Shown in pieces: positions 1 to 64,000 of a stretch of DNA of 64,000 bases. The translations under genes were made by a program, and so were the position numbers. The stretch is from contig JABEVE010000053.1 of assembly GCA_013044035.1 (NCBI GenBank), positions 19,166-83,165 of the forward strand, given 5' to 3'. The notes under the pieces were generated by a model. The model was given only the letters and a program-made list of their open reading frames with translations. It had not been told where the DNA came from and made no database searches. Within the stretch, counting starts at the first letter, position 1; the number at the start of each line of letters is the position of its first letter. Source of the stretch: Burkholderiales bacterium. GTDB lineage: Bacteria; Pseudomonadota; Gammaproteobacteria; Burkholderiales; Burkholderiaceae_C.

Positions 1-3000
1 AAGGGCGGTGACTTCCTCGGCCACCGGATTGGATGGCTGCAATGACCACGCGGCAATGTCGGCACCGAGTCGACGGACCAGTTCGTCGGCCTCGTTCAAA
101 TAGATGGTGTAGAGCGGGATGGGGATGCGCAGCTCGCCGACGACCTTGATGTTTTCGTCGGGAGTCTGTAGGGCGGGGCGATGGACATCGAGCGTGTAGA
201 CCTGCGCCAGCGGCGCATCCGTGGCAGGGTGGGCATGCAGCGGTGTCACCGGCTGCGCCGTGTGGAGCGCGGTCTGCTCCGTGTCGTGCGGCTCCTCGTC
301 GTCGGCGCCGGACATGTCGACGGCTTCGCCTGCTGCGTCAGGCCGATGGATGAAGGTCGATGCTTGCGATGCGCCCAGATCCAGGGGTGTATGCGCCCCC
401 TGCGAGGCGAAGGTCGAGGGCTGGGCATCGAAGCCGGGCGCGTCAGGGAATAGCCGGTCGAAGGCCTGCGCATCGAGTTCTTGCATGTCGACCATGCCAG
501 AGGTCTCATCTGCAGGCGTGCTGCTCGCAGGCACATCGTCGGCGGCAGGATCCGCAGACGCCGGGGCTTCTGCAGCCTTGGGCGTGAAGTCAAGATCGAG
601 CAATGCGACGTCAGGCAGATGCAGGTCGAGAGCCGGGAAGTCAGGGGGTTGCAGCTGTAGGGCAATGTCGACGGTTGGCTGCTCCGGCTGGTCGGACGCG
701 GTCCATGGCGTCAGCTCGAAGCTTGCGGGCACAGCGTCGACGCCATTCGCCTCGGCGGCGGGTATCGGTGCCCGAGCCGCAACCAGGTTTTCGGCAGTGT
801 CATCCTCTTCGACAACGGGAGGCAGCCCTGTCGACCATGTGTCGACAAAGTCGGGATCTGGAAATTCGCTCTCGAGGGCTTGTGTCTGAGATGCCACCGC
901 GCTTGCAACGCTGGCGGCCGGCGCTGCCGGTAGTGCTGCAGCGGTGACGTCTTCCGCGGGCAGACCGCGCAGACGACGCGCCGCGGCGCAGATGGCGTCG
1001 CTCGAATGCCGGGCCGCCGTGCCCATGCGCAGGGCACGGGTCCAAGCATCGAGCTCGGTCAAGGTGTGCTGTGCGAGTTGCAGCGCGGGAGGCGTGATGG
1101 GCCTTTGCTCGGCCAGCAGTTGATTGAAAACCTGTTCCAGCGCCCACGCGGCTTCACCGAAATCCGTGAGCGCAACCATGCGCGAACTGCCCTTGAGTGT
1201 GTGGAAGGCTCGGCGCACGGCGGTCAGCGTGCTGTCGTCGGATGGGTTGGTGGAGAGCTGGGCCACGCCGATCTGGCCCGCGGCGATGACTTCATCAGCC
1301 TCTTCGAGAAAGATGTCGAGCAGGTCATCTTCTTCGTCTGTCCCGCCCGGCTCTGTGGGCGCGTCGAAGCTTGGTGCGGCCGGGGTGTCGGCCGCAGCGG
1401 TGGCGGCAGCGGCCGCTGCAACAGGCGCAGCCAGTCGAGTGGCGGCGGCATCGGCGTCTTGCGCCCTTGGGCTGCGCAGCAACTCTGCTGCGGCCGAGAC
1501 ATCCTGCCCCTCACCGAGCAATTCGCGTGCCTGCACAAGCTTGGCCGACAAGGTGCTTTCTTGCGCCAGCGCGGCCTCCATGCGCAGGCGCTCGAACTGG
1601 CTGGCAGCCTGGACAGGGTCGAGTCCGTGGTCAAGGGCGTCGGCAAGTTGCGTCGCCTGGTGTTGCAGGTCCTGATGGGTACTGGGTGGTGCGGTGTGCG
1701 GCGTGCTGGGAACGATGGCGCGCAATTCGCCGCTTTGTGTGTCGAAACTGAACAGCGATTTCGCCAGTTCGGGTTGGTACACCAGCATGTCGATCAGAAA
1801 ACCCAGGGTGCCGATGTTTCCGGCGAGACGATCGAACAAACCTCGTGGTTCGCGGGCCTGGTGCTCGTCGGGAGGACTGAGCAGGAGGTTTTCAACCGTC
1901 TGGCGAATATGCCCCAGTGCTTGTGCGGCAACGTCCATGCCGAGCACGGACAGCACCCCTCGCATTTGCGCTAGAAGCTTGGGTACGGGCGCGAGCTCCG
2001 ACTGGGTGGCCGGATCGCGGAAATAGGCGTCGAGCAAGCGCTCGACAGTACTCATGTCGTGGCGTAACTCCTGCACCACCGTTCCCATCGTCTGGCTCTC
2101 AGACGACTTGCGGTAGAGCTCTTCCATCCACGGTGCAAAAGTGCCGGCGGCCATGCCTTCGGCACTACGGTCGAGTCGGCGGGCAAGCTCGCTGGCACGC
2201 AACAGGAATTCCGCATCGTCGGCCTGGAAATGGTCGAACGATGCTTCCAGGAACAGCAGGGCCGTGGCCACTTCGAGCACGCGCTCCGGGGTCAACAGGT
2301 CACGCCGCTCAGAGACGGCTTGCACCATGTGCTCGATGGCTGCGGTGAGAGATTCGGCACCCGGGGAGATCTCGCGGAGTGCTTGCCCGAGCAAATGGGT
2401 ACCTTCCACGAACTTGCCAACACGGGTGAAATCGTCGTTACCGAGTTGCGACCAGCCCTCCTTGACCAGGCCGATGCGCTTGCGCACCTGTTGGATGAGT
2501 GACGGATCGAGCAGGCCGAAGTAAGTACGCTGGTAATCCACGACAACCGCAACAGGGAGATGCATGCGGGTTTGAATCGCGCCCAGTGTTTCGACTTGCA
2601 TGCCTTGCGCATGTGCCTTCGCCAGGGCCTGACTGCAGAAAAAGAGCAGTTCATGAGCTAGGCGCCTGGATGGTTGCTGTTGCCCGGCCATGACACTCTT
2701 GAGCTGCAGATTGAGCCGGTTGCACAAGCGCTTGGCATACAGGTCTACAGGCAGCAGGCCCAGGGCCAAGGCTTCGAAAAAGCCGTCAGCCAGCCACCAC
2801 AGGACACGTTCGTGTCCACTGGCACTGGCCGCAGCGCGTCGCGCCACGGATTGCAGCGCGCGTCCCGTCAGGGGCAGGTCGCGCTGGCGCAACAGATCCA
2901 GCAGGGCGCGTTCATAGTTGCCACGGTCGTCAGGGTGCAGTCTGGGGCTCGGTGCTGTGTCGTCTGGCAGATCGGGCCAGGTCCAGTCGATGTCCCAAAG

Positions 3001-3465
3001 ATCAGCCGGATGGGCAATCTCGCCACCCGCCAGTTCTGTCAGGGCGTGGTACTGTTTGAACAACTTGAGCGCAGGCTCCTGCTTGCCGCTGCGCTGAGCC
3101 TCGAGGTAATCGAGAAGGGCGTACAAGCCGGATTCGAGCGTGCTCTGGGCCGAGGTGTCGAAACCGGCCGGTTGCTCGATGAACCGTGCGAGCACCCGTT
3201 CCGTCGCCAGGGCTAGCCGCGCTGCCGAGAAGTAGCCGAGCAGATCGATGGCCCCGGCGGCCTGATGCACCTGATGGCGCGCCTGCAGCAGATAACCCGC
3301 CGCAGGCTGCGCGTCGTCACCCTGTGCCGGACTGCGCCATTGCATTTGCTTGCGCAATGCGGCTTGCGCGGCGAGCAGGTTCTCGCGCACTTGCTCGATC
3401 ACCCAGACCAGCGGTCCGGGATCCAGTTGCGTGGTGGAAAGCGGTGTCGAGACAGCGAGGTTCAT
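1..3465 (-). CDS. Hybrid chemotaxis histidine kinase, ChpA/PilL-like (C-terminal part beyond left edge)
   Basis: Open minus frame from ATG at 3465 (MNLAVSTPLSTTQLDPG...) running off the left edge with no stop; contains an Hpt motif AFHTLKGSSRM; follows pilJ in the pilGHIJ operon order. Confidence 0.85.
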   Translation of the reverse strand, partial: MNLAVSTPLSTTQLDPGPLVWVIEQVRENLLAAQAALRKQMQWRSPAQGDDAQPAAGYLLQARHQVHQAAGAIDLLGYFSAARLALATERVLARFIEQPAGFDTSAQSTLESGLYALLDYLEAQRSGKQEPALKLFKQYHALTELAGGEIAHPADLWDIDWTWPDLPDDTAPSPRLHPDDRGNYERALLDLLRQRDLPLTGRALQSVARRAAASASGHERVLWWLADGFFEALALGLLPVDLYAKRLCNRLNLQLKSVMAGQQQPSRRLAHELLFFCSQALAKAHAQGMQVETLGAIQTRMHLPVAVVVDYQRTYFGLLDPSLIQQVRKRIGLVKEGWSQLGNDDFTRVGKFVEGTHLLGQALREISPGAESLTAAIEHMVQAVSERRDLLTPERVLEVATALLFLEASFDHFQADDAEFLLRASELARRLDRSAEGMAAGTFAPWMEELYRKSSESQTMGTVVQELRHDMSTVERLLDAYFRDPATQSELAPVPKLLAQMRGVLSVLGMDVAAQALGHIRQTVENLLLSPPDEHQAREPRGLFDRLAGNIGTLGFLIDMLVYQPELAKSLFSFDTQSGELRAIVPSTPHTAPPSTHQDLQHQATQLADALDHGLDPVQAASQFERLRMEAALAQESTLSAKLVQARELLGEGQDVSAAAELLRSPRAQDADAAATRLAAPVAAAAAATAAADTPAAPSFDAPTEPGGTDEEDDLLDIFLEEADEVIAAGQIGVAQLSTNPSDDSTLTAVRRAFHTLKGSSRMVALTDFGEAAWALEQVFNQLLAEQRPITPPALQLAQHTLTELDAWTRALRMGTAARHSSDAICAAARRLRGLPAEDVTAAALPAAPAASVASAVASQTQALESEFPDPDFVDTWSTGLPPVVEEDDTAENLVAARAPIPAAEANGVDAVPASFELTPWTASDQPEQPTVDIALQLQPPDFPALDLHLPDVALLDLDFTPKAAEAPASADPAADDVPASSTPADETSGMVDMQELDAQAFDRLFPDAPGFDAQPSTFASQGAHTPLDLGASQASTFIHRPDAAGEAVDMSGADDEEPHDTEQTALHTAQPVTPLHAHPATDAPLAQVYTLDVHRPALQTPDENIKVVGELRIPIPLYTIYLNEADELVRRLGADIAAWSLQPSNPVAEEVTAL

Positions 3466-3529
3466 GCCTTGGGGCGCGCAGGAAGGAGATCGTTGGACGG
3501 GTCGGAATGGGTGCCCGGAAGGTGACGCA

Positions 3530-5701
3530 TCAGGCGATCTTGAAACGCGAAACGGATTCGCGCAGCGCCTCGGCCACGCGTGCCAGTTCACCGACCAGGT
3601 CGGCAGTGGAGCGCGTGCCCTGGCTGGTCTGCTCAGTCACGGCGAAGATGTGCTGGATGTTGCCCGCAACCTTGTTGGCCGACTGCGCTTCGGTGAAGGT
3701 CTGCTCGGAAATGCGCTGAATCAGCTCGGCAAGCTGGCGCGACACGCGGTCGATTTCGGTCAGCGCCGTGCCGGCGTTGTCCGAGAGCTTGGCGCCTTCC
3801 ACCACGCCTTGCGTACTTTTTTCCATGGCGGCAACGGCGTCTTGCGTGTCGGTCTGAATCGCCCGCACCAGCGCCGAGATCTGTTTCGCGGCTTCGGCGG
3901 AGCGCTCGGCGAGGCGCTGCACTTCCTCGGCCACGACTGAGAAACCGCGGCCGGCATCACCCGCTGAAGCGGCTTGAATGGCGGCATTCAGCGCCAGGAC
4001 GTTGGTCTGCTCTGTCAGGTCGGAAATCAACTCGGTGATTTCGCCGATTTCCTGTGAAGATTCGCCCAGGCGCTTGATGCGCTTGGAGGTGTCCTGGATC
4101 TGGGTGCGGATGGCGTTCATGCCGTCGATCGAATTGCGCACCGCCTGCAGGCCCTGTTCGGCGGCCGAGAGTGACTGACGAGCCACGTCGGATGACTGTT
4201 GCGCCTGAGCCGAGACCGCATTGATGCGTTCGGCCATTTCCAGCACCGACTGGCCGGTTTCACGAATTTCCACCAGTTGCTGCTCGGATGACTTGAGCAG
4301 GTTGCCGGACGTGGTTTGCGCCTTCGAGGAGGCGTAGCTCACCTGGTCGGCGGTGGATTGCACTTGCGACACCAGATTGCGCAACTCCTCCACGGTGTAG
4401 TTCACCGAGTCGGCAATGGCTCCGGTGATGTCCTCGGTCACCGTGGCCTGTTGTGTCAGGTCGCCCTCGGCAACGTTCTGCAACTCATTCATCAACCGCA
4501 AAATGGCCGACTGGTTGGCCTCGTTGGTTCGGCGGGCATCGAGTTCCTGGCGTTCGGCAAGATGACGTTGCATCTCGGACTGATCCGCACGCTGGCGCGT
4601 TTCCTGCACATACAACCTGGCTAGACCAGCCAGCGCCAACAACGCCAGCCCCCCCATGGCGACCAGGAATAACAGAGCGGGTGTACTCACGCCGGCATGT
4701 GACGCGTAGTCGCTTTGCAAGGCCTGCAGCTTAGCCAGCAACGGCACCGAGTCCTTCACCACCGATGCTTGCGCAACGCGCGCGCTGCTCAGACCCTGCA
4801 GATTGGACAGGATGCTGGTGGTGAGCTGGCGGGTTTCACTGAAATTTTTCACCAGGTTTTGCAACTGGGCGCGCAGTTGCGCGCTTTTGGCTGCGGTCAG
4901 TTGGAGATTAGGGTCGCCATCAAGCAGTCCTTTGGACAAATCATTGAAGGTGTTCAAATCCTTGCCGAGTGCAAAAACAGCCTCGGGACTGACGCCTTCG
5001 AAGGACAGGAATTCGTTTGCCGACTTGCCGATGCGCTGGGTCAGCATATTGAGCTGCGTGGCCGCTGCGATGTTGGCTGCGGGCGCGTTTTCCTGCAGCA
5101 TCAGCGATGAGATCGTTTCGGTTGTTTCAAGCAGCCTGTCGGACTGCCGGTTCACAGTGCGCAAGGACTTGTTCGTTTGTGTCAGCACCGGCTCAAGCTT
5201 GACTACGGACAGCGCGTTTTTCACCATCCCGTCGACCAGGGGTTGAATCGCGGCCAGATCGGAATTGGCCGCTGCATTGCCCCCGCCCAGCGCTTGGAAA
5301 TCGCGGCTCAGGGCATCGGAGCCCGTTTTGAGCTCACCGAACGAGCTCTCCGAGCCCAGCAAGGAGGCACTGATGGACTTGGCAACAAGCTGCGACTGCA
5401 TCATGGCGTCGCCGGTGGTATCTAGTAACTTGGCAGAACTGGCTGCTACGCGCAGCGTCACGGTCAAACCCAGCGCGATGAGGATCACAGCGACGATAAG
5501 CAGCAGAACCAGCACACGCTGCTGCTGGGGCAAGGGCAGGTGGCCGATCAAGGGAAGTGCGTTTTGCACCTCTTGCTTTGGGCGCTGTTCTTGCGAGTCC
5601 TGATCCATTTGGACTGTCGACGAGACAGAGACGCTGGATTCGGCGATGGCCGTGGGGGCCTCGAGGGGGTTTTTGGAACCGAACAGGGGAAACAGGGCCA
5701 T
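3530..5701 (-). CDS. pilJ: Methyl-accepting chemotaxis protein, type IV pilus PilJ
   Basis: 723 aa; N-terminal TM, HAMP-like region, MCP signalling hairpin ([41 protein letters not shown]); located after pilI. Confidence 0.9.
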
Positions 5702-5802
5702 GGGAACTCCGGCGTGACGACTAGTGTGAAATTTGAGCAGGGAAGGCAGTCAGGCAGTGTCAGTGGCGGTTGGTGCCTCAGCGCGATGGGCAACCGCTCG
5801 CA

Positions 5803-6321
5803 CTAGACGACGGCAAGAAATTCGGGGTCATCAGCCAACAAGGCCAGGTTGAGTTCGCGCCAGGTCAACCCCGAAGTGTCGAGCAGTCCTGGGCCGAGCC
5901 AAGGTTCTGGGGCTGCAGGCGCGTGCTCGTCCCTGACAAATTGTCGGGGTGTACGCAAGCCGGCAAGTTGATCGACCAGCAGCACGGCGTTGATTTCCAG
6001 TTGGGGTGCGAACTGGATGTACCGGCTTTGGGCATTGCTGCGTGGGCTGCTGGCGGGGCGTACACCCAAAAAAGCCGCGAGGTCGACTACGCCGCTCAAC
6101 ACGCCACGCAAATTGACCAGGCCGGCGAACCAGGCCCGTCCATGTGGCAAAGGCATGGGCGACTCGTAAGCCGAGATTTCACCCGCTTGCACCAAGGGCA
6201 ACAAGATGCGCTGCTGGCCAGCGACCACGGCCAGCCAGCGCGACTCGCTCTGTGTCAACTGCGCCGCCTGCAGACGCGATGCGAGCTGGCTCTGGAATTC
6301 AATCAGGCTGCTGCGTGCCAT
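5803..6321 (-). CDS. pilI: CheW-like protein PilI
   Basis: 172 aa CheW-type protein (GRAWFAGLVNLRGVLSGVVDLAAFLG) between pilH and pilJ. Confidence 0.88.
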   Translation of the reverse strand: MARSSLIEFQSQLASRLQAAQLTQSESRWLAVVAGQQRILLPLVQAGEISAYESPMPLPHGRAWFAGLVNLRGVLSGVVDLAAFLGVRPASSPRSNAQSRYIQFAPQLEINAVLLVDQLAGLRTPRQFVRDEHAPAAPEPWLGPGLLDTSGLTWRELNLALLADDPEFLAVV

Positions 6322-6359
6322 GTTTTGGACTGAGGGGCAAGGGTGTGCGATGGCACGGT

Positions 6360-6725
6360 TCAGGACAGTGCCATGATCTTGCTCAACAGATCATGCGGAT
6401 CCACCGGCTTGGTGACGAAGTCGCGAGCGCCTTGGCGCATGGCCCAGAGCTTGTCGGTCTCCTGATTTTTGCTGGTGCAGATGATCACAGGAACATCGCT
6501 GTACGCCGGGTTACGAGTGATTTGGCGAGTGAGCTGAAAGCCGTTCTGGCCTGGCATCACCACATCCATCAGAATCAGATCGGGCTTGTTCGCTGCCATT
6601 GCGCTCATGGCCTGCTCGCCGTTTTCGGCGGTGCTCACGGTGTACCCATTTTTGCTCAGCAGATCGGAAAGAAAGTAGAGCTCAGTGCGGGAGTCGTCAA
6701 CGACCAGAATTTTTTGGATGCTCAT
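6360..6725 (-). CDS. pilH: Response regulator PilH
   Basis: 121 aa single receiver domain (VVDDSRTE, LILMDVVMPGQNG, FVTKPVD); overlaps pilG stop by 4 nt. Confidence 0.9.
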   Translation of the reverse strand: MSIQKILVVDDSRTELYFLSDLLSKNGYTVSTAENGEQAMSAMAANKPDLILMDVVMPGQNGFQLTRQITRNPAYSDVPVIICTSKNQETDKLWAMRQGARDFVTKPVDPHDLLSKIMALS

Positions 6726-7132
6726 GGGTGTGCGGCGCTGGCGCCAGAGGGAGTGTTGCGATATTGATCGACCGCCTGGAGCAGTTGGTCTTTGGTGAAG
6801 GGTTTGGTGAGGTAGGCCTCTGCGCCCACCATCTTGCCGCGTGCCTTGTCGAACACCCCGTCCTTCGACGACAGCATGATCACGGGGATGCCGGCATGGC
6901 GAGGGCTGCGCTTGATGATGGCCACGGTCTGATAACCGTCAAGGCGCGGCATCAGGATGTCGCAGAAAATCAGGTCCGGCAAGGCGTCGTTGACTTTTGA
7001 CAGGGCGTCGAATCCATCTTCTGACAGCAGCACTTGGTAGCCAGCCTGTTTCAGGAAAATTTCCGCGCTGCGACGAATGGTGTTGCTGTCGTCGACCACC
7101 AACACCTTGAATGAACCATTGGCCGTGCTCAA
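6722..7132 (-). CDS. pilG: Response regulator PilG
   Basis: 136 aa receiver domain (VVDDSNTIRRSAEIFLKQAG, IFCDILMPRLDG, YLTKPFT); first gene of pil chemosensory operon. Confidence 0.9.
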   Translation of the reverse strand: MSTANGSFKVLVVDDSNTIRRSAEIFLKQAGYQVLLSEDGFDALSKVNDALPDLIFCDILMPRLDGYQTVAIIKRSPRHAGIPVIMLSSKDGVFDKARGKMVGAEAYLTKPFTKDQLLQAVDQYRNTPSGASAAHP

Positions 7133-7219
7133 GCAGGGTCTCCAGAAAATATGCGGTGATGAACAAGCACAGGAACCTGCGCGCAGGGGTCAAGACGCAA
7201 AGCTGCTTGGGATCGGAAG

Positions 7220-7432
7220 TTAGATCTGCACCATTTCGAAATCATCCTTGCGTGCCCCGCACTCAGGGCAAGTCCAGTTCATCGGAATGTCTACCCAGCG
7301 TGTGCCAGCGGCCAGGCCACTTTCCGGATGGCCCACTTCTTCGTTATAAATAAAGCCGCAGATCAAGCACATCCAGGTTTTGCAGTCAGGTTGTGTCACA
7401 GCGTATCGCCCTCTGGCATAAGATTCAATCAT
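7220..7432 (-). CDS. Rubredoxin
   Basis: 70 aa with two CxxC knuckles: MCLICGFIYNEEVG ... WTCPECGARKDDFEMV. The 155-aa ORF in the track is a 5' over-extension. Confidence 0.92.
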   Translation of the reverse strand: MIESYARGRYAVTQPDCKTWMCLICGFIYNEEVGHPESGLAAGTRWVDIPMNWTCPECGARKDDFEMVQI

Positions 7433-7526
7433 TCTATGGAGAGGTTGTGCAGGGCTGTGGTGTCTTGCATACCAAGCGCGGCTGTGGGTTTGGCCGCCCC
7501 GATTTGTTTCATCAACCGAACCCATC

Positions 7527-8390
7527 ATGCCCAATCCGACCGATGCACCAGAATCTCCCCCAGCCGTGATGGCTTTCAACGCCGCCGACCCCAGTGGCGC
7601 GGCAGGGCTGGCTGCGGACCAGGCGGTTTGCGCCGCCGTCGGCTGCCACGCCTTGCCGGTCACGACGTCGATCTGGGTGCGCGACACGGCCGAGATTTTC
7701 GATATCGTCGAGATCGAGGCAGACGCCGTGATCGAGCAGGCGCGTGCAGTCCTGGAGGACGTGGAACTGGCCTCCTGGAAAGTGGGTTTCCTCGGCAGTG
7801 TCGAAGTGGTCAGCGCCGTGGCCGAGCTCTTGGCCGATTACTCCCAGGTGCCGCTGGTCACGTATGTCGGCAACCTGCAGGCATTCGACGAAAGCCAAGC
7901 CGAGGAATACATCAAGGCCATGCAGGAACTGGTGCTGCCGCAGACCCGCGTGTTGTGCGGCAACATCACGGCCCTCACCCAGTTCCTGTTCCCCGACGTC
8001 GAGCGCGAGGATCCGCCCACGCCCGAGGCGCTGATGCATCAGGCCCAGGGCATGGGTGTGCAATACCTGCTGGTGACCGGGATTCTGGTGCCTGAAAACC
8101 ATGTGGAGAACCTGCTCCTCAGCCCGCGCCGCCAATTGCTGCGCGAGCGCTTCGAGATGTTCGATGCGGGTTTTTCCGGTGCCGGCGATACGCTTTCGGC
8201 CGCCGTGGCCGCGTTGCTGGGCACGGGCGCCAAGCTCGACCGGGCGGTGCATGAAGGGCTGGAGTTTCTCGACCAGACCCTGGATTTTGCCTACCGCCCG
8301 GGCATGGGGCATCTCGTTCCCGACCGTTTTTTCTGGGCCCAGACCAGCCCCGATGACGACGACTCCATCTCTCCGGTGGGTCTGCAGTAA
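7527..8390 (+). CDS. thiD: Hydroxymethylpyrimidine/phosphomethylpyrimidine kinase
   Basis: 287 aa; ThiD-like N-terminus [34 protein letters not shown] and [14 protein letters not shown]. Confidence 0.85.
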
Positions 8391-8421
8391 GCCTCCTGCT
8401 TCGTCCTTTCTCTTCCAATCA

Positions 8422-8447
8422 GCCGCCCGCCCCGGGCGGCGTTTTCT
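8422..8447 (+). terminator. Terminator-like hairpin between thiD and hemL
   Basis: GCCGCCCG-CCC-CGGGCGGC perfect 8-bp stem followed by GTTTTCTT. Confidence 0.6.
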
Positions 8448-8457
8448 TGCAGTCGCC

Positions 8458-9744
8458 ATGTCCAGCAACGCCCAACTTTTCGACCGCGCCCAGCGCACCA
8501 TTCCTGGCGGGGTGAACTCCCCGGTGCGCGCCTTTCGCCAAGTGGGTGGCGTGCCGCGCTTCATCGACCGCGCCGAAGGCGCTTACATGATCGACGCCGA
8601 GGGCACGCGTTTCATCGACTACATCGGCTCTTGGGGGCCGATGATCGCTGGCCATGCCCATCCCGACGTGATCGAGGCGGTGCAGCGCGCCGCCACCCGC
8701 TCGTTGAGCTTCGGCGCGCCAACAGCTGACGAAATCGAGATGGCCGAGGCGATTTGCAAGCTCATGCCGGCCGTGGAAATGGTGCGCCTGGTCTCCAGCG
8801 GCACCGAGGCCGGGATGAGCGCCATCCGTTTGGCACGGGGTTTCACCGGGCGCGACGCCATCGTCAAGTTCGAGGGCTGCTACCACGGCCACGCCGACAG
8901 CCTGCTGGTGAAGGCCGGTTCAGGCCTGCTCACGTTCGGCAACCCGAGTTCCGGCGGGGTGCCGGCCGATCTGGCCAAGCACACCCTGGTGCTGGAGTTC
9001 AACAACATTGCGCAGATCGAAGCCTTGTTCGCAGCGCGCGGGCCGGAGATTTCTTGTGTCATGGTCGAGCCCATTGCCGGCAACATGAACTTCATCCGCG
9101 GCGATGCCGCCTGGCACCGCCGCCTGCGGGAACTGTGCACCGAGCATGGCGCGCTGCTGGTGTGGGACGAGGTGATGACCGGCTTTCGCGTTGCCTTGGG
9201 CGGTGCCCAGCAGGTGTATGACATCCGGCCCGATCTGGTGGTGATGGGCAAGGTGATTGGCGGCGGCATGCCGCTGGCGGCTTTCGGTGGCCGCGCCGAT
9301 GTGATGCACAAGCTTTCGCCGCTGGGCAACGTCTACCAGGCTGGCACGCTGTCGGGCAACCCGGTGGCCGTGGCCGCCGGCATGGCGCAGTTGCGCATCA
9401 TCCAGCGTCCCGGCTTTTACGACCGTCTGGCTGCCACCACCCGGCAACTGATGCAGGGGCTGGACGCCGCGGCGGCGCGTCACGGCATCACCTTCCGCAC
9501 CGACAGTGAAGGCGGCATGTTCGGCTTCTATTTCGCCGACACCTTGCCGCGCAACTACCCGGACGTTGCCGGCGCCGATGTCGAAATTTTCAAGCGGTTT
9601 TTCCACGCCATGCTCGACCGCGGTGTCTATCTCGCCCCCAGCATGTACGAGGCGGGCTTCCTGTCGGCCGCGCATGGGCCCGACGTCATTGCCGCCACGC
9701 TCGACGCGGCCGACGCCGCCTTTGCGCAGATTGGCCAGGCCTGA
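8458..9744 (+). CDS. hemL: Glutamate-1-semialdehyde 2,1-aminomutase
   Basis: Start [29 protein letters not shown] aminomutase motifs, PLP lysine region [18 protein letters not shown]. Confidence 0.95.
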
Positions 9745-9761
9745 GCACCGTTGCCCGTGCC

Positions 9762-10538
9762 TCAGCGCGGAATTTGCACCTGGTAGGCGCGAGCGGCGAT
9801 CACCCCCGTGCGGGCGTTGATGTAGGGGCCGTACAGATGGTTCTGGAAAAAGCGCGGTGCCGGCAGCATCACTGCCAGGCGCGCAGCCTGCCAAGGTGAG
9901 AGGCGCGACGCCGACACATGGAAATAGTGCTGCGCGGCCGCCTCGGCGCCATAAATGCCCTCGCCCCATTCCACGCTGTTGAGGTAGATCTCCAGGATGC
10001 GGCGCTTGCCCAGGATGCCTTCGAGCATGTAGGCAATGACCAACTCCTGCGCCTTGCGCAGATAACTGCGTTGCGGTGAGAGAAACAGGTTCTTCGCCAG
10101 TTGCTGGGTGATGGTCGAACCGCCGATGATGCGGTGTAGCCGCTCATCGCGGCGGCTGTGATTTTTCTGCCAAGCTTGCTGGATGGCAGTCCAGTCGACA
10201 CCGTCATTGGTCAAGAATGTGGCGTCTTCCGAGGCCACGGCCGAGCGCTTGAGCCAGGGGCTGATGCGATCGTAGGGCACCCAGTCGTGCAGCCAAGGCG
10301 CGCGGAGCCAATGCTCGGCTGCACTCTGGCGATCCTGACCCCTAAACGATATGGGCGAGGCGCCCGGATCGCCCTTGAGAATGCGCAATTGCGCCGCACG
10401 CATGAAGGCTGTGCTGGATGGCGGGATCACAGTCCACAGGGCGATGCGCAGGGCGAAATAACCTTGCAGAACGATGACGGCCCAGAAGCACAGCCACAGG
10501 ATGGAGCGCAAGCTGGAGTGTTGGCGCGACGCGGCCAT
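9762..10538 (-). CDS. mtgA: Monofunctional biosynthetic peptidoglycan transglycosylase
   Basis: GT51 motifs ASEDATFLTNDGVDW, GGSTITQQLAKNLFLSPQRS, KRRILEIYLNSVEWGEGIYGAEAAA; start chosen at MAASRQHSS. Confidence 0.92.
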   Translation of the reverse strand: MAASRQHSSLRSILWLCFWAVIVLQGYFALRIALWTVIPPSSTAFMRAAQLRILKGDPGASPISFRGQDRQSAAEHWLRAPWLHDWVPYDRISPWLKRSAVASEDATFLTNDGVDWTAIQQAWQKNHSRRDERLHRIIGGSTITQQLAKNLFLSPQRSYLRKAQELVIAYMLEGILGKRRILEIYLNSVEWGEGIYGAEAAAQHYFHVSASRLSPWQAARLAVMLPAPRFFQNHLYGPYINARTGVIAARAYQVQIPR

Positions 10539-10590
10539 GGCAGACGGAGCGTGGTTGTGAGAAGTCGGGGTTATCGAGGAGGCAGGGGGC

Positions 10591-11514
10591 TTACAGCGCA
10601 GGCCCGCGCAACTCGGCCAGCAGTGTGGCCAGAACCGGTGTGGTGTCGGGGCGCACGCCGTGCCAGAGCCAGAAGCTCTCCGCCGCCTGTTCCACCAGCA
10701 TGCCCAGACCATCTTGCGCATCGGCACCGGCCTTGCGGGCCTGGGCGATGAAGGCGGTGGCTTGCGCGGCGTACATCAGGTCGTAGGCCAACATGCCGGG
10801 GCGCAGCACGCCGGGCGGAAGTTCCAGCGTGGCGCCGCCCAGGCTGGACGCGGTGGCGTTGATGACGAGATCGAACCCCGGCGCGGGCTCGGTCACGGCC
10901 GCGAGCGCCACGCCATGTTCGCGGGCGATGCCGGCATGGCGCGCGACCAGAAGGTGGGCTTTGTCGGCGCTGCGGTTCCACACGGCAATGGCTTGCGTGC
11001 CGGCCGCGATCAGCGTTCCCAGGACCCCGCTCGCTGCGCCGCCCGCACCCAGCAGCAAGATCGTTTTGCCCTTGAGTGCCTGCGCGTCGGCATTGGGCTC
11101 TTGCGGGCTTGCGGATGCGTGCGCCAGAATGCGCGTCAGATCCCGCACCAGGCCGATGCCATCGGTGTTGTCGCCCCAGAGTTCGCCGTCGTCGCTCCAG
11201 CCCAGGGTGTTGGCGGCCTCGGCCAGCGCCGCACGTGGCGACAGGCGGCGTGCGGCGCGTGCGGCCTCGAACTTGAACGGTACCGTGACGTTGCAGCCGC
11301 ACCCGCCCTCGGCACGAAAGGCCCCCAGCCCCTGTGCGAAACCATTCGGCGCAAGCCGACGCTTGTCGTAGCGCAAGCTCAGCCCGCATTGCGCCGCGAA
11401 CAGGGCATGGATGCGGGGTGACTTGCTGTGCTCCACCGGGTTGCCGAACACGGCGTAAAGATCGGGCAGGTGCGTAGCCATGGGCATGCGTGTCAACGGG
11501 GTTGTGCTGCTCAT
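10591..11514 (-). CDS. aroE: Shikimate dehydrogenase
   Basis: YAVFGNPVEHSKSPRIH, GCNVTVPFK, LLLGAGGAASGV; 4-nt overlap with upstream tonB-like gene. Confidence 0.93.
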   Translation of the reverse strand: MSSTTPLTRMPMATHLPDLYAVFGNPVEHSKSPRIHALFAAQCGLSLRYDKRRLAPNGFAQGLGAFRAEGGCGCNVTVPFKFEAARAARRLSPRAALAEAANTLGWSDDGELWGDNTDGIGLVRDLTRILAHASASPQEPNADAQALKGKTILLLGAGGAASGVLGTLIAAGTQAIAVWNRSADKAHLLVARHAGIAREHGVALAAVTEPAPGFDLVINATASSLGGATLELPPGVLRPGMLAYDLMYAAQATAFIAQARKAGADAQDGLGMLVEQAAESFWLWHGVRPDTTPVLATLLAELRGPAL

Positions 11515-12407
11515 GGTGCAGGGCTGCCGTCATGGCCTGGCTGCGCCTGGATGTGCGTTTCCAGGCCGCCTTCGCGGGTGAAGTCGAAGCCGGCGACGAT
11601 GACGAGTTGATCGGCATCGCGCCGCATGGCGGCGCTGAAGTGTCCGTAAGGCTGTGCTGCGTTGACGATGGCCCGCGCCATGCGATCGAGCTGTGGGTTG
11701 CCCGAGCCGCGCACCACCTCGCTCCTGAGCAGTCGCCCCGAGGCATCCACGGTGATGGCCATGATGAGTTTGCCGTAGAGCTTGCTGCCGTCACGTTGCG
11801 GAAAATCAACCGTGCCCAAGTGCTCGATTTTTTGCCGCATGTGGTCGTAGTACAGCGCATACGGCACGCTGCGGGTGTTGGGGCCAACGAAGCGGCGGCG
11901 CGGCCTGGCGTTTTGTTGGTCGATGCGGCGCTCGATGGCGCCGAGCAGATCCAGCAGGCGTTTGCGCTGATCTTCCAGTGCCTGCGCGGCCGCTGGCTTG
12001 GTCTGTTGCGTGGCCAGCCGCTGCAACTGCACCATCTGGCTCTTCACCTGGGTGATGAGTTCACGCTGTTTCTGCTCGTCCTGCGCCAACTGGGAGCGGC
12101 TCTGGTTTTGCAGTGCGTTGCCATCGGCCACGGTGGCTGTGGCCGGCAGCGGTGTGGTGGCCAGGCCTTTGGCGTCGTCACCTCCGCCGGCAAGATTGAC
12201 CTGCGCCAGTGCCTGCGGTTTCTCGGGGGCCTCGGCCGACGACTGATTCACCAGCACCACCGACAGCGGGGTGTCCTGGAACATGCGATTGAAGGTCTCG
12301 GGTGAACCCACTTTCAGCGCCAGCAGCGCCGCGTGCGCCGTCGCCGAAATCAGCAGCGCCCACTGCAGCTTGCTGAGACGAATGGCGCGGAACGAGGGCA
12401 TGCGCAA
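11511..12407 (-). CDS. TonB-like energy transducer
   Basis: 298 aa; N-terminal TM, Q/A-rich central region, C-terminal TonB-like domain (YGKLIMAITVDASGRLLRSEVVRGSGNPQLDRMARAIVNAAQPYGHF). Confidence 0.75.
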   Translation of the reverse strand: MRMPSFRAIRLSKLQWALLISATAHAALLALKVGSPETFNRMFQDTPLSVVLVNQSSAEAPEKPQALAQVNLAGGGDDAKGLATTPLPATATVADGNALQNQSRSQLAQDEQKQRELITQVKSQMVQLQRLATQQTKPAAAQALEDQRKRLLDLLGAIERRIDQQNARPRRRFVGPNTRSVPYALYYDHMRQKIEHLGTVDFPQRDGSKLYGKLIMAITVDASGRLLRSEVVRGSGNPQLDRMARAIVNAAQPYGHFSAAMRRDADQLVIVAGFDFTREGGLETHIQAQPGHDGSPAP

Positions 12408-12472
12408 TGGACTGGCGGGGCGGGGCAGGTGACAGCGGACGCGATGGCTGATCCGTGAGGTGATCGGGTCGA

Positions 12473-14602
12473 TCAGGCCGTGGCTGGGGACGCGTCGGCG
12501 GCACCTGCATCCTTGGCCGCCTCCACGGTTCCGGTGGTGTCGCTCATGGCCGTCTCGGCGCCCGCCTCGGTGGCGACCTCGGTTTCTGCCTCGGCTTCGT
12601 CCACGACCAGGTGTAGGCCTGTGGCCAGGGCGGCAGCGCCGTCCTCTTCGGCTGGCTCATCCACCTGCACTGCTTCCCCGCCGGTCGCGGTCATGTCGCG
12701 CAGCACCTCGACCACCTTGCACGGCTGCTCCAGGGTGATCAGGTCGGGTTGACCGAACTGCACGCGCACGCGGGTGCCACGCGGCTGGTCCTGCGCTCCC
12801 TGCGCCTGCAGCACCAGCGGCAGGCCGTCCACCCGCACCAGCCCATCGCGCAGCACAGCTGCATCGCGCTCGCTAATGCCTTGCTGTTGCAGATAGCGCA
12901 GGGTCCAGTAGCGTTCCATGCCGTTCTGAAAGTCGGCATAGGCCTTGTAGGCGTCTTCGAAGGCGCCGACGATGGCGAAGAGTTGCGCATCCTTTGGCTT
13001 GTAGGGCACCGCGAGCAAGGCAGTGCGGCCATGGCGCGCGGCGGCGATGATCTGCCCCTGGTTCACCAGGTCGGTGTAGCGCCGCAGCGGCGAGGTGCAC
13101 CAGGCGTACTGGGCCACTCCCAGGCCCTGGTGAGGTGCCGGCTTGGTGCCCATGCGGGTGCGCAGGTTGACACCCATGCCGCTTTGGCTGCGGTAAATGC
13201 CGGGCAGCCCCAGTTCGGCCAGCCAGCCGCCCCAGGTGGCGTTGGCCAGAATCATGAGCTCGGCGACGATGAGGTCCAGCGGCGCGCCGCGGCGGCGCGG
13301 CACGATGTCCACCCGCGCTGCGTCCTCCCCCTGCTCCAGACCGGTGACGCGAAAGCTGTAGTCCACCCCACCCGGGCGCTCCGGCCGGCCGCGCACGGCT
13401 TCACGTCCGCTCTTGAGTTTGTTGGCGATGCGCCAGAGCAGGGCCAGCTCTGTGGCGAAGGCCAAGTCGGGTGCCGGGTCGACGCCATTCAGGGCGTCTT
13501 CCGTCACTGCGGTGTCCAGCAGATCGTGGCGCAGGTTGGCGGCAATCGGCACGCGCTCAACCCGCGTCTCGTGGCTCTGCATGGCGAGGTTCGCGTCCAG
13601 TGTGACGTAGAGGCTGACGGCTGGGCGGCTACTGCCTTCGGCCAGGGTGAAGCTCTGTACCAGCGCCTCGGGCAGCATGGTGATCTTGTCGCCAGGCATG
13701 TAGACGGTGGACATGCGCGCGCGCGCCGCCTGGTCCCAGGCGCTGTCGCGTGCCAGGGCCAGCGCCGGCGCGGCGATGTGAACGCCAAGCACCACGCCAC
13801 CACCGTCCAGCCGCTGCACCGACAGCGCGTCGTCGATCTCGGTCGTCGCGGAATCGTCGATGGAAAACGCCTGCACCTCAGCCAGCGGCAAATCCCCGAC
13901 GTCGGGCGTCGACAGCGGCAGATCGGCGAAACCGGTGCCCTTGGGGAAATGCTCCAGCAAAAAACGTTGCATATGGAAATGCCAGGGCGACGCAATGGCT
14001 CCTGCCGCCCGCAGCAAATGCAGCGCGCCATGGCCGCTTTGCTTCACCGCCTGCGCCAGGGTCTTGTATTCCACACTGTTCTTGTCGGGCTTGAACAGCA
14101 GGGCGTAGAGCTTGGCGGCAATGGCATCGGGGCAGTGGCCGTTCACCAGGGCTTGTGCATCGGCCTCGATCTGTCGTTGCTGCGCCTCCTTGCGCGCCAT
14201 GCCCGCCAGCGCCGCCTGCACCGTCTCCTGGCTGGCTTTGCGGAACAGCCCCTTGCCACGGCGTTGGAAGTAGTGCGGTGCGCCGTGCAGGCGCAGCAGC
14301 ACGGCGGCCTGCTGTTGCGGCGTGGGTTTGCCACCGTAATAATCCGCCGCCACCACGCCAAAGCCGAATTCGTCTTCCGGCGCAAATTCCCACAGCAAGT
14401 CGAGCTCGATGCCATCCTGCTGCGCCTGTGCCCAAGCCAGCAACTCATGTGGTGCGGGCGCGTCGAACGGCAACAGTGCTTGCTGGGCCTTGATCTTTTG
14501 GCGTTTGCCGCTGGCCAGTTCCACCTGCATCGAGGTGTCGGCCTGGCTCATGATGCGGCCGGTGGCAAGTTTGCCCGTGTCTTCGAAAAGGATGTAGGTC
14601 AC
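12473..14602 (-). CDS. RNase II family exoribonuclease
   Basis: 709 aa with RNB catalytic motifs (AFSIDDSATTEIDDALSV, LGVHIAAPAL, CTSPLRRYTDLVNQGQIIA). Confidence 0.88.
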   Translation of the reverse strand: MTYILFEDTGKLATGRIMSQADTSMQVELASGKRQKIKAQQALLPFDAPAPHELLAWAQAQQDGIELDLLWEFAPEDEFGFGVVAADYYGGKPTPQQQAAVLLRLHGAPHYFQRRGKGLFRKASQETVQAALAGMARKEAQQRQIEADAQALVNGHCPDAIAAKLYALLFKPDKNSVEYKTLAQAVKQSGHGALHLLRAAGAIASPWHFHMQRFLLEHFPKGTGFADLPLSTPDVGDLPLAEVQAFSIDDSATTEIDDALSVQRLDGGGVVLGVHIAAPALALARDSAWDQAARARMSTVYMPGDKITMLPEALVQSFTLAEGSSRPAVSLYVTLDANLAMQSHETRVERVPIAANLRHDLLDTAVTEDALNGVDPAPDLAFATELALLWRIANKLKSGREAVRGRPERPGGVDYSFRVTGLEQGEDAARVDIVPRRRGAPLDLIVAELMILANATWGGWLAELGLPGIYRSQSGMGVNLRTRMGTKPAPHQGLGVAQYAWCTSPLRRYTDLVNQGQIIAAARHGRTALLAVPYKPKDAQLFAIVGAFEDAYKAYADFQNGMERYWTLRYLQQQGISERDAAVLRDGLVRVDGLPLVLQAQGAQDQPRGTRVRVQFGQPDLITLEQPCKVVEVLRDMTATGGEAVQVDEPAEEDGAAALATGLHLVVDEAEAETEVATEAGAETAMSDTTGTVEAAKDAGAADASPATA

Positions 14603-14623
14603 GTGAGTCGGAATGGGTGAGTG

Positions 14624-15262
14624 TCACGCCACATCAGCATGAATGCCGAGAAAATCCAGCACGGCGTCGAGATGATGCGTGGCGTAATCCGTGAGTGCGT
14701 GGCCGCCGAGCGGCACGATGCGCAAATGGCCGCCAGCGTAGCGTGCGGCCATTTCACGCCAGTCGAGCACCTCGTCGTCCTGCGCAATCAGGGCAAGATA
14801 ACGTGAAGCCTCGGGCACAGCGCTGGTCAGGCTGCCGACTTCGAGTGCATGGAGTTCGTGGACATGCTCTGCCGTGAAGTGCAATGCGGACTGCGGGTCG
14901 TGCCAGGCCGTGAGCGCGCCAATCTGCGTGCGCAAATCGCGTGCCGGGTTCACCGCCGGATTCAAAAGCACGGCGCGCGCCTGCAGGTGGTGCGCCAGAT
15001 AGGTGGCGTAGAAGCCGCCCAGTGAACTGCCCACCAGCGCCAGGCGCCCCGGAGCGACATGGCCCACCAGTGCCAGCAACTCAGCCATGGCCTGTGCTGG
15101 GGAAGGCGGCAGTTGCGGGCACAACCATTGCACCGGCTCCAACCCGCGCCTGCTGCGCTCATCGTGGATGACTTGCAGGCGCGCGCCGGTGACGAGCGCC
15201 TTGGCCGACTGGGGCGAGGAGCGGAAACCGTGCAGATACAGCAGATGGGTGGGTGCAGGCAT
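14624..15262 (-). CDS. YqiA-like alpha/beta-hydrolase (esterase)
   Basis: 212 aa; LLYLHGFRSSPQSAKA and nucleophile elbow VGSSLGGFYATYLA. Confidence 0.8.
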   Translation of the reverse strand: MPAPTHLLYLHGFRSSPQSAKALVTGARLQVIHDERSRRGLEPVQWLCPQLPPSPAQAMAELLALVGHVAPGRLALVGSSLGGFYATYLAHHLQARAVLLNPAVNPARDLRTQIGALTAWHDPQSALHFTAEHVHELHALEVGSLTSAVPEASRYLALIAQDDEVLDWREMAARYAGGHLRIVPLGGHALTDYATHHLDAVLDFLGIHADVA

Positions 15263-15460
15263 GCAGAGTTGTTTGCACGGGTATGCCAGCGCAAAACCCG
15301 CAATCCTAGCGGCTGGAAACCGGGACTGGCGGGCTGGGCGTCCGCTTGGAAGGCGGGCGCCCTTGATGGGGTTCTGCCGCCTCCTGAAGAAGCAGACCCT
15401 CCCAGCGTTTCCTCAACGTTTTGAGGGAGTTGCGGTCTTGTGAGCGCCCTGGCTCTCGAA

Positions 15461-15967
15461 TCAGATGCTGCGTGAAAGTGGCTGGATGGTTGCCGATGTG
15501 GGCGGCGTCCCTGTCGCCGGGCTCGGGGACTGTGCATCGTCCTGTGGCCAGTCACGGATATAGGCCTTGAGCATGCGGTTCTCGAAGTCTTGCTCCTGCA
15601 CCACGGCGCGTGCCACATCATGGAAAGAAATCACCCCAAGCAGGGTGGTGCCTTCCATCACCGGCATGTAGCGGGTGTGGCTCTCCAGCATCAGGCGGCG
15701 CAACTCGTCCAGACCCGTCTGGGGTGTGCAATGCACAGGCTCGCCCAGCATCACGTCGGCCACCTGGGCTTCGCCCGGTTGCGCGCCGGCCAGCGCGGCA
15801 ATGACTTCGCGGAAGGTGAGCATGCCCGCCAGATGGCCGGCCCGCATCACGACCAGCGAGCCCACGTCATGCTGCGTCATCGTGCGGGCTGCTTCGAGCA
15901 GCGCTGTGTCAGGCGCCACCGTGAACAGCGCACTGCCCTTGACCCTCAAAATATCGCTGACTTGCAT
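15461..15967 (-). CDS. CBS-domain protein
   Basis: 168 aa; MQVSDILRVKGSALFTVAPDTALLEAARTMTQHDVGSLVVM, second CBS repeat VHCTPQTGLDELRRLMLESHTRYMPVM. Confidence 0.85.
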   Translation of the reverse strand: MQVSDILRVKGSALFTVAPDTALLEAARTMTQHDVGSLVVMRAGHLAGMLTFREVIAALAGAQPGEAQVADVMLGEPVHCTPQTGLDELRRLMLESHTRYMPVMEGTTLLGVISFHDVARAVVQEQDFENRMLKAYIRDWPQDDAQSPSPATGTPPTSATIQPLSRSI

Positions 15968-16252
15968 GGCTGTCTCCTCGTCGCCGTCCCTGCCAGATGG
16001 CTATGCAACCACTATAGCCTAGGGAGCAGCAGGCTTCCATGAGGAACAACGATGATGTGCCGAGAAGGGCTCCTCGTGGCTCCAAAGGCGTGGAGTCGTT
16101 GAGACAAGGTCGCAGCGGCTGGGTCAAAGGCTCCCGCGTTGCCGCCCTCTCTCCACGGGAGCCTGCCTGCATGCGGGGCCAAGCGTCAGGCTGGGGTCGT
16201 GGAAGAGGAGTCCAACTCGCCATGACGATGGCCCTGAAAGTCAGGGGCAGTG

Positions 16253-16345
16253 TCACGGCTGGATCTGCACGTAGCCGTCCTGGACCAGCTGAACGATCCG
16301 CCCAACTGCACCAGCATTGATCAAAACACTGGGCAGGAGATCTGC
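16253..16345 (-). pseudogene. Decayed 3' remnant of a DsrE-like gene
   Basis: Minus-frame C-terminus LLPSVLINAGAVGRIVQLVQDGYVQIQP* aligns with the end of the adjacent intact gene (LAPSAVIVPGGVVRLMQLEKNGFAYIKP*), about 12/28 identical by eye; no upstream domain in frame. Confidence 0.5.
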
Positions 16346-16442
16346 GTTACCCCAACGATGCCATTGATTTCGCGACCGGGTCTTGACGCTGCCCACCCCG
16401 ATTCGCCGGTGTCGGCGATGGGGTGCTCTGGCTTGAACGCCG

Positions 16443-16949
16443 TTATGGCTTGATATAGGCAAAGCCATTTTTTTCGAGTTGCATGAGACGCACGACACCC
16501 CCGGGGACAATCACGGCGCTGGGAGCCAGCACGGGCATGTGTCCGAGTTTTTTGGCCATCCCTTCCATGGTGACGTGGCAGGCGTCGAACTCGATGCCCT
16601 CGGCGTTTTGTGCTGCGAGACGTTCAGCGACAGGGCTGTTCTTCAACAGCATCAGGAGCCCTGGACCGTAGGCGACAACCACGATGCGCACGTTTCCTTG
16701 GCCGAGGTTGTCCAGCACGTTTTGAGCGTTGTTCAGCGTGAGGGCCCACAACTGCTGATCGTCGCTGCTGACCTGCAAGACCAACTTGTATTTTGCGAAA
16801 GGCAGGTCATGAATGAAGGCCGGTTTCTCAAAATTGAAGTCTTTCATCATGGAGGGGTTGTCGGCGTATGCATGCGTGGCGCTGCCAACGAGCAGGGCCG
16901 TGACCAGCAAAATATGACGTGCGAGGTGTGCCCAATAGTTGTTGCCCAT
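16443..16949 (-). CDS. Secreted DsrE/DsrF-like family protein
   Basis: Start MGNNYWAHLARHILLVTALLVGSATHAYA (signal peptide); DsrE-like fold pattern with IEFDACHVTMEGM conserved-cysteine region. Confidence 0.7.
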   Translation of the reverse strand: MGNNYWAHLARHILLVTALLVGSATHAYADNPSMMKDFNFEKPAFIHDLPFAKYKLVLQVSSDDQQLWALTLNNAQNVLDNLGQGNVRIVVVAYGPGLLMLLKNSPVAERLAAQNAEGIEFDACHVTMEGMAKKLGHMPVLAPSAVIVPGGVVRLMQLEKNGFAYIKP

Positions 16950-17536
16950 TCTGATCTCCTCGGGTGCGGAACATGCCCCACTTGCCTTCACAGCGTGCCG
17001 GGGCCTGAGGCGTGCTGCGGATTCACTCAGTCGCCCTCTGTGGCACAACTGCGCGACAGCGCGGATCCTAGGGATTCACACCGCGCCACACAATCCAGGG
17101 ATAGCCCGATCTCCCTGACGAGAACCACGCGGCAGGTGAGCTCGTCGGTGAATCGCATGCCGGCTGTCCGCCAGCGCAATCATGGGCAGGATGGCTGAAT
17201 CAGGCTACCTGGGCTCTCGGTTGGCACACCGAACCACCTGCGTGTGATCTCGAGGAAGTCTTGACTGACCCTTGACCCCGTCCCCGGCTCTCGAACCGTT
17301 CGGTCACAAAAATCTCTGGCATGATCAGCCCGAACTGGGCCAAGGAGCACGTCGTGAAGAGAAGCCCGTTCACCGACGATCCGATCGCGTTGGCGTTGAA
17401 GACGCCTCCCCGACGTCGCGAGATGGTGTCCGACGTCCTCACCAATTCGTGCATTGCACATCACCTCGCATGACACAGATCCTCGGAGCTTGAAACCCTG
17501 CGGTTAGACTGTGCTAAGTAGCTTCAACAGCAGTCC

Positions 17537-18526
17537 ATGTTGATCAAGTCAGCCGACGACAAGAGCAAACGCCTGCGTCTCCTCGAAGAGTTGCGACGCG
17601 CATCCGTGCTGGACAGACGCCAACGCGACTGGCTCGCGGCTGAGCACAAGCGTGTTAAGGATGGCATTGGAGGCGAGCGAGATGCCGCCTACTACATCGA
17701 CACCTATTTCCATGACGGTGAGAATCACGTCGTTCTGCACGACTTGCGTCTGGTCGATGACGGGCAGGTCGCCCAGATCGATCACTTGATCATGGGTCGA
17801 GGGTTTATTTTCTACTTGATCGAAACTAAGGCCTTCAATGGCAACCTGATCATCAATGAACAGGGTGAATTCACGGTAGAGTACGGAGATAGGCGCCACG
17901 GCATCGAGTCCCCATTGGAGCAAAGCAAGCGCCACGAATCCGTGCTCTTGAGGGTCATAGAGCGACTTGGCATCACGGGCCGGACCCATTCCAAACCCAT
18001 CATCAAACACGTCGTGCTGCTGCATCCCAAAGGAGTGATCACACGTCCTGATGGCAGGCGCTTCGATAGCAGCAATGTGATCAAAGCCGACCAGTTCGGC
18101 ACGTGGCATGAGAAATATGTGGATAAGGAAGTCGGACTCGGCAAAGTCTTGAGCGCGGCGTTCAATATGCGTCGCCTGGAGACCATTGTCGAATGGGGAC
18201 GAATGCTCAAGCGCGAGCATCAGCCCAAGGATCTCTTGGAATTACCGGACTTCATGCGCCCGAAGGCGTCGCCGCCAAAAGATGAGGCCCGCAGCCAGCC
18301 TGTCACGGCACCAGTGCCCCGCAGCCACGACATTCAGGCTCCAGACCACGCTGCTCGTTCATCGGCCGTGCAAACAGATGGACACTCAACGGCCTCGGAG
18401 AAGCGTCTCATCTGCGCGACATGCGGAAGCAAGATCTCCTATCAAGAGGGAAAGTTCTGCTGGAATCACCCGAACCGATTTCAGGGTCGGCAATATTGCC
18501 GTGCCCATCAGGTCGCCTTCACGTGA
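17537..18526 (+). CDS. NERD-domain (nuclease-related) protein with C-terminal Cys/His motif
   Basis: 329 aa; GGERDAAYYIDTYF...VVLHDLRLVDDGQVAQIDHLIMGRGFIFYLIETKAFNG fits NERD; C-terminal CATCGSKISYQEGKFCWNHPNRFQGRQYCRAHQ. Confidence 0.8.
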   Translation: MLIKSADDKSKRLRLLEELRRASVLDRRQRDWLAAEHKRVKDGIGGERDAAYYIDTYFHDGENHVVLHDLRLVDDGQVAQIDHLIMGRGFIFYLIETKAFNGNLIINEQGEFTVEYGDRRHGIESPLEQSKRHESVLLRVIERLGITGRTHSKPIIKHVVLLHPKGVITRPDGRRFDSSNVIKADQFGTWHEKYVDKEVGLGKVLSAAFNMRRLETIVEWGRMLKREHQPKDLLELPDFMRPKASPPKDEARSQPVTAPVPRSHDIQAPDHAARSSAVQTDGHSTASEKRLICATCGSKISYQEGKFCWNHPNRFQGRQYCRAHQVAFT

Positions 18527-18568
18527 GGCGCTGTCAGTTCCTTTCCATGCGATAAATGTGCGATAAAT

Positions 18569-18616
18569 GGGGTCTGTCCCCTGTTTTCTTCTGTTTTCTG
18601 TTTTCCTCCTGTTTTC
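18569..18616. repeat. Short palindrome GGGGTCTGTCCCC followed by iterated CTGTTTTC
   Basis: GGGGTCTGTCCCC at 18569-18581, then several CTGTTTTC copies; preceded by a direct repeat of GCGATAAATG. Confidence 0.6.
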
Positions 18617-18682
18617 GGCTCTGGCTGATGCTGTGGGCATGATCGGACTGATAAATCCGCATAAACCTGAGAAAACGCCAAG

Positions 18683-18707
18683 AAAAAAGCCCGCTCAAAA
18701 GCGGGCT
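18683..18707 (-). terminator. Rho-independent terminator downstream of tRNA-Ser
   Basis: Minus strand AGCCCGCT-TTTG-AGCGGGCT followed by a T-run. Confidence 0.85.
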
Positions 18708-18722
18708 AAGTTGCTGATTGTC

Positions 18723-18813
18723 TGGCGGAAAGGGTGGGATTCGAACCCACGGTACGGAAGAACCGTACACCGGATTTCGAGTCCGGCGCATTCGACCACT
18801 CTGCCACCTTTCC
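18723..18813 (-). tRNA. tRNA-Ser (anticodon CGA)
   Basis: Reverse complement GGAAAGGTGGCAGAGTGGTCGAATGCGCCGGACTCGAAATCCGGTGTACGGTTCTTCCGTACCGTGGGTTCGAATCCCACCCTTTCCGCCA: 7-bp acceptor stem, anticodon loop ACTCGAAAT, long variable arm, T-loop GGTTCGAATCC, encoded CCA. Confidence 0.95.
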
Positions 18814-18917
18814 GGGGTGTTTGCGCAGTTGCGTCCTGCTGCAATCTCGCTTCGCCGTGCATGCCTGTGCGGTCTCTCTTCGGGCTTGCGGCAAACGTTG
18901 GAGTCTAGCAGGCGGCT

Positions 18918-20243
<1,326 letters not shown>

Positions 20244-20336
20244 TCAAGGCTGGGGTCCGGGAATCACGCGCGATGCCGAGCGCCGGATCCCGGGCGAGTT
20301 GGCCCCGCGAGGTGCGGTACGACAGGGGCACGGCAA

Positions 20337-21326
20337 TCACGTTGAGGTCGCAAGCTCGGTCGGTTTGTCGAGCTTGCCGCCCAGGCCCTTGGGCAGCGGA
20401 AATTGCACATGCTCGACTGCGCCTTCGAGGGTGCACACGTTGCGCGCACCCAGCTCGCGCAGGCGGGTGATGACTTGCTGGACCAGTTGTTCCGGCGCCG
20501 AGGCGCCTGCGGTCACGCCGACGCGCACGGCACCCTGGAGCCACGCAGCTTGCAAGTCAGCGGCGGTGTCCACCATGTAAGCGGGACGGCCGAGCCGGGC
20601 GGCGACTTCGCGCAAGCGGTTGGAGTTGGAACTGCTGGGACTGCCGACGACGATGACCACATCGACTTGCGGCGCCATGAACTTCACCGCGTCCTGGCGG
20701 TTTTGTGTGGCGTAGCAGATGTCCTGTTTTTTGGGTTCATGCAACCGCGCATAACGCATCTGCAGCGCCGCGACGATTTGGGCGGCGTCGTCCACCGAGA
20801 GCGTGGTTTGCGTGACGTAGGCCACCTCGGCATCTGCCGGAAAGGGCAATGCCGCGACGTCGTCCGGGGTTTGCACCAGATGCACGCCGTCGGCCTGACC
20901 CATGGTGCCTTCCACCTCTGGGTGGCCGGCATGGCCGATCATCACCAGGTGCAGGCCGGCGCGGCGCATCTTGACCACTTCCACATGCACTTTGGTGACC
21001 AGCGGACATGTGGCGTCGAACACCTTGAGGCCGCGGGCTTCGGCCTCGCGTCGCACCGCCTGCGACACGCCATGGGCCGAGAACACCAGGGTGGAGCCGG
21101 GGGGGACATCCGCCAGCTCGTCGACGAATACGGCACCTTTGGCGCGCAGGCTTTGCACCACGGTGGTGTTGTGGACGATTTCGTGGCGCACATAGATGGG
21201 GGCGCCGAACAGGGCCAGCGCGCGCTCGACGATGTCGATGGCGCGATCGACACCGGCGCAAAAGCCGCGTGGACTGGCGAGCAGGACCTCGATGTCGGGC
21301 CTGTTGGACGGGTCGGATGGGTTCAT
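20337..21326 (-). CDS. ispH: 4-hydroxy-3-methylbut-2-enyl diphosphate reductase
   Basis: Start [37 protein letters not shown]; IspH/LytB motifs ([46 protein letters not shown]). Confidence 0.95.
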
Positions 21327-21406
21327 CGTGGAACTGGCGTGGCGAGCGTGAGACCTTGCGTCGGAGGTGGGCCAACTCGAACGTTGGCATCCGGGCCTGC
21401 CGACAC

Positions 21407-21883
21407 TCAAAGCACCCCCAGAATGCGGACCTCGAACACCACGGTTTTCCCGGCCAGCGGATGGTTGAAATCGAGTTCGACCCAGTCGTCTCCGGTCTGG
21501 CTGACCGTGGCTGCTGCGGGAGCGCCGTTGCTCGCCGCCAGTGCCGCGAGTTGCACGGTGTCGCCAGGGCGCAGGGCAATATCTTGCGGTGTCTGTGATT
21601 GCAGCGCGGCACGTGGGACACGCTGCACCCGGGCGGCATCGACAGGGCCGAAGGCAGCCTCGGGCGCAAGCTCGAAGCGAGCATCCGTTCCCTCCGCCAA
21701 GCCCAGCAAGCAAGCCTCGAGAGCTGGAGCAAGTTGTCCGGCGCCCAGAGTGAGCGTCGCCGGGCGGTGGCTGAATGTGTTGACCCAGTCACGCCCGTCC
21801 TGCGCGGCGAGGCGGTAATGCAATGTCAACAGGGAATCTGCATGTACACAGGCCACAGTCTTTAAACTCCAAAAGCAAACCAT
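21407..21883 (-). CDS. FKBP-type peptidyl-prolyl cis-trans isomerase (SlpA/SlyD-like)
   Basis: [19 protein letters not shown]...[23 protein letters not shown]...[23 protein letters not shown]. Confidence 0.85.
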
Positions 21884-21901
21884 GATTGTAGGGACGCCCT
21901 T

Positions 21902-22582
21902 ATGGCCACACGCATCGCCGATCTGCCTGCCGACACGCGCCCACGCGAGAAGCTGCTCGCCCATGGGGCGCAGGTTCTGGCCGATGCGGAGCTGGTGGCG
22001 CTGCTGCTGCGTACCGGAGTGCGCGGAGCCAGCGCCATCGATCTCGGCGCGGATCTGATCGCCCGTTTCGGCGGCCTGCATGGCCTGTTGCATGCGAATC
22101 CCGTGCAATTGCGCGCCATCAAGGGCCTGGGACCCGCTAAATTCGCCGAGCTGGCCGCGGTGCTGGAACTGGCGCGGCGCGCGCTGGTGGAGCGCATGGC
22201 CGAGCGCGCCATGCTCGACAGCCCACAGGCCGTGCGCGACTACCTGCGCCTATGGCTCGGCGGGCAGGAGGTGGAGGTGTTCGCAGCGCTGTTCCTCGAT
22301 ACGCGCCACCAGCTCATTCGCGCCGTGGAGCTGTCGCGCGGCACCTTGGCTCACACCAGCGTCTATCCTCGCGAGGTGGTGAAGCAAGCGCTGGCACTGA
22401 ACGCCGCCGCCCTGGTCATCGCCCACAACCACCCCTCGGGCGTGGCAGAACCGTCGGCAGCCGATCGGCACCTGACCGATCACCTCAAATCCGCCCTTGC
22501 CCTGGTTGATGTGCGCCTGCTCGATCACTTTGTGGTGACGCGGGAAAGGGTGCTGTCTTTTGCCGGTAGCGGGCTGCTGTAA
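21902..22582 (+). CDS. radC: RadC family JAB-domain protein
   Basis: 226 aa; N-terminal HhH region, JAMM motif [19 protein letters not shown]. Confidence 0.93.
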
Positions 22583-22604
22583 GGCGGCGCAGGAGCACGG
22601 GTCC

Positions 22605-23324
22605 ATGTCCGGCATTCGTGATGTGCGCAAACTGCGCGACGCCATGCAGCACCAAACCCGGGGAGCGCCTCGCGGCTTGGCGCAGGCAGCCGACCGACAA
22701 CGCCAGCCGGTACCGCAGCCGGAGAATCAGGCCGTGCCCGACGTTCGGCCAGGGGAAGCCCGGGAACGCCTCGAGCGTGACGAAAGCACCCTGTTTCGCC
22801 AGGCCGTGGCCGGTGCCAAACCGCTGGCACCGAGCGACCGCGCCGATCTCAGTATGCCGGCTCCGCCAGCCATTCCGCGGCAGCATCTGCTTGACGAACA
22901 GGCCGCGCTGGCGGAGTCGTTGTCCGACGCGGTGGATGTGGACAGCTTGCTGGAAACCGACGCCACCTTGTCCTACCGCCGTCCGGGGATCGGTGCTGAC
23001 GTGGTGCGCAAGCTGCGCCGCGGGCATTGGGTGATCCAGGACGAACTCGACCTCCACGGCCTGCGCAGCGACGAGGCGCGTGAAAGCCTCTCGGCCTTCA
23101 TCCATCAAGCCCAGGCCGCAGGGCGCCGCTGCGTGCGTGTCATCCACGGCAAGGGTTTGAGTTCGCCGGGACGCGAGCCGGTGCTCAAGCACAAGACGCG
23201 CGCCTGGCTGGTGCAGAAAAACGAGGTGCTGGCGTTCTGCCAGGCCAAACCCGCCGACGGCGGCGCCGGCGCCTTGGTGGTGCTGCTGCGCGCGGCGCCG
23301 GGGCTTGGGACGCGACAACGCTAG
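22605..23324 (+). CDS. Smr-domain protein
   Basis: ELDLHGLRSDEARESLSAFIHQAQAAGRRCVRVIHGKGLSSPGREPVLKHKTRAWL matches Smr domain. Confidence 0.9.
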   Translation: MSGIRDVRKLRDAMQHQTRGAPRGLAQAADRQRQPVPQPENQAVPDVRPGEARERLERDESTLFRQAVAGAKPLAPSDRADLSMPAPPAIPRQHLLDEQAALAESLSDAVDVDSLLETDATLSYRRPGIGADVVRKLRRGHWVIQDELDLHGLRSDEARESLSAFIHQAQAAGRRCVRVIHGKGLSSPGREPVLKHKTRAWLVQKNEVLAFCQAKPADGGAGALVVLLRAAPGLGTRQR

Positions 23325-23402
23325 CGTTTCAGGGTCGTAGGGCCGGCGTGGCGTCGTTCCCAACCAGGTTCGACCCCATCCGTTTCGCGGCGGGCGTGCA
23401 GT

Positions 23403-23843
23403 TCAGTGCGGCACCAACGGCTGCTGCGGTGGCGCGTCCCAATCGTCGGGCCGGTTGCGCATCCAGTCGGCGGTGCCGGCGAACGCGGCGCGCAGGCGCT
23501 GTTGCAAATCCTCGGGGACCTTTGCCTCCATCATGGCCTGGCGCATGCAGGCCAGCCATTGGTCGCGCTCGCGGATGCCGATGGCATAAGGGAAGTGGCG
23601 CATGCGCAGGCGTGGATGACCGAAGCGCTGCGCATACAAGTCCGGGCCGCCGAGCCAGCCGCTGAGGAACCAGAACAGTTTGTCGCGCGATTGTTCGGAC
23701 TGCCTGGGATGCATGGCGCGCAACTCGGCGTAGGCCGGTTCCAGGTCCATCAAATCGTAGAAACGATCGACCAGGGCGCGCACGCCTGGCTCGCCGCCGA
23801 GCAGGTCGTAGGGCTTGGGTGCTGAGGGGGGTTGAGCACTCAT
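23403..23843 (-). CDS. Truncated (group II-like) haemoglobin
   Basis: 146 aa; YDLLGGEPGVRALVDRFYDLMD...RDKLFWFLSGWLGGPDLYAQRFGHPRLRMRHFPYAIG. Confidence 0.85.
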   Translation of the reverse strand: MSAQPPSAPKPYDLLGGEPGVRALVDRFYDLMDLEPAYAELRAMHPRQSEQSRDKLFWFLSGWLGGPDLYAQRFGHPRLRMRHFPYAIGIRERDQWLACMRQAMMEAKVPEDLQQRLRAAFAGTADWMRNRPDDWDAPPQQPLVPH

Positions 23844-23993
23844 CGGGCGTGGTCGAGAGGAGTCCGCATGCTGACATTGTCGTCGCCCAGGACGAGGCGG
23901 CTTTGTGTCGCATCAAGGTACCCGGCGACCGCGCCCGATCGCCTGGCTAACGCAAAACCCAGGCGGACTGTCGTGCAAGCGCACAGCTCGGTC

Positions 23994-26510
23994 TCATCCC
24001 AGCGCTTGCAGGGTGCGCTGCGGCGGTGCACGCAGCACGCGGCGCAGGGCCAGCCAGCCCACGGCCAGGGCCAGCACGGCGCCCAGGGTCGTGCCCAGCG
24101 CGAACCATGCTGGCGACGGTGTCCAGGTGAAGTCGAAGACGCGCCGCGCCAGCACCCAGGCGACGATGGCCGCTGCCGCCGTGCCGAGCAGTCCGGCCAG
24201 CGCGCCGCTGAGCAGCAGCTCGGCTGTCATCACCTGCTGCAGCAGGCTGCTGGAGGCGCCGAGTACGCGCCACATGGCCGTTTCATGTTCGCGTTCCTGT
24301 CGGCTGATGAGCAGGCTGGCCACCAGCACCGCCAGCCCCGCGGCCAGGGCAAAGCCGAACAGGAATTGCACGGCGGTGCTGACCTGCTCCAGCATGTGGC
24401 GCACCTGGGTCAGCAGGTAACTGAGGTCGATCAGCGTGATGTCGGGAAAGGCATGGGCCAAGCGGTCATCGAGGTTGTCGGCGCTGGTGCGCGCCGCGGG
24501 CGGCTCGAAGAAGGCAGTGATGAAGGTGGTTGGCTGCCGCGCCAGCATCGCGCGCGGCATGAGCACGAAGAAATTGACCCGCATCGAGCCCCAGTCGATT
24601 TTGCGCAGGCTGGTGATGGGTGCGGTGATGGTGCTGCCGGCAACGTCGAAGCTGAGCTGGTCGCCCATCTTCAGGCCCAGGGTGGTGGCGATGCCGGTAT
24701 CGACCGACAATCCTTGCGCGCCCGGTCCCGACGTCGCTTGCCAACTGCCGGCGGTGATGCGGTTGTGCGCCGGCAAGGTGGGCGTGGTGGAGAGGTTCAG
24801 TTCGCGGTCGACGAGCATGCGGGCGCGCTCATCCTTGTAGTCGCGCCCGAACACCGGTTTGCCATTCACCGCCACCAACCTCCCGCGCACCATGGGGTAC
24901 CAGTCATAGGTTTGGATGTTGGCGGCCTTCAATGCGGCTTGAAACGCCGGCCCTTGCTGCGGCTGAATGTTGATGACGAAGCGATTGGGCGCATCGGGCG
25001 GCAGGGTGGCCTGCCAGCCGGCCAGAAGCCCGGTGCGCAGCATAGCCACCAGCATCAGTGCCAGCATCGACAGACCCAGGGCACTGATCTGCGCCACCGC
25101 CTGCGCACTGCGCGCTCCCAGTTGCCGGGCGGCCAGTGCCATCACGCCGCGATGCTGGCTGACCAGCCGCCGCAAACCCCACACCAGCGCGAAAGCCAGC
25201 ACGGCGAAGCCCACTGCAGCGGCGGCGAATCCCCCCAGGGCGATGAGCGCGAGCTTGCGGTCCTGCGCCAGCAGCAACAACACGGCCACGAACAGCCCCA
25301 CACCCACCACGCCCAGCAACCAGGGCGCAAGGCTGAATGCCCGGGGCTCACGGCGCAGCACACGCAGCGGCGGTACCCGCGCCAGTTGCAGCACGGGCGG
25401 CAGGGCGAACGCCAGCAGCAGCGCCAGCGCCGCCAGCAGGGCGACGGCCGCTGGCTGCCAGCCGGGCGTGGGCAGGCCGCGCACGTCCACGACGCCGGCC
25501 AGCAGATGCAGCAATGCGGCCTGACCCAGTAGGCCCAACAGGATGCCGATGCCGCCAGCCAGCAAACCAAGCAACAGCAGCTCTGCCGTAATCAGCCGTA
25601 GCAACGTGCCTTGCGACATGCCCAGCGCCTTGAGCAGCGCCGTGGTATCCAGGCGGCGGCGCGAAAAATCGCGTGCGGCAATGGCCACCGCCACAGCCGC
25701 GATCAGCGCCGTGAGCATAGACACCAGCTGTAAAAATCCCGAGCCGCGCTGCAGGTTCTGGCCGAGTTCCGGCCCGCCGTCGGCCACGGTCAGCACCTGC
25801 AGGCCACGCAGGCTCTGGGTCTCGATGCGTGCCTTGGCCCAGGCGGCGAAGCCGGCAGCAACCGTCGGCGCGCCCGCGACGGCCAGGCGGTACGTCACGC
25901 GGCTGGCGGGCTGGATGAGGCCGGTGGAGGGAAGATCGGCCGCGTTCATCATCACCCGAGGGGCGAAGTTGATGAAGCCGGCACCGCGATCGGGCTCGCG
26001 GGTGATGACGGCGGCAACGCGGAAGCTGCGCGTGCCCAGGGTGATGGGGCCTTGCGCGGGCGCATGCAGTTGCGCCGCCACGCCGGGATCGACCCATACC
26101 GTGCCGGGCCGTGGCGCGGTATGCCGCTTGTATGCCGCACCCCCGCCGGGCGGGCGCAGTTCCATGCTGCCCAGCAGCGGGTAGCCTGTGCCGACTGCCT
26201 TCACCGCCACCAGATGCGTGCGCCCCTGTGTGCCCGGCCCCACGGCCATGCTGGCGAACACCGCGGTTTGCGTGGTGTGCAGACCGTCGACATGGGCCTG
26301 TTGCAGGAAGCTGGACGGCAGAGGGTGATCACCCTGCACCACAGCCTGGCCGCCAATGAGCTGGGCCGCATCGCGCTTGAGACCTGCATCCAGGCGCTGC
26401 GCCAGAAAGCCCACGGTGGACAGCGCTGCCGTGGCCAGCACCAGCGCCAGCCACATCAGCCGCAGCTCGGCGGCGCGCAGATCACGCAGGATGAGGGGTC
26501 CGAAACGCAT
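23994..26510 (-). CDS. FtsX-like ABC transporter permease
   Basis: 838 aa with two FtsX-type TM blocks and SRQEREHETAMWRVLGAS motif. Confidence 0.85.
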   Translation of the reverse strand: MRFGPLILRDLRAAELRLMWLALVLATAALSTVGFLAQRLDAGLKRDAAQLIGGQAVVQGDHPLPSSFLQQAHVDGLHTTQTAVFASMAVGPGTQGRTHLVAVKAVGTGYPLLGSMELRPPGGGAAYKRHTAPRPGTVWVDPGVAAQLHAPAQGPITLGTRSFRVAAVITREPDRGAGFINFAPRVMMNAADLPSTGLIQPASRVTYRLAVAGAPTVAAGFAAWAKARIETQSLRGLQVLTVADGGPELGQNLQRGSGFLQLVSMLTALIAAVAVAIAARDFSRRRLDTTALLKALGMSQGTLLRLITAELLLLGLLAGGIGILLGLLGQAALLHLLAGVVDVRGLPTPGWQPAAVALLAALALLLAFALPPVLQLARVPPLRVLRREPRAFSLAPWLLGVVGVGLFVAVLLLLAQDRKLALIALGGFAAAAVGFAVLAFALVWGLRRLVSQHRGVMALAARQLGARSAQAVAQISALGLSMLALMLVAMLRTGLLAGWQATLPPDAPNRFVINIQPQQGPAFQAALKAANIQTYDWYPMVRGRLVAVNGKPVFGRDYKDERARMLVDRELNLSTTPTLPAHNRITAGSWQATSGPGAQGLSVDTGIATTLGLKMGDQLSFDVAGSTITAPITSLRKIDWGSMRVNFFVLMPRAMLARQPTTFITAFFEPPAARTSADNLDDRLAHAFPDITLIDLSYLLTQVRHMLEQVSTAVQFLFGFALAAGLAVLVASLLISRQEREHETAMWRVLGASSSLLQQVMTAELLLSGALAGLLGTAAAAIVAWVLARRVFDFTWTPSPAWFALGTTLGAVLALAVGWLALRRVLRAPPQRTLQALG

Positions 26511-26549
26511 GACTGGAGCTTGGTGAACTGCTCGATGCTGGCGTTGCGG

Positions 26550-27557
26550 CTAGGCGGCGCGCATCGCCAGCACACCAAAACGTCGCAGTGGATCGGTCCA
26601 CTGCGCATCGAGTCGCCAGCCGGCCAGTGCGGCCAGTGCCGCAAAACCGTCCAGCGTGTATTTGTACGAGTTCTCGGTGTGGATGGTCTCGCCGGCCTCG
26701 AAGCCCAGCGTATGGCTGGCGATATGCACGACCTGGGCCTCACGGCTTCGCAGGTGCATCTCGATGCGTCCCTGCACGCTGTCGTAACGGGCGAGATGAT
26801 CGAAAGAGTCGGGCGCGAAATCGGCCGCGAACTCACGGTTGGCACGCACCAGCAGGTTGCGGTTGAACGCTGCGGTCACGCCTTGCGCATCGTCATAAGC
26901 GGCCTGCAGCACGGCGGCGCTCTTGCGCAGATCGACGCCGATGAGCAGGCCGGCATCGGCCCCGCCCAGCAGGCGCCAGCGCGTCAGCAGCGCCTGGGCA
27001 TGTTGCGGATCGAAATTGCCGATGGTGGAGCCGGGAAAGAAAAACACCACACGTCCGTCGATCTCAGCCTCCGCACGGCCGGCATCTCCCCGGCGCAGCG
27101 CATGCGGGAGCGTGAACGCCTGGGTGAAGTCGGCCTGCAGCGGGTGGATGGGCAGATGCGCAAACCGCGTAGCCATGGCTCGCACGGACGCCTGCAAGGC
27201 CGTGGGCGAAATTTCCACCGGCACATAGGCCGCAGGCTCCAGCAGTCGTTCCAGGAGCAGGGCGGTTTTCACGCCAGCGCCACTGCCAGGCTCGACCAGG
27301 ATGGCGCGCGGGCCGATGCACGTGGCCATGTCGCCCGCATGCGTTTGCAAGATGGCCAGTTCGGTGCGCGTGGGGTAATACTCGGGCAGTTCGCAAATCC
27401 GTTCGAACAGTGCCGAGCCGCGAGCGTCGTACAAATAGGCGCTGGGCAGATGCTTGGGACTGTCGAGCAGGCCTTCGAGCACGGCAAGTCGCAGCGACGT
27501 CGGCGCCAGATCCTCCGGCACGTCCTGCGGCTCATGCAGCGGGCTTGTGCGTTTCAA
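26550..27557 (-). CDS. egtD: L-histidine N-alpha-methyltransferase EgtD
   Basis: SAYLYDARGSALFERICELPEYYPTRTELAIL, LVEPGSGAGVKTALLL, FFFPGSTIGNF; candidate TTG start overlaps egtB TGA (TTGA). Confidence 0.92.
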   Translation of the reverse strand: MKRTSPLHEPQDVPEDLAPTSLRLAVLEGLLDSPKHLPSAYLYDARGSALFERICELPEYYPTRTELAILQTHAGDMATCIGPRAILVEPGSGAGVKTALLLERLLEPAAYVPVEISPTALQASVRAMATRFAHLPIHPLQADFTQAFTLPHALRRGDAGRAEAEIDGRVVFFFPGSTIGNFDPQHAQALLTRWRLLGGADAGLLIGVDLRKSAAVLQAAYDDAQGVTAAFNRNLLVRANREFAADFAPDSFDHLARYDSVQGRIEMHLRSREAQVVHIASHTLGFEAGETIHTENSYKYTLDGFAALAALAGWRLDAQWTDPLRRFGVLAMRAA

Positions 27558-28891
27558 GTCTGGTCCTTTGCCAGCCGCAGGCCCATGAACTGCCAGCGCT
27601 GGTGGGGGTAGAAGAAATTGCGGTAGGTGGCGCGCAGATGGCCCGGTGGGGTGACGCAGGAGCCGCCGCGCAGCACCATCTGACCGGACATGAATTTGCC
27701 GTTGTATTCCCCCAGGGGGCCTTGCGCGACTTTGTAGCCGGGGTACGGGAGGTAGCTGCTGCCGGTCCATTCCCACGCGTCGCCGTACACCTGGGTGTGG
27801 CCAGGGGAGGGCGCTGCAGGGCGGCAGTAGCCGGCGTCCAGCCCGTTCCCGCTCAGTGCTTGTGTGCTGGCGAAGGCCTCCCACTCGGCTTCGGTCGGCA
27901 ACCGCGCCCCGGCCCAGCGGGCAAAGGCGTCGGCCTCGAAATGGCTGATGTGGCAGACGGGCGCGTTGGGATCGAGCGCCTGCTCGCCAGCCAGGGTGAA
28001 GCTCGATGCAGCGTCGGCGCTCCAGTACAGCGGAGCACGCCAGCCTTCACGCTGCACTGCGTTCCAGCCGTCGGACAGCCAGAGCAGCGGTTCGTCGTAG
28101 CCACCATCGCGGATGAAGTCGCGGTACTCGGCATTGCTCACCAGGCGGTCGCCGAGGGCATGCGGCGCCAGCCAGGTTGGGTGGCGCGGCGCTTCGTTGT
28201 CGAAGCGGAAGCCCATGCCGGCATGGCCGATGGCATGCGCGCCCTGCACCCCGCAGACGAAACGCAGAGGCCGCGCCGCCTGCGAAGGCGGTGCCGGGAG
28301 CAGGCGCCACGCGGGCTTGAGCGGGTTGTGCGCGAGCAAATGCAGCACATCGGTGAGCAGCAGTTCCTGGTGCTGCTGTTCGTGCTGCAGGCCGAGTTCG
28401 AGCACGCGCGGGAGGTGACTCGTCGGGCCGGCATCGCTGTGGGCATTGGCTGCATGTTCGGCGGTGTCCAGCCCGTCGTGCATGTCCAGCAGCTTGCGCA
28501 GATGCAGGTCCACATGGGCGCGGTAGCGCCGCACTTCGGCCACCGTGGGGCGGGTCACGAGACCGCGCTGCGGCCGTGCATAGCGTGGCCCGGCGCTGAC
28601 GTAATACGAATTGAACAGTTCGGCGTAGCGCGCGTGAAACACGCAGTAGCCAGGCAAGAAGGGCAGCAGCGCAAAGGTTTCGAAAAACCAGCTGGTGTGG
28701 GCCAGGTGCCATTTCGCCGGGCTGGCATCGGCCATGCTCTGCGGCGTCATGTCTTCCGGCTCCAGGCTGGCGCAGAGGTCGAGCGTCAGGGCACGGGTGG
28801 CCATCAGGCGAGCAGCGATGGCGCCCGCCGGAAGTGGGGAGGACTTTGCGATGGCATCAGTAGAACAGTCGGGCAACGCTGCAGCAGACAT
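27554..28891 (-). CDS. egtB: Ergothioneine biosynthesis protein EgtB
   Basis: 445 aa; DinB-like N-terminus with PAKWHLAHTSWFFETF, HEQQHQELLLTD, FGE-sulfatase-like C-terminus with VYGDAWEWTGSSY and MVLRGGSCVTP. Confidence 0.93.
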   Translation of the reverse strand: MSAAALPDCSTDAIAKSSPLPAGAIAARLMATRALTLDLCASLEPEDMTPQSMADASPAKWHLAHTSWFFETFALLPFLPGYCVFHARYAELFNSYYVSAGPRYARPQRGLVTRPTVAEVRRYRAHVDLHLRKLLDMHDGLDTAEHAANAHSDAGPTSHLPRVLELGLQHEQQHQELLLTDVLHLLAHNPLKPAWRLLPAPPSQAARPLRFVCGVQGAHAIGHAGMGFRFDNEAPRHPTWLAPHALGDRLVSNAEYRDFIRDGGYDEPLLWLSDGWNAVQREGWRAPLYWSADAASSFTLAGEQALDPNAPVCHISHFEADAFARWAGARLPTEAEWEAFASTQALSGNGLDAGYCRPAAPSPGHTQVYGDAWEWTGSSYLPYPGYKVAQGPLGEYNGKFMSGQMVLRGGSCVTPPGHLRATYRNFFYPHQRWQFMGLRLAKDQT

Positions 28892-28997
28892 CTTTTCAGC
28901 CTAAACGCCAGCGCTGACGCTGTCAAAACGCCTGCTGATCAACCCCAGACCGGCACGGGCCAAACCCTCGCGGCGCTGGGGTTTGGCGACACCTGTG

Positions 28998-30620
28998 TCA
29001 AGCCGTCAGTTCGGTTTGGAACACCCGCCCGGCATGTTCGCGCAGGGCGTGAAAAGCGATGCCCGGCCAGCGCTCTTGCAGCACGCGCAACTCCGCGGCG
29101 TGGGTGAGCAGGATGGTGGGGGCGTCCACCACGTCGTAGGCGATGCGGTGCGAGTTTTCGTCGATGAAACGCTTGAGCTCGCGTTCGTCGTCGCTGTGGA
29201 TCCAGCGGGCCACACGATAAGGCGTGGCGCCGAGGCGCGCGGCAACGTTGTACTCCCCGCTCAAGCGGTGCAGTACGACGTCGAACTGCAGCGTACCGAT
29301 GGCGCCGAGCAAGAGCGGGCCGGTGAAGTGCGGTCGAAACACCTGAATGGCGCCCTCTTCGCCAAGCTGCTGCAGCCCTGTGCGCAACTGTTTGCTGCGC
29401 AGCGGATCGGCAATTTCCACTGCCTGGAATAGTTCCGGCGCGAAGAACGGCAACCCGGTGAATTGCAAGGTTTCGCCTTCGGTGAGTGTGTCTCCCAATC
29501 GCAGGGTGCCGTGGTTGGGAATGCCGATGATGTCGCCGGCCCATGCTTCTTCCAGCAATTCGCGGCGCTGCGACATGAAAGCGACCACAGTGTTGGGGCG
29601 GATCTCCTTGCCGCTGCGCCCCACCTTCAGCCGCATGCCGCGCTCGAAGCGGCCGGAACACACGCGCACGAAGGCGATACGGTCGCGGTGCGCAGGATCC
29701 ATATTGGCCTGTACCTTGAACACCAGCCCCGTGAACCTGGGCTCGCTCGGCTGCACTAGGCGCTGCATGGCCGCGCGCGAGCCGGGCGGCGGAGCCAGAT
29801 CGACCAGGGCATCGAGCACTTCACGCACGCCGAAGTTGTTGATGGCCGATCCAAAGAACAGCGGTGACTGCTGCCCAGAGCGAAACGCGGTCATATCGAA
29901 GCCGGGTGTGGCGTCGGTCAGCAGGCTGATTTCTTCCTGCGCCTGCAACTGCTCGGCACCGAAGCGGGCGGCGAGTTCGGGGTTGTCGAGGCCGTCGATG
30001 CAATCGTCATCCGCCCCGACCGCGCGATCTTCGCCGGGACGGAACACGCGCATGCGCTGGGCACGCAGGTCGAGCACGCCGTGGAAATTCTTGCCCATGC
30101 CCACCGGCCAGGTGAAGGGAATGGCGTCCATGCCCAGGTGGCGCTCGATTTCGTCCATCAGGTCCAGCGGGGTGCGCACCTCGCGGTCCATCTTGTTGAC
30201 GAAGGTGATGATGGGCGTATTGCGCGCGCGGCAGACCTCCAGCAAGCGCAGGGTTTGGGCCTCAACGCCGTTGGCGGCATCGATCACCATCAGCGCCGCG
30301 TCCACCGCAGTGAGCACGCGGTAGGTGTCTTCGCTGAAGTCCTGGTGGCCGGGCGTATCGAGCAGGTTGACGACACAGCCGCGCCACTCCATCTGCATCA
30401 CCGAACTCGCCACCGAGATGCCGCGCTGCTTTTCGATCTCCATCCAGTCGGAGGTGGCGTGGCGGCTGGCCTTGCGCGCCTTCACGCTGCCGGCGATTTG
30501 AATCGCGCCGGAAAATAGCAACAGCTTTTCCGTCAGCGTGGTTTTGCCGGCGTCGGGGTGGGAAATGATGGCAAACGTCCTTCTCCGCTTGACTTCATCG
30601 GTGATTCGCTCGCTCGACAT
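28998..30620 (-). CDS. prfC: Peptide chain release factor 3
   Basis: MSSERITDEVKRRRTFAIISHPDAGKTTLTEKLLLFSGAIQIAGSVKARK; G-domain DTPGHQDFSEDTYR. Confidence 0.95.
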   Translation of the reverse strand: MSSERITDEVKRRRTFAIISHPDAGKTTLTEKLLLFSGAIQIAGSVKARKASRHATSDWMEIEKQRGISVASSVMQMEWRGCVVNLLDTPGHQDFSEDTYRVLTAVDAALMVIDAANGVEAQTLRLLEVCRARNTPIITFVNKMDREVRTPLDLMDEIERHLGMDAIPFTWPVGMGKNFHGVLDLRAQRMRVFRPGEDRAVGADDDCIDGLDNPELAARFGAEQLQAQEEISLLTDATPGFDMTAFRSGQQSPLFFGSAINNFGVREVLDALVDLAPPPGSRAAMQRLVQPSEPRFTGLVFKVQANMDPAHRDRIAFVRVCSGRFERGMRLKVGRSGKEIRPNTVVAFMSQRRELLEEAWAGDIIGIPNHGTLRLGDTLTEGETLQFTGLPFFAPELFQAVEIADPLRSKQLRTGLQQLGEEGAIQVFRPHFTGPLLLGAIGTLQFDVVLHRLSGEYNVAARLGATPYRVARWIHSDDERELKRFIDENSHRIAYDVVDAPTILLTHAAELRVLQERWPGIAFHALREHAGRVFQTELTA

Positions 30621-31090
30621 CTCTACATTGACCCCGTGATGTACACAGCCATGTACGCATTCCAAAGGTTGCCCATAGCGTTATGCATATCGGCCTCTGT
30701 GCCTACGCCGGACAAACCCGGCGCAGCTCGTGATTTTAAGTTCTAAGGTGCACCTCGCACCTCCCGGCAGATGCCCGGCACTTTGGCGACGGCGACCTCG
30801 GCATGGTGCTGGGTGAGGCAAACCGACGGGAACTGCAGACCATCGAGCCCGTCGAAGCGTTCGACGACCGGGGTCGGGGGCATGCCATCGGGCATCGGCA
30901 CGTTCGCCGAAACTTCAAGTCCAAGGCCGCTCGCGAGCGCAGGACCGATGGTTCGAAATCCGAGACAAAGTCAACAGGAGAGGGTCTCGCTCATCAACTG
31001 CAGCGCGACGCAGGTTCCCTCGAACGGAACACGATCACCGCGCAAACAGGTCATGCACTTGGGTAGTGCGTTGGAGTAGGGTCATGTTGA

Positions 31091-31960
31091 TTAATGGGCG
31101 AACTCGGATTTTTGCATTTTGACAAGTGTCTCCAGAACGCGGAGCTCGTTATCCGTGAGACACATTGCAGCAGCAACCCAATCATTCACAACATAATTCA
31201 ATTCTTCATAATTGAGAGCACTCATTCTGGCTTTTGCATCCTGAAGGGCATGCCTGGCTTTTCTGCGCTTGCTGTGCTCAACAATAAATTCCCCGATTGC
31301 ACTTTCCCCGGCCCCAGGCGGGCAAACACGATCGATGATGCCAAGTTCCTCCAATTCATGAGCCGAATAGATCTTGCCATTGCGCATGATTTTTTCTGCT
31401 TCATGAACTCCAACTCGACGAGCCAACAGGCTCATCCCGCCGGTGCAAGGGAAGAGGCCAAAAAGAATTTCCGGGAAACCGAATTCAGCTTGTTCTTCAG
31501 CGACGATATAGTCCGCTGACAGCGCCGTTTCAAACCCGCCACCCAAGGCACGTCCCTGAACCAGGGCTATCGTGGTGCTCTGTCGAGTGATTGCTGTAGC
31601 CCATTGGTAAATCATCTCGAGGCATTGCACAGAATAAATACGCAGAGACTCGGAATCATCTCGCCGGATGCACCCTAAGAAATGATTGAGATCGCCTCCG
31701 ACATTGAAATATGCAGGATGTCTGGAGCGTAAAACGGCGTAGTGAATCGGATGATCTTGGTCATCACCGTACCACATGCTTTTGTTTTCGCTGATGTGTT
31801 TAATCAACTCTTGGAGTGAGTGAAGCATCAATTGGGAAAAATTCTGCGGCCGATTTTTCTGGATTGCCATGCTGATCCACAACACATTCAGTGCAGGATC
31901 GAAGTCAGTCTCGACAAGAGGCGCCGAGAGCGTGACGACATTCGCGTCTGTGCCTAACAT
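31091..31960 (-). CDS. rpfF: RpfF-like DSF synthase (crotonase family)
   Basis: IALVQGRALGGGFETALSADYIVAEEQAEFGFPEILFGLFPCTGGMSLLARRVGVHEAEKIM resembles Xanthomonas RpfF; both catalytic-glutamate contexts (GGGFE, PEILF) present; start MLGTDANVV chosen. Confidence 0.82.
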   Translation of the reverse strand: MLGTDANVVTLSAPLVETDFDPALNVLWISMAIQKNRPQNFSQLMLHSLQELIKHISENKSMWYGDDQDHPIHYAVLRSRHPAYFNVGGDLNHFLGCIRRDDSESLRIYSVQCLEMIYQWATAITRQSTTIALVQGRALGGGFETALSADYIVAEEQAEFGFPEILFGLFPCTGGMSLLARRVGVHEAEKIMRNGKIYSAHELEELGIIDRVCPPGAGESAIGEFIVEHSKRRKARHALQDAKARMSALNYEELNYVVNDWVAAAMCLTDNELRVLETLVKMQKSEFAH

Positions 31961-31967
31961 GGCCGAT

Positions 31968-33197
31968 TCATTCGAGGGAGGGGGACCGCACCACCAAAGC
32001 CGCATTGGTTCCGCCGAATCCTGCCGATAGGCTCATGGCATGTCGTACAGGCTGATTGCGTCTTGTCTCCGTGACATGCCGAATGCCGTTGCACTCTGGA
32101 TCGATGTCGGAAAGGTGTGCCGTCGCTGGGATGAATGAATGACGCAAAGCTAGGACACAAACCAGCATTTCCATTGCGCTGGCAGCTCCGAGCATGTGCG
32201 CATGCAAGGCTTTCGTGGCGCTCACAGGAACCGATTGCGCTGCCGTGCCGAGGACTTCCTTCAAGGCCGCCACTTCGATCGGATCTCCACCGCGCGTTGC
32301 CGTCGCATGTGCATTGATGTAGTCGAGTTCCTCGGCATTGATGCCGGCAGTACGAAGTGCCGAGCGCATCGCAGCCACCTGCCCGCGTTGGTGGGGTGAA
32401 CCGATGTGGTGGCCGTCGGAAGCAATGCCCCAGCCTGCAACATAGGCATGGATTGGGACGCGGCGTCGTAGGGCATGTTCGCGCGATTCCAGCACGAAAA
32501 ACACGCTTCCCTCCCCCAAGACCAGCCCTGTGCGCTGGCGCGAAAATGGTCGACAACTTTGAGATGGAACGGCGTCGACCTCGGCTAGCGCGCGAAGCCC
32601 GTCCCATGCACCAAGAAATACAGGTGTCAGCGCAGCCTCCGCGCCTCCAGCAATTGCAATGTCGATTTCCCCGCTTCTGATGTGTCTACAGGCATCAGCA
32701 ATTGCAGATCCTGAGGACGAGCAAGCCGATGTATGACTTGCTGTTGGCCCATACACCTGTTGGCGAATAGAGATTTGTGCGGCTGCAGCGTTAGCCATAC
32801 AGCCCATGATCACATAGGGCTTGGCGGTTTTCTTCTCACCAGTGAAAAACTGACGTGTCCATTCCCATTCAGTTGCGCCACCGCCACGAACTGTCCCAAA
32901 AAAAACGCCAGCACGTTCGCCAAATGAGGAATAGTTCACGATTCCTGCGTTTTCCGTAGCTTGCTGGGCTGCCAAGATCGCCAACTGGGTCGTACGATCC
33001 AGAAAAGGCAACTCGATGCGCGTGAAGGAGTCACTGAACTGTGCATCAACGGGTGCCATCGGGAATGATCTCGACAAGGCTTGAGATTCAAACGCCCTGA
33101 CGCCTGACCGCGAAGTGAGCAGACTTTCCAAGACGGTCGCCTCGGTCATCCCGATCGGAGAGATGACGCCGATGCCAGTGATTGCGATCTCAATCAT
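31968..33197 (-). CDS. FabF-like beta-ketoacyl-ACP synthase
   Basis: 409 aa; SHTSACSSSGSAIADA (active-site Cys), NAHATATRGGD (His), SATKALHAHMLGAA (Lys/His), SAGFGGTNAALV. Confidence 0.9.
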   Translation of the reverse strand: MIEIAITGIGVISPIGMTEATVLESLLTSRSGVRAFESQALSRSFPMAPVDAQFSDSFTRIELPFLDRTTQLAILAAQQATENAGIVNYSSFGERAGVFFGTVRGGGATEWEWTRQFFTGEKKTAKPYVIMGCMANAAAAQISIRQQVYGPTASHTSACSSSGSAIADACRHIRSGEIDIAIAGGAEAALTPVFLGAWDGLRALAEVDAVPSQSCRPFSRQRTGLVLGEGSVFFVLESREHALRRRVPIHAYVAGWGIASDGHHIGSPHQRGQVAAMRSALRTAGINAEELDYINAHATATRGGDPIEVAALKEVLGTAAQSVPVSATKALHAHMLGAASAMEMLVCVLALRHSFIPATAHLSDIDPECNGIRHVTETRRNQPVRHAMSLSAGFGGTNAALVVRSPSLE

Positions 33198-33456
33198 GAC
33201 CGCCCGCTTGCATGTTTTGAATCACCATGTCGGCAACGTCGCGTAATGTTGGATTTTTGGGCAGATCAATGTTATTTAAATTCTGACCGATGACATCCTC
33301 CAGACTCATGATGACATCGAGAATGCCCATGGAATCCAAGCCCAAGTCCCCAATTGGCATGGTGTCTGGCTTGTCAGATAAATCAATGTTGAACGTCGAT
33401 AAAACTATGTGCTTGATTTCCTTGATGACTTCTGACTCATCCCAAATCTGATTCAT
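33190..33456 (-). CDS. Acyl carrier protein
   Basis: 88 aa; phosphopantetheine site DLGLDSMGILDVIMSLED; 8-nt overlap with ketosynthase start. Confidence 0.85.
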   Translation of the reverse strand: MNQIWDESEVIKEIKHIVLSTFNIDLSDKPDTMPIGDLGLDSMGILDVIMSLEDVIGQNLNNIDLPKNPTLRDVADMVIQNMQAGGHD

Positions 33457-33575
33457 AATTTTCTTTGTCTGTTGAATTTATTGAAAATAAAAGACCATGC
33501 ACTAACCCTTTGCGGTCATTGTTTTTAAGTAATTTACTGCAAAAATATTTTAATTTTTAATCTGCGACGTGAAGG

Positions 33576-33592
33576 ACGATATTTTTTATCGT
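33576..33592. promoter_or_regulatory. Inverted repeat in divergent acp/rpfG intergenic region
   Basis: ACGATA-TTTTT-TATCGT perfect 6-bp arms in a very AT-rich 150-bp spacer. Confidence 0.4.
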
Positions 33593-33606
33593 GATGAATT
33601 TTTAAA

Positions 33607-34674
33607 ATGAAGACTGTTAACGGTGGTAACTGGAAGATTCCGCCTACGATCATGATCGTCGATGATCAGGCGACGAATTGTCATTTATTGGCCGAGATCT
33701 CGCGTAGTATCTGTCAGCAGGCAAATATTACGTCATTCGAAGACCCAGTGGTTGCTCTTACATATGCCAATAATCATGCCGTTGACCTCATATTAACCGA
33801 TTATCGCATGCCCCGAATGAACGGGGTGATGCTGATCAAAGCCCTCAGGTCCATGGATCACCTGGCAGAGCCGCCCATCATCTGTATCACGGCAGTCGAC
33901 GATTTGGCTGTGCGGTACGAGGCCTTGGATGCTGGCGCCAACGACTATCTTAGCCATCCATTGGACTACCGCGAATGTGCCGCCCGATGCCGCAACCTCC
34001 TCAACCTGCGCCGCTTTCAGCTCGCCACTCTTCGGCATGCCGATGAGTTGGAGCGCAGGGTTGAGCAGGTCATCCAAGATCTGCAAAAGGAAAAAATGGA
34101 AACGCTGTTCCGGCTTGCCAAGGTGGCCGAGCAGCGTGACACCGATACGGGAGCGCATCTCAGCCGCATCGGCCGTTACTCGGCGTTACTGTCCCGCCGC
34201 TTGGGGTGCAGCGAGGCGTACACGGCTGTTTTGGAGATGGCTGCACCACTCCACGACATCGGGAAGGTTGCCATACCCGATCAAATTTTGCTGGCAAAAC
34301 GCAGCTTGACACCGGACGAGTGGACTGTCATGAAGACCCACACCGTAATTGGCCATGGCATGCTGTCCGGCGGGCATACAGAACACATGAAAGTCGCTGC
34401 CGAGATCGCACGTTCACACCACGAGAAATTTGATGGCAGCGGATATCCAGATGGGCTTTCTGGACAAGACATCCCGCTTTCGGCTCGAATCTTGGCCGTG
34501 GTTGATGTGTACGACGCGCTGACCTCCCGGCGGCCGTACAAAGAGGCTTGGACACACGAGAAGGCGCAGCACTACATGCGCCAACAAGCCGGTATGCATA
34601 TGGACCCGGAATTGGTCAATGTCTTTTTGGCTGATCTGCCAGGGTTAGCTGCAATCAGCGAAAATTTTGTTTAA
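33607..34674 (+). CDS. rpfG: RpfG-like response regulator with HD-GYP domain
   Basis: 355 aa; receiver (IVDDQATNC, LILTDYRMPRMNG) plus HD-GYP (PLHDIGKVAIPDQIL, ARSHHEKFDGSGYPDGLSGQDIPLSARILAVVDVYDALTSRRPYK). Confidence 0.88.
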   Translation: MKTVNGGNWKIPPTIMIVDDQATNCHLLAEISRSICQQANITSFEDPVVALTYANNHAVDLILTDYRMPRMNGVMLIKALRSMDHLAEPPIICITAVDDLAVRYEALDAGANDYLSHPLDYRECAARCRNLLNLRRFQLATLRHADELERRVEQVIQDLQKEKMETLFRLAKVAEQRDTDTGAHLSRIGRYSALLSRRLGCSEAYTAVLEMAAPLHDIGKVAIPDQILLAKRSLTPDEWTVMKTHTVIGHGMLSGGHTEHMKVAAEIARSHHEKFDGSGYPDGLSGQDIPLSARILAVVDVYDALTSRRPYKEAWTHEKAQHYMRQQAGMHMDPELVNVFLADLPGLAAISENFV

Positions 34675-34745
34675 CGTTCGACCGATCAACTTCTCCTCAA
34701 ACCCCAGTCTTGACTGGCATGGCCACAGGGTATAGGAAGACCATT

Positions 34746-36902
34746 ATGGAAAAGCCAAGCATCTTTGATTATGCAACCGCGCTGAAGGGACAGGCAAAAT
34801 TGCGCATGTGGCTAGCGAGCATATGCATTGCGATTTGGCTCTGTGTAATTTTAGTTATGAAGCCTGCTTCGATTTTTGTATTTATGGTGGCATTTGTTCA
34901 CCTGAGTTATGCCGTGACGCTCTATGCTATGACGCATCGAGGTAGAAATATTTGGCCCAAATGGCTCGGTTATCTTACGGCTGTACTCGATCCGTTGATC
35001 CTGACGGCTTGGGTCATTGTGATGGGCCAAACAGCTGTACTTGTAATTCCTCTGTTTATTTTTACGTCGATTGGCTACGGTATGCGAACCGGCAACAAGG
35101 CGATCATGCGAACCGCACAAGGCGTTGCCCTCGCTGGACTTGCGATGGCGCCCCTTTTCTCATCTTACTGGCAAGAGCATATGTTGTTTTGGGCTTCCAG
35201 TTTGATTTCAATTTTAATGATTCCCGGTTATGTTGCTGTCTTGATGGACAATCTCAACCAGGCGCTCATTTTTGCTGAGCATGAGAGCCGCGCGAAATCT
35301 GATTTACTTGCCAGGGTCAGTCATGAATTGCGAACGCCACTGGGTGGAATCTCCAATGCCGCGGAACTGTTGCAAGCTGAGGCAAGCACCGAGAGACCCA
35401 AGCGACTGGCCACCACAATACTGACGCTGAGCGGCCACTTGCTCTCCGATATCAACGATTTGCTGGATCAAAGCAAGCTGACGTTGACCAAGATGCAGCT
35501 GAAAACAAACCCTATCCAGCTTGCGGATCAAGTCGATGTAGTCAGGGCCGCAGTGGAGGCGAATGCCAGAAAAAAGGGGATTGGCTTTTCAAGTGTGATC
35601 GACCCGAGAATTGTCGACCAAGTTGTTGGTGACACGCATTGGCTGGCGCGTTTGTTGATTAACTTGGTGAGCAATTCAGTCAAATACACTGAATATGGAT
35701 CGGTGGCTTTGAATATTGCGCTCTTGCGTGAATCGCCTTCGGACTATCTCCTGCGATTTAGTGTCAAAGACTCGGGAGTTGGAATTCCTAAAGAATATCA
35801 GGATAAAATTTTTGATCCCTTTGTACAACTCAACGCGAAGAACCTGCAACAGCCTGAGGGCACAGGCCTGGGACTGGCGATCAGCAGGCAGGTTGTCGAG
35901 TTGATGGGCGGGACGCTGCGGGTCAGTAGTGATGTCGGTGTCGGTAGCACATTCTGGTTCGACCTTCGCATGCCTCGCGTCCGTGCGAATCAGGATGAAG
36001 TCGAAATCGCGGGCCGTTTTATTGCATTGAATCGGCAGAATCTGCAGGAGCGGCGACGCATCCTGATCGTTGACGACAACGAGACCAACCGCTATTTGCT
36101 GCAAGAATTATTGCAAAAGGAAGGCCACTCCGTGATCCTGGCCGAAAGCGGCGCGCAGGCACTGGATATTCTTGCAGGCGCGGACAGCTTTGATTTACTT
36201 TTGCTTGACTATAACCTCGGTGACATCGACGGTAGCACAGTGTTGCAGACATACCGGTTTGGCTGCCGTAACCCTGCCCCGGCTTATTTCCTAACGGCTG
36301 ATGCGTCTGCATTAACGGTTTCACGACTGAAAAATACAGGTGCGATGGGGGTCCTCACAAAACCAGTTCTCGCGCATGAATTGCGTGATGCGATCAATAA
36401 CTGCTGCCATCCGCGCGATGCTCAGCAGAAATTCTTGTCTCCGCAAACCGGCATTGGCCGCAATGATTCGACACCTGAATCTACTGTTTCACAGCATCTG
36501 CGTCCGATTCCAACGATTTACATCGACATGAAGGTGATCGATAAACTCAAGCAAATCGGTACGAGGCGCGATTTCGTCAAGGAATTGTTGGAGCGTGCCA
36601 GCACGGATATCAACCGCAACACCACGCGGATTCTTGACGCTTTGGCGTCCGGTGATCACAGTGACGTGCACGACGCCGCACATGCACTGAAGGGCGTTTG
36701 CATGGAAGCCGGTGCGATGCGTTTGATGAACCTGGCCATAGGCATCATGCGTACTGATGGGACAATTCTGGACGAGCAAAGGCAAAGACTGGTACAAGAT
36801 TTGAGTGAATCGAGTGCGAAAACCAGAGAGGCCTTGCGTGAGGTGATTGCAGAAACGGCGCGCCTTGATGGGACTGCCTATCCGGATGTCGAATATGGGT
36901 GA
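34746..36902 (+). CDS. rpfC: RpfC-like hybrid sensor histidine kinase
   Basis: 718 aa from MEKPSIF; multi-TM input region, SHELRTPLGGISNAAELL H-box, ATPase GTGLGLAISRQVVELMGG, receiver LLLLDYNLGDIDG, C-terminal HPt HDAAHALKGVCMEAG. Confidence 0.85.
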   Translation: MEKPSIFDYATALKGQAKLRMWLASICIAIWLCVILVMKPASIFVFMVAFVHLSYAVTLYAMTHRGRNIWPKWLGYLTAVLDPLILTAWVIVMGQTAVLVIPLFIFTSIGYGMRTGNKAIMRTAQGVALAGLAMAPLFSSYWQEHMLFWASSLISILMIPGYVAVLMDNLNQALIFAEHESRAKSDLLARVSHELRTPLGGISNAAELLQAEASTERPKRLATTILTLSGHLLSDINDLLDQSKLTLTKMQLKTNPIQLADQVDVVRAAVEANARKKGIGFSSVIDPRIVDQVVGDTHWLARLLINLVSNSVKYTEYGSVALNIALLRESPSDYLLRFSVKDSGVGIPKEYQDKIFDPFVQLNAKNLQQPEGTGLGLAISRQVVELMGGTLRVSSDVGVGSTFWFDLRMPRVRANQDEVEIAGRFIALNRQNLQERRRILIVDDNETNRYLLQELLQKEGHSVILAESGAQALDILAGADSFDLLLLDYNLGDIDGSTVLQTYRFGCRNPAPAYFLTADASALTVSRLKNTGAMGVLTKPVLAHELRDAINNCCHPRDAQQKFLSPQTGIGRNDSTPESTVSQHLRPIPTIYIDMKVIDKLKQIGTRRDFVKELLERASTDINRNTTRILDALASGDHSDVHDAAHALKGVCMEAGAMRLMNLAIGIMRTDGTILDEQRQRLVQDLSESSAKTREALREVIAETARLDGTAYPDVEYG

Positions 36903-37029
36903 TGGCTGGTGCAGTCTCATGGCATGCACCAATGCCGTGGTTCTTCAAAAATGGCTAGCCTCTGCTGCTTTGTCACGGCCAGGTTTGCATGCGATTCGTG
37001 AAATCCGCTGGATCCCGTTTCGCGTGCCG

Positions 37030-37905
37030 TCAGCACAGCGTGGTGCGGATCGCTTGGAATAATGCCTTGGGAGCCTCCTCAGGTATGTAGTGTCCGCAAT
37101 CCAGGGCGTGGCCGCTGACTTGCTCGGCAACTTGACTCCATTCACGCAAAGGGTCGAACAAGCGCCCGACGATGCCTTTGCTGCCCCACAACACGCCCAA
37201 GGGACAGGTGATGCGGCGGCCTTGCAGACGGTCCTGTCGATCGTGCTCCAGATCGATGGTCGCCGAGGCCCGGTAATCCTCGCACATCGCGTGGACAGCG
37301 CCCTCGCTGCGCAGGGCAGACCGATAGGCGTCCTGTGCTTCAGATGTGAAAGGCGCCATGCCGGCCGAACGATTACCCATCACGGCATCGATGTATGCAT
37401 CGGGGTCGCGGCTGATCAATGTTTCTGGAAACGGCGATGGCTGGATCAGAAAAAACCAGTGGAAATAGGCGGTTGCGAATGCCCGGTTGGTTTGCTCATA
37501 CATCGCCAGGGTCGGAGCAATGTCGAGCAAGATGGCTTTGCGTACCGCGGCAGGTGAGTCCATGCACAGGCGGTGCGCAACGCGAGCGCCTCGGTCATGG
37601 GCGCAGACGAAGAACGACTCGAACCCCAGGCTTTGCATGACCGTAACCTGATCCGCTGCCATGGCGCGTTTGCTGTAGGTGCTGTGATCGGCTTGTCCCG
37701 TTGGCTTCGAGGACGCACCGTAGCCGCGCAAATCCGTTGCAACGACGGTGTAGTGCGCCGCCAGTTCGTCGGCGATCTTGTGCCAGATCATGTGGGTCTG
37801 GGGATGGCCATGCAGCAACAATAGGGGAGGCCCGCTGCCACCCATACGGCCTGCGATCTTGACGCTGCCAGCCTGAATGCAAATCGGGTGGAAATTTTTG
37901 AACAT
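37030..37905 (-). CDS. Alpha/beta-hydrolase, haloacetate (fluoroacetate) dehalogenase-like
   Basis: LLLLHGHPQTHMIWHKIADELAAHYTVVATDLRGYGASSKP; CAHDRGARVAHRL (Asp nucleophile, two Arg), YFHWFFLIQP (His-Trp), MCEDYRA, catalytic His in DCGHYIPEEAP. Confidence 0.78.
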   Translation of the reverse strand: MFKNFHPICIQAGSVKIAGRMGGSGPPLLLLHGHPQTHMIWHKIADELAAHYTVVATDLRGYGASSKPTGQADHSTYSKRAMAADQVTVMQSLGFESFFVCAHDRGARVAHRLCMDSPAAVRKAILLDIAPTLAMYEQTNRAFATAYFHWFFLIQPSPFPETLISRDPDAYIDAVMGNRSAGMAPFTSEAQDAYRSALRSEGAVHAMCEDYRASATIDLEHDRQDRLQGRRITCPLGVLWGSKGIVGRLFDPLREWSQVAEQVSGHALDCGHYIPEEAPKALFQAIRTTLC

Positions 37906-38686
37906 GCGCTGCTCCTTGTTCGAGCGGTGAAGTTGCCGATTGGGGTCGAGGTCCTGTTCACGCCGTGCTCCTATCCGCACGCTGGGCAAGGCGGGTGTGG
38001 AACCCGTGTGAACGGGGCCAATTCAGTGACTCGGGATCTTCTGGGTTTGATGACGTCCTGGCTGTCGGTCAAAACAAAGAGGGTGACACGATCGGCATCG
38101 CGCCTGGGAGCAGACCGATGTGCCTGTAGTCTGTCCGGCAACGATCCCCAACGTCGAACCCGTTCATTGCCACCGCGTCAGTCTGAGCATAGCCGGATGA
38201 TGGCGCAATCGACGGGTTTGCCCTCCATGGGCCGACACCTCGATGCTGAGCGATGCCGCCCACTCCGGCTCGAACCTGGCTTCCTGATCCGGGTCGTCAT
38301 GTCTGGTTGTTCGCGACGGGGCAAGGCGGGTTGGACGGTTGTGTCGAGGAGGCATGGCTTCACCCTGGATGGATTGGTCAGGTCGCTGTGCGAACTCGCG
38401 ATCTGGTTTGGTCCTGGCGCCCGCTTGTTTCGTTGGGATCTCGGCGCCGGCATGAACAGCAACGCCGAGCGGGTCTGCACGCACCATCGACTGGTTGAGG
38501 TGCAAGGCAAGGTGTGAGCACGCAGGGTATGGTGGGTGGGTGGCATGGCTATAATTTCGAAGCTTTGGGCTATGCTGCTTCAGGCATGAACACGGGTTGC
38601 GTGCACACCCGACGCGTCCCAAACACAGCGTGCTTTCAACGCCATACAACAAGCCACGCGACATCAAGCGTTCGGAGAACCAATCA

Positions 38687-39850
38687 ATGCTGCCGTTGCA
38701 ACCCAAAGCGATTTTGGCCCTCGCCGACGGCACGGTCTTTCACGGTATTTCCATTGGCGCAGCCGGAGAAAGCACGGGTGAGGTGGTGTTCAACACGGCC
38801 ATCACCGGCTACCAGGAAATTCTCACCGACCCGAGTTATTGCCAGCAAATCGTCACGCTGACCTACCCGCATATCGGCAATGTCGGTGTGAACCAGGAGG
38901 ACGTGGAGGCTGCGAAAATCCATGCCGCTGGGCTGATCATCAAGGATCTGCCGCAAATCGACTCGAATTTTCGCAAAACCGAAGGCCTGGGCGATTATTT
39001 GCGGCGCACGGGTACGGTTGCCATCGCCGGCATCGATACGCGCAAACTCACCCGCTTGTTGCGCAGCAAAGGCGCGCAGAACGGTTGCCTCATGGCATGG
39101 CCCCTCGGCCAAGTCGTCGCCGCCGCCGATGTGGAGCATGCACTTGACAAGGCCCGCCGCTTCCATGGCCTGGCCGGGATGGATCTGGCCAAGGTTGTGA
39201 GCACGACCGAGCCCTATGCCTGGAGGCAAACTGCCTGGTCGCTCGACCAGGGTTATGGCGAGTCGGGCGGAACGGGCTTTCACGTTGTTGCCTACGATTT
39301 TGGCGTCAAGTTCAATATCTTGCGTTTGCTGGCTTCGCGTGGCTGCCGTGTGACGGTGGTGCCGGCGCAGACCTCTGCCGAAGTGGTGCTGTCCATGCGG
39401 CCCGACGGTGTGTTCCTGTCGAATGGGCCGGGCGATCCCGAGCCCTGTGACTACGCTATTGCGGCGGCGCGCAGTTTGATCGAGCATAGCGTGCCCACGT
39501 TCGGGATTTGCCTGGGTCACCAGATCATGGCATTGGCAGCAGGCGCGCGGACTTTCAAGATGAAATTCGGTCATCATGGGGCCAACCATCCCGTGAAAAA
39601 CCTCGACACCGGGCGCGTGAGCATCACCAGTCAGAATCACGGCTTCGCTGTCGATGCCGAAACACTGCCGCGGCATGTGCGCACCACCCATGTCTCCTTG
39701 TTCGACGGCACCTTGCAGGGTTTCGAGTTCCGCGACAAACCTGCTTTTTGTTTCCAGGGACACCCCGAAGCCAGCCCAGGCCCTCATGAAATTGGCGAAT
39801 TGTTCGACCGCTTCGTCGGCTTGATGCAGCGTCAACGGGCCGCAGCCTGA
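38687..39850 (+). CDS. carA: Carbamoyl-phosphate synthase small subunit
   Basis: [51 protein letters not shown]; GATase motif [15 protein letters not shown]. Confidence 0.97.
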
Positions 39851-39868
39851 GGCCCGGGCTCCGCCGTC

Positions 39869-40522
39869 ATGCATGATCTGTTCGGCATCACCGATCTCGG
39901 GCTGTATGTGCTCGGCGTGGTGTTCATCGTGCTGCTGCCGGGGCCGAACTCCTTGTACGTGCTCAGCGTGGCCGCGCAGCGCGGGGTGAGGCAGGGCTAT
40001 CTCGGGGCCTGTGGCATTTTCATCGGCGACACGGTGCTCATGGTGCTGGCCGCCGCGGGCCTGGCCAGTCTGCTCGAAGCGGTCGCCTGGCTGTTCGTCG
40101 TCGTCAAATTGCTCGGTGCGGCCTACCTCGCATGGATTGGTTTGAACATGCTGCGCGTCGCGTTGCGTCGCTACAGGCAGGCCGAAGCGCCTTTCGCGCC
40201 AACGGCGCGAGTCGATGCGGCGCATCCCTTGGGCAAGGCCTTGCTCATCAGCTTGCTCAACCCCAAGGCCATTTTCTTTTTCATATCGTTTTTCATTCAA
40301 TTCGTCGATCCGGCCTATGCCCATCCAGCGCTGTCCTTCCTCATTCTGGGGGGCATCGTGCAATTGTTCAGCCTGCTCTATCTGTCCACGCTGATCTTCG
40401 CCGGTTCGCGCCTGGCTGAGGCGTTCCGCCGCCGTCGCCGCCTGGCCGCTGGGCTGACCGGCGTGGTGGGCGCGGCATTCATGGCATTCAGCGCGCGGCT
40501 CGCTACGGCATCGATCAAGTGA
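39869..40522 (+). CDS. LysE/RhtB family amino-acid exporter
   Basis: 217 aa multi-TM; LLPGPNSLYVLSVAAQRGVRQGYLGACGIFIGD. Confidence 0.87.
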   Translation: MHDLFGITDLGLYVLGVVFIVLLPGPNSLYVLSVAAQRGVRQGYLGACGIFIGDTVLMVLAAAGLASLLEAVAWLFVVVKLLGAAYLAWIGLNMLRVALRRYRQAEAPFAPTARVDAAHPLGKALLISLLNPKAIFFFISFFIQFVDPAYAHPALSFLILGGIVQLFSLLYLSTLIFAGSRLAEAFRRRRRLAAGLTGVVGAAFMAFSARLATASIK

Positions 40523-40561
40523 CCCTCCCAATTTCTCCCAGCATTCCACCTGCATCGCCCC

Positions 40562-43500
40562 ATGCCCAAGCGCACAGACATTCAAAGCATCCTGATCATC
40601 GGTGCCGGCCCGATCGTCATCGGCCAAGCCTGCGAGTTCGATTATTCCGGAGCCCAGGCCTGCAAGGCCTTGCGTGAAGAGGGTTACAAGGTCATATTGG
40701 TCAACAGCAATCCGGCCACGATCATGACCGATCCGGAAACGGCCGACGTCACCTACATCGAGCCCATCACCTGGCAAGTGGTCGAGACCATCATTGCCCG
40801 CGAGCGTCCCGATGCCATCCTGCCGACCATGGGTGGACAGACCGCGCTGAACTGCGCCCTCGACCTGCACCACAACGGTGTGCTGACCAAGTACGGCGTG
40901 GAACTCATCGGTGCCAAGCCCGAGGCCATCGACATGGCCGAGGACCGGCAGAAATTCAAGCAGGCCATGACCCGCATCGGCCTGGGTTCGGCGCGTTCGG
41001 GCATCGCCCATACCCTGGACGAAGCCTGGGGCGTGCAGAAGACCATCGGCTTTCCCACCGTCATTCGCCCCAGCTTCACGCTTGGCGGAACGGGCGGCGG
41101 CATCGCCTACAACCCGGAAGAGTTCGAGACCATTTGCAAACGCGGCATCGAAGCTTCGCCGACCAGTGAGCTGTTGATCGAGGAATCGTTGATCGGCTGG
41201 AAGGAGTTCGAGATGGAGGTTGTGCGCGACCGCGCGGACAACTGCATCATCGTCTGCTCGATCGAGAACCTCGACCCGATGGGTGTGCACACCGGGGATT
41301 CGATCACCGTCGCTCCGGCGCAAACCCTGACCGACAAGGAATACCAGGTCATGCGCGACGCCAGCATTGCCGTGCTGCGCGAGATTGGCGTGGATACCGG
41401 CGGATCCAACGTGCAGTTTGCCGTGAATCCGGCTGACGGCCGGCTCATCGTCATCGAGATGAATCCGCGTGTGTCGCGATCCTCCGCGCTGGCCTCGAAA
41501 GCCACAGGATTCCCCATTGCCAAGATCGCGGCCAAGTTGGCCGTGGGCTACACGCTGGACGAGTTGCGCAACGACATCACCGGTGGCATCACCCCGGCGT
41601 CGTTCGAGCCGACCATCGATTATGTGGTCACCAAGGTTCCGCGCTTCGCCTTCGAGAAATTTCCCCAGGCTGATGCACGCCTGACGACCCAGATGAAATC
41701 CGTGGGCGAGGTCATGGCCATCGGTCGGACCTTTCAGGAAAGTTTCCAGAAAGCGCTGCGCGGTCTGGAAGTCGGTGTCGACGGCCTCAACCAGAAAACC
41801 ATCGATCGCGAGACGTTGGAGCGCGAACTCGGCGAGCCCGGCCCGGAGCGCATCTGGTATCTGGGTGACGCCTTGGCGCAGGGCTTCAGCCTGGATGATG
41901 TACACCAGCTCACCCGCATCGATCCCTGGTTCCTGGCACAGATCAAGGACATCGTCGATACCGAACTGCAACTCGAGCGCACCCAGCTCGAAGCACTGGA
42001 TGCCAACACGCTGCGCTGGCTCAAGCGCAAGGGTTTTTCGGATCGGCGTATGGCCTATTTGCTCAAGTCCACCGAGAGCGCCGTGCGCAAGCGCCGTCAC
42101 GAGTTGGGCGTGCGCCCGGTGTACAAGCGGGTCGATACCTGTGCCGCCGAGTTTGCCACGCAGACCGCCTACCTCTACTCGACTTACGAGGAGGAGTGCG
42201 AGTCCGAGCCCACCGATCGCAAGAAAATCATGGTGCTGGGCGGCGGGCCCAACCGCATCGGCCAGGGTATCGAGTTCGATTATTGCTGCGTGCATGCGGC
42301 GCTCGCGCTGCGCGAAGACGGCTACGAGACCATCATGGTCAACTGCAACCCCGAAACCGTCTCGACCGATTACGACACGTCCGACCGACTCTACTTCGAG
42401 CCGCTGACGCTGGAAGATGTGCTGGAAATCGTCGACAAGGAAAAACCCACTGGCGTCATCGTGCAATACGGCGGCCAGACGCCACTGAAGCTGGCGCTGG
42501 CGCTGGAGGCTGCAGGCGTGCCCATCATCGGCACCAGCCCGGACATGATCGACGCCGCCGAGGACCGCGAGCGATTCCAGCATCTCATCAACGATTTGGG
42601 TTTGCTGCAACCAGCCAACCGCACCGCACGCTCCGAGGCGGAGGCCATCGCCAGGGCCGAGGACATCGGCTATCCACTGGTGGTACGCCCCAGCTATGTG
42701 CTGGGTGGACGGGCGATGGACATCGTGCACGAGCAACGCGATCTCGAGCGTTACATGCGCGAGGCCGTCAAGGTGTCGCACGACTCGCCCGTGCTGCTCG
42801 ACCGCTTTCTCAACGATGCCATCGAATGCGATGTCGATGCCATTTGCGATGGCCATGACGTGTTCGTTGCCGGTGTCATGGAACATATCGAGCAGGCTGG
42901 GGTGCACTCGGGCGATTCGGCCTGCTCGCTGCCACCCTATTCGCTGTCGGCTGCCACCATCGCCGAGCTCAAGCGCCAGACCGTGGCCATGGCACATGGG
43001 CTGCATGTGGTGGGTTTGATGAACGTGCAGTTTGCGATTCAGCAAGACGGTGGCGAGGATCGCATCTTCGTGCTGGAGGTCAACCCCCGCGCTTCCCGCA
43101 CCGTTCCCTTCGTCTCCAAGGCCACCGGCCTGCAACTGGCCAAGATCGCCGCGCGCTGCATGGTCGGCCAGACCCTGGCGGGGCAACGCATTCCTGCTGA
43201 GGTCGTACCCGACTACTTCAGTGTGAAAGAGGCGGTTTTCCCATTCGTCAAATTCCCCGGGGTCGATCCCATACTCGGTCCCGAAATGAAATCCACCGGC
43301 GAGGTGATGGGAGTGGGCCGCAGCTTTGGCGAGGCTTTCGTCAAATCGCAAATTGCCGCGGGCTCACGCTTGCCGGAGGTGGGCGTTCCCGGCAGCGCCA
43401 AGGTGTTCCTGTCCGTCAAGAACAACGACAAGGCGCGCATGGTGGATGTCGCGCGCGAGTTGGTGGCCATGGGCTTCCTGCTCACGGCCACGCGCGGCAC

Positions 43501-43804
43501 GGCGGCTTCCTTGGCGGCGGCTGGCTTACCGGTGGACGTGGTCAACAAGGTCACCGAAGGCCGACCCAATGTCGTCGACATGATGAAGAACGGCGACATC
43601 GTGCTGGTGGTCAACACGGTGGAGGAGCGACGCAACGCGATTGCCGATTCCCGTGCCATCCGCATCACCGCCCTGGCCAGCCGTGTGGCCACCTTCACCA
43701 CCATCGCAGGGGCCGAAGCTGCCGTGGAGGGGATGAAGTGCCTACGGCAGTTTGAGGTCTATCCGCTGCAGGCTTTACATCAGTCGCTGCGTTTGGCACA
43801 CTGA
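40562..43804 (+). CDS. carB: Carbamoyl-phosphate synthase large subunit
   Basis: 1080 aa; duplicated ATP-grasp halves ([30 protein letters not shown]). Confidence 0.98.
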
Positions 43805-43822
43805 GCAGATAGATCGATGAAT

Positions 43823-43856
43823 CGCCGTGGCAGTGCGCTGCTGCGGCGTTTTTTTT
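43823..43856 (+). terminator. Rho-independent terminator after carB
   Basis: CGCCGTGGCAG-TGCG-CTGCTGCGGCG imperfect stem followed by T8. Confidence 0.75.
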
Positions 43857-43882
43857 GAAATGCCATCACTGGATCATTTTTC

Positions 43883-44356
43883 ATGTCCACACCCATGACC
43901 CGCCGCGGCGCGGAAAAACTCAAGGCTGAACTGCAGCGCCTCAAATCCGTTGAGCGTCATGCCGTCATTCAGGCCATTGCCGAGGCAAGGGCGCAAGGCG
44001 ATTTGTCGGAAAACGCCGAGTACGAAGCGGCGAAGGATCGCCAGGGCTTTATCGAAGGCCGAATTGCCGAGCTGGAAACCAAGCTGTCGTCGGCGCAGAT
44101 CATCGATCCCGCCGAACTGCATGCCGAAGGTCGGGTCGTGTTCGGTGCCACCGTGGAGTTGTCGGACGAGGAAAGTGGTGATGTCGTGGTCTACCAGATC
44201 GTCGGTGACGATGAGGCCGACTTGAAGCTGGGCATGATTTCCGTGAGTTCACCCATTGCCCGTGCACTCATCGGCAAGGAGGAGGGCGACATCGCCCAGG
44301 TCATGGCGCCGGGGGGGGTGCGTGGCTACGAGGTCGTCAAGGTGAAATACGCGTGA
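43883..44356 (+). CDS. greA: Transcription elongation factor GreA
   Basis: 157 aa; [50 protein letters not shown]. Confidence 0.97.
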
Positions 44357-44787
44357 GTGCGCTCCTGCACTTGCGACTGCGCTTCTTGCTTGCCGCCTTG
44401 TGGCTTGGCGGCTTGGCAGCCGTTGGCCTGATCGGCGCGCCGACGGCTTTTGCCATCGTGCCGGACAAGATGGTGGCCGCCATGGTGGCCAGTCGTATGT
44501 TCTATCTCATGACTCTTGCCGCGCTGATGCTCGGCCTCGCGCTGGCTTTGTTGGAGCGTCGTCACGCCAAGCCACTCTCGGCGGCAAAGCCTTTTTTTCT
44601 GGTTCTTGGCGGCATTTTCTTTGCTGTGCTGGGCGAGTTCGGCGTTGTGCCCAACCTGATTCAAGCCGCCGTCAACCACGCAGCCAATGCCGGCAGTTGG
44701 CATGCGGCTGCAAGTTTGGTCTATTTGTTGCAGGCAGTGTGCGTGTCTGCATATGCCTGGATGTTGCCGGCCGCAACTGAACGGTGA
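44353..44787 (+). CDS. DUF4149-like membrane protein
   Basis: 144 aa with about four TM segments; 4-nt overlap with greA; conserved position in Burkholderiales by memory. Confidence 0.7.
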
Positions 44788-44831
44788 GCCGTGCCCTGAG
44801 CCTTTGGTTCTGGCGGCTTGCGTGCATGGCT

Positions 44832-45311
44832 TCAGCCCAGCCGAATTTTCTTGATGCTGGATTGACGTGGTTTGGCGCGCTTGACTTTGCCCGTGGCCGT
44901 CAGCCGCTCGTTGCCCAGAACGGTGACGCGTTTGATGCGGGCGCGGTGGGTCGGGCTGGTCGAGGGCACAACGACTTTCACCTGCTTGGGCCCTGCGCCC
45001 TTGGTTTTTCCTGTTGATGCGTCGTCGCGTTCAAGCGGAATGGGCCGGAACAGCACCAGAATCTTGCCGATGCTTTGCACCGGCGCAGCGCCCAGAGCTT
45101 CACAAATGCGCTCCATGCCTTCAGCACGAGCCACGCGATCATCCAAGGCCATGCGCACCTTGATCAGTCCGTGGGACGACAGGGCGCGATCAATTTCGGC
45201 CATGACGGCATCGGTCAGACCCTGGTCGCCGATCAACACGGTCGGTTTGAGCGGATGGGCCTGGGCGCGTTTGGTGCTGCGGTCGGCTGGGGTGAGGTGC
45301 AATGTGGTCAT
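44832..45311 (-). CDS. YhbY/CRM-domain RNA-binding protein
   Basis: AQAHPLKPTVLIGDQGLTDAVMAEIDRALSSHGLIKVRM; basic C-terminal tail; divergent from rlmE. Confidence 0.88.
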   Translation of the reverse strand: MTTLHLTPADRSTKRAQAHPLKPTVLIGDQGLTDAVMAEIDRALSSHGLIKVRMALDDRVARAEGMERICEALGAAPVQSIGKILVLFRPIPLERDDASTGKTKGAGPKQVKVVVPSTSPTHRARIKRVTVLGNERLTATGKVKRAKPRQSSIKKIRLG

Positions 45312-45383
45312 GCCTGAATTATCCGTCTTCTGCCGATTGCGCCCTCCGCAATTTCAAATCGTCCCGATGAAATCCCTGTTCTC

Positions 45384-46037
45384 ATGAAAAAAAATCGTTT
45401 CAAGAAAGCTTGGTTGAACGAGCACTTGCATGACCCGTTCGTCAAGCGGGCGCAAAAAGACAACTACCGCTCGCGCGCTGTGTACAAATTGCAGGAAATC
45501 GACGAGGACAACAGCTTGGTGATGCCCGGCCATGTCGTGGTGGATCTTGGCAGCGCGCCCGGAGCCTGGTCCCAATATCTGAGTCGCAAACTGGCCAGTC
45601 CCGAGGGTGGCCTGCGAGGGACGGTCCTTGCGCTGGATTTGTTGCCCATGGAGCCGGTGACTGGCGTGCAGTTCATCCAAGGGGATTTTCGCGAAGCCGA
45701 TGTGCTTGCACGACTCGAAGCGGCGCTGCAGGGCAGACGAGTGAATGTTTTGCTGTCGGATATGGCCCCCAATCTTTCGGGCATCGCCTCAGCCGACGCT
45801 GCGCGCATCGAACACCTCGCCGATCTTGCGCTCGACTTTGCGCGCAACTGGCTGAGCGAGGATGGTGTGATGCTGATCAAGAGCTTTCACACCGGCTATT
45901 TCAGTCAGATCGTCAACCGCTTCAAGTTGCAATTCAAAACCGTGAAGGCGATCAAACCCAAGGCATCGCGAGACCGCTCGGCTGAGGTGTTCATCTTGGG
46001 TAGGGATCCGAAAATTGCAGTGCCGACTCCCATTTAA
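45384..46037 (+). CDS. rlmE: 23S rRNA (uridine-2'-O-)-methyltransferase RlmE
   Basis: [40 protein letters not shown]. Confidence 0.95.
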
Positions 46038-46206
46038 ACTATGGCCTTGGTAATTTTCATAGTTATTGGCTAAAAATTTCCTTCGGTCTTGTGGGCCTAC
46101 TCGTAGAAAAGAGGGAGTCAAGACTTGATTCACCTAGAATTGGACTCAGATTAGGTGTGGTGCGATTCAAGCGTTAGCTCCACGCCGGAGCCTCCAGGAG
46201 TCTGTT

Positions 46207-48108
<1,902 letters not shown>

Positions 48109-48125
48109 GTCGCTCCTTCAATGCA

Positions 48126-48151
48126 ACGGCCCGGTCACCGGGCCGTTTTTT
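48126..48151 (+). terminator. Rho-independent terminator after ftsH
   Basis: ACGGCCCGG-TCA-CCGGGCCGT followed by a T-run. Confidence 0.9.
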
Positions 48152-48186
48152 CATCGGTAACCCAACCACGCCACCATCGAGATTGC

Positions 48187-49014
48187 ATGCTTCAACACTG
48201 GTTGGCGGGTCGATTTCAATTGGCGCTTTCTCGCCCATTGGTGATGGGCATCGTCAACGTCACGCCCGACTCGTTTTCCGACGGCGGCCAGCACAGCGAC
48301 GTACGCTTGGCCATCGGTCATGCAGGCAGGTTGCTGGAGGAGGGCGCCGACATCCTCGACATCGGCGGTGAGTCCACGCGTCCCGGATCGATCCCTGTGG
48401 ATGCCGACACCGAGTGGGCACGCATTGAGCCGGTGCTGCGCGAAGCCGTCTTGTGGGGCGTGCCGGTGTCGGTCGACAGCTACAGGCCGCAAACCATGCG
48501 ACGCGCGCTCGACCTGGGCGTGGACATCATCAATGATGTGTATGCCTTGCGCATGCCTGGGGCGCAAGCCGTAGCCTTAGCTTCGCAGGCCGGCATCTGC
48601 CTCATGCACATGCAGGGAGAGCCCGGCACCATGCAACTCCAACCTCAGTATGGCGACGTGATCGCAGAGGTCCGGAGCTTTCTGCTGCAACGCGTTGCCG
48701 ATCTGCTGGCGTTGGGTATTCCCGCAGCGCGTCTTTGTCTCGACCCAGGTTTTGGTTTTGGCAAGTCTCTCGCGCACAACATGAGCCTGGCTCGGGGACT
48801 CGAGATGCTGACGTCATGTGGCTACCCAGTCCTGGTGGGCGTCTCGCGCAAATCCATGATCGGCGGCACGTCCGGACGCCCGGTAGCCGAGCGCCTTCCA
48901 GGCAGTCTTGCCGCGGCATTGGCATGCGTCGCCGCGGGTGCGCGCATCGTCCGCGTGCACGACGTTGCCGCCACCGCCGACGCCTTGAAAGTGTGGACAG
49001 CCATGCGCGGATGA
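48187..49014 (+). CDS. folP: Dihydropteroate synthase
   Basis: MGIVNVTPDSFSDGGQHSD, DIGGESTRPG, LDPGFGFGKSLAHN. Confidence 0.96.
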   Translation: MLQHWLAGRFQLALSRPLVMGIVNVTPDSFSDGGQHSDVRLAIGHAGRLLEEGADILDIGGESTRPGSIPVDADTEWARIEPVLREAVLWGVPVSVDSYRPQTMRRALDLGVDIINDVYALRMPGAQAVALASQAGICLMHMQGEPGTMQLQPQYGDVIAEVRSFLLQRVADLLALGIPAARLCLDPGFGFGKSLAHNMSLARGLEMLTSCGYPVLVGVSRKSMIGGTSGRPVAERLPGSLAAALACVAAGARIVRVHDVAATADALKVWTAMRG

Positions 49015-49102
49015 GGGCGGCCGCTCCTCATCCCGCAATCGCGGTTTGGCAAAATCCGGCCCCATGTCTACAGTGTGACAACCTTCTCGCGGCGCAATCC
49101 AG

Positions 49103-50422
49103 ATGAGCAGACAGTATTTCGGAACCGACGGTGTGCGCGGACGCGTGGGCAAGAGCCCCATCGTCCCCGAATTCGGCTTGCGCCTGGGCCAGGCTGCTGG
49201 GCGCGTGCTGCGCCGGCATGGTGTGGAGCGCCCGGTGGTGCTGATCGGCAAAGATACCCGCGTCTCCGGCTACATGCTCGAGGCGGCGCTGGAATGCGGC
49301 TTCTCGGCCGCTGGCTGTGACGTGGTGCTGGTCGGGCCACTGCCCACGCCCGGCGTGGCCTACCTCACACGGGCACTGCGGCTGGATCTGGGCGTGGTCA
49401 TCAGTGCCTCGCACAACCCGTTTGCCGACAATGGCATCAAATTTTTTTCTGCCGGCGGCAGCAAACTGCCCGACGCCTGGGAATTGGAAGTCGAAGCGGA
49501 ACTGCCAGTCGCCGAGGGTTGCGTGCCTTCCGAGCAACTCGGGAAAGCGCGCCGGCTGGACGATGCGGCGGGGCGCTACATCGAGTTTTGCAAAAGCACA
49601 TTTCCCAACCACCTGACTTTGAGAGGTCTGCGTCTGGTGGTGGACTGTGCCCATGGCGCGGCCTATCACATTGCCCCGGCGGTATTTCACGAGCTTGGGG
49701 CCGAGGTGATTTCCATCGGCGTTCAGCCCGATGGTTTCAACATCAACAAGGACGTCGGCGCCACGGCGCCGGATGCCTTGATCCGCGCCGTCGAGACGCA
49801 TCGTGCCGACTATGGCATCGCTCTCGATGGCGACGCCGATCGCCTGCAGATCGTCGACGCGCATGGCCGGTTGTTCAATGGCGACGAGTTGCTCTATCTG
49901 CTGGCGGCCGACCGCAGGCCTGCGGGGGTCGTCGGCACGCTCATGACCAACCTCGCCGTGGAGCAGGCGATCAAGGCGCAAGGGCTGGAGTTCGTGCGTG
50001 CCGCAGTGGGCGACCGCTATGTGCTGGAGGAACTGCTGGCACGCGGTTGGCAACTCGGTGGAGAGGGGTCCGGGCACATCCTGCTTCTGGACCGCCACAC
50101 GACGGGCGACGGCGTCGTCGCCGCCCTGCAAATGCTGGAATTGGTGGTGCGCACCGGCAAGAGTCTGGCCGGGCAACTCGTCGCGGTGAGCCTGTATCCG
50201 CAGACTTTGCTCAATGTCCAACTCCCGCCAGGCCTGGACTGGAAGACGCATCCAGGTTTTGCCCAAGCCCGGGCCGCCGCGGAAGGCAGCCTCAACGGCT
50301 GCGGCCGTGTCCTCATACGTCCGAGCGGCACCGAGCCGGTGCTGCGCATCATGGTTGAACATGCCGATGCGCAAGTTGGCGAGCAGACAGCGCGAGAACT
50401 CGCGGACTCGCTACGCCCATAG
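49103..50422 (+). CDS. glmM: Phosphoglucosamine mutase
   Basis: [20 protein letters not shown]; phosphoserine loop [24 protein letters not shown]. Confidence 0.97.
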
Positions 50423-50443
50423 TGAGGCCGAAAGCACCCATGA

Positions 50444-50461
50444 CCGTCATATGATTGTCAC
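50444..50461 (+). promoter_or_regulatory. Pho box upstream of pstS
   Basis: CCGTCAT-ATGA-TTGTCAC: two 7-bp half-sites with 4-bp spacer; TAGGAT -10-like hexamer 10 bp downstream. Confidence 0.75.
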
Positions 50462-50527
50462 AATGCATGCCTAGGATGGTCATCGTGGCAAAAAACCACG
50501 CCGAATCTATCCCTAGGAGAGTGACTC

Positions 50528-51568
50528 ATGAAATTAAATCGTCGATTGTTTGCCAAAGCTGCAGTTGCTGTTGCCGTGTCAGGTGCGGTCGCCGCTAGCC
50601 TGATGACCACAGCTTTCGCTGGTGTGAATCTGACAGGTGCGGGAAGCACTTGGGTCTATCCGCTGGTGGTCAAGTGGTCTACTGCCTATGAAAAACAGAC
50701 CGGCATCCAAGTCAACTATCAAGGTATCGGTTCCGGTGGTGGCATCGCCCAGATCAAGGCGGGCACTGTGGCTTTTGGCGCCAGTGACATGCCCTTGAAG
50801 CCCGAAGACCTGGAAAAAGCTGGGTTGATCCAGTTTCCGACTGCAGTGGCGGGCGAAGACCTGGTGATGAACCTGCCTGGTGTCAAACCGGGTGAACTGA
50901 TTCTGAGTGGCCCTGTCGTCGCCGATATCTTCCTGGGCAAGATCAAAAAATGGAATGATCCGGCCCTCGAAAAACTCAACCCCGGTGTGAAATTGCCAGA
51001 TATGGCCATCACTGTGGTGCACCGTTCAGACGGCTCGGGCACTACGTTCACGTTTGCTGACTATCTATCGAAGGTGAGCCCCGAATGGAAGGAAAAAGTC
51101 GGCGCAAACACCTCGCTGAACTGGCCGGTTGGTGTCGGCGGCAAGGGCAATGAAGGCGTCGCTGCTTATGTGCAACGCATTCCAGGTTCGATTGGTTATG
51201 TCGAGTACGCCTACATCCTGGAAAACAAGATGAACTATGCCCGCATGATTAACCGCGATGGCAAAGTCGTCAGCCCCAGCCTCAAGGGCTTTCAGGATGC
51301 CGCAGCCCATGTCGACTTCAACAAGGCCCAAGATTTCTATGTGATCCTCACCGACCACACCGGCCCAGACACTTGGCCGATCTCTGGTTGTACCTGGCAG
51401 ATCCTGAGCAAAAAGGCGCCCAAGGCCACGAACGAGGAAGTCACCAAGTTCTTTCTCTGGGGCTTCGAGAATGGCCAAAAAATGGCAGAATCGATTGCCT
51501 TCGGCCCGCTGCCCCCGACCACGGTCAACACGATCAAGGCCTACTGGAAAAAAAATCTGGGTATCTGA
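50528..51568 (+). CDS. pstS: Phosphate ABC transporter substrate-binding protein
   Basis: Signal peptide; LTGAGSTWVYPLVVKWSTAYEKQTGIQVNYQGIGSGGGIAQIKAG; HRSDGSGTTFTFADYLSKV. Confidence 0.96.
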   Translation: MKLNRRLFAKAAVAVAVSGAVAASLMTTAFAGVNLTGAGSTWVYPLVVKWSTAYEKQTGIQVNYQGIGSGGGIAQIKAGTVAFGASDMPLKPEDLEKAGLIQFPTAVAGEDLVMNLPGVKPGELILSGPVVADIFLGKIKKWNDPALEKLNPGVKLPDMAITVVHRSDGSGTTFTFADYLSKVSPEWKEKVGANTSLNWPVGVGGKGNEGVAAYVQRIPGSIGYVEYAYILENKMNYARMINRDGKVVSPSLKGFQDAAAHVDFNKAQDFYVILTDHTGPDTWPISGCTWQILSKKAPKATNEEVTKFFLWGFENGQKMAESIAFGPLPPTTVNTIKAYWKKNLGI

Positions 51569-51589
51569 TGGATTCGAAAGAAGCTCAAT

Positions 51590-52597
51590 ATGAACGGCTC
51601 CGAGGTTGTGGCAAGCGAACAGCTTGAATTGGTTGCAGCTTCGGAGCAGAAATCCGCGGGGAAGGCGAGTTCTTCTACCGCGGATTTTTTGTTCCGCAAA
51701 GGCACGGGTTTCATCGCATTCGTTGTGGCAGCCACGTTGGTTGCCGTCATGGTTTCTCTGATCGTCGAAGGTTGGCAGGCGTTGCACACCTTCGGCTGGA
51801 AATTCCTCGTCACCAGCACCTGGGACCCAGTCACCAATCAGTATGGCGCCTTGGTCTTCATCATCGGTACGTTGGTGAGTTCGGCGATCGCCATGGTCAT
51901 CGCCGTACCTGTGAGCTTCGGTATCGCGCTGTTCATTTCCGAACTGTCGCCACGCTGGCTGCGTGGCCCGATTTCGGCGGTCATTGAACTGTTGGCGGCC
52001 ATTCCCAGCATCATCTACGGCATGTGGGGGCTGCTTGTATTCGCGCCGCGCTTCGCCCAGATCGAGCCCTGGATCAACGACCATCTGGGTGCTATTCCCG
52101 GCGTCGGCATGCTGTTCCAGGGGCCTCCCATGGGTATCGGCATGCTCTCTGCTGGCATTGTGCTGGCCATCATGATCATCCCCTTCATCGCCTCGATCAT
52201 GCGCGACGTGTTCCTCATCACACCTGCAGCGTTGAAAGAGTCTGCCTACGCGCTGGGGTCGACGACCTGGGAGGTCGCGCGTCACGTCATTCTCCCCTTC
52301 ACCCGCACAGCGGTGACGGGCGGCATTTTTCTGGGCCTCGGCCGTGCTTTGGGTGAGACCATGGCGGTGACCTTCATCATAGGCAACGCGAACAATCTGA
52401 GTGCCAGTCTTCTGATGCCTGGCAGTTCGATCGCTTCGGTCATCGCCAACGAATTCACCGAGGCCACGACGAGTTTGTACAAATCCTCTTTGCTGGCGCT
52501 CGGTCTGATCCTTTTCGTCATTACCTTCATCGTCCTCGCGCTGGCGAAACTTTTACTCTTGCGTCTGGAATCCAGTTTTGAGGGCAAGAAATCATGA
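51590..52597 (+). CDS. pstC: Phosphate ABC transporter permease PstC
   Basis: 335 aa multi-TM; GRALGETMAVTFIIGNA motif; gene order. Confidence 0.95.
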   Translation: MNGSEVVASEQLELVAASEQKSAGKASSSTADFLFRKGTGFIAFVVAATLVAVMVSLIVEGWQALHTFGWKFLVTSTWDPVTNQYGALVFIIGTLVSSAIAMVIAVPVSFGIALFISELSPRWLRGPISAVIELLAAIPSIIYGMWGLLVFAPRFAQIEPWINDHLGAIPGVGMLFQGPPMGIGMLSAGIVLAIMIIPFIASIMRDVFLITPAALKESAYALGSTTWEVARHVILPFTRTAVTGGIFLGLGRALGETMAVTFIIGNANNLSASLLMPGSSIASVIANEFTEATTSLYKSSLLALGLILFVITFIVLALAKLLLLRLESSFEGKKS

Positions 52598-53442
52598 TGT
52601 CGCTTTATGCTCGCCGTCAGTTGATCAACTGGATCAATATGACAATTGCCGTGCTCATGACCATCTTCGGTGTGTTCTGGGTGGTCTGGATTCTCTGGAC
52701 GACTTTGCGCTATGGCTTGCCAGCACTGAATCTGCAGCTTTTCACCCAAGACACGCCGCCGCCCGGTGGCACGGGTGGCGGTCTGCGCAACGCTTTCGTT
52801 GGCAGCCTGCTGCTGCTGGTGATCGCTGTCGCGATCGGCACGCCGATCGGCGTGTTGGCCGGCACCTGGCTTGGTGAATTCGCTGTCAAGCACAAGCTGG
52901 GTGCCATCGTGCGCTTTCTCAACGACATCTTGCTGAGTGCACCCTCCATCGTCATCGGCCTTTTCGCTTACGCCATTCTGGTCGATCCTTTGGGACACTT
53001 TTCGGCCTTTTCCGGTGGCGTGGCGCTGGCCCTGATCCTTATTCCGGTGGTCGTGCGCACAACCGACGAGATGCTCCGCCTGGTTCCCGGCTCGTTGCGC
53101 GAGGCCGCGATTGCGCTGGGAACGCCCTATTGGAAAATGGTGACCAAGATTACCTGGAAAGCCGCGTCCACAGGCATTCTCACAGGGATCATCCTGGGCA
53201 TTGCGCGCATCAGTGGCGAAACGGCGCCCTTGCTGTTTACGGCGCTGAACAATCAGTATTTCAGCCTCGATCTCAGTCATCCGATGGCGAATTTACCCAT
53301 CGTGATTTTTCAGTTCGCCATGAGCCCTTACGCCAACTGGCAGCAAATGGCCTGGGCCGGGGCGCTTGTTGCCGTGGTGTTTATCTTGCTGTTGAGCTTT
53401 AGTTCCCGCTGGCTCCTTAATCGAGGCGGGCCGAAAGTCTGA
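52594..53442 (+). CDS. pstA: Phosphate ABC transporter permease PstA
   Basis: 282 aa; [50 protein letters not shown]; overlaps pstC by 4 nt. Confidence 0.95.
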
Positions 53443-53473
53443 GCGCCGCGTCATTCATACTCCATGCACCAAC

Positions 53474-54289
53474 ATGCAAACGTCCCTTGCCATCACCAAG
53501 CCTGAAAAAGCGAAACCCGCTGAGTTGAGCGATCAGGCGATCAAGATCAAGACCCGCAATCTGAATTTCTACTATGGGAAGTTCCAAGCGATCAAAGATG
53601 TGAGTCTCGACATTCCCCAGAATCAGGTGACGGCTTTCATCGGCCCATCGGGCTGCGGCAAATCCACATTGCTGCGTATGTTCAATCGCATGTACGAGTT
53701 GTACCCCGACCAGCGTGCAGAGGGTGAGATCAATATCGACGGCGAAAATATTCTGGCATCGAAAAAGAATGTCTCACTGATTCGCGCCAAGATTGGCATG
53801 GTGTTCCAGAAACCCACACCGTTCCCCATGTCGATCTACGAGAACATCGCGTTCGGTGTCCGTCTCTATGAAAAACTCAGTCGCGCTGAAATGGACGAAC
53901 GCGTGGAAGCCAGCCTGAAGAACGCTGGTTTGTGGGATGAAGTGAAGGACAAGTTGCAGCAGAACGGCATGAGCCTGTCCGGCGGACAGCAGCAGCGTCT
54001 GTGCATTGCGCGAGGTATTGCCATCAAACCCGAGGTGCTGCTGCTCGACGAACCCACCTCGGCACTCGATCCCATTTCCACGGCCAAGGTGGAGGAATTG
54101 GTGACTGAGTTGAAGAAAGACTATACGGTCGTCATCGTCACCCACAACATGCAGCAGGCAGCCCGGGTGTCGGACTACACCGCGTACATGTATCTGGGTG
54201 AGATGGTCGAGTTTGGCGACACCAATCAAATCTTCCTCAAGCCCAGGCGCCAGGAAACCGAGGATTACATCACCGGCCGATTCGGCTGA
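53474..54289 (+). CDS. pstB: Phosphate ABC transporter ATP-binding protein
   Basis: Walker [48 protein letters not shown]. Confidence 0.97.
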
Positions 54290-54303
54290 TGCGGAGAGCA
54301 ACC

Positions 54304-55008
54304 ATGGGTGACAAGCACATTTCCACGCAGTTCGATGCCGAGATCAGTGCCATTTCCACGCAGGTGCTGGAAATGGGCGGCTTGGTTGAATCGCAAATCG
54401 CGCAGGCGGTGTACGCCCTGCGCCACTTTGACGTCGAGGCGGCGCGCGGCGTGCTGCTCAACGAGAAGCGTGTGAACCAGATGGAGGTGGAGATCGACGC
54501 CGATGTCACCCAGATCATCGCCAAGCGCCAGCCCACGGCGCGCGACCTGCGCCTGTTGATGGCCATCTCCAAGACCATCACCAACCTGGAGCGTGTCGGC
54601 GACGAGGCGGACCGCATCGCCCGCATGGCGCGCGACCTGATCGAATCCGGCTCCAACCTCGGCATCTCGTTCAATGAAATCACCCGCGAATCCGATCTGG
54701 CCATCGCCCAGATTCGCAAGGCGCTCGATGCCTTCGCCCGGTTGGACGAAAAGGCCGCGGTGGAAATCGTGCATGGCGACACCGCCATCGATGACGAGTT
54801 CGACTCGTTCATGCGCAAGCTCATCACCTACGTGATGGAAGACCCGCGCAACATCTCGGCCAGTCTGGATCTGGTGTTCATCGCCAAGGCCATCGAGCGC
54901 ATCGGCGACCACGCCAAGAACATCGCCGAGTTCGTCATCTACGTGGTGCGTGGCACCGATGTGCGCCACAACAAGGACGCCTTCAACGAGGTGGCCAGTT
55001 CACTCTGA
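54304..55008 (+). CDS. phoU: Phosphate-signalling regulator PhoU
   Basis: MGDKHISTQFDAEISAISTQVLEMGGLVE; LERVGDEADRIARMA; ERIGDHAKNIAEFVIYVVRG. Confidence 0.95.
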   Translation: MGDKHISTQFDAEISAISTQVLEMGGLVESQIAQAVYALRHFDVEAARGVLLNEKRVNQMEVEIDADVTQIIAKRQPTARDLRLLMAISKTITNLERVGDEADRIARMARDLIESGSNLGISFNEITRESDLAIAQIRKALDAFARLDEKAAVEIVHGDTAIDDEFDSFMRKLITYVMEDPRNISASLDLVFIAKAIERIGDHAKNIAEFVIYVVRGTDVRHNKDAFNEVASSL

Positions 55009-55010
55009 AC

Positions 55011-55751
55011 ATGACCATGGCCAGCAATATTCTCGTCGTCGAAGATGAACCAGCCATTGCCGAACTGCTGGCGGTCAACCTGCGCCATGCAGGGCACTGC
55101 CCGATTCTGGCCGGCAGCGCCGAAGAGGCCCTGCGCCTGATTCGAGACATCCTGCCCGACGTCATGCTCATCGACTGGATGCTGCCCGGCATGTCCGGCC
55201 TGGCCCTGGCGCGGGAGTTGCGCCAGGGTGCCCGCACCCGCAGCATCCCACTCATCCTGCTGACCGCGCGCAGCGAAGAGGCTGACACCATTGCCGGGCT
55301 CGACGCGGGCGCTGACGACTACATCACGAAACCGTTCTCTCCCAAAGAGTTGCTGGCCCGCATCCGCTCGGTGCTGCGCCGGCGCTCGCCCCAGTTGACC
55401 GACGAGCCGGTGCGTGCTGGCGGCCTGGCGATGGACCCGTCCACACGCCGCGTCACCTTCTCTGAAGGCGCGGGTGAGATGGACTTGCGCCTGGGGCCGA
55501 CCGAGTTCAAGTTACTGCACTTCCTGATGACCCACCCGGAGCGCGTGCATAGCCGAGGCTCCCTGCTCGACAAGGTTTGGGGTGACCATGTCTTCATCGA
55601 GGAGCGTACGGTGGACGTGCATATCAAACGCCTGCGTGAAGCCCTGGCTCCCGTGCATTGCGCAGAGTTGGTGGAGACCGTGCGCGGCGCCGGCTATCGC
55701 TTCACGTTGCGGCAAAATGCGCCTGCGCTGCAACTCGCCCCAGGGGCCTGA
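55011..55751 (+). CDS. phoB: Phosphate regulon response regulator PhoB
   Basis: Receiver VVEDEPAIAELLAVNL/MLIDWMLPGMSG plus winged-helix output domain; follows phoU. Confidence 0.95.
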   Translation: MTMASNILVVEDEPAIAELLAVNLRHAGHCPILAGSAEEALRLIRDILPDVMLIDWMLPGMSGLALARELRQGARTRSIPLILLTARSEEADTIAGLDAGADDYITKPFSPKELLARIRSVLRRRSPQLTDEPVRAGGLAMDPSTRRVTFSEGAGEMDLRLGPTEFKLLHFLMTHPERVHSRGSLLDKVWGDHVFIEERTVDVHIKRLREALAPVHCAELVETVRGAGYRFTLRQNAPALQLAPGA

Positions 55752-55892
55752 AGCTGCTGAGTCGGCCGGTATCTGAGACGCCGCTGCGCGTTTGCAGTGC
55801 CACACCGCAGGATGCATCCGACCAGCCCCGGGCGCAGTCCGCCACTTTCCTCGCATCCCCCGTTGCTTGTTCCGCCATCCCGTCCAATCATC

Positions 55893-57266
55893 ATGCGCGC
55901 CGTCCTCTTCCGTTTGATCGGTGTGATCGCCCTGATGCTGGTGAGCGCAGGTCTCGTCGGCTGGTGGTTCGGCCCCTTGCCCGCGGCGTTCGTAGCCTGC
56001 GCCGTGGCGCTGGTGGTGATCGGCGCCGATACCGCCGCGCAGCTTCGTGTCCTCGCCTGGTTGAAATGGCCGCGGCATGACAACATTCCCACGGCACGTG
56101 GCGTCTGGGCCGAAATGCTCTATCGCGCCGCACGTCAGTTGCGCCTGTGGGAGACACGCGTGGCGCACGAGGAAGACAAACTCAAGCGCTTCATCGAGGC
56201 GCTGCAGGCTTCGCCCAACGGCGTGATCCTGATGGACGCCAGCGACCAGATCGACTGGTGCAACGATACCGCGGCAGCACATTTCGGCCTGGATCCCAAG
56301 CGTGACCTGCGCCAGCATGCCGTGCACCTGATCCGCAACCCCGAGTTCTTTGCCTACATGGGCTCCAAGCGCTTCGACGAGCCGTTGCTGATGCGTCGCA
56401 ACGGCAGCTATGGTCCCTTGCTGCTGAGTGTGCAGATCATTCCCTACGGCGAGGGCGAAAAGTTGCTGCTGTCACGCGACGTCACCCAGGTCGAGCGCAC
56501 CGAGGCCATGCGGCGCGACTTCGTCGCCAACGTCTCGCACGAGATCAAGACGCCGCTCACCGTCATTGCCGGTTTTGTCGAATCTCTGCGTACCCTGGAA
56601 TTTTCAACCGCGGAGCGCAACCACGTTCTCGGGCTGATGCAAGAGCAGTCCGATCGCATGCGCCATCTGGTCGACGATCTGCTGACCCTGGCTCACTTGG
56701 AAGGCGACCCGCATCAACCGGCCGAGGAGCGCATGGACATGCGACAGATGGTCGAGCGGCTTGCGGCCGACGCGCGCGCGCTGTCGGCCGAGCGCCATCG
56801 CATCGAGGCCAGTGCCGACGCAGGCGGTTTGTGCGGCGCACGCACCGAGCTCACCAGCGCGTTCGGCAATTTGGTGAGCAACGCCGTGCGCTACACCCCC
56901 CCGGGTGGCGAGGTGCGCATCACTTGGCGCGTGCTGCATCCGGATGACGGCGACCCCTGTGCCGAGTTCAGCGTCAGCGACACGGGCATCGGCATTGCGC
57001 CGGAGCATATTCCTCGCTTGACCGAGCGCTTCTACCGCGTGGACCGTGGGCGCTCGCGTGAATCCGGCGGCACCGGGCTGGGGCTGGCTATCGTCAAGCA
57101 TGCGTTGTTGCGGCATCAGTCCGAACTGCGCATCAGCAGCCAACCCGGGCTGGGCAGCACATTCAGCGTGCGTTTCCCACTGGCGCGTCTGGACTTGGCC
57201 AAGCCGGTTCAGGCCACAGGGGCGTCGGACGCGCCTCAGGCCGACCGCGAATCGATCAGCGCCTGA
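55893..57266 (+). CDS. phoR: Phosphate regulon sensor kinase PhoR
   Basis: Start MRAVLFRLIGVIALML; PAS region; RRDFVANVSHEIKTPLTVIAGFVESL; ATPase SGGTGLGLAIVKHALLRH. Confidence 0.94.
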   Translation: MRAVLFRLIGVIALMLVSAGLVGWWFGPLPAAFVACAVALVVIGADTAAQLRVLAWLKWPRHDNIPTARGVWAEMLYRAARQLRLWETRVAHEEDKLKRFIEALQASPNGVILMDASDQIDWCNDTAAAHFGLDPKRDLRQHAVHLIRNPEFFAYMGSKRFDEPLLMRRNGSYGPLLLSVQIIPYGEGEKLLLSRDVTQVERTEAMRRDFVANVSHEIKTPLTVIAGFVESLRTLEFSTAERNHVLGLMQEQSDRMRHLVDDLLTLAHLEGDPHQPAEERMDMRQMVERLAADARALSAERHRIEASADAGGLCGARTELTSAFGNLVSNAVRYTPPGGEVRITWRVLHPDDGDPCAEFSVSDTGIGIAPEHIPRLTERFYRVDRGRSRESGGTGLGLAIVKHALLRHQSELRISSQPGLGSTFSVRFPLARLDLAKPVQATGASDAPQADRESISA

Positions 57267-59311
57267 TGACTGCCACGGCCCGTGCGACCTCCGCGCGGAC
57301 GTTTCCACAAGCCCTGCGCATTCATGTCCCAGGCGTTGCCCGGGCATGACCAGTGCACCTTCAAACCTTCGGCGATGACCTTGAGCTTGGCCTTGGGGGC
57401 CAGCACAGGGGTGGCGATTTCGACCCGGCGGAACAGGTTGCGTTCCATCCAGTCGGCCGATGAAATCCACACGTCTTCCTTGCCGCCGTTGAAAAAATAG
57501 AACACCCGCGAATGCTCCAGGAAGCGGCCAATGATGGAGCGCACGCGAATGGTTTCCGACAGTCCCGGCACGCCGGGTCGCAGCATGCAAGGCCCACGCA
57601 CCAGCAGGCGAATTTCAACGCCGGCTTGCGAAGCCTTGTACAACGCCTCGATGACCGTGGGCTCCAGCAGTGCATTCACGCGCGCCCAGATGCGCGCCCG
57701 CTGGCCAGTTCTGGCTATGCGGGCCTCGTTGCGGATGGCTTTGAGCAGGTTGTCCAGGAGCGAGAACGGCGACTGCCACAGACGCTTGAGTGGCTCGAAT
57801 TGCGATGAGCCGGTGATTTCCAGGAACACCTGGTTGACGTCGGCGCAAATGGCCTCGTCGGCCGTCATCAGGCCGAAATCGGTGTAGAGGCTGGCGGTGC
57901 GCATGTGGTAGTTGCCGGTGCTCACATGCACGTAACGGCACAGCTGCGGCGCGCGCCGGCCGCGTTTTTCGCGCCGCACCACCATCAGCATCTTGGCATG
58001 GCATTTGAAGCCCACCACGCCGTACACCACATGCGCGCCTTCGGCCTCCAGGCGCGCGGCCCAGTTGATGTTGGTTTCCTCGTCGAGCCGCGCCATCAAC
58101 TCCAGCACCACGGTCACTTCCTTACCGTTGCGGGCGCCTTCGATCAGCGCCTCCATCAGCGCCGAGTTATGGCCGGCTCGGTAAATGGTCTGCTTGATGG
58201 CCAGGACGTCGGGGTCGCGCGCGGCGGCACGCACCAGGTCTACCACCGGGGCGAACTCGTCGTAGGGATGGTGCAGCAACACGTCGGCGGCGCGAATGTG
58301 ATCGAAGACCTCGGCACCGGCCCCCGGCCAGTGCGCGATGGGGGCCGGTGTGTGCGGGATGTACTTCAGCGCCGGCTCGGCCACCATGTCGATGACGGTT
58401 TGCAGGCGCATCAGATTCACCGGCCCGTCCACCGGATAGCAGTCCTCAGGCTTGAGCCCGTTCTCGCGCATCAGCCGCTCCACCAGGGGCTGCGGGCAGC
58501 CGGCGGCAACCTCCAGGCGCACGGCGTCGCCGTAATGGCGGGCCCGCAGTTCGCCCTGCAAGGCAGTGCGCAGATTGGTGATTTCGTCATCGTCGACGAA
58601 TAACTCACTGTTGCGCGTGACGCGGAACTGGTGCACACCAAGAACGCTCAGACCCCTAAACAAATCGCCGGCGAAAGCCTGCATCAGCGACGACAGCAAC
58701 ACGAAGCTGTAGCGGTGCTGGCCCAGTTCCTGCGGCATGGCCAGAACCCGGGGCAGGGCGCGCGGCGCCTGGATGACGCCCAGGTCGACATTGCGGCCAA
58801 AGGCATCGGTGCCGTCGAGCAGCACGGCGAAGTTCAGACTCTTGTTCAGCACCTTGGGGAAAGGGTGGGCCGGATCGAGGCCGATGGGGGTGAGCACCGG
58901 CAACACTTCGCGCTCGAAATAGCTGCGTGCCCAATACTGTTGCGCCGGCGTCCATTCGCCGCTGGTGACGAAGCGTATGCCCACCGATTGCAGCAGCGGG
59001 TAGATGCCTTGTTGCAGCACGCGGTACTTCTCGGTGACCAGGGTGTGCGCCTCCTCCGCGACGAGTTGCAGCGCATCGATCACGCGCAGCCCGTCGGGCG
59101 TCATGCTGTTGCTGTCGTGCTCCAGCAGATCCTGCAGTTGCGCGACGCGGGTCTCGAAGAATTCATCCATGTTCGACGAGACGATGCACAGATAGCGCAG
59201 GCGCTCAAGGGGCGGAATGTCGGGGTCTTCGGCCTGGGCCAGCACTCTGCGGTTGAAGGCGAGAATGCCGAGTTCGCGGTTGAGCAGTCGTGGATCGAGA
59301 TAGTCGGACAT
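57236..59311 (-). CDS. ppk: Polyphosphate kinase
   Basis: 691 aa; NRELGILAFNRRVLAQAEDP, VLLHHPYDEFAPVVDLVRAAARDPDVLAIKQTIYRAG, SADWMERNLFRRVE. Confidence 0.96.
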   Translation of the reverse strand: MSDYLDPRLLNRELGILAFNRRVLAQAEDPDIPPLERLRYLCIVSSNMDEFFETRVAQLQDLLEHDSNSMTPDGLRVIDALQLVAEEAHTLVTEKYRVLQQGIYPLLQSVGIRFVTSGEWTPAQQYWARSYFEREVLPVLTPIGLDPAHPFPKVLNKSLNFAVLLDGTDAFGRNVDLGVIQAPRALPRVLAMPQELGQHRYSFVLLSSLMQAFAGDLFRGLSVLGVHQFRVTRNSELFVDDDEITNLRTALQGELRARHYGDAVRLEVAAGCPQPLVERLMRENGLKPEDCYPVDGPVNLMRLQTVIDMVAEPALKYIPHTPAPIAHWPGAGAEVFDHIRAADVLLHHPYDEFAPVVDLVRAAARDPDVLAIKQTIYRAGHNSALMEALIEGARNGKEVTVVLELMARLDEETNINWAARLEAEGAHVVYGVVGFKCHAKMLMVVRREKRGRRAPQLCRYVHVSTGNYHMRTASLYTDFGLMTADEAICADVNQVFLEITGSSQFEPLKRLWQSPFSLLDNLLKAIRNEARIARTGQRARIWARVNALLEPTVIEALYKASQAGVEIRLLVRGPCMLRPGVPGLSETIRVRSIIGRFLEHSRVFYFFNGGKEDVWISSADWMERNLFRRVEIATPVLAPKAKLKVIAEGLKVHWSCPGNAWDMNAQGLWKRPRGGRTGRGSHQALIDSRSA

Positions 59312-59383
59312 GGATGGGGGCTGTGCACAAGCTGGTAGGGCGGAACGAAAGCCATCAACGAGCGCTTAGGATGTCACTGTTTT

Positions 59384-59401
59384 GTGAAATCACCATGACA
59401 G
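59384..59401 (-). promoter_or_regulatory. Candidate Pho box in the ppk/ppx divergent intergenic region
   Basis: Minus strand CTGTCAT-GGTG-ATTTCAC (second half-site degenerate); an additional CTGTCAT on + at 59412-59418. Confidence 0.45.
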
Positions 59402-59441
59402 TTTCAAACGCCTGTCATTGTCCGGCATTCCAATCGCGCTC

Positions 59442-60968
59442 ATGTCCCTGAACATCCAACACCTGGCAGCGGTCGATCTCGGCTCCAACAGTTTTCGCAT
59501 GCTGGTGGGCAAGGCCAGCGAGAACAGCCACGGCGCACAGATCTATCCGTTGGATTCGCTGCGCGAACCGGTGCGCCTGGGGGCGGGGCTGGATGCCAAC
59601 AAGAACCTGACCGAAGAGTCGCAACAGCGCGCCCTGATCACGCTCAGCCGCTTTGGCGAGCGCCTGCGCCAATTCCAGCCGGAGCGGGTGCGCGCCGTGG
59701 CCACCAACGCCGTGCGCGTGGCGAAGAACGCGCACGTCTTTCTGGAGCGTGCCCAAGCGGCGCTGGGGTTTCCCATCGAAGTCATCGCCGGACGCGAGGA
59801 GGCGCGGCTGGTGTACATCGGCGCGGCGCACTCGGTGGCGCCTGCGGCGGGCAACCGGCTGGTGGTCGACATCGGCGGCGGCTCCACGGAGTTCATCATC
59901 GGCCAGGGCCACGAGCCGCGTTTGATGGAGTCGCTCTACATCGGCTGCGTCTCCATGAGCCGCGACTTCTTCCCTGGCGGACTGGTGGATGAGCAGCGCA
60001 TGAAGGCGGCCGAGTTGGCCGCGCGGCGGGAGGTGCAAATCATCGCAAGCGCCTTCCGCAAAACCGGCTGGACCAACGCCGTGGGTTCCAGCGGCACGGC
60101 GCGTGCGCTGGCCGACATCCTGGTCGGCAACCAACTCAATCCGCATGGGCCATCTCTTGGCATCACCCGCACCGGCCTTCGCGAGCTGCGCAAAATCTAT
60201 GTGCGTGCCGGCAACCTTGAAACCCTGAAGATGGTCGGCCTCAAGTCCGACCGCATTCCCGTGGCGCCCGGTGGCCTCGCCATCATGCTCGGGGTGTTCG
60301 AGGAGCTTGGCATCAAGGACATGGAAGCCACCGACGCCGGCTTGCGCCTCGGGGTGCTCTACGACCTGCTCGGCCGGGAGCAGCAGCAGGACATGCGCGA
60401 ACTCACCGTGCAGCAATTCATGCAGCGATACGCCGTGGACGTGAAACAGGCCGTGCGCGTGGAGGAACTGGCGCTGGCTTTGCTCCTGCAGCTCAACCCG
60501 GACGCGACCTCGATTCAGCAGCAAACATTGCGCTGGGCCGCAGCGCTGCACGAGGTGGGGCTGTCCATTTCCCACAGCGCGTATCACAAGCATTCAGCCT
60601 ATATCGTGGCCAATGCCGACATGCCCGGTTTTTCTCGCAGCGAGCAGGCGACCATGGCCGACATGGTGTTGAGCCATGGTGGCAAACTGAAGAAGCTCGG
60701 CGGCCTGGACACCATCAATCTCGACCTGCGCGCCGTGCTGGCGCTGCGCTTGGCCGTGCTCATGGCACGCAACCGTCACGATGTCGAACCCGGCGGTCTG
60801 CGGCTGCGGCCCGGCACGGGCATGAGCGGTGTGCAGGGCGCGCGCATCGAGGTCGGCGCCCGCTGGCTGAAGGCCTCGCCGCTGACGCAGTACAGCCTTG
60901 AGCAGGAGGTTGCCGAGTGGCAGCGTGCCGGGGTCGAATTGCATCTCGACACCGTTGCAACGGTGTAA
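59442..60968 (+). CDS. ppx: Exopolyphosphatase
   Basis: HLAAVDLGSNSFRMLVGKA, VVDIGGGSTEFIIGQG. Confidence 0.95.
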   Translation: MSLNIQHLAAVDLGSNSFRMLVGKASENSHGAQIYPLDSLREPVRLGAGLDANKNLTEESQQRALITLSRFGERLRQFQPERVRAVATNAVRVAKNAHVFLERAQAALGFPIEVIAGREEARLVYIGAAHSVAPAAGNRLVVDIGGGSTEFIIGQGHEPRLMESLYIGCVSMSRDFFPGGLVDEQRMKAAELAARREVQIIASAFRKTGWTNAVGSSGTARALADILVGNQLNPHGPSLGITRTGLRELRKIYVRAGNLETLKMVGLKSDRIPVAPGGLAIMLGVFEELGIKDMEATDAGLRLGVLYDLLGREQQQDMRELTVQQFMQRYAVDVKQAVRVEELALALLLQLNPDATSIQQQTLRWAAALHEVGLSISHSAYHKHSAYIVANADMPGFSRSEQATMADMVLSHGGKLKKLGGLDTINLDLRAVLALRLAVLMARNRHDVEPGGLRLRPGTGMSGVQGARIEVGARWLKASPLTQYSLEQEVAEWQRAGVELHLDTVATV

Positions 60969-60971
60969 TGT

Positions 60972-61838
60972 CTACACCGCCGCCAGACCCGCTCGGGTGT
61001 CGGGGGCATGCAGGAAATGGCGCGCGTAGCGCGGGTTCACATCGGCCAGGCGCATCAGCAAGGGGAAGTCTGCGGTGTTGAAGTCCGGGTCCCAGGCAGG
61101 CGCCCCGCAGATCCTGGCCCCCACCCGCAGGTAGCCTTTGAGCAGCGGCGGGGCTTCGGCTGGCACATTTTGCCGCAGGCTGGCCACCGGCAGAGGCAGG
61201 CGCGGTTGCATGTGATCCTCCACCGCGGCGAGATGGGTCTGGCGCAGCCGTGCCCAGAGGCTGGCGGCGTAATGCCCGCCGTCGCGCATGGACACGCTGG
61301 CGCAGCCGATCATCGCGTCCAGCCCGTTGCTTCGCATGTACTGCGCCAGGCCAGCCCACAACGCCATGATGACGGCGCCGCTGCGGTAGCCCTGGCGCAC
61401 GCAGGAGCGTCCCAGTTCCAGCAGGCGTGGGCGCAAGTGCACCAGACGCGTGATGTCAAACTCGGTCTCTGAATAGAGTCCACCCACGCGCTGGGCCTGG
61501 TGTGGCGGCAGCACGCGGTAAGTCCCCACCAACAAGCTGTCGGCGTTGCGCACCAGCAGGTGATCGCAATACGGGTCGAAGATGTCGATGTCGTAACCGG
61601 GTGAAGGTGTGGCGATGCGCGCCCCAAGCTCATCCGCGAACACTTTCCAGCGCAGCCGCTGGGCTTCGAGGACCTCGTGTGGCTGGCGCGCCCAGGCCAT
61701 GGTCAGTCCTGTGCAGTCGGCAGCATATTCTCCACCTGCGACAGCTCGGCGCCCGGCATGCGCCTGGTTTTTCCCCTGGGGTGATTCCGACTCGTGAAAG
61801 ATCCGTAGGTCCGGCTCGACTTCTCGGTGATCGTGCAT
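60972..61838 (-). CDS. OlsB-like GNAT acyltransferase (L-ornithine N-alpha-acyltransferase family)
   Basis: LEAQRLRWKVFADELGARI...DIDIFDPYCDHLLVRNADSLLVGTYRVLPPHQA...LELGRSCVRQGYRSGAVIMALWAGLAQYM; AGGAG SD before ATG. Confidence 0.8.
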   Translation of the reverse strand: MHDHREVEPDLRIFHESESPQGKNQAHAGRRAVAGGEYAADCTGLTMAWARQPHEVLEAQRLRWKVFADELGARIATPSPGYDIDIFDPYCDHLLVRNADSLLVGTYRVLPPHQAQRVGGLYSETEFDITRLVHLRPRLLELGRSCVRQGYRSGAVIMALWAGLAQYMRSNGLDAMIGCASVSMRDGGHYAASLWARLRQTHLAAVEDHMQPRLPLPVASLRQNVPAEAPPLLKGYLRVGARICGAPAWDPDFNTADFPLLMRLADVNPRYARHFLHAPDTRAGLAAV

Positions 61839-61877
61839 CGATGACTCCTGTTCCTATCCATAGGATACGAACAGGAT

Positions 61878-61917
61878 GTGACGGTTCGATGATGGTCACA
61901 TGACGATGTGATGACAC
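61878..61917 (-). promoter_or_regulatory. Tandem Pho boxes (four half-sites) upstream of the olsB-like gene
   Basis: Minus strand GTGTCAT-CACA-TCGTCAT-GTGA-CCATCAT-CGAA-CCGTCAC: four heptamers at exact 11-bp period; TATCCT -10-like hexamer 10 bp downstream. Confidence 0.72.
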
Positions 61918-62007
61918 GTTGCAGACGCGTCGCTCACCGACTTGCCCAGCCTGTCGGGGCCGGCGCATCGCATCGCGCATGAGCGCAGGAATCAGCGTCT
62001 CGCCGCC

Positions 62008-63111
62008 TCAGGCGGTGGGTATGCGGATGTTCAGCGGTCGTGCCGAAGGCTCAGGGCTGACTTCTGCGGAAATGGGTGCGAGCTTGGCCGGGAAAACAAG
62101 GGCGCGCGCCAGGTTTGGCGCGGTTGTTTGCAGATTTTCCATCGCATGCATCACGGCACCGGCGCTCTGCAGATAACTGCGCTTGAGCAGGCGCTTGAAT
62201 GGCCGACCTTGCGGGGTGTTGTTGTCGCAGACATCGTGCACGAAGCCAGGCCAGTTCGAGCGGTCCAAGATGGCGGTGCAAACCGAAATGGAAATGGAAA
62301 GTGGCCGCGCTGCGTGCCACCAGCCCATGGGGATGAAAATCATCTGCCCCGGCTTGAGCACGGTGTGGTGCGGCGAGGCTTGTGCGACGCGCGGAAAGCG
62401 CTGCAGGTCAGGCTTGTGCGGCTGGTCGATTTGCGACAGGTTGGGCTGCACCGGCGAGGGGTAGAGATAGGGTGTGTCTTCGGGCGGAAACAGGTAATAC
62501 TCTTTTTCTCCGTAGATTTCCGTGATCTGCGCATGGGCGTGCTCCAGGTCGTAGTGCATCACTGGAAATTTGCTGCCGGGGCCGCCCATCAGCAGCTTGA
62601 GAAAACCGTCGGGGCGCCTCCAGCGTTCAGGCATGAGTGGGCTGATGTGGCGCAGCGGAAAGCCGTAGACATTCTGCGGGATGAGGTCGGGCAGCAATTC
62701 GGGCAGATGCTCGTGGAAAAAAAGTCGAAACAAATAAGGGCCGGGGCTCTGCTCACTGGAGGCCAGCACGGCATCGGCAAAATCAGCGAAGGTCATGCGC
62801 TTGGTGTAGGACACCTGGACTGGATGCTGCCCGAAGTTCTGCTTGAAATAGTGCGGTGTCCATTTCCGCAGCGCGGGCCAGGCGGTCACGGCGTTGTCGA
62901 TGACCACCGGCCTGTTTGCGCGCAGGTAATGCTGGAGAAAATCGGCATAGGGCAAATCGCTGGCACGCACCACGTCCAGGGTCGTCGGCACGGCAGGGCT
63001 GGCGCCCGATCCAAGGGCGGACGGTTCACCCGTCACTGGATTTGTGCGCTGCATGGGGAGGGAAGACATGGCTGATCTTTCGTCGTCGAGGAGTCTGCTC
63101 GGCATGCTCAA
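62008..63111 (-). CDS. Cupin-like (JmjC/Cupin_8) domain protein
   Basis: 367 aa; RPVVIDNAVTAWPALRKW; metal-site-like MHYDLEHAHAQI and IPMGWWHAARPLSISISV. Confidence 0.85.
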   Translation of the reverse strand: MSMPSRLLDDERSAMSSLPMQRTNPVTGEPSALGSGASPAVPTTLDVVRASDLPYADFLQHYLRANRPVVIDNAVTAWPALRKWTPHYFKQNFGQHPVQVSYTKRMTFADFADAVLASSEQSPGPYLFRLFFHEHLPELLPDLIPQNVYGFPLRHISPLMPERWRRPDGFLKLLMGGPGSKFPVMHYDLEHAHAQITEIYGEKEYYLFPPEDTPYLYPSPVQPNLSQIDQPHKPDLQRFPRVAQASPHHTVLKPGQMIFIPMGWWHAARPLSISISVCTAILDRSNWPGFVHDVCDNNTPQGRPFKRLLKRSYLQSAGAVMHAMENLQTTAPNLARALVFPAKLAPISAEVSPEPSARPLNIRIPTA

Positions 63112-63311
63112 CTGAATCTTGCGGGGCGAGCGTGGCTCACCTGTCGGGTAGATGAGAAGCGCCCTGCAGGCGCCCTGCTCGGCACGGTTACATCATCGTA
63201 TCGATGACCACCGCTGAAAGGGGGGTTCCACGCAGCGCAGACATTGTTGGTTGCAGATTTCGCATCTGGTCGCCAATCTCGTGCCGCGGGACAGGCCGCA
63301 GTCAGCGCGCG

Positions 63312-63812
63312 TCAATCCAGGAGATCGGCGCTGATGCAGGCACGCAGCACGCGGGCGGAACTGCTGTCGCGCTGGCGCTCAGCCACCCAGACGAGCCCGC
63401 TCTTGCGCAGGCTGAAGGCTCGCTCGCAACCGCTGAGCCAGCGCAAGGCGGCGCGCCCGATGGTGGGCTGGTGGCCGCACAGCACCAGGGCGTTGTGGGC
63501 GTCGTCGTGAGCGGTGATCGCGGCCAACAGATCGTCCACACCGCGGTCGGGCGCAAGGCGCGGTTCGTCCACGGGGTAATCCACCAGCGCCATCGCCGTC
63601 TGCCGTGCACGCAACGCCGGACTGGCGCACACCACCCAGGGTTTGGGTACATGGGCCTTGATCCATGCGGCCACGCGGCTGGCGTCGCGTTGGCCCTGGC
63701 GGGTGAGGGCGCGGCGCAGATCGGCCTGAGCGTCCGCGTCGACATCGCCGCATGCGTCGAAGTCTTCGGCTTCGGCATGACGCCAGAAAATCACATGCAG
63801 GGGTGAATGCAT
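63312..63812 (-). CDS. SixA-type phosphohistidine phosphatase
   Basis: VIFWRHAEAEDF (RHG-type motif), VVCASPALRARQTA, VLCGHQPTIGRAALRWL. Confidence 0.85.
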   Translation of the reverse strand: MHSPLHVIFWRHAEAEDFDACGDVDADAQADLRRALTRQGQRDASRVAAWIKAHVPKPWVVCASPALRARQTAMALVDYPVDEPRLAPDRGVDDLLAAITAHDDAHNALVLCGHQPTIGRAALRWLSGCERAFSLRKSGLVWVAERQRDSSSARVLRACISADLLD

Positions 63813-64000
63813 CAGGGCGTCCTCGAACGGTTGTGGCTGCTGCAAGCTTTGCTTGTGCTCGGTGATGCGCTGACTTTACCCAAGTTTGATGACAGCGTTG
63901 CAAGCGGACGGACCCCTGCGGATGGGCGTCGCGGCTTGCAGTCGCAGCGCCCGAGGCCAAGTTTGCAATGCTGCGGGCAGGCCGGAGTGAACAGGCCCTA

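Follow-up and report, generated by a model that had tools for sequence, protein, structure and literature searches.

Co-inheritance of an altered acyl carrier protein and ketosynthase with RpfF suggests a dedicated route to an unusual DSF-family signal in Burkholderiales

General fatty-acid synthesis is thought to be the source from which DSF-family signals are skimmed, and their structures would therefore follow the fatty-acid pool of the cell. The RpfF of Xanthomonas is reported to act on 3-hydroxyacyl-ACP drawn from the general fatty-acid synthesis (FAS) cycle, which it dehydrates and hydrolyses (PMC4542539). A locus within the 64,000-nucleotide stretch of Burkholderiales DNA analysed here (the window) raises the question of whether a synthase of this family is served by an acyl carrier protein (ACP) and a ketosynthase (KS) of its own. 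The inheritance of an altered carrier and KS together with the synthase, in the host genus and in Thiomonas, suggests that an unusual signal is made via a dedicated route.

Three genes of the locus lie on the minus strand: acp (33190..33456; 88 aa), KS1, encoding a FabF-like ketosynthase (31968..33197; 409 aa), and rpfF, encoding a putative DSF-family synthase of the crotonase fold (31091..31960; 289 aa). The acp (33456-33190) and KS (33197-31968) genes share an 8-nt overlap; the KS stop codon (31970-31968) is followed by 7 nt (ATCGGCC) and then by the rpfF ATG at 31960. An alternative, longer rpfF reading begins with an ATG at 32005 (304 aa); the start at 31960 fits the rpfF alignments of G013 and G023, two genomes of the window's sublineage with a KS-rpfF gap of 8 nt. 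Re-computation returned exactly the coordinates, overlap and spacing given by the initial annotation of this DNA. On the opposite strand, divergent and 150 bp away, are rpfG (33607..34674, plus strand), a response regulator gene with an HD-GYP domain (motifs HDIGK and HHE...GYP), and an rpfC-like hybrid sensor kinase gene (34710..36902, plus strand), whose true start may lie further downstream than 34710. The Pfam domains at the locus are PP-binding, ketoacyl-synthase, enoyl-CoA hydratase, receiver with HD, and HisKA/HATPase/receiver. Together with the HD-GYP motifs and the hydrophobic N-terminal region of the kinase, they give the architecture of RpfC and RpfG, with a weak, sub-threshold Hpt domain (20.1 vs 24.6). 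Between the divergent acp and rpfG genes, the intergenic region (33457..33606) holds no sigma-54-like site and no sigma-70 site above chance, and across the window sigma-70 promoters and terminators were no commoner than expected by chance.

Across the genus, the same 21 of 28 genomes were positive for RpfF, KS (E under 1e-100) and RpfC, and the same 7 of 28 were negative for all three; as related genomes are not independent, no p-value is attached to this co-occurrence. The 26 KS-associated RpfFs form a single clade (support 100/99). KS lies directly upstream of rpfF in 24 of them, and in the remaining two (T. intermedia and G002) rpfC intervenes. The acp and KS genes overlap by exactly 8 nt in 17/21 genomes, and ACP, KS and RpfF are all under purifying selection (pairwise dN/dS 0.01-0.16). 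The association still holds where RpfF identity falls to about 49%, and it spans two genera and two differently arranged units. In the family sample (401 genomes), the KS clade occurs in the host genus and in one other genus, Thiomonas (2/13 genomes), and it was absent elsewhere from the class (369 genomes), phylum (299, at E 1e-82) and order (399) samples. These samples overlap with one another and with the family sample; in all, none of about 1,000 other sampled genomes had the KS clade. The first distribution search limited its scoring to a few top candidates in each genome. RpfF itself is common in the class (66/369 genomes), and the 39 RpfFs outside the module have no KS nearby (the flanks covered about 1.5 kb in 29 cases and more in the rest), which rules out KS as a general companion of RpfF loci. 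The association of ACP, KS and RpfF is not chance.

The module (window 31000-37000) has a GC content of 47-57%, compared with 62-68% on the rpfF side. This step hinted at a recent foreign island, an origin that was set aside because in relatives of high GC the module is close to the genomic GC and the contrast is less strong. A plasmid-borne module was rejected, KS having no plasmid match at E 1e-60. In two high-GC relatives (L046, 491-3520; L050, 10-3026) the gene next to rpfC appears HDOD-like by eye and lies beside a large membrane sensor-like protein. Elsewhere in the window (26550-28891), two genes appear by eye to be EgtD-like and EgtB-like, as in ergothioneine synthesis.

The residues C163, H303, K335, H340 and F400 (E. 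coli FabF numbering) are kept in 28/28 module KSs, and with its catalytic residues in place the KS should be active in condensation rather than serve as a chain-length factor. The ACP matches the Pfam PP-binding model PF00550 (32.7 vs 20.8 bits, E 8.7e-8) and carries its phosphopantetheine serine in 21/21 module ACPs, within a GLDSM site in the window. The active-site motifs first noted in both proteins are thus confirmed. The best PDB match of the KS is T. thermophilus FabF 1j3n (E 1.9e-79), and its fold and Cys-His-His-Lys site are those of FabF (KAS II). It differs from FabF, however, by a score below the cut-off of the NCBIfam FabF equivalog (351 vs 493.75 bits), by an identity of 34-36% to the same genome's own FabF, and by replaced gate and docking residues. 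Phylogeny, one of the checks proposed with the initial annotation, placed the rpf-KSs in a separate clade of their own with full support (100/100) on a long stem (1.33), apart from FabF. A housekeeping FabF and AcpP misread as a dedicated pair was rejected as an explanation, since the genome's own FabF and a distantly similar AcpP were found on contig C89.

Two KS paralogues accompany the module. KS1 adjoins ACP and rpfG; KS2, which has no neighbouring ACP, adjoins rpfC and stands directly before rpfF. Two genomes, G020 and G021, have their ACP-KS1 pair away from rpfF, in G021 by about 30 kb, and KS2 is found beside rpfF instead. A KS1/KS2 chimera was considered as the source of the window KS and was not retained, the sliding identities deciding neither way. 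A further ACP-KS pair follows an oxidoreductase-like gene in L082 (G000:C84, about 10087-11749), its KS sharing 41-42% identity with the rpf-KS; pairs of this type are present too in relatives without rpfF, and this one is possibly a separate small biosynthetic cluster.

In FabF, the acyl pocket is gated by I108 and F202, and K65, R68, K69 and T270 make the region-1 contacts to E13, Q14, D35 and D38 of AcpP (PMC7138838). Both gate positions are replaced in 28/28 rpf-KSs, I108 by Arg and F202 by Trp, and G198 is replaced by Phe. At the docking positions, R68 has become Pro, T270 Gly, and K65 and K69 hydrophobic residues. The ACP of the window has likewise lost its region-1 acidic residues: D38 is Gly or Ala and Q14 is Thr or Ser in 21/21 module ACPs, E13 is lost in 20/21 and D35 is kept. 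The AcpP of the same genome retains E13, Q14, D35 and D38, and the module ACP falls below the NCBIfam AcpP cut-off (25.2 vs 70.45 bits). The loss of docking residues on the KS and of acidic residues on the ACP means that both contact faces have changed, and of all the sequence evidence this two-sided change speaks most strongly for a candidate private KS-ACP pair. The changes of pocket residues alone do not predict the product.

The synthase shows a comparable mixture of retained and replaced residues. Its best PDB match is X. campestris RpfF 3m6m (E 2.3e-42), and the catalytic Glu141 and Glu161 are kept in 26/26 module RpfFs, from which a DSF-family synthase is predicted, acting as dehydratase and thioesterase on 3-hydroxyacyl-ACP. 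The window RpfF scores below the cut-off of the NCBIfam equivalog SgnlFctrSynRpfF (179.5 vs 550 bits), a model that looks narrow, and above that of the broader PRK08788.1 (283.7 vs 177). Met170 (Xanthomonas numbering) may contact the DSF precursor (PMC9864630). It is kept in 38/39 RpfFs outside the module but is replaced by Thr, Ser, Asn or Gly in 26/26 module RpfFs, with Thr in the window. Nearby positions 165, 169 and 173 switch too in the module clade, as does position 275. Of the other precursor-contacting residues, Trp258, Leu136 and Leu276 are all kept, and the canonical RpfF pocket is to that extent preserved. The clade with the private KS is therefore also the clade with the altered substrate site. 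Good support for the proposed link between RpfF and a private ACP/KS pair comes from co-occurrence, from single-clade inheritance, from the loss of the docking patch on both partners and from the changed pockets of KS and RpfF.

The initial annotation had further proposed a single operon with translational coupling. This stands for ACP-KS across the genus and for KS-rpfF in the window's sublineage, where the gap is 7-8 nt. It does not extend to KS-rpfF in 14 other species, in which the KS1-rpfF gap is 144-252 nt, or to T. intermedia with its intervening rpfC, and such coupling is thus not a general trait. A comparably short gap is otherwise confined to the second paralogue, with 11 nt between KS2 and rpfF in G005, G020 and G021. 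All 14 KS1-rpfF gaps longer than 100 nt (L042-L052, L056, L057 and L029) contain TGGCA-N6-TTGC, the -24/-12 form of a sigma-54 site, 50-64 nt before the rpfF start, and some also have an upstream inverted repeat of the GTCAAA...TTTGAC type. Only 7 other matches to this motif were found in 784 kb, counting both strands of these loci, and there was none in the window. The presence of the site in every long gap makes a separate, regulated promoter for rpfF probable in these species, and suggests RpoN control of signal synthesis there. A second unit, rpfC/KS2-rpfF without ACP, is seen in L029, L055, L057 and L116/L039. Several species have two rpfF genes, and two signals may therefore be made.

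We consider it probable, with considerable room for doubt, that the cluster encodes a dedicated DSF-family pathway. Its product would be a cis-2-enoic acid of a non-canonical kind, with RpfC/RpfG as the sensing pair. The private ACP would carry the growing chain, and the private KS, bound to it via the rebuilt docking surface, would perform the last or a special malonyl condensation. The acyl group handled by this KS may be unlike the usual C10-to-C12 fatty chain, being shorter or bearing a polar group, because Arg occupies gate position 108 and the pocket would be narrowed by the larger side chains of Phe and Trp. FabG, the ketoreductase of the housekeeping set, would then form the 3-hydroxyacyl-ACP, which RpfF, with its small polar residue in place of Met170, would dehydrate and hydrolyse to the free cis-2-enoic acid. 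Sensing of this acid by RpfC/RpfG would lead to c-di-GMP breakdown. Co-occurrence and single-clade inheritance, together with the changed KS and RpfF pockets and the loss of docking residues, favour a distinct DSF-family molecule, as had been suggested at the outset. The analysis itself establishes the order and joint inheritance of the genes, the catalytic residues, the replacements and the phylogeny; the substrate, the FabG step, the product and the specificity of the receptor are what we infer from these. Counting against a dedicated pathway, the cluster contains no ketoreductase, dehydratase or priming gene, and the separation of ACP-KS1 from rpfF in G020 and G021 (where KS2 does adjoin rpfF), the ACP-less KS2 and the unchanged Trp258, Leu136 and Leu276 of RpfF point in the same direction. 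We put forward only tentatively, as somewhat less than an even chance, the idea of a self-contained pathway in which synthase, KS and ACP have co-evolved towards a new chemical type of signal (short or polar/charged), separate from general fatty-acid synthesis and with a matching RpfC.

An alternative account is that the signal is ordinary and only its supply is private. The ACP and KS would then raise or insulate the flux of 3-hydroxyacyl-ACP, and RpfF would release a known DSF-family acid (DSF, BDSF or a homologue). RpfF keeps both catalytic glutamates and several pocket residues, RpfC and RpfG are of the known kind, and in Xanthomonas both the accessory FAS enzyme FabG2 (PMC5941067) and FAS flux (PMC4542539) raise DSF output with the class of signal unchanged. 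The invariant replacements at the KS gate and at Met170 of RpfF are hard to explain if the chain is unchanged, however, and we regard this account as unlikely, though the most credible of the alternatives.

Less probable still is that the ACP and KS make another lipid or small metabolite under Rpf control, with RpfF using housekeeping acyl-ACP. The ACP-KS1 pair can be separated from rpfF, as in G020, G021 and T. intermedia, and rpfF has its own sigma-54-like promoter in 14 species. Yet the ACP-less KS2 also stands directly before rpfF, presence and absence agree perfectly, RpfF is altered in the same lineage, and rpfF is the sole tailoring or release gene that accompanies ACP-KS. That the genes are adjacent merely by descent or hitch-hiking, with no common function, draws on the recent common ancestry of the genus, which makes the counts non-independent; an association that persists to about 49% RpfF identity, over two genera and two unit arrangements, and with dN/dS of 0.01-0.16, makes this very improbable. 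We thus retain the dedicated pathway as the preferred reading.

Set against known systems, the module shares with the Xanthomonas rpf system an RpfF with Glu141/Glu161, an RpfC-like hybrid kinase, an RpfG with receiver and HD-GYP domains, and the clustering of rpf genes, but differs by its private ACP and KS and by the replaced Met170 region of RpfF. The RpfF/RpfR systems of the Burkholderia type, which use BDSF, have a synthase of the same family, and PDB 5fus and 6dgn are among the best RpfF matches. In those systems EAL-type receptors adjoin RpfF and there is no ACP/KS, whereas the window has RpfC/RpfG; EAL-type receptors were seen beside the RpfFs of Methylobacterium and Sphingomonas. Like the module KS, Xanthomonas FabG2 is a FAS-type enzyme feeding RpfF, but it is a ketoreductase, not a condensing enzyme, and its abstract mentions no private ACP (PMC5941067).

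A search of the open-licence literature yielded no account of rpfF accompanied by an ACP/KS pair. If our proposal is true, this would be, as far as that literature shows, the first DSF-type signal with a private assembly line. Such an assembly line would make the structure and specificity of the signal genetically separable, which could be tested in cultured Thiomonas intermedia.

Follow-up and report, generated by a model that had tools for sequence, protein, structure and literature searches.

In a Thiomonas-type bacterium of the order Burkholderiales, an olsB-like gene is preceded by a run of direct repeats, which raises the question of whether the synthesis of a phosphate-free membrane lipid is under the control of PhoB in this organism. 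In classical PhoB-activated promoters, the Pho box replaces the −35 element. Within the whole stretch of DNA analysed (64 kb, referred to as the window), four PhoB half-sites with an exact 11-bp period were read from the sequence on the minus strand, 61917-61878, ahead of the olsB-like gene. The elements of this region are as follows.

61911..61917, minus strand: Pho half-site 1, GTGTCAT, then CACA (sequence and array scan)
61900..61906, minus strand: Pho half-site 2, TCGTCAT, then GTGA (sequence and array scan)
61889..61895, minus strand: Pho half-site 3, CCATCAT, then CGAA (sequence and array scan)
61878..61884, minus strand: Pho half-site 4, CCGTCAC, occupying the −35 position, a placement conserved over the order
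61862..61867, minus strand: −10-like hexamer TATCCT, exactly 10 bp past half-site 4
61845..61849, minus strand: Shine-Dalgarno-like AGGAG (sequence)
60972..61838, minus strand: OlsB-like N-acyltransferase, 288 aa, a single gene convergent with ppx (PF13444 and NCBIfam OlsB models)

The original prediction had placed four minus-strand heptamers at 61911, 61900, 61889 and 61878 in exact 11-bp register, with TATCCT 10 bp downstream of the array; the former proved correct to the base and the latter was found at 61867-61862. The spacer between half-site 4 and this hexamer is ATCCTGTTCG (10 bp, minus strand), and another 23 bp separate TATCCT from the ATG of the olsB-like gene at 61838. Read in the direction of the gene, the array thus ends 10 bp before the −10 element, as in a PhoB promoter, and it consists of four direct 11-bp repeats, each a CTGTCAT-like core of 7 bp plus 4 bp, in agreement with the classical Pho repeats of the E. 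coli type (PMC2648988). The classical Pho box of 22 bp, in contrast, holds two such repeats, so that the olsB array corresponds to two Pho boxes in tandem, and its spacer is more GC-rich.

Between the sixA-like gene and olsB lies a gene for a cupin_8/JmjC-type protein (62008-63111, minus strand). The possibility that the array serves this upstream gene was rejected, as the gene shares the strand of the array and terminates at 62008, ahead of it, and no Pho box lies upstream of the gene itself. Within the genus this gene was detected, besides the present genome, only in G013 and G023, within the stretches of about 1.5 kb inspected on each side; a lipid-modifying role of its product is only a guess.

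The strength of the array was determined with a unit matrix that follows the established consensus of E. coli and was not trained on the window. At 26.7 bits, the olsB array gave the top four-unit score of the window, above the maxima of all 100 windows simulated with a third-order Markov model (mean 12.5, sd 2.8, highest 21.9 bits). Scored as two units only, the site reaches 15.0 bits, just under the mean maximum of the simulations (15.2), and therefore the signal is carried by the four-unit geometry. The two-unit pattern CTGTCATN4CTGTCAT with 3 mismatches was not selective (10 matches, 4.6 expected). The olsB site is the sole zero-mismatch match to GTCAYN6GTCAYN7TCAYN6GTCAY in the 3.7-Mb assembly, a count that gauges rarity only, because the pattern was derived from the site itself.

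The window also carries pstS, phoU, phoB, phoR, ppk and ppx, and its next-best separate Pho sites are in the pstS promoter and in the gap between ppk and ppx, both of which are expected Pho targets.

55011..55751, plus strand: phoB, presumed activator (TIGR02154, 323 bits, over the cut-off)
55797..57266, plus strand: phoR, presumed sensor kinase (TIGR02966, 405.6 bits, over the cut-off; the true start is possibly later)
50444-50461, plus strand: pstS Pho box CCGTCATATGATTGTCAC (CCGTCAT ATGA TTGTCAC), followed after 10 bp by the −10 element TAGGAT (50472-50477)
59401-59384, minus strand: Pho-like pair of the ppk-ppx gap, CTGTCATGGTGATTTCAC
59401-59418, plus strand: Pho-like pair of the ppk-ppx gap, GTTTCAAACGCCTGTCAT

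Both PhoB and PhoR are thus encoded in the genome. The pstS promoter has two good units, and its 11-bp period and 10-bp spacing to the −10 element match those of the olsB array, bearing out the equal spacing that had been claimed for the two promoters. In the divergent ppk/ppx gap (59312-59441), the Pho-like pairs point in both directions.

The same layout was then sought in related genomes. For the genus, 28 genomes were searched, including the source genome; olsB was present in 26 of the 27 others, and every olsB-bearing genome of the genus has an upstream four-unit array of about 15 bits or more. Over the order Burkholderiales, olsB was detected in 218 of 300 genomes. Among 160 olsB upstream regions, 118 scored at least 15 bits and 42 below, compared with 1 in the reversed and 2 in the reverse-complement controls (mean array score 18.3, against 0.4 and 0.6), these counts being dependent since the lineages compared are related. 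Columns inside the Pho units are biased by the scan that selected the arrays, but the −10 element and the flanks lie outside this selection, so that the occurrence of TAnnnT at an offset of 10 bp downstream in 90 of 104 distinct arrays is independent support; the hexamer was found at none of the offsets 0-9 and 11-14, and once or twice at a few larger ones. The positions of a possible fifth Pho unit are not conserved on either flank. Tandem PhoB-site geometry, as originally proposed, is therefore supported by its score and by order-wide conservation, and the predicted PhoB sites are further backed by motif, orientation, −10 spacing and the presence of phoB in the window.

Cupriavidus, Paraburkholderia and Pandoraea share the gene order sixA-like, olsB, ppx, ppk. 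Ahead of olsB, no more than two good Pho units were observed at the Polynucleobacter or uncultured betaproteobacterial loci L041-L043, L065, L072, L086, L088 and L113 and at L107 (Alcaligenaceae MAG), and four units at the Polynucleobacter loci L091, L100 and L103.

The OlsB-like protein contains a complete PF13444 acyltransferase domain (residues 62-162, profile positions 1-102 of 102, E 4e-33), and its best NCBIfam models are those of OlsB, NF052555 (E 4e-45) and NF052554 (E 3e-43). The scores, 154.5 and 148.7 bits, are under the curated cut-offs of 320 and 350. Both models appear clade-specific, their names ending in BRUA and RHOCB, and the missed cut-offs therefore lower the case for membership of those two equivalogs, not of the wider OlsB family. 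The protein is 51-65% identical to named Burkholderiales relatives, many with the same neighbourhood, reaching 62-65% with Paraburkholderia and Pandoraea orthologues in matching surroundings; all 41 Burkholderia genomes gave one match each at 60-63% identity, and the protein may be an orthologue of the characterised Bcal1281. A protein search of the genome returned no OlsB homologue other than this one. Outside the window, at G000:C99:38073-38318, PF13444 has one further match, a weak one of 31 bits. A search of the genome for an OlsC-type hydroxylase (PF05118) gave no match, as did the control genomes, so that this result is uninformative on absence.

The genome encodes four acyltransferases of PF01553, one of which is matched best by OlsA models.

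G000:C96, about 9.9-10.9 kb: olsA candidate (best family NF052553)

Against NF052553 the candidate scored 134 bits (E 4e-39), under the cut-off of 300. Over 162 aa it shares 39% identity with a Methylomagnum acyltransferase whose gene immediately follows an olsB-like one. It lies on the same contig as olsB, about 70 kb away, next to pyrC-like and aroC-like genes (names read from translations). A candidate for the OlsA partner of an OlsB is thus present in the genome. No Pho array was detected in the 7.5 kb around it, the best four-unit score being 2.3. Together, PF13444, the best-scoring though sub-cut-off OlsB models, the identity and neighbourhood of the relatives and the olsA candidate support the predicted OlsB-like identity of the downstream gene.

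Three other explanations of the locus were weighed. That the repeats arose by chance in non-coding DNA is in keeping with the score of the half-site pair, which is no better than the best chance expectation in 64 kb; the four-unit score exceeds every simulated window, and the maintenance of the geometry in diverged relatives refutes this reading, to which we give almost no weight. OmpR-family regulators other than PhoB also use direct repeats, and CCATCAT and GTGTCAT deviate from CTGTCAT, two points in favour of binding by another member of this family, with control not by phosphate. Against this, the other top sites of the window are those of pstS and ppk-ppx, and period and −10 spacing are the same as in the pstS promoter here, making control by a different regulator very unlikely.

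The remaining explanation accepts the PhoB-controlled promoter but has the enzyme make a different or additional aminolipid, such as a lysine or glutamine lipid, and not ornithine lipid alone. Of the whole proposal, the head group of the lipid is the part held with least confidence; specificity for it is unreadable from sequence. OlsB of A. baumannii makes lysine lipids besides ornithine lipids (PMC11828411), and the present protein is under the curated OlsB cut-offs. Against this stand its identity of up to 62-65% to the Paraburkholderia and Pandoraea orthologues with matching surroundings and the production of ornithine lipids by P. xenovorans and B. cenocepacia (PMC7814305); a different or additional product is thus improbable, if less so than another regulator.

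The preferred reading, a PhoB-activated olsB promoter, has close parallels in published systems. Of the 43 Burkholderia sensu lato genomes studied in PMC7814305, 21 had a Pho box predicted upstream of olsB when an alphaproteobacterial matrix was used, and all 43 did when the matrix was a refined one. The paper also reports that P. xenovorans exchanges phosphatidylethanolamine for ornithine lipids when phosphate is low (data not displayed in that paper), and that constitutive synthesis is confined to Burkholderia sensu stricto. It names Bcal1281 as the OlsB of B. cenocepacia; since BCAL1270-1276 form a phosphate transport cluster (PMC3190405), the characterised OlsB is encoded close to the pst cluster, as in the window. 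That system resembles the present one in a related gene, an upstream Pho box and a conserved context. It differs in that Thiomonas and most of the order lie outside the study, the matrix spans 18 bp (two units), and the text consulted describes neither a four-unit array nor a fixed −10 spacing. The olsB gene of A. baumannii likewise carries a Pho box and depends on phoR, and olsA of that organism is, as here, unlinked and without a Pho box (PMC11828411). A. baumannii differs in being a gammaproteobacterium, in making lysine lipids too and in having been described with a single Pho box. A literature search for Thiomonas together with ornithine lipid found no paper. The link between PhoB and olsB is therefore not special to the present strain, and the finding is not new in kind, having been published for Burkholderia sensu lato (PMC7814305) and, via PhoR, for A. 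baumannii (PMC11828411). Beyond these studies, the present analysis contributes the genus, the arrangement in four units, the conservation of this arrangement over the order and the weaker arrays of Burkholderia sensu stricto.

In Burkholderia sensu stricto (loci L138 and L196-L224), the olsB arrays retain the geometry, and TACATT follows them after 10 bp, but they score lower than those of Paraburkholderia (among L064-L114). The genus, with 41 sampled genomes, was assigned to Burkholderia sensu stricto by sequence matches of part of the third contig of G301 to B. cenocepacia and B. multivorans records at 85-87%. The mean array score was 13.1 bits for 30 genomes of the former (13 distinct 60-base sequences) and 22.6 for 22 of the latter, the difference coming mainly from unit 2 (GGACAC) and unit 3; a rank test gave 8e-10, treating species as independent though they are related. 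This weakening may be a single ancestral change. Two Caballeronia-group loci, L093 and L106, score 15.0 and 17.2, the latter from Burkholderia peredens, which we take to belong in Caballeronia. As Caballeronia is reported to be non-constitutive and yet has these scores, a simple rule of array strength is weakened. It is conceivable, though on balance doubtful, that olsB was ancestrally preceded by the four-unit array throughout the order, as its original promoter, and that the weakening of this array in Burkholderia sensu stricto was part of a change from phosphate-induced to constitutive synthesis of ornithine lipids.

From the directly established sites, their geometry and conservation, the gene neighbourhood and the presence of phoB, phoR, olsB and the olsA candidate, we infer PhoB binding, induction, the enzyme substrate and lipid replacement, and hence a probable coupling of PhoB to membrane remodelling in the present strain. 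Under phosphate scarcity, PhoR would phosphorylate PhoB, two dimers of which would occupy the four direct repeats, with half-site 4 at the −35 position, and RNA polymerase would initiate from the TATCCT −10 element. OlsB would then N-acylate ornithine with a 3-hydroxy fatty acid, the second acyl chain would be added by the unlinked OlsA, whose gene is without its own Pho array, and the ornithine lipid would take the place of phospholipid, sparing phosphate. Taken jointly, a PhoB-activated, sigma-70-type olsB promoter, inducing an ornithine lipid that substitutes for phospholipid and saves phosphate, is the very probable reading, and the original interpretation as a whole is well supported as a prediction.

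The contrast between the strong arrays of Paraburkholderia, which lacks ornithine lipids in rich medium, and the weak ones of Burkholderia sensu stricto, in which these lipids are constitutive, offers a concrete, testable lead on the loss of phosphate control. With its single, fixed arrangement, the promoter described here adds phosphate-free membrane lipid synthesis to what the Pho regulon is predicted to cover in a Thiomonas-type bacterium and in most of the Burkholderiales.
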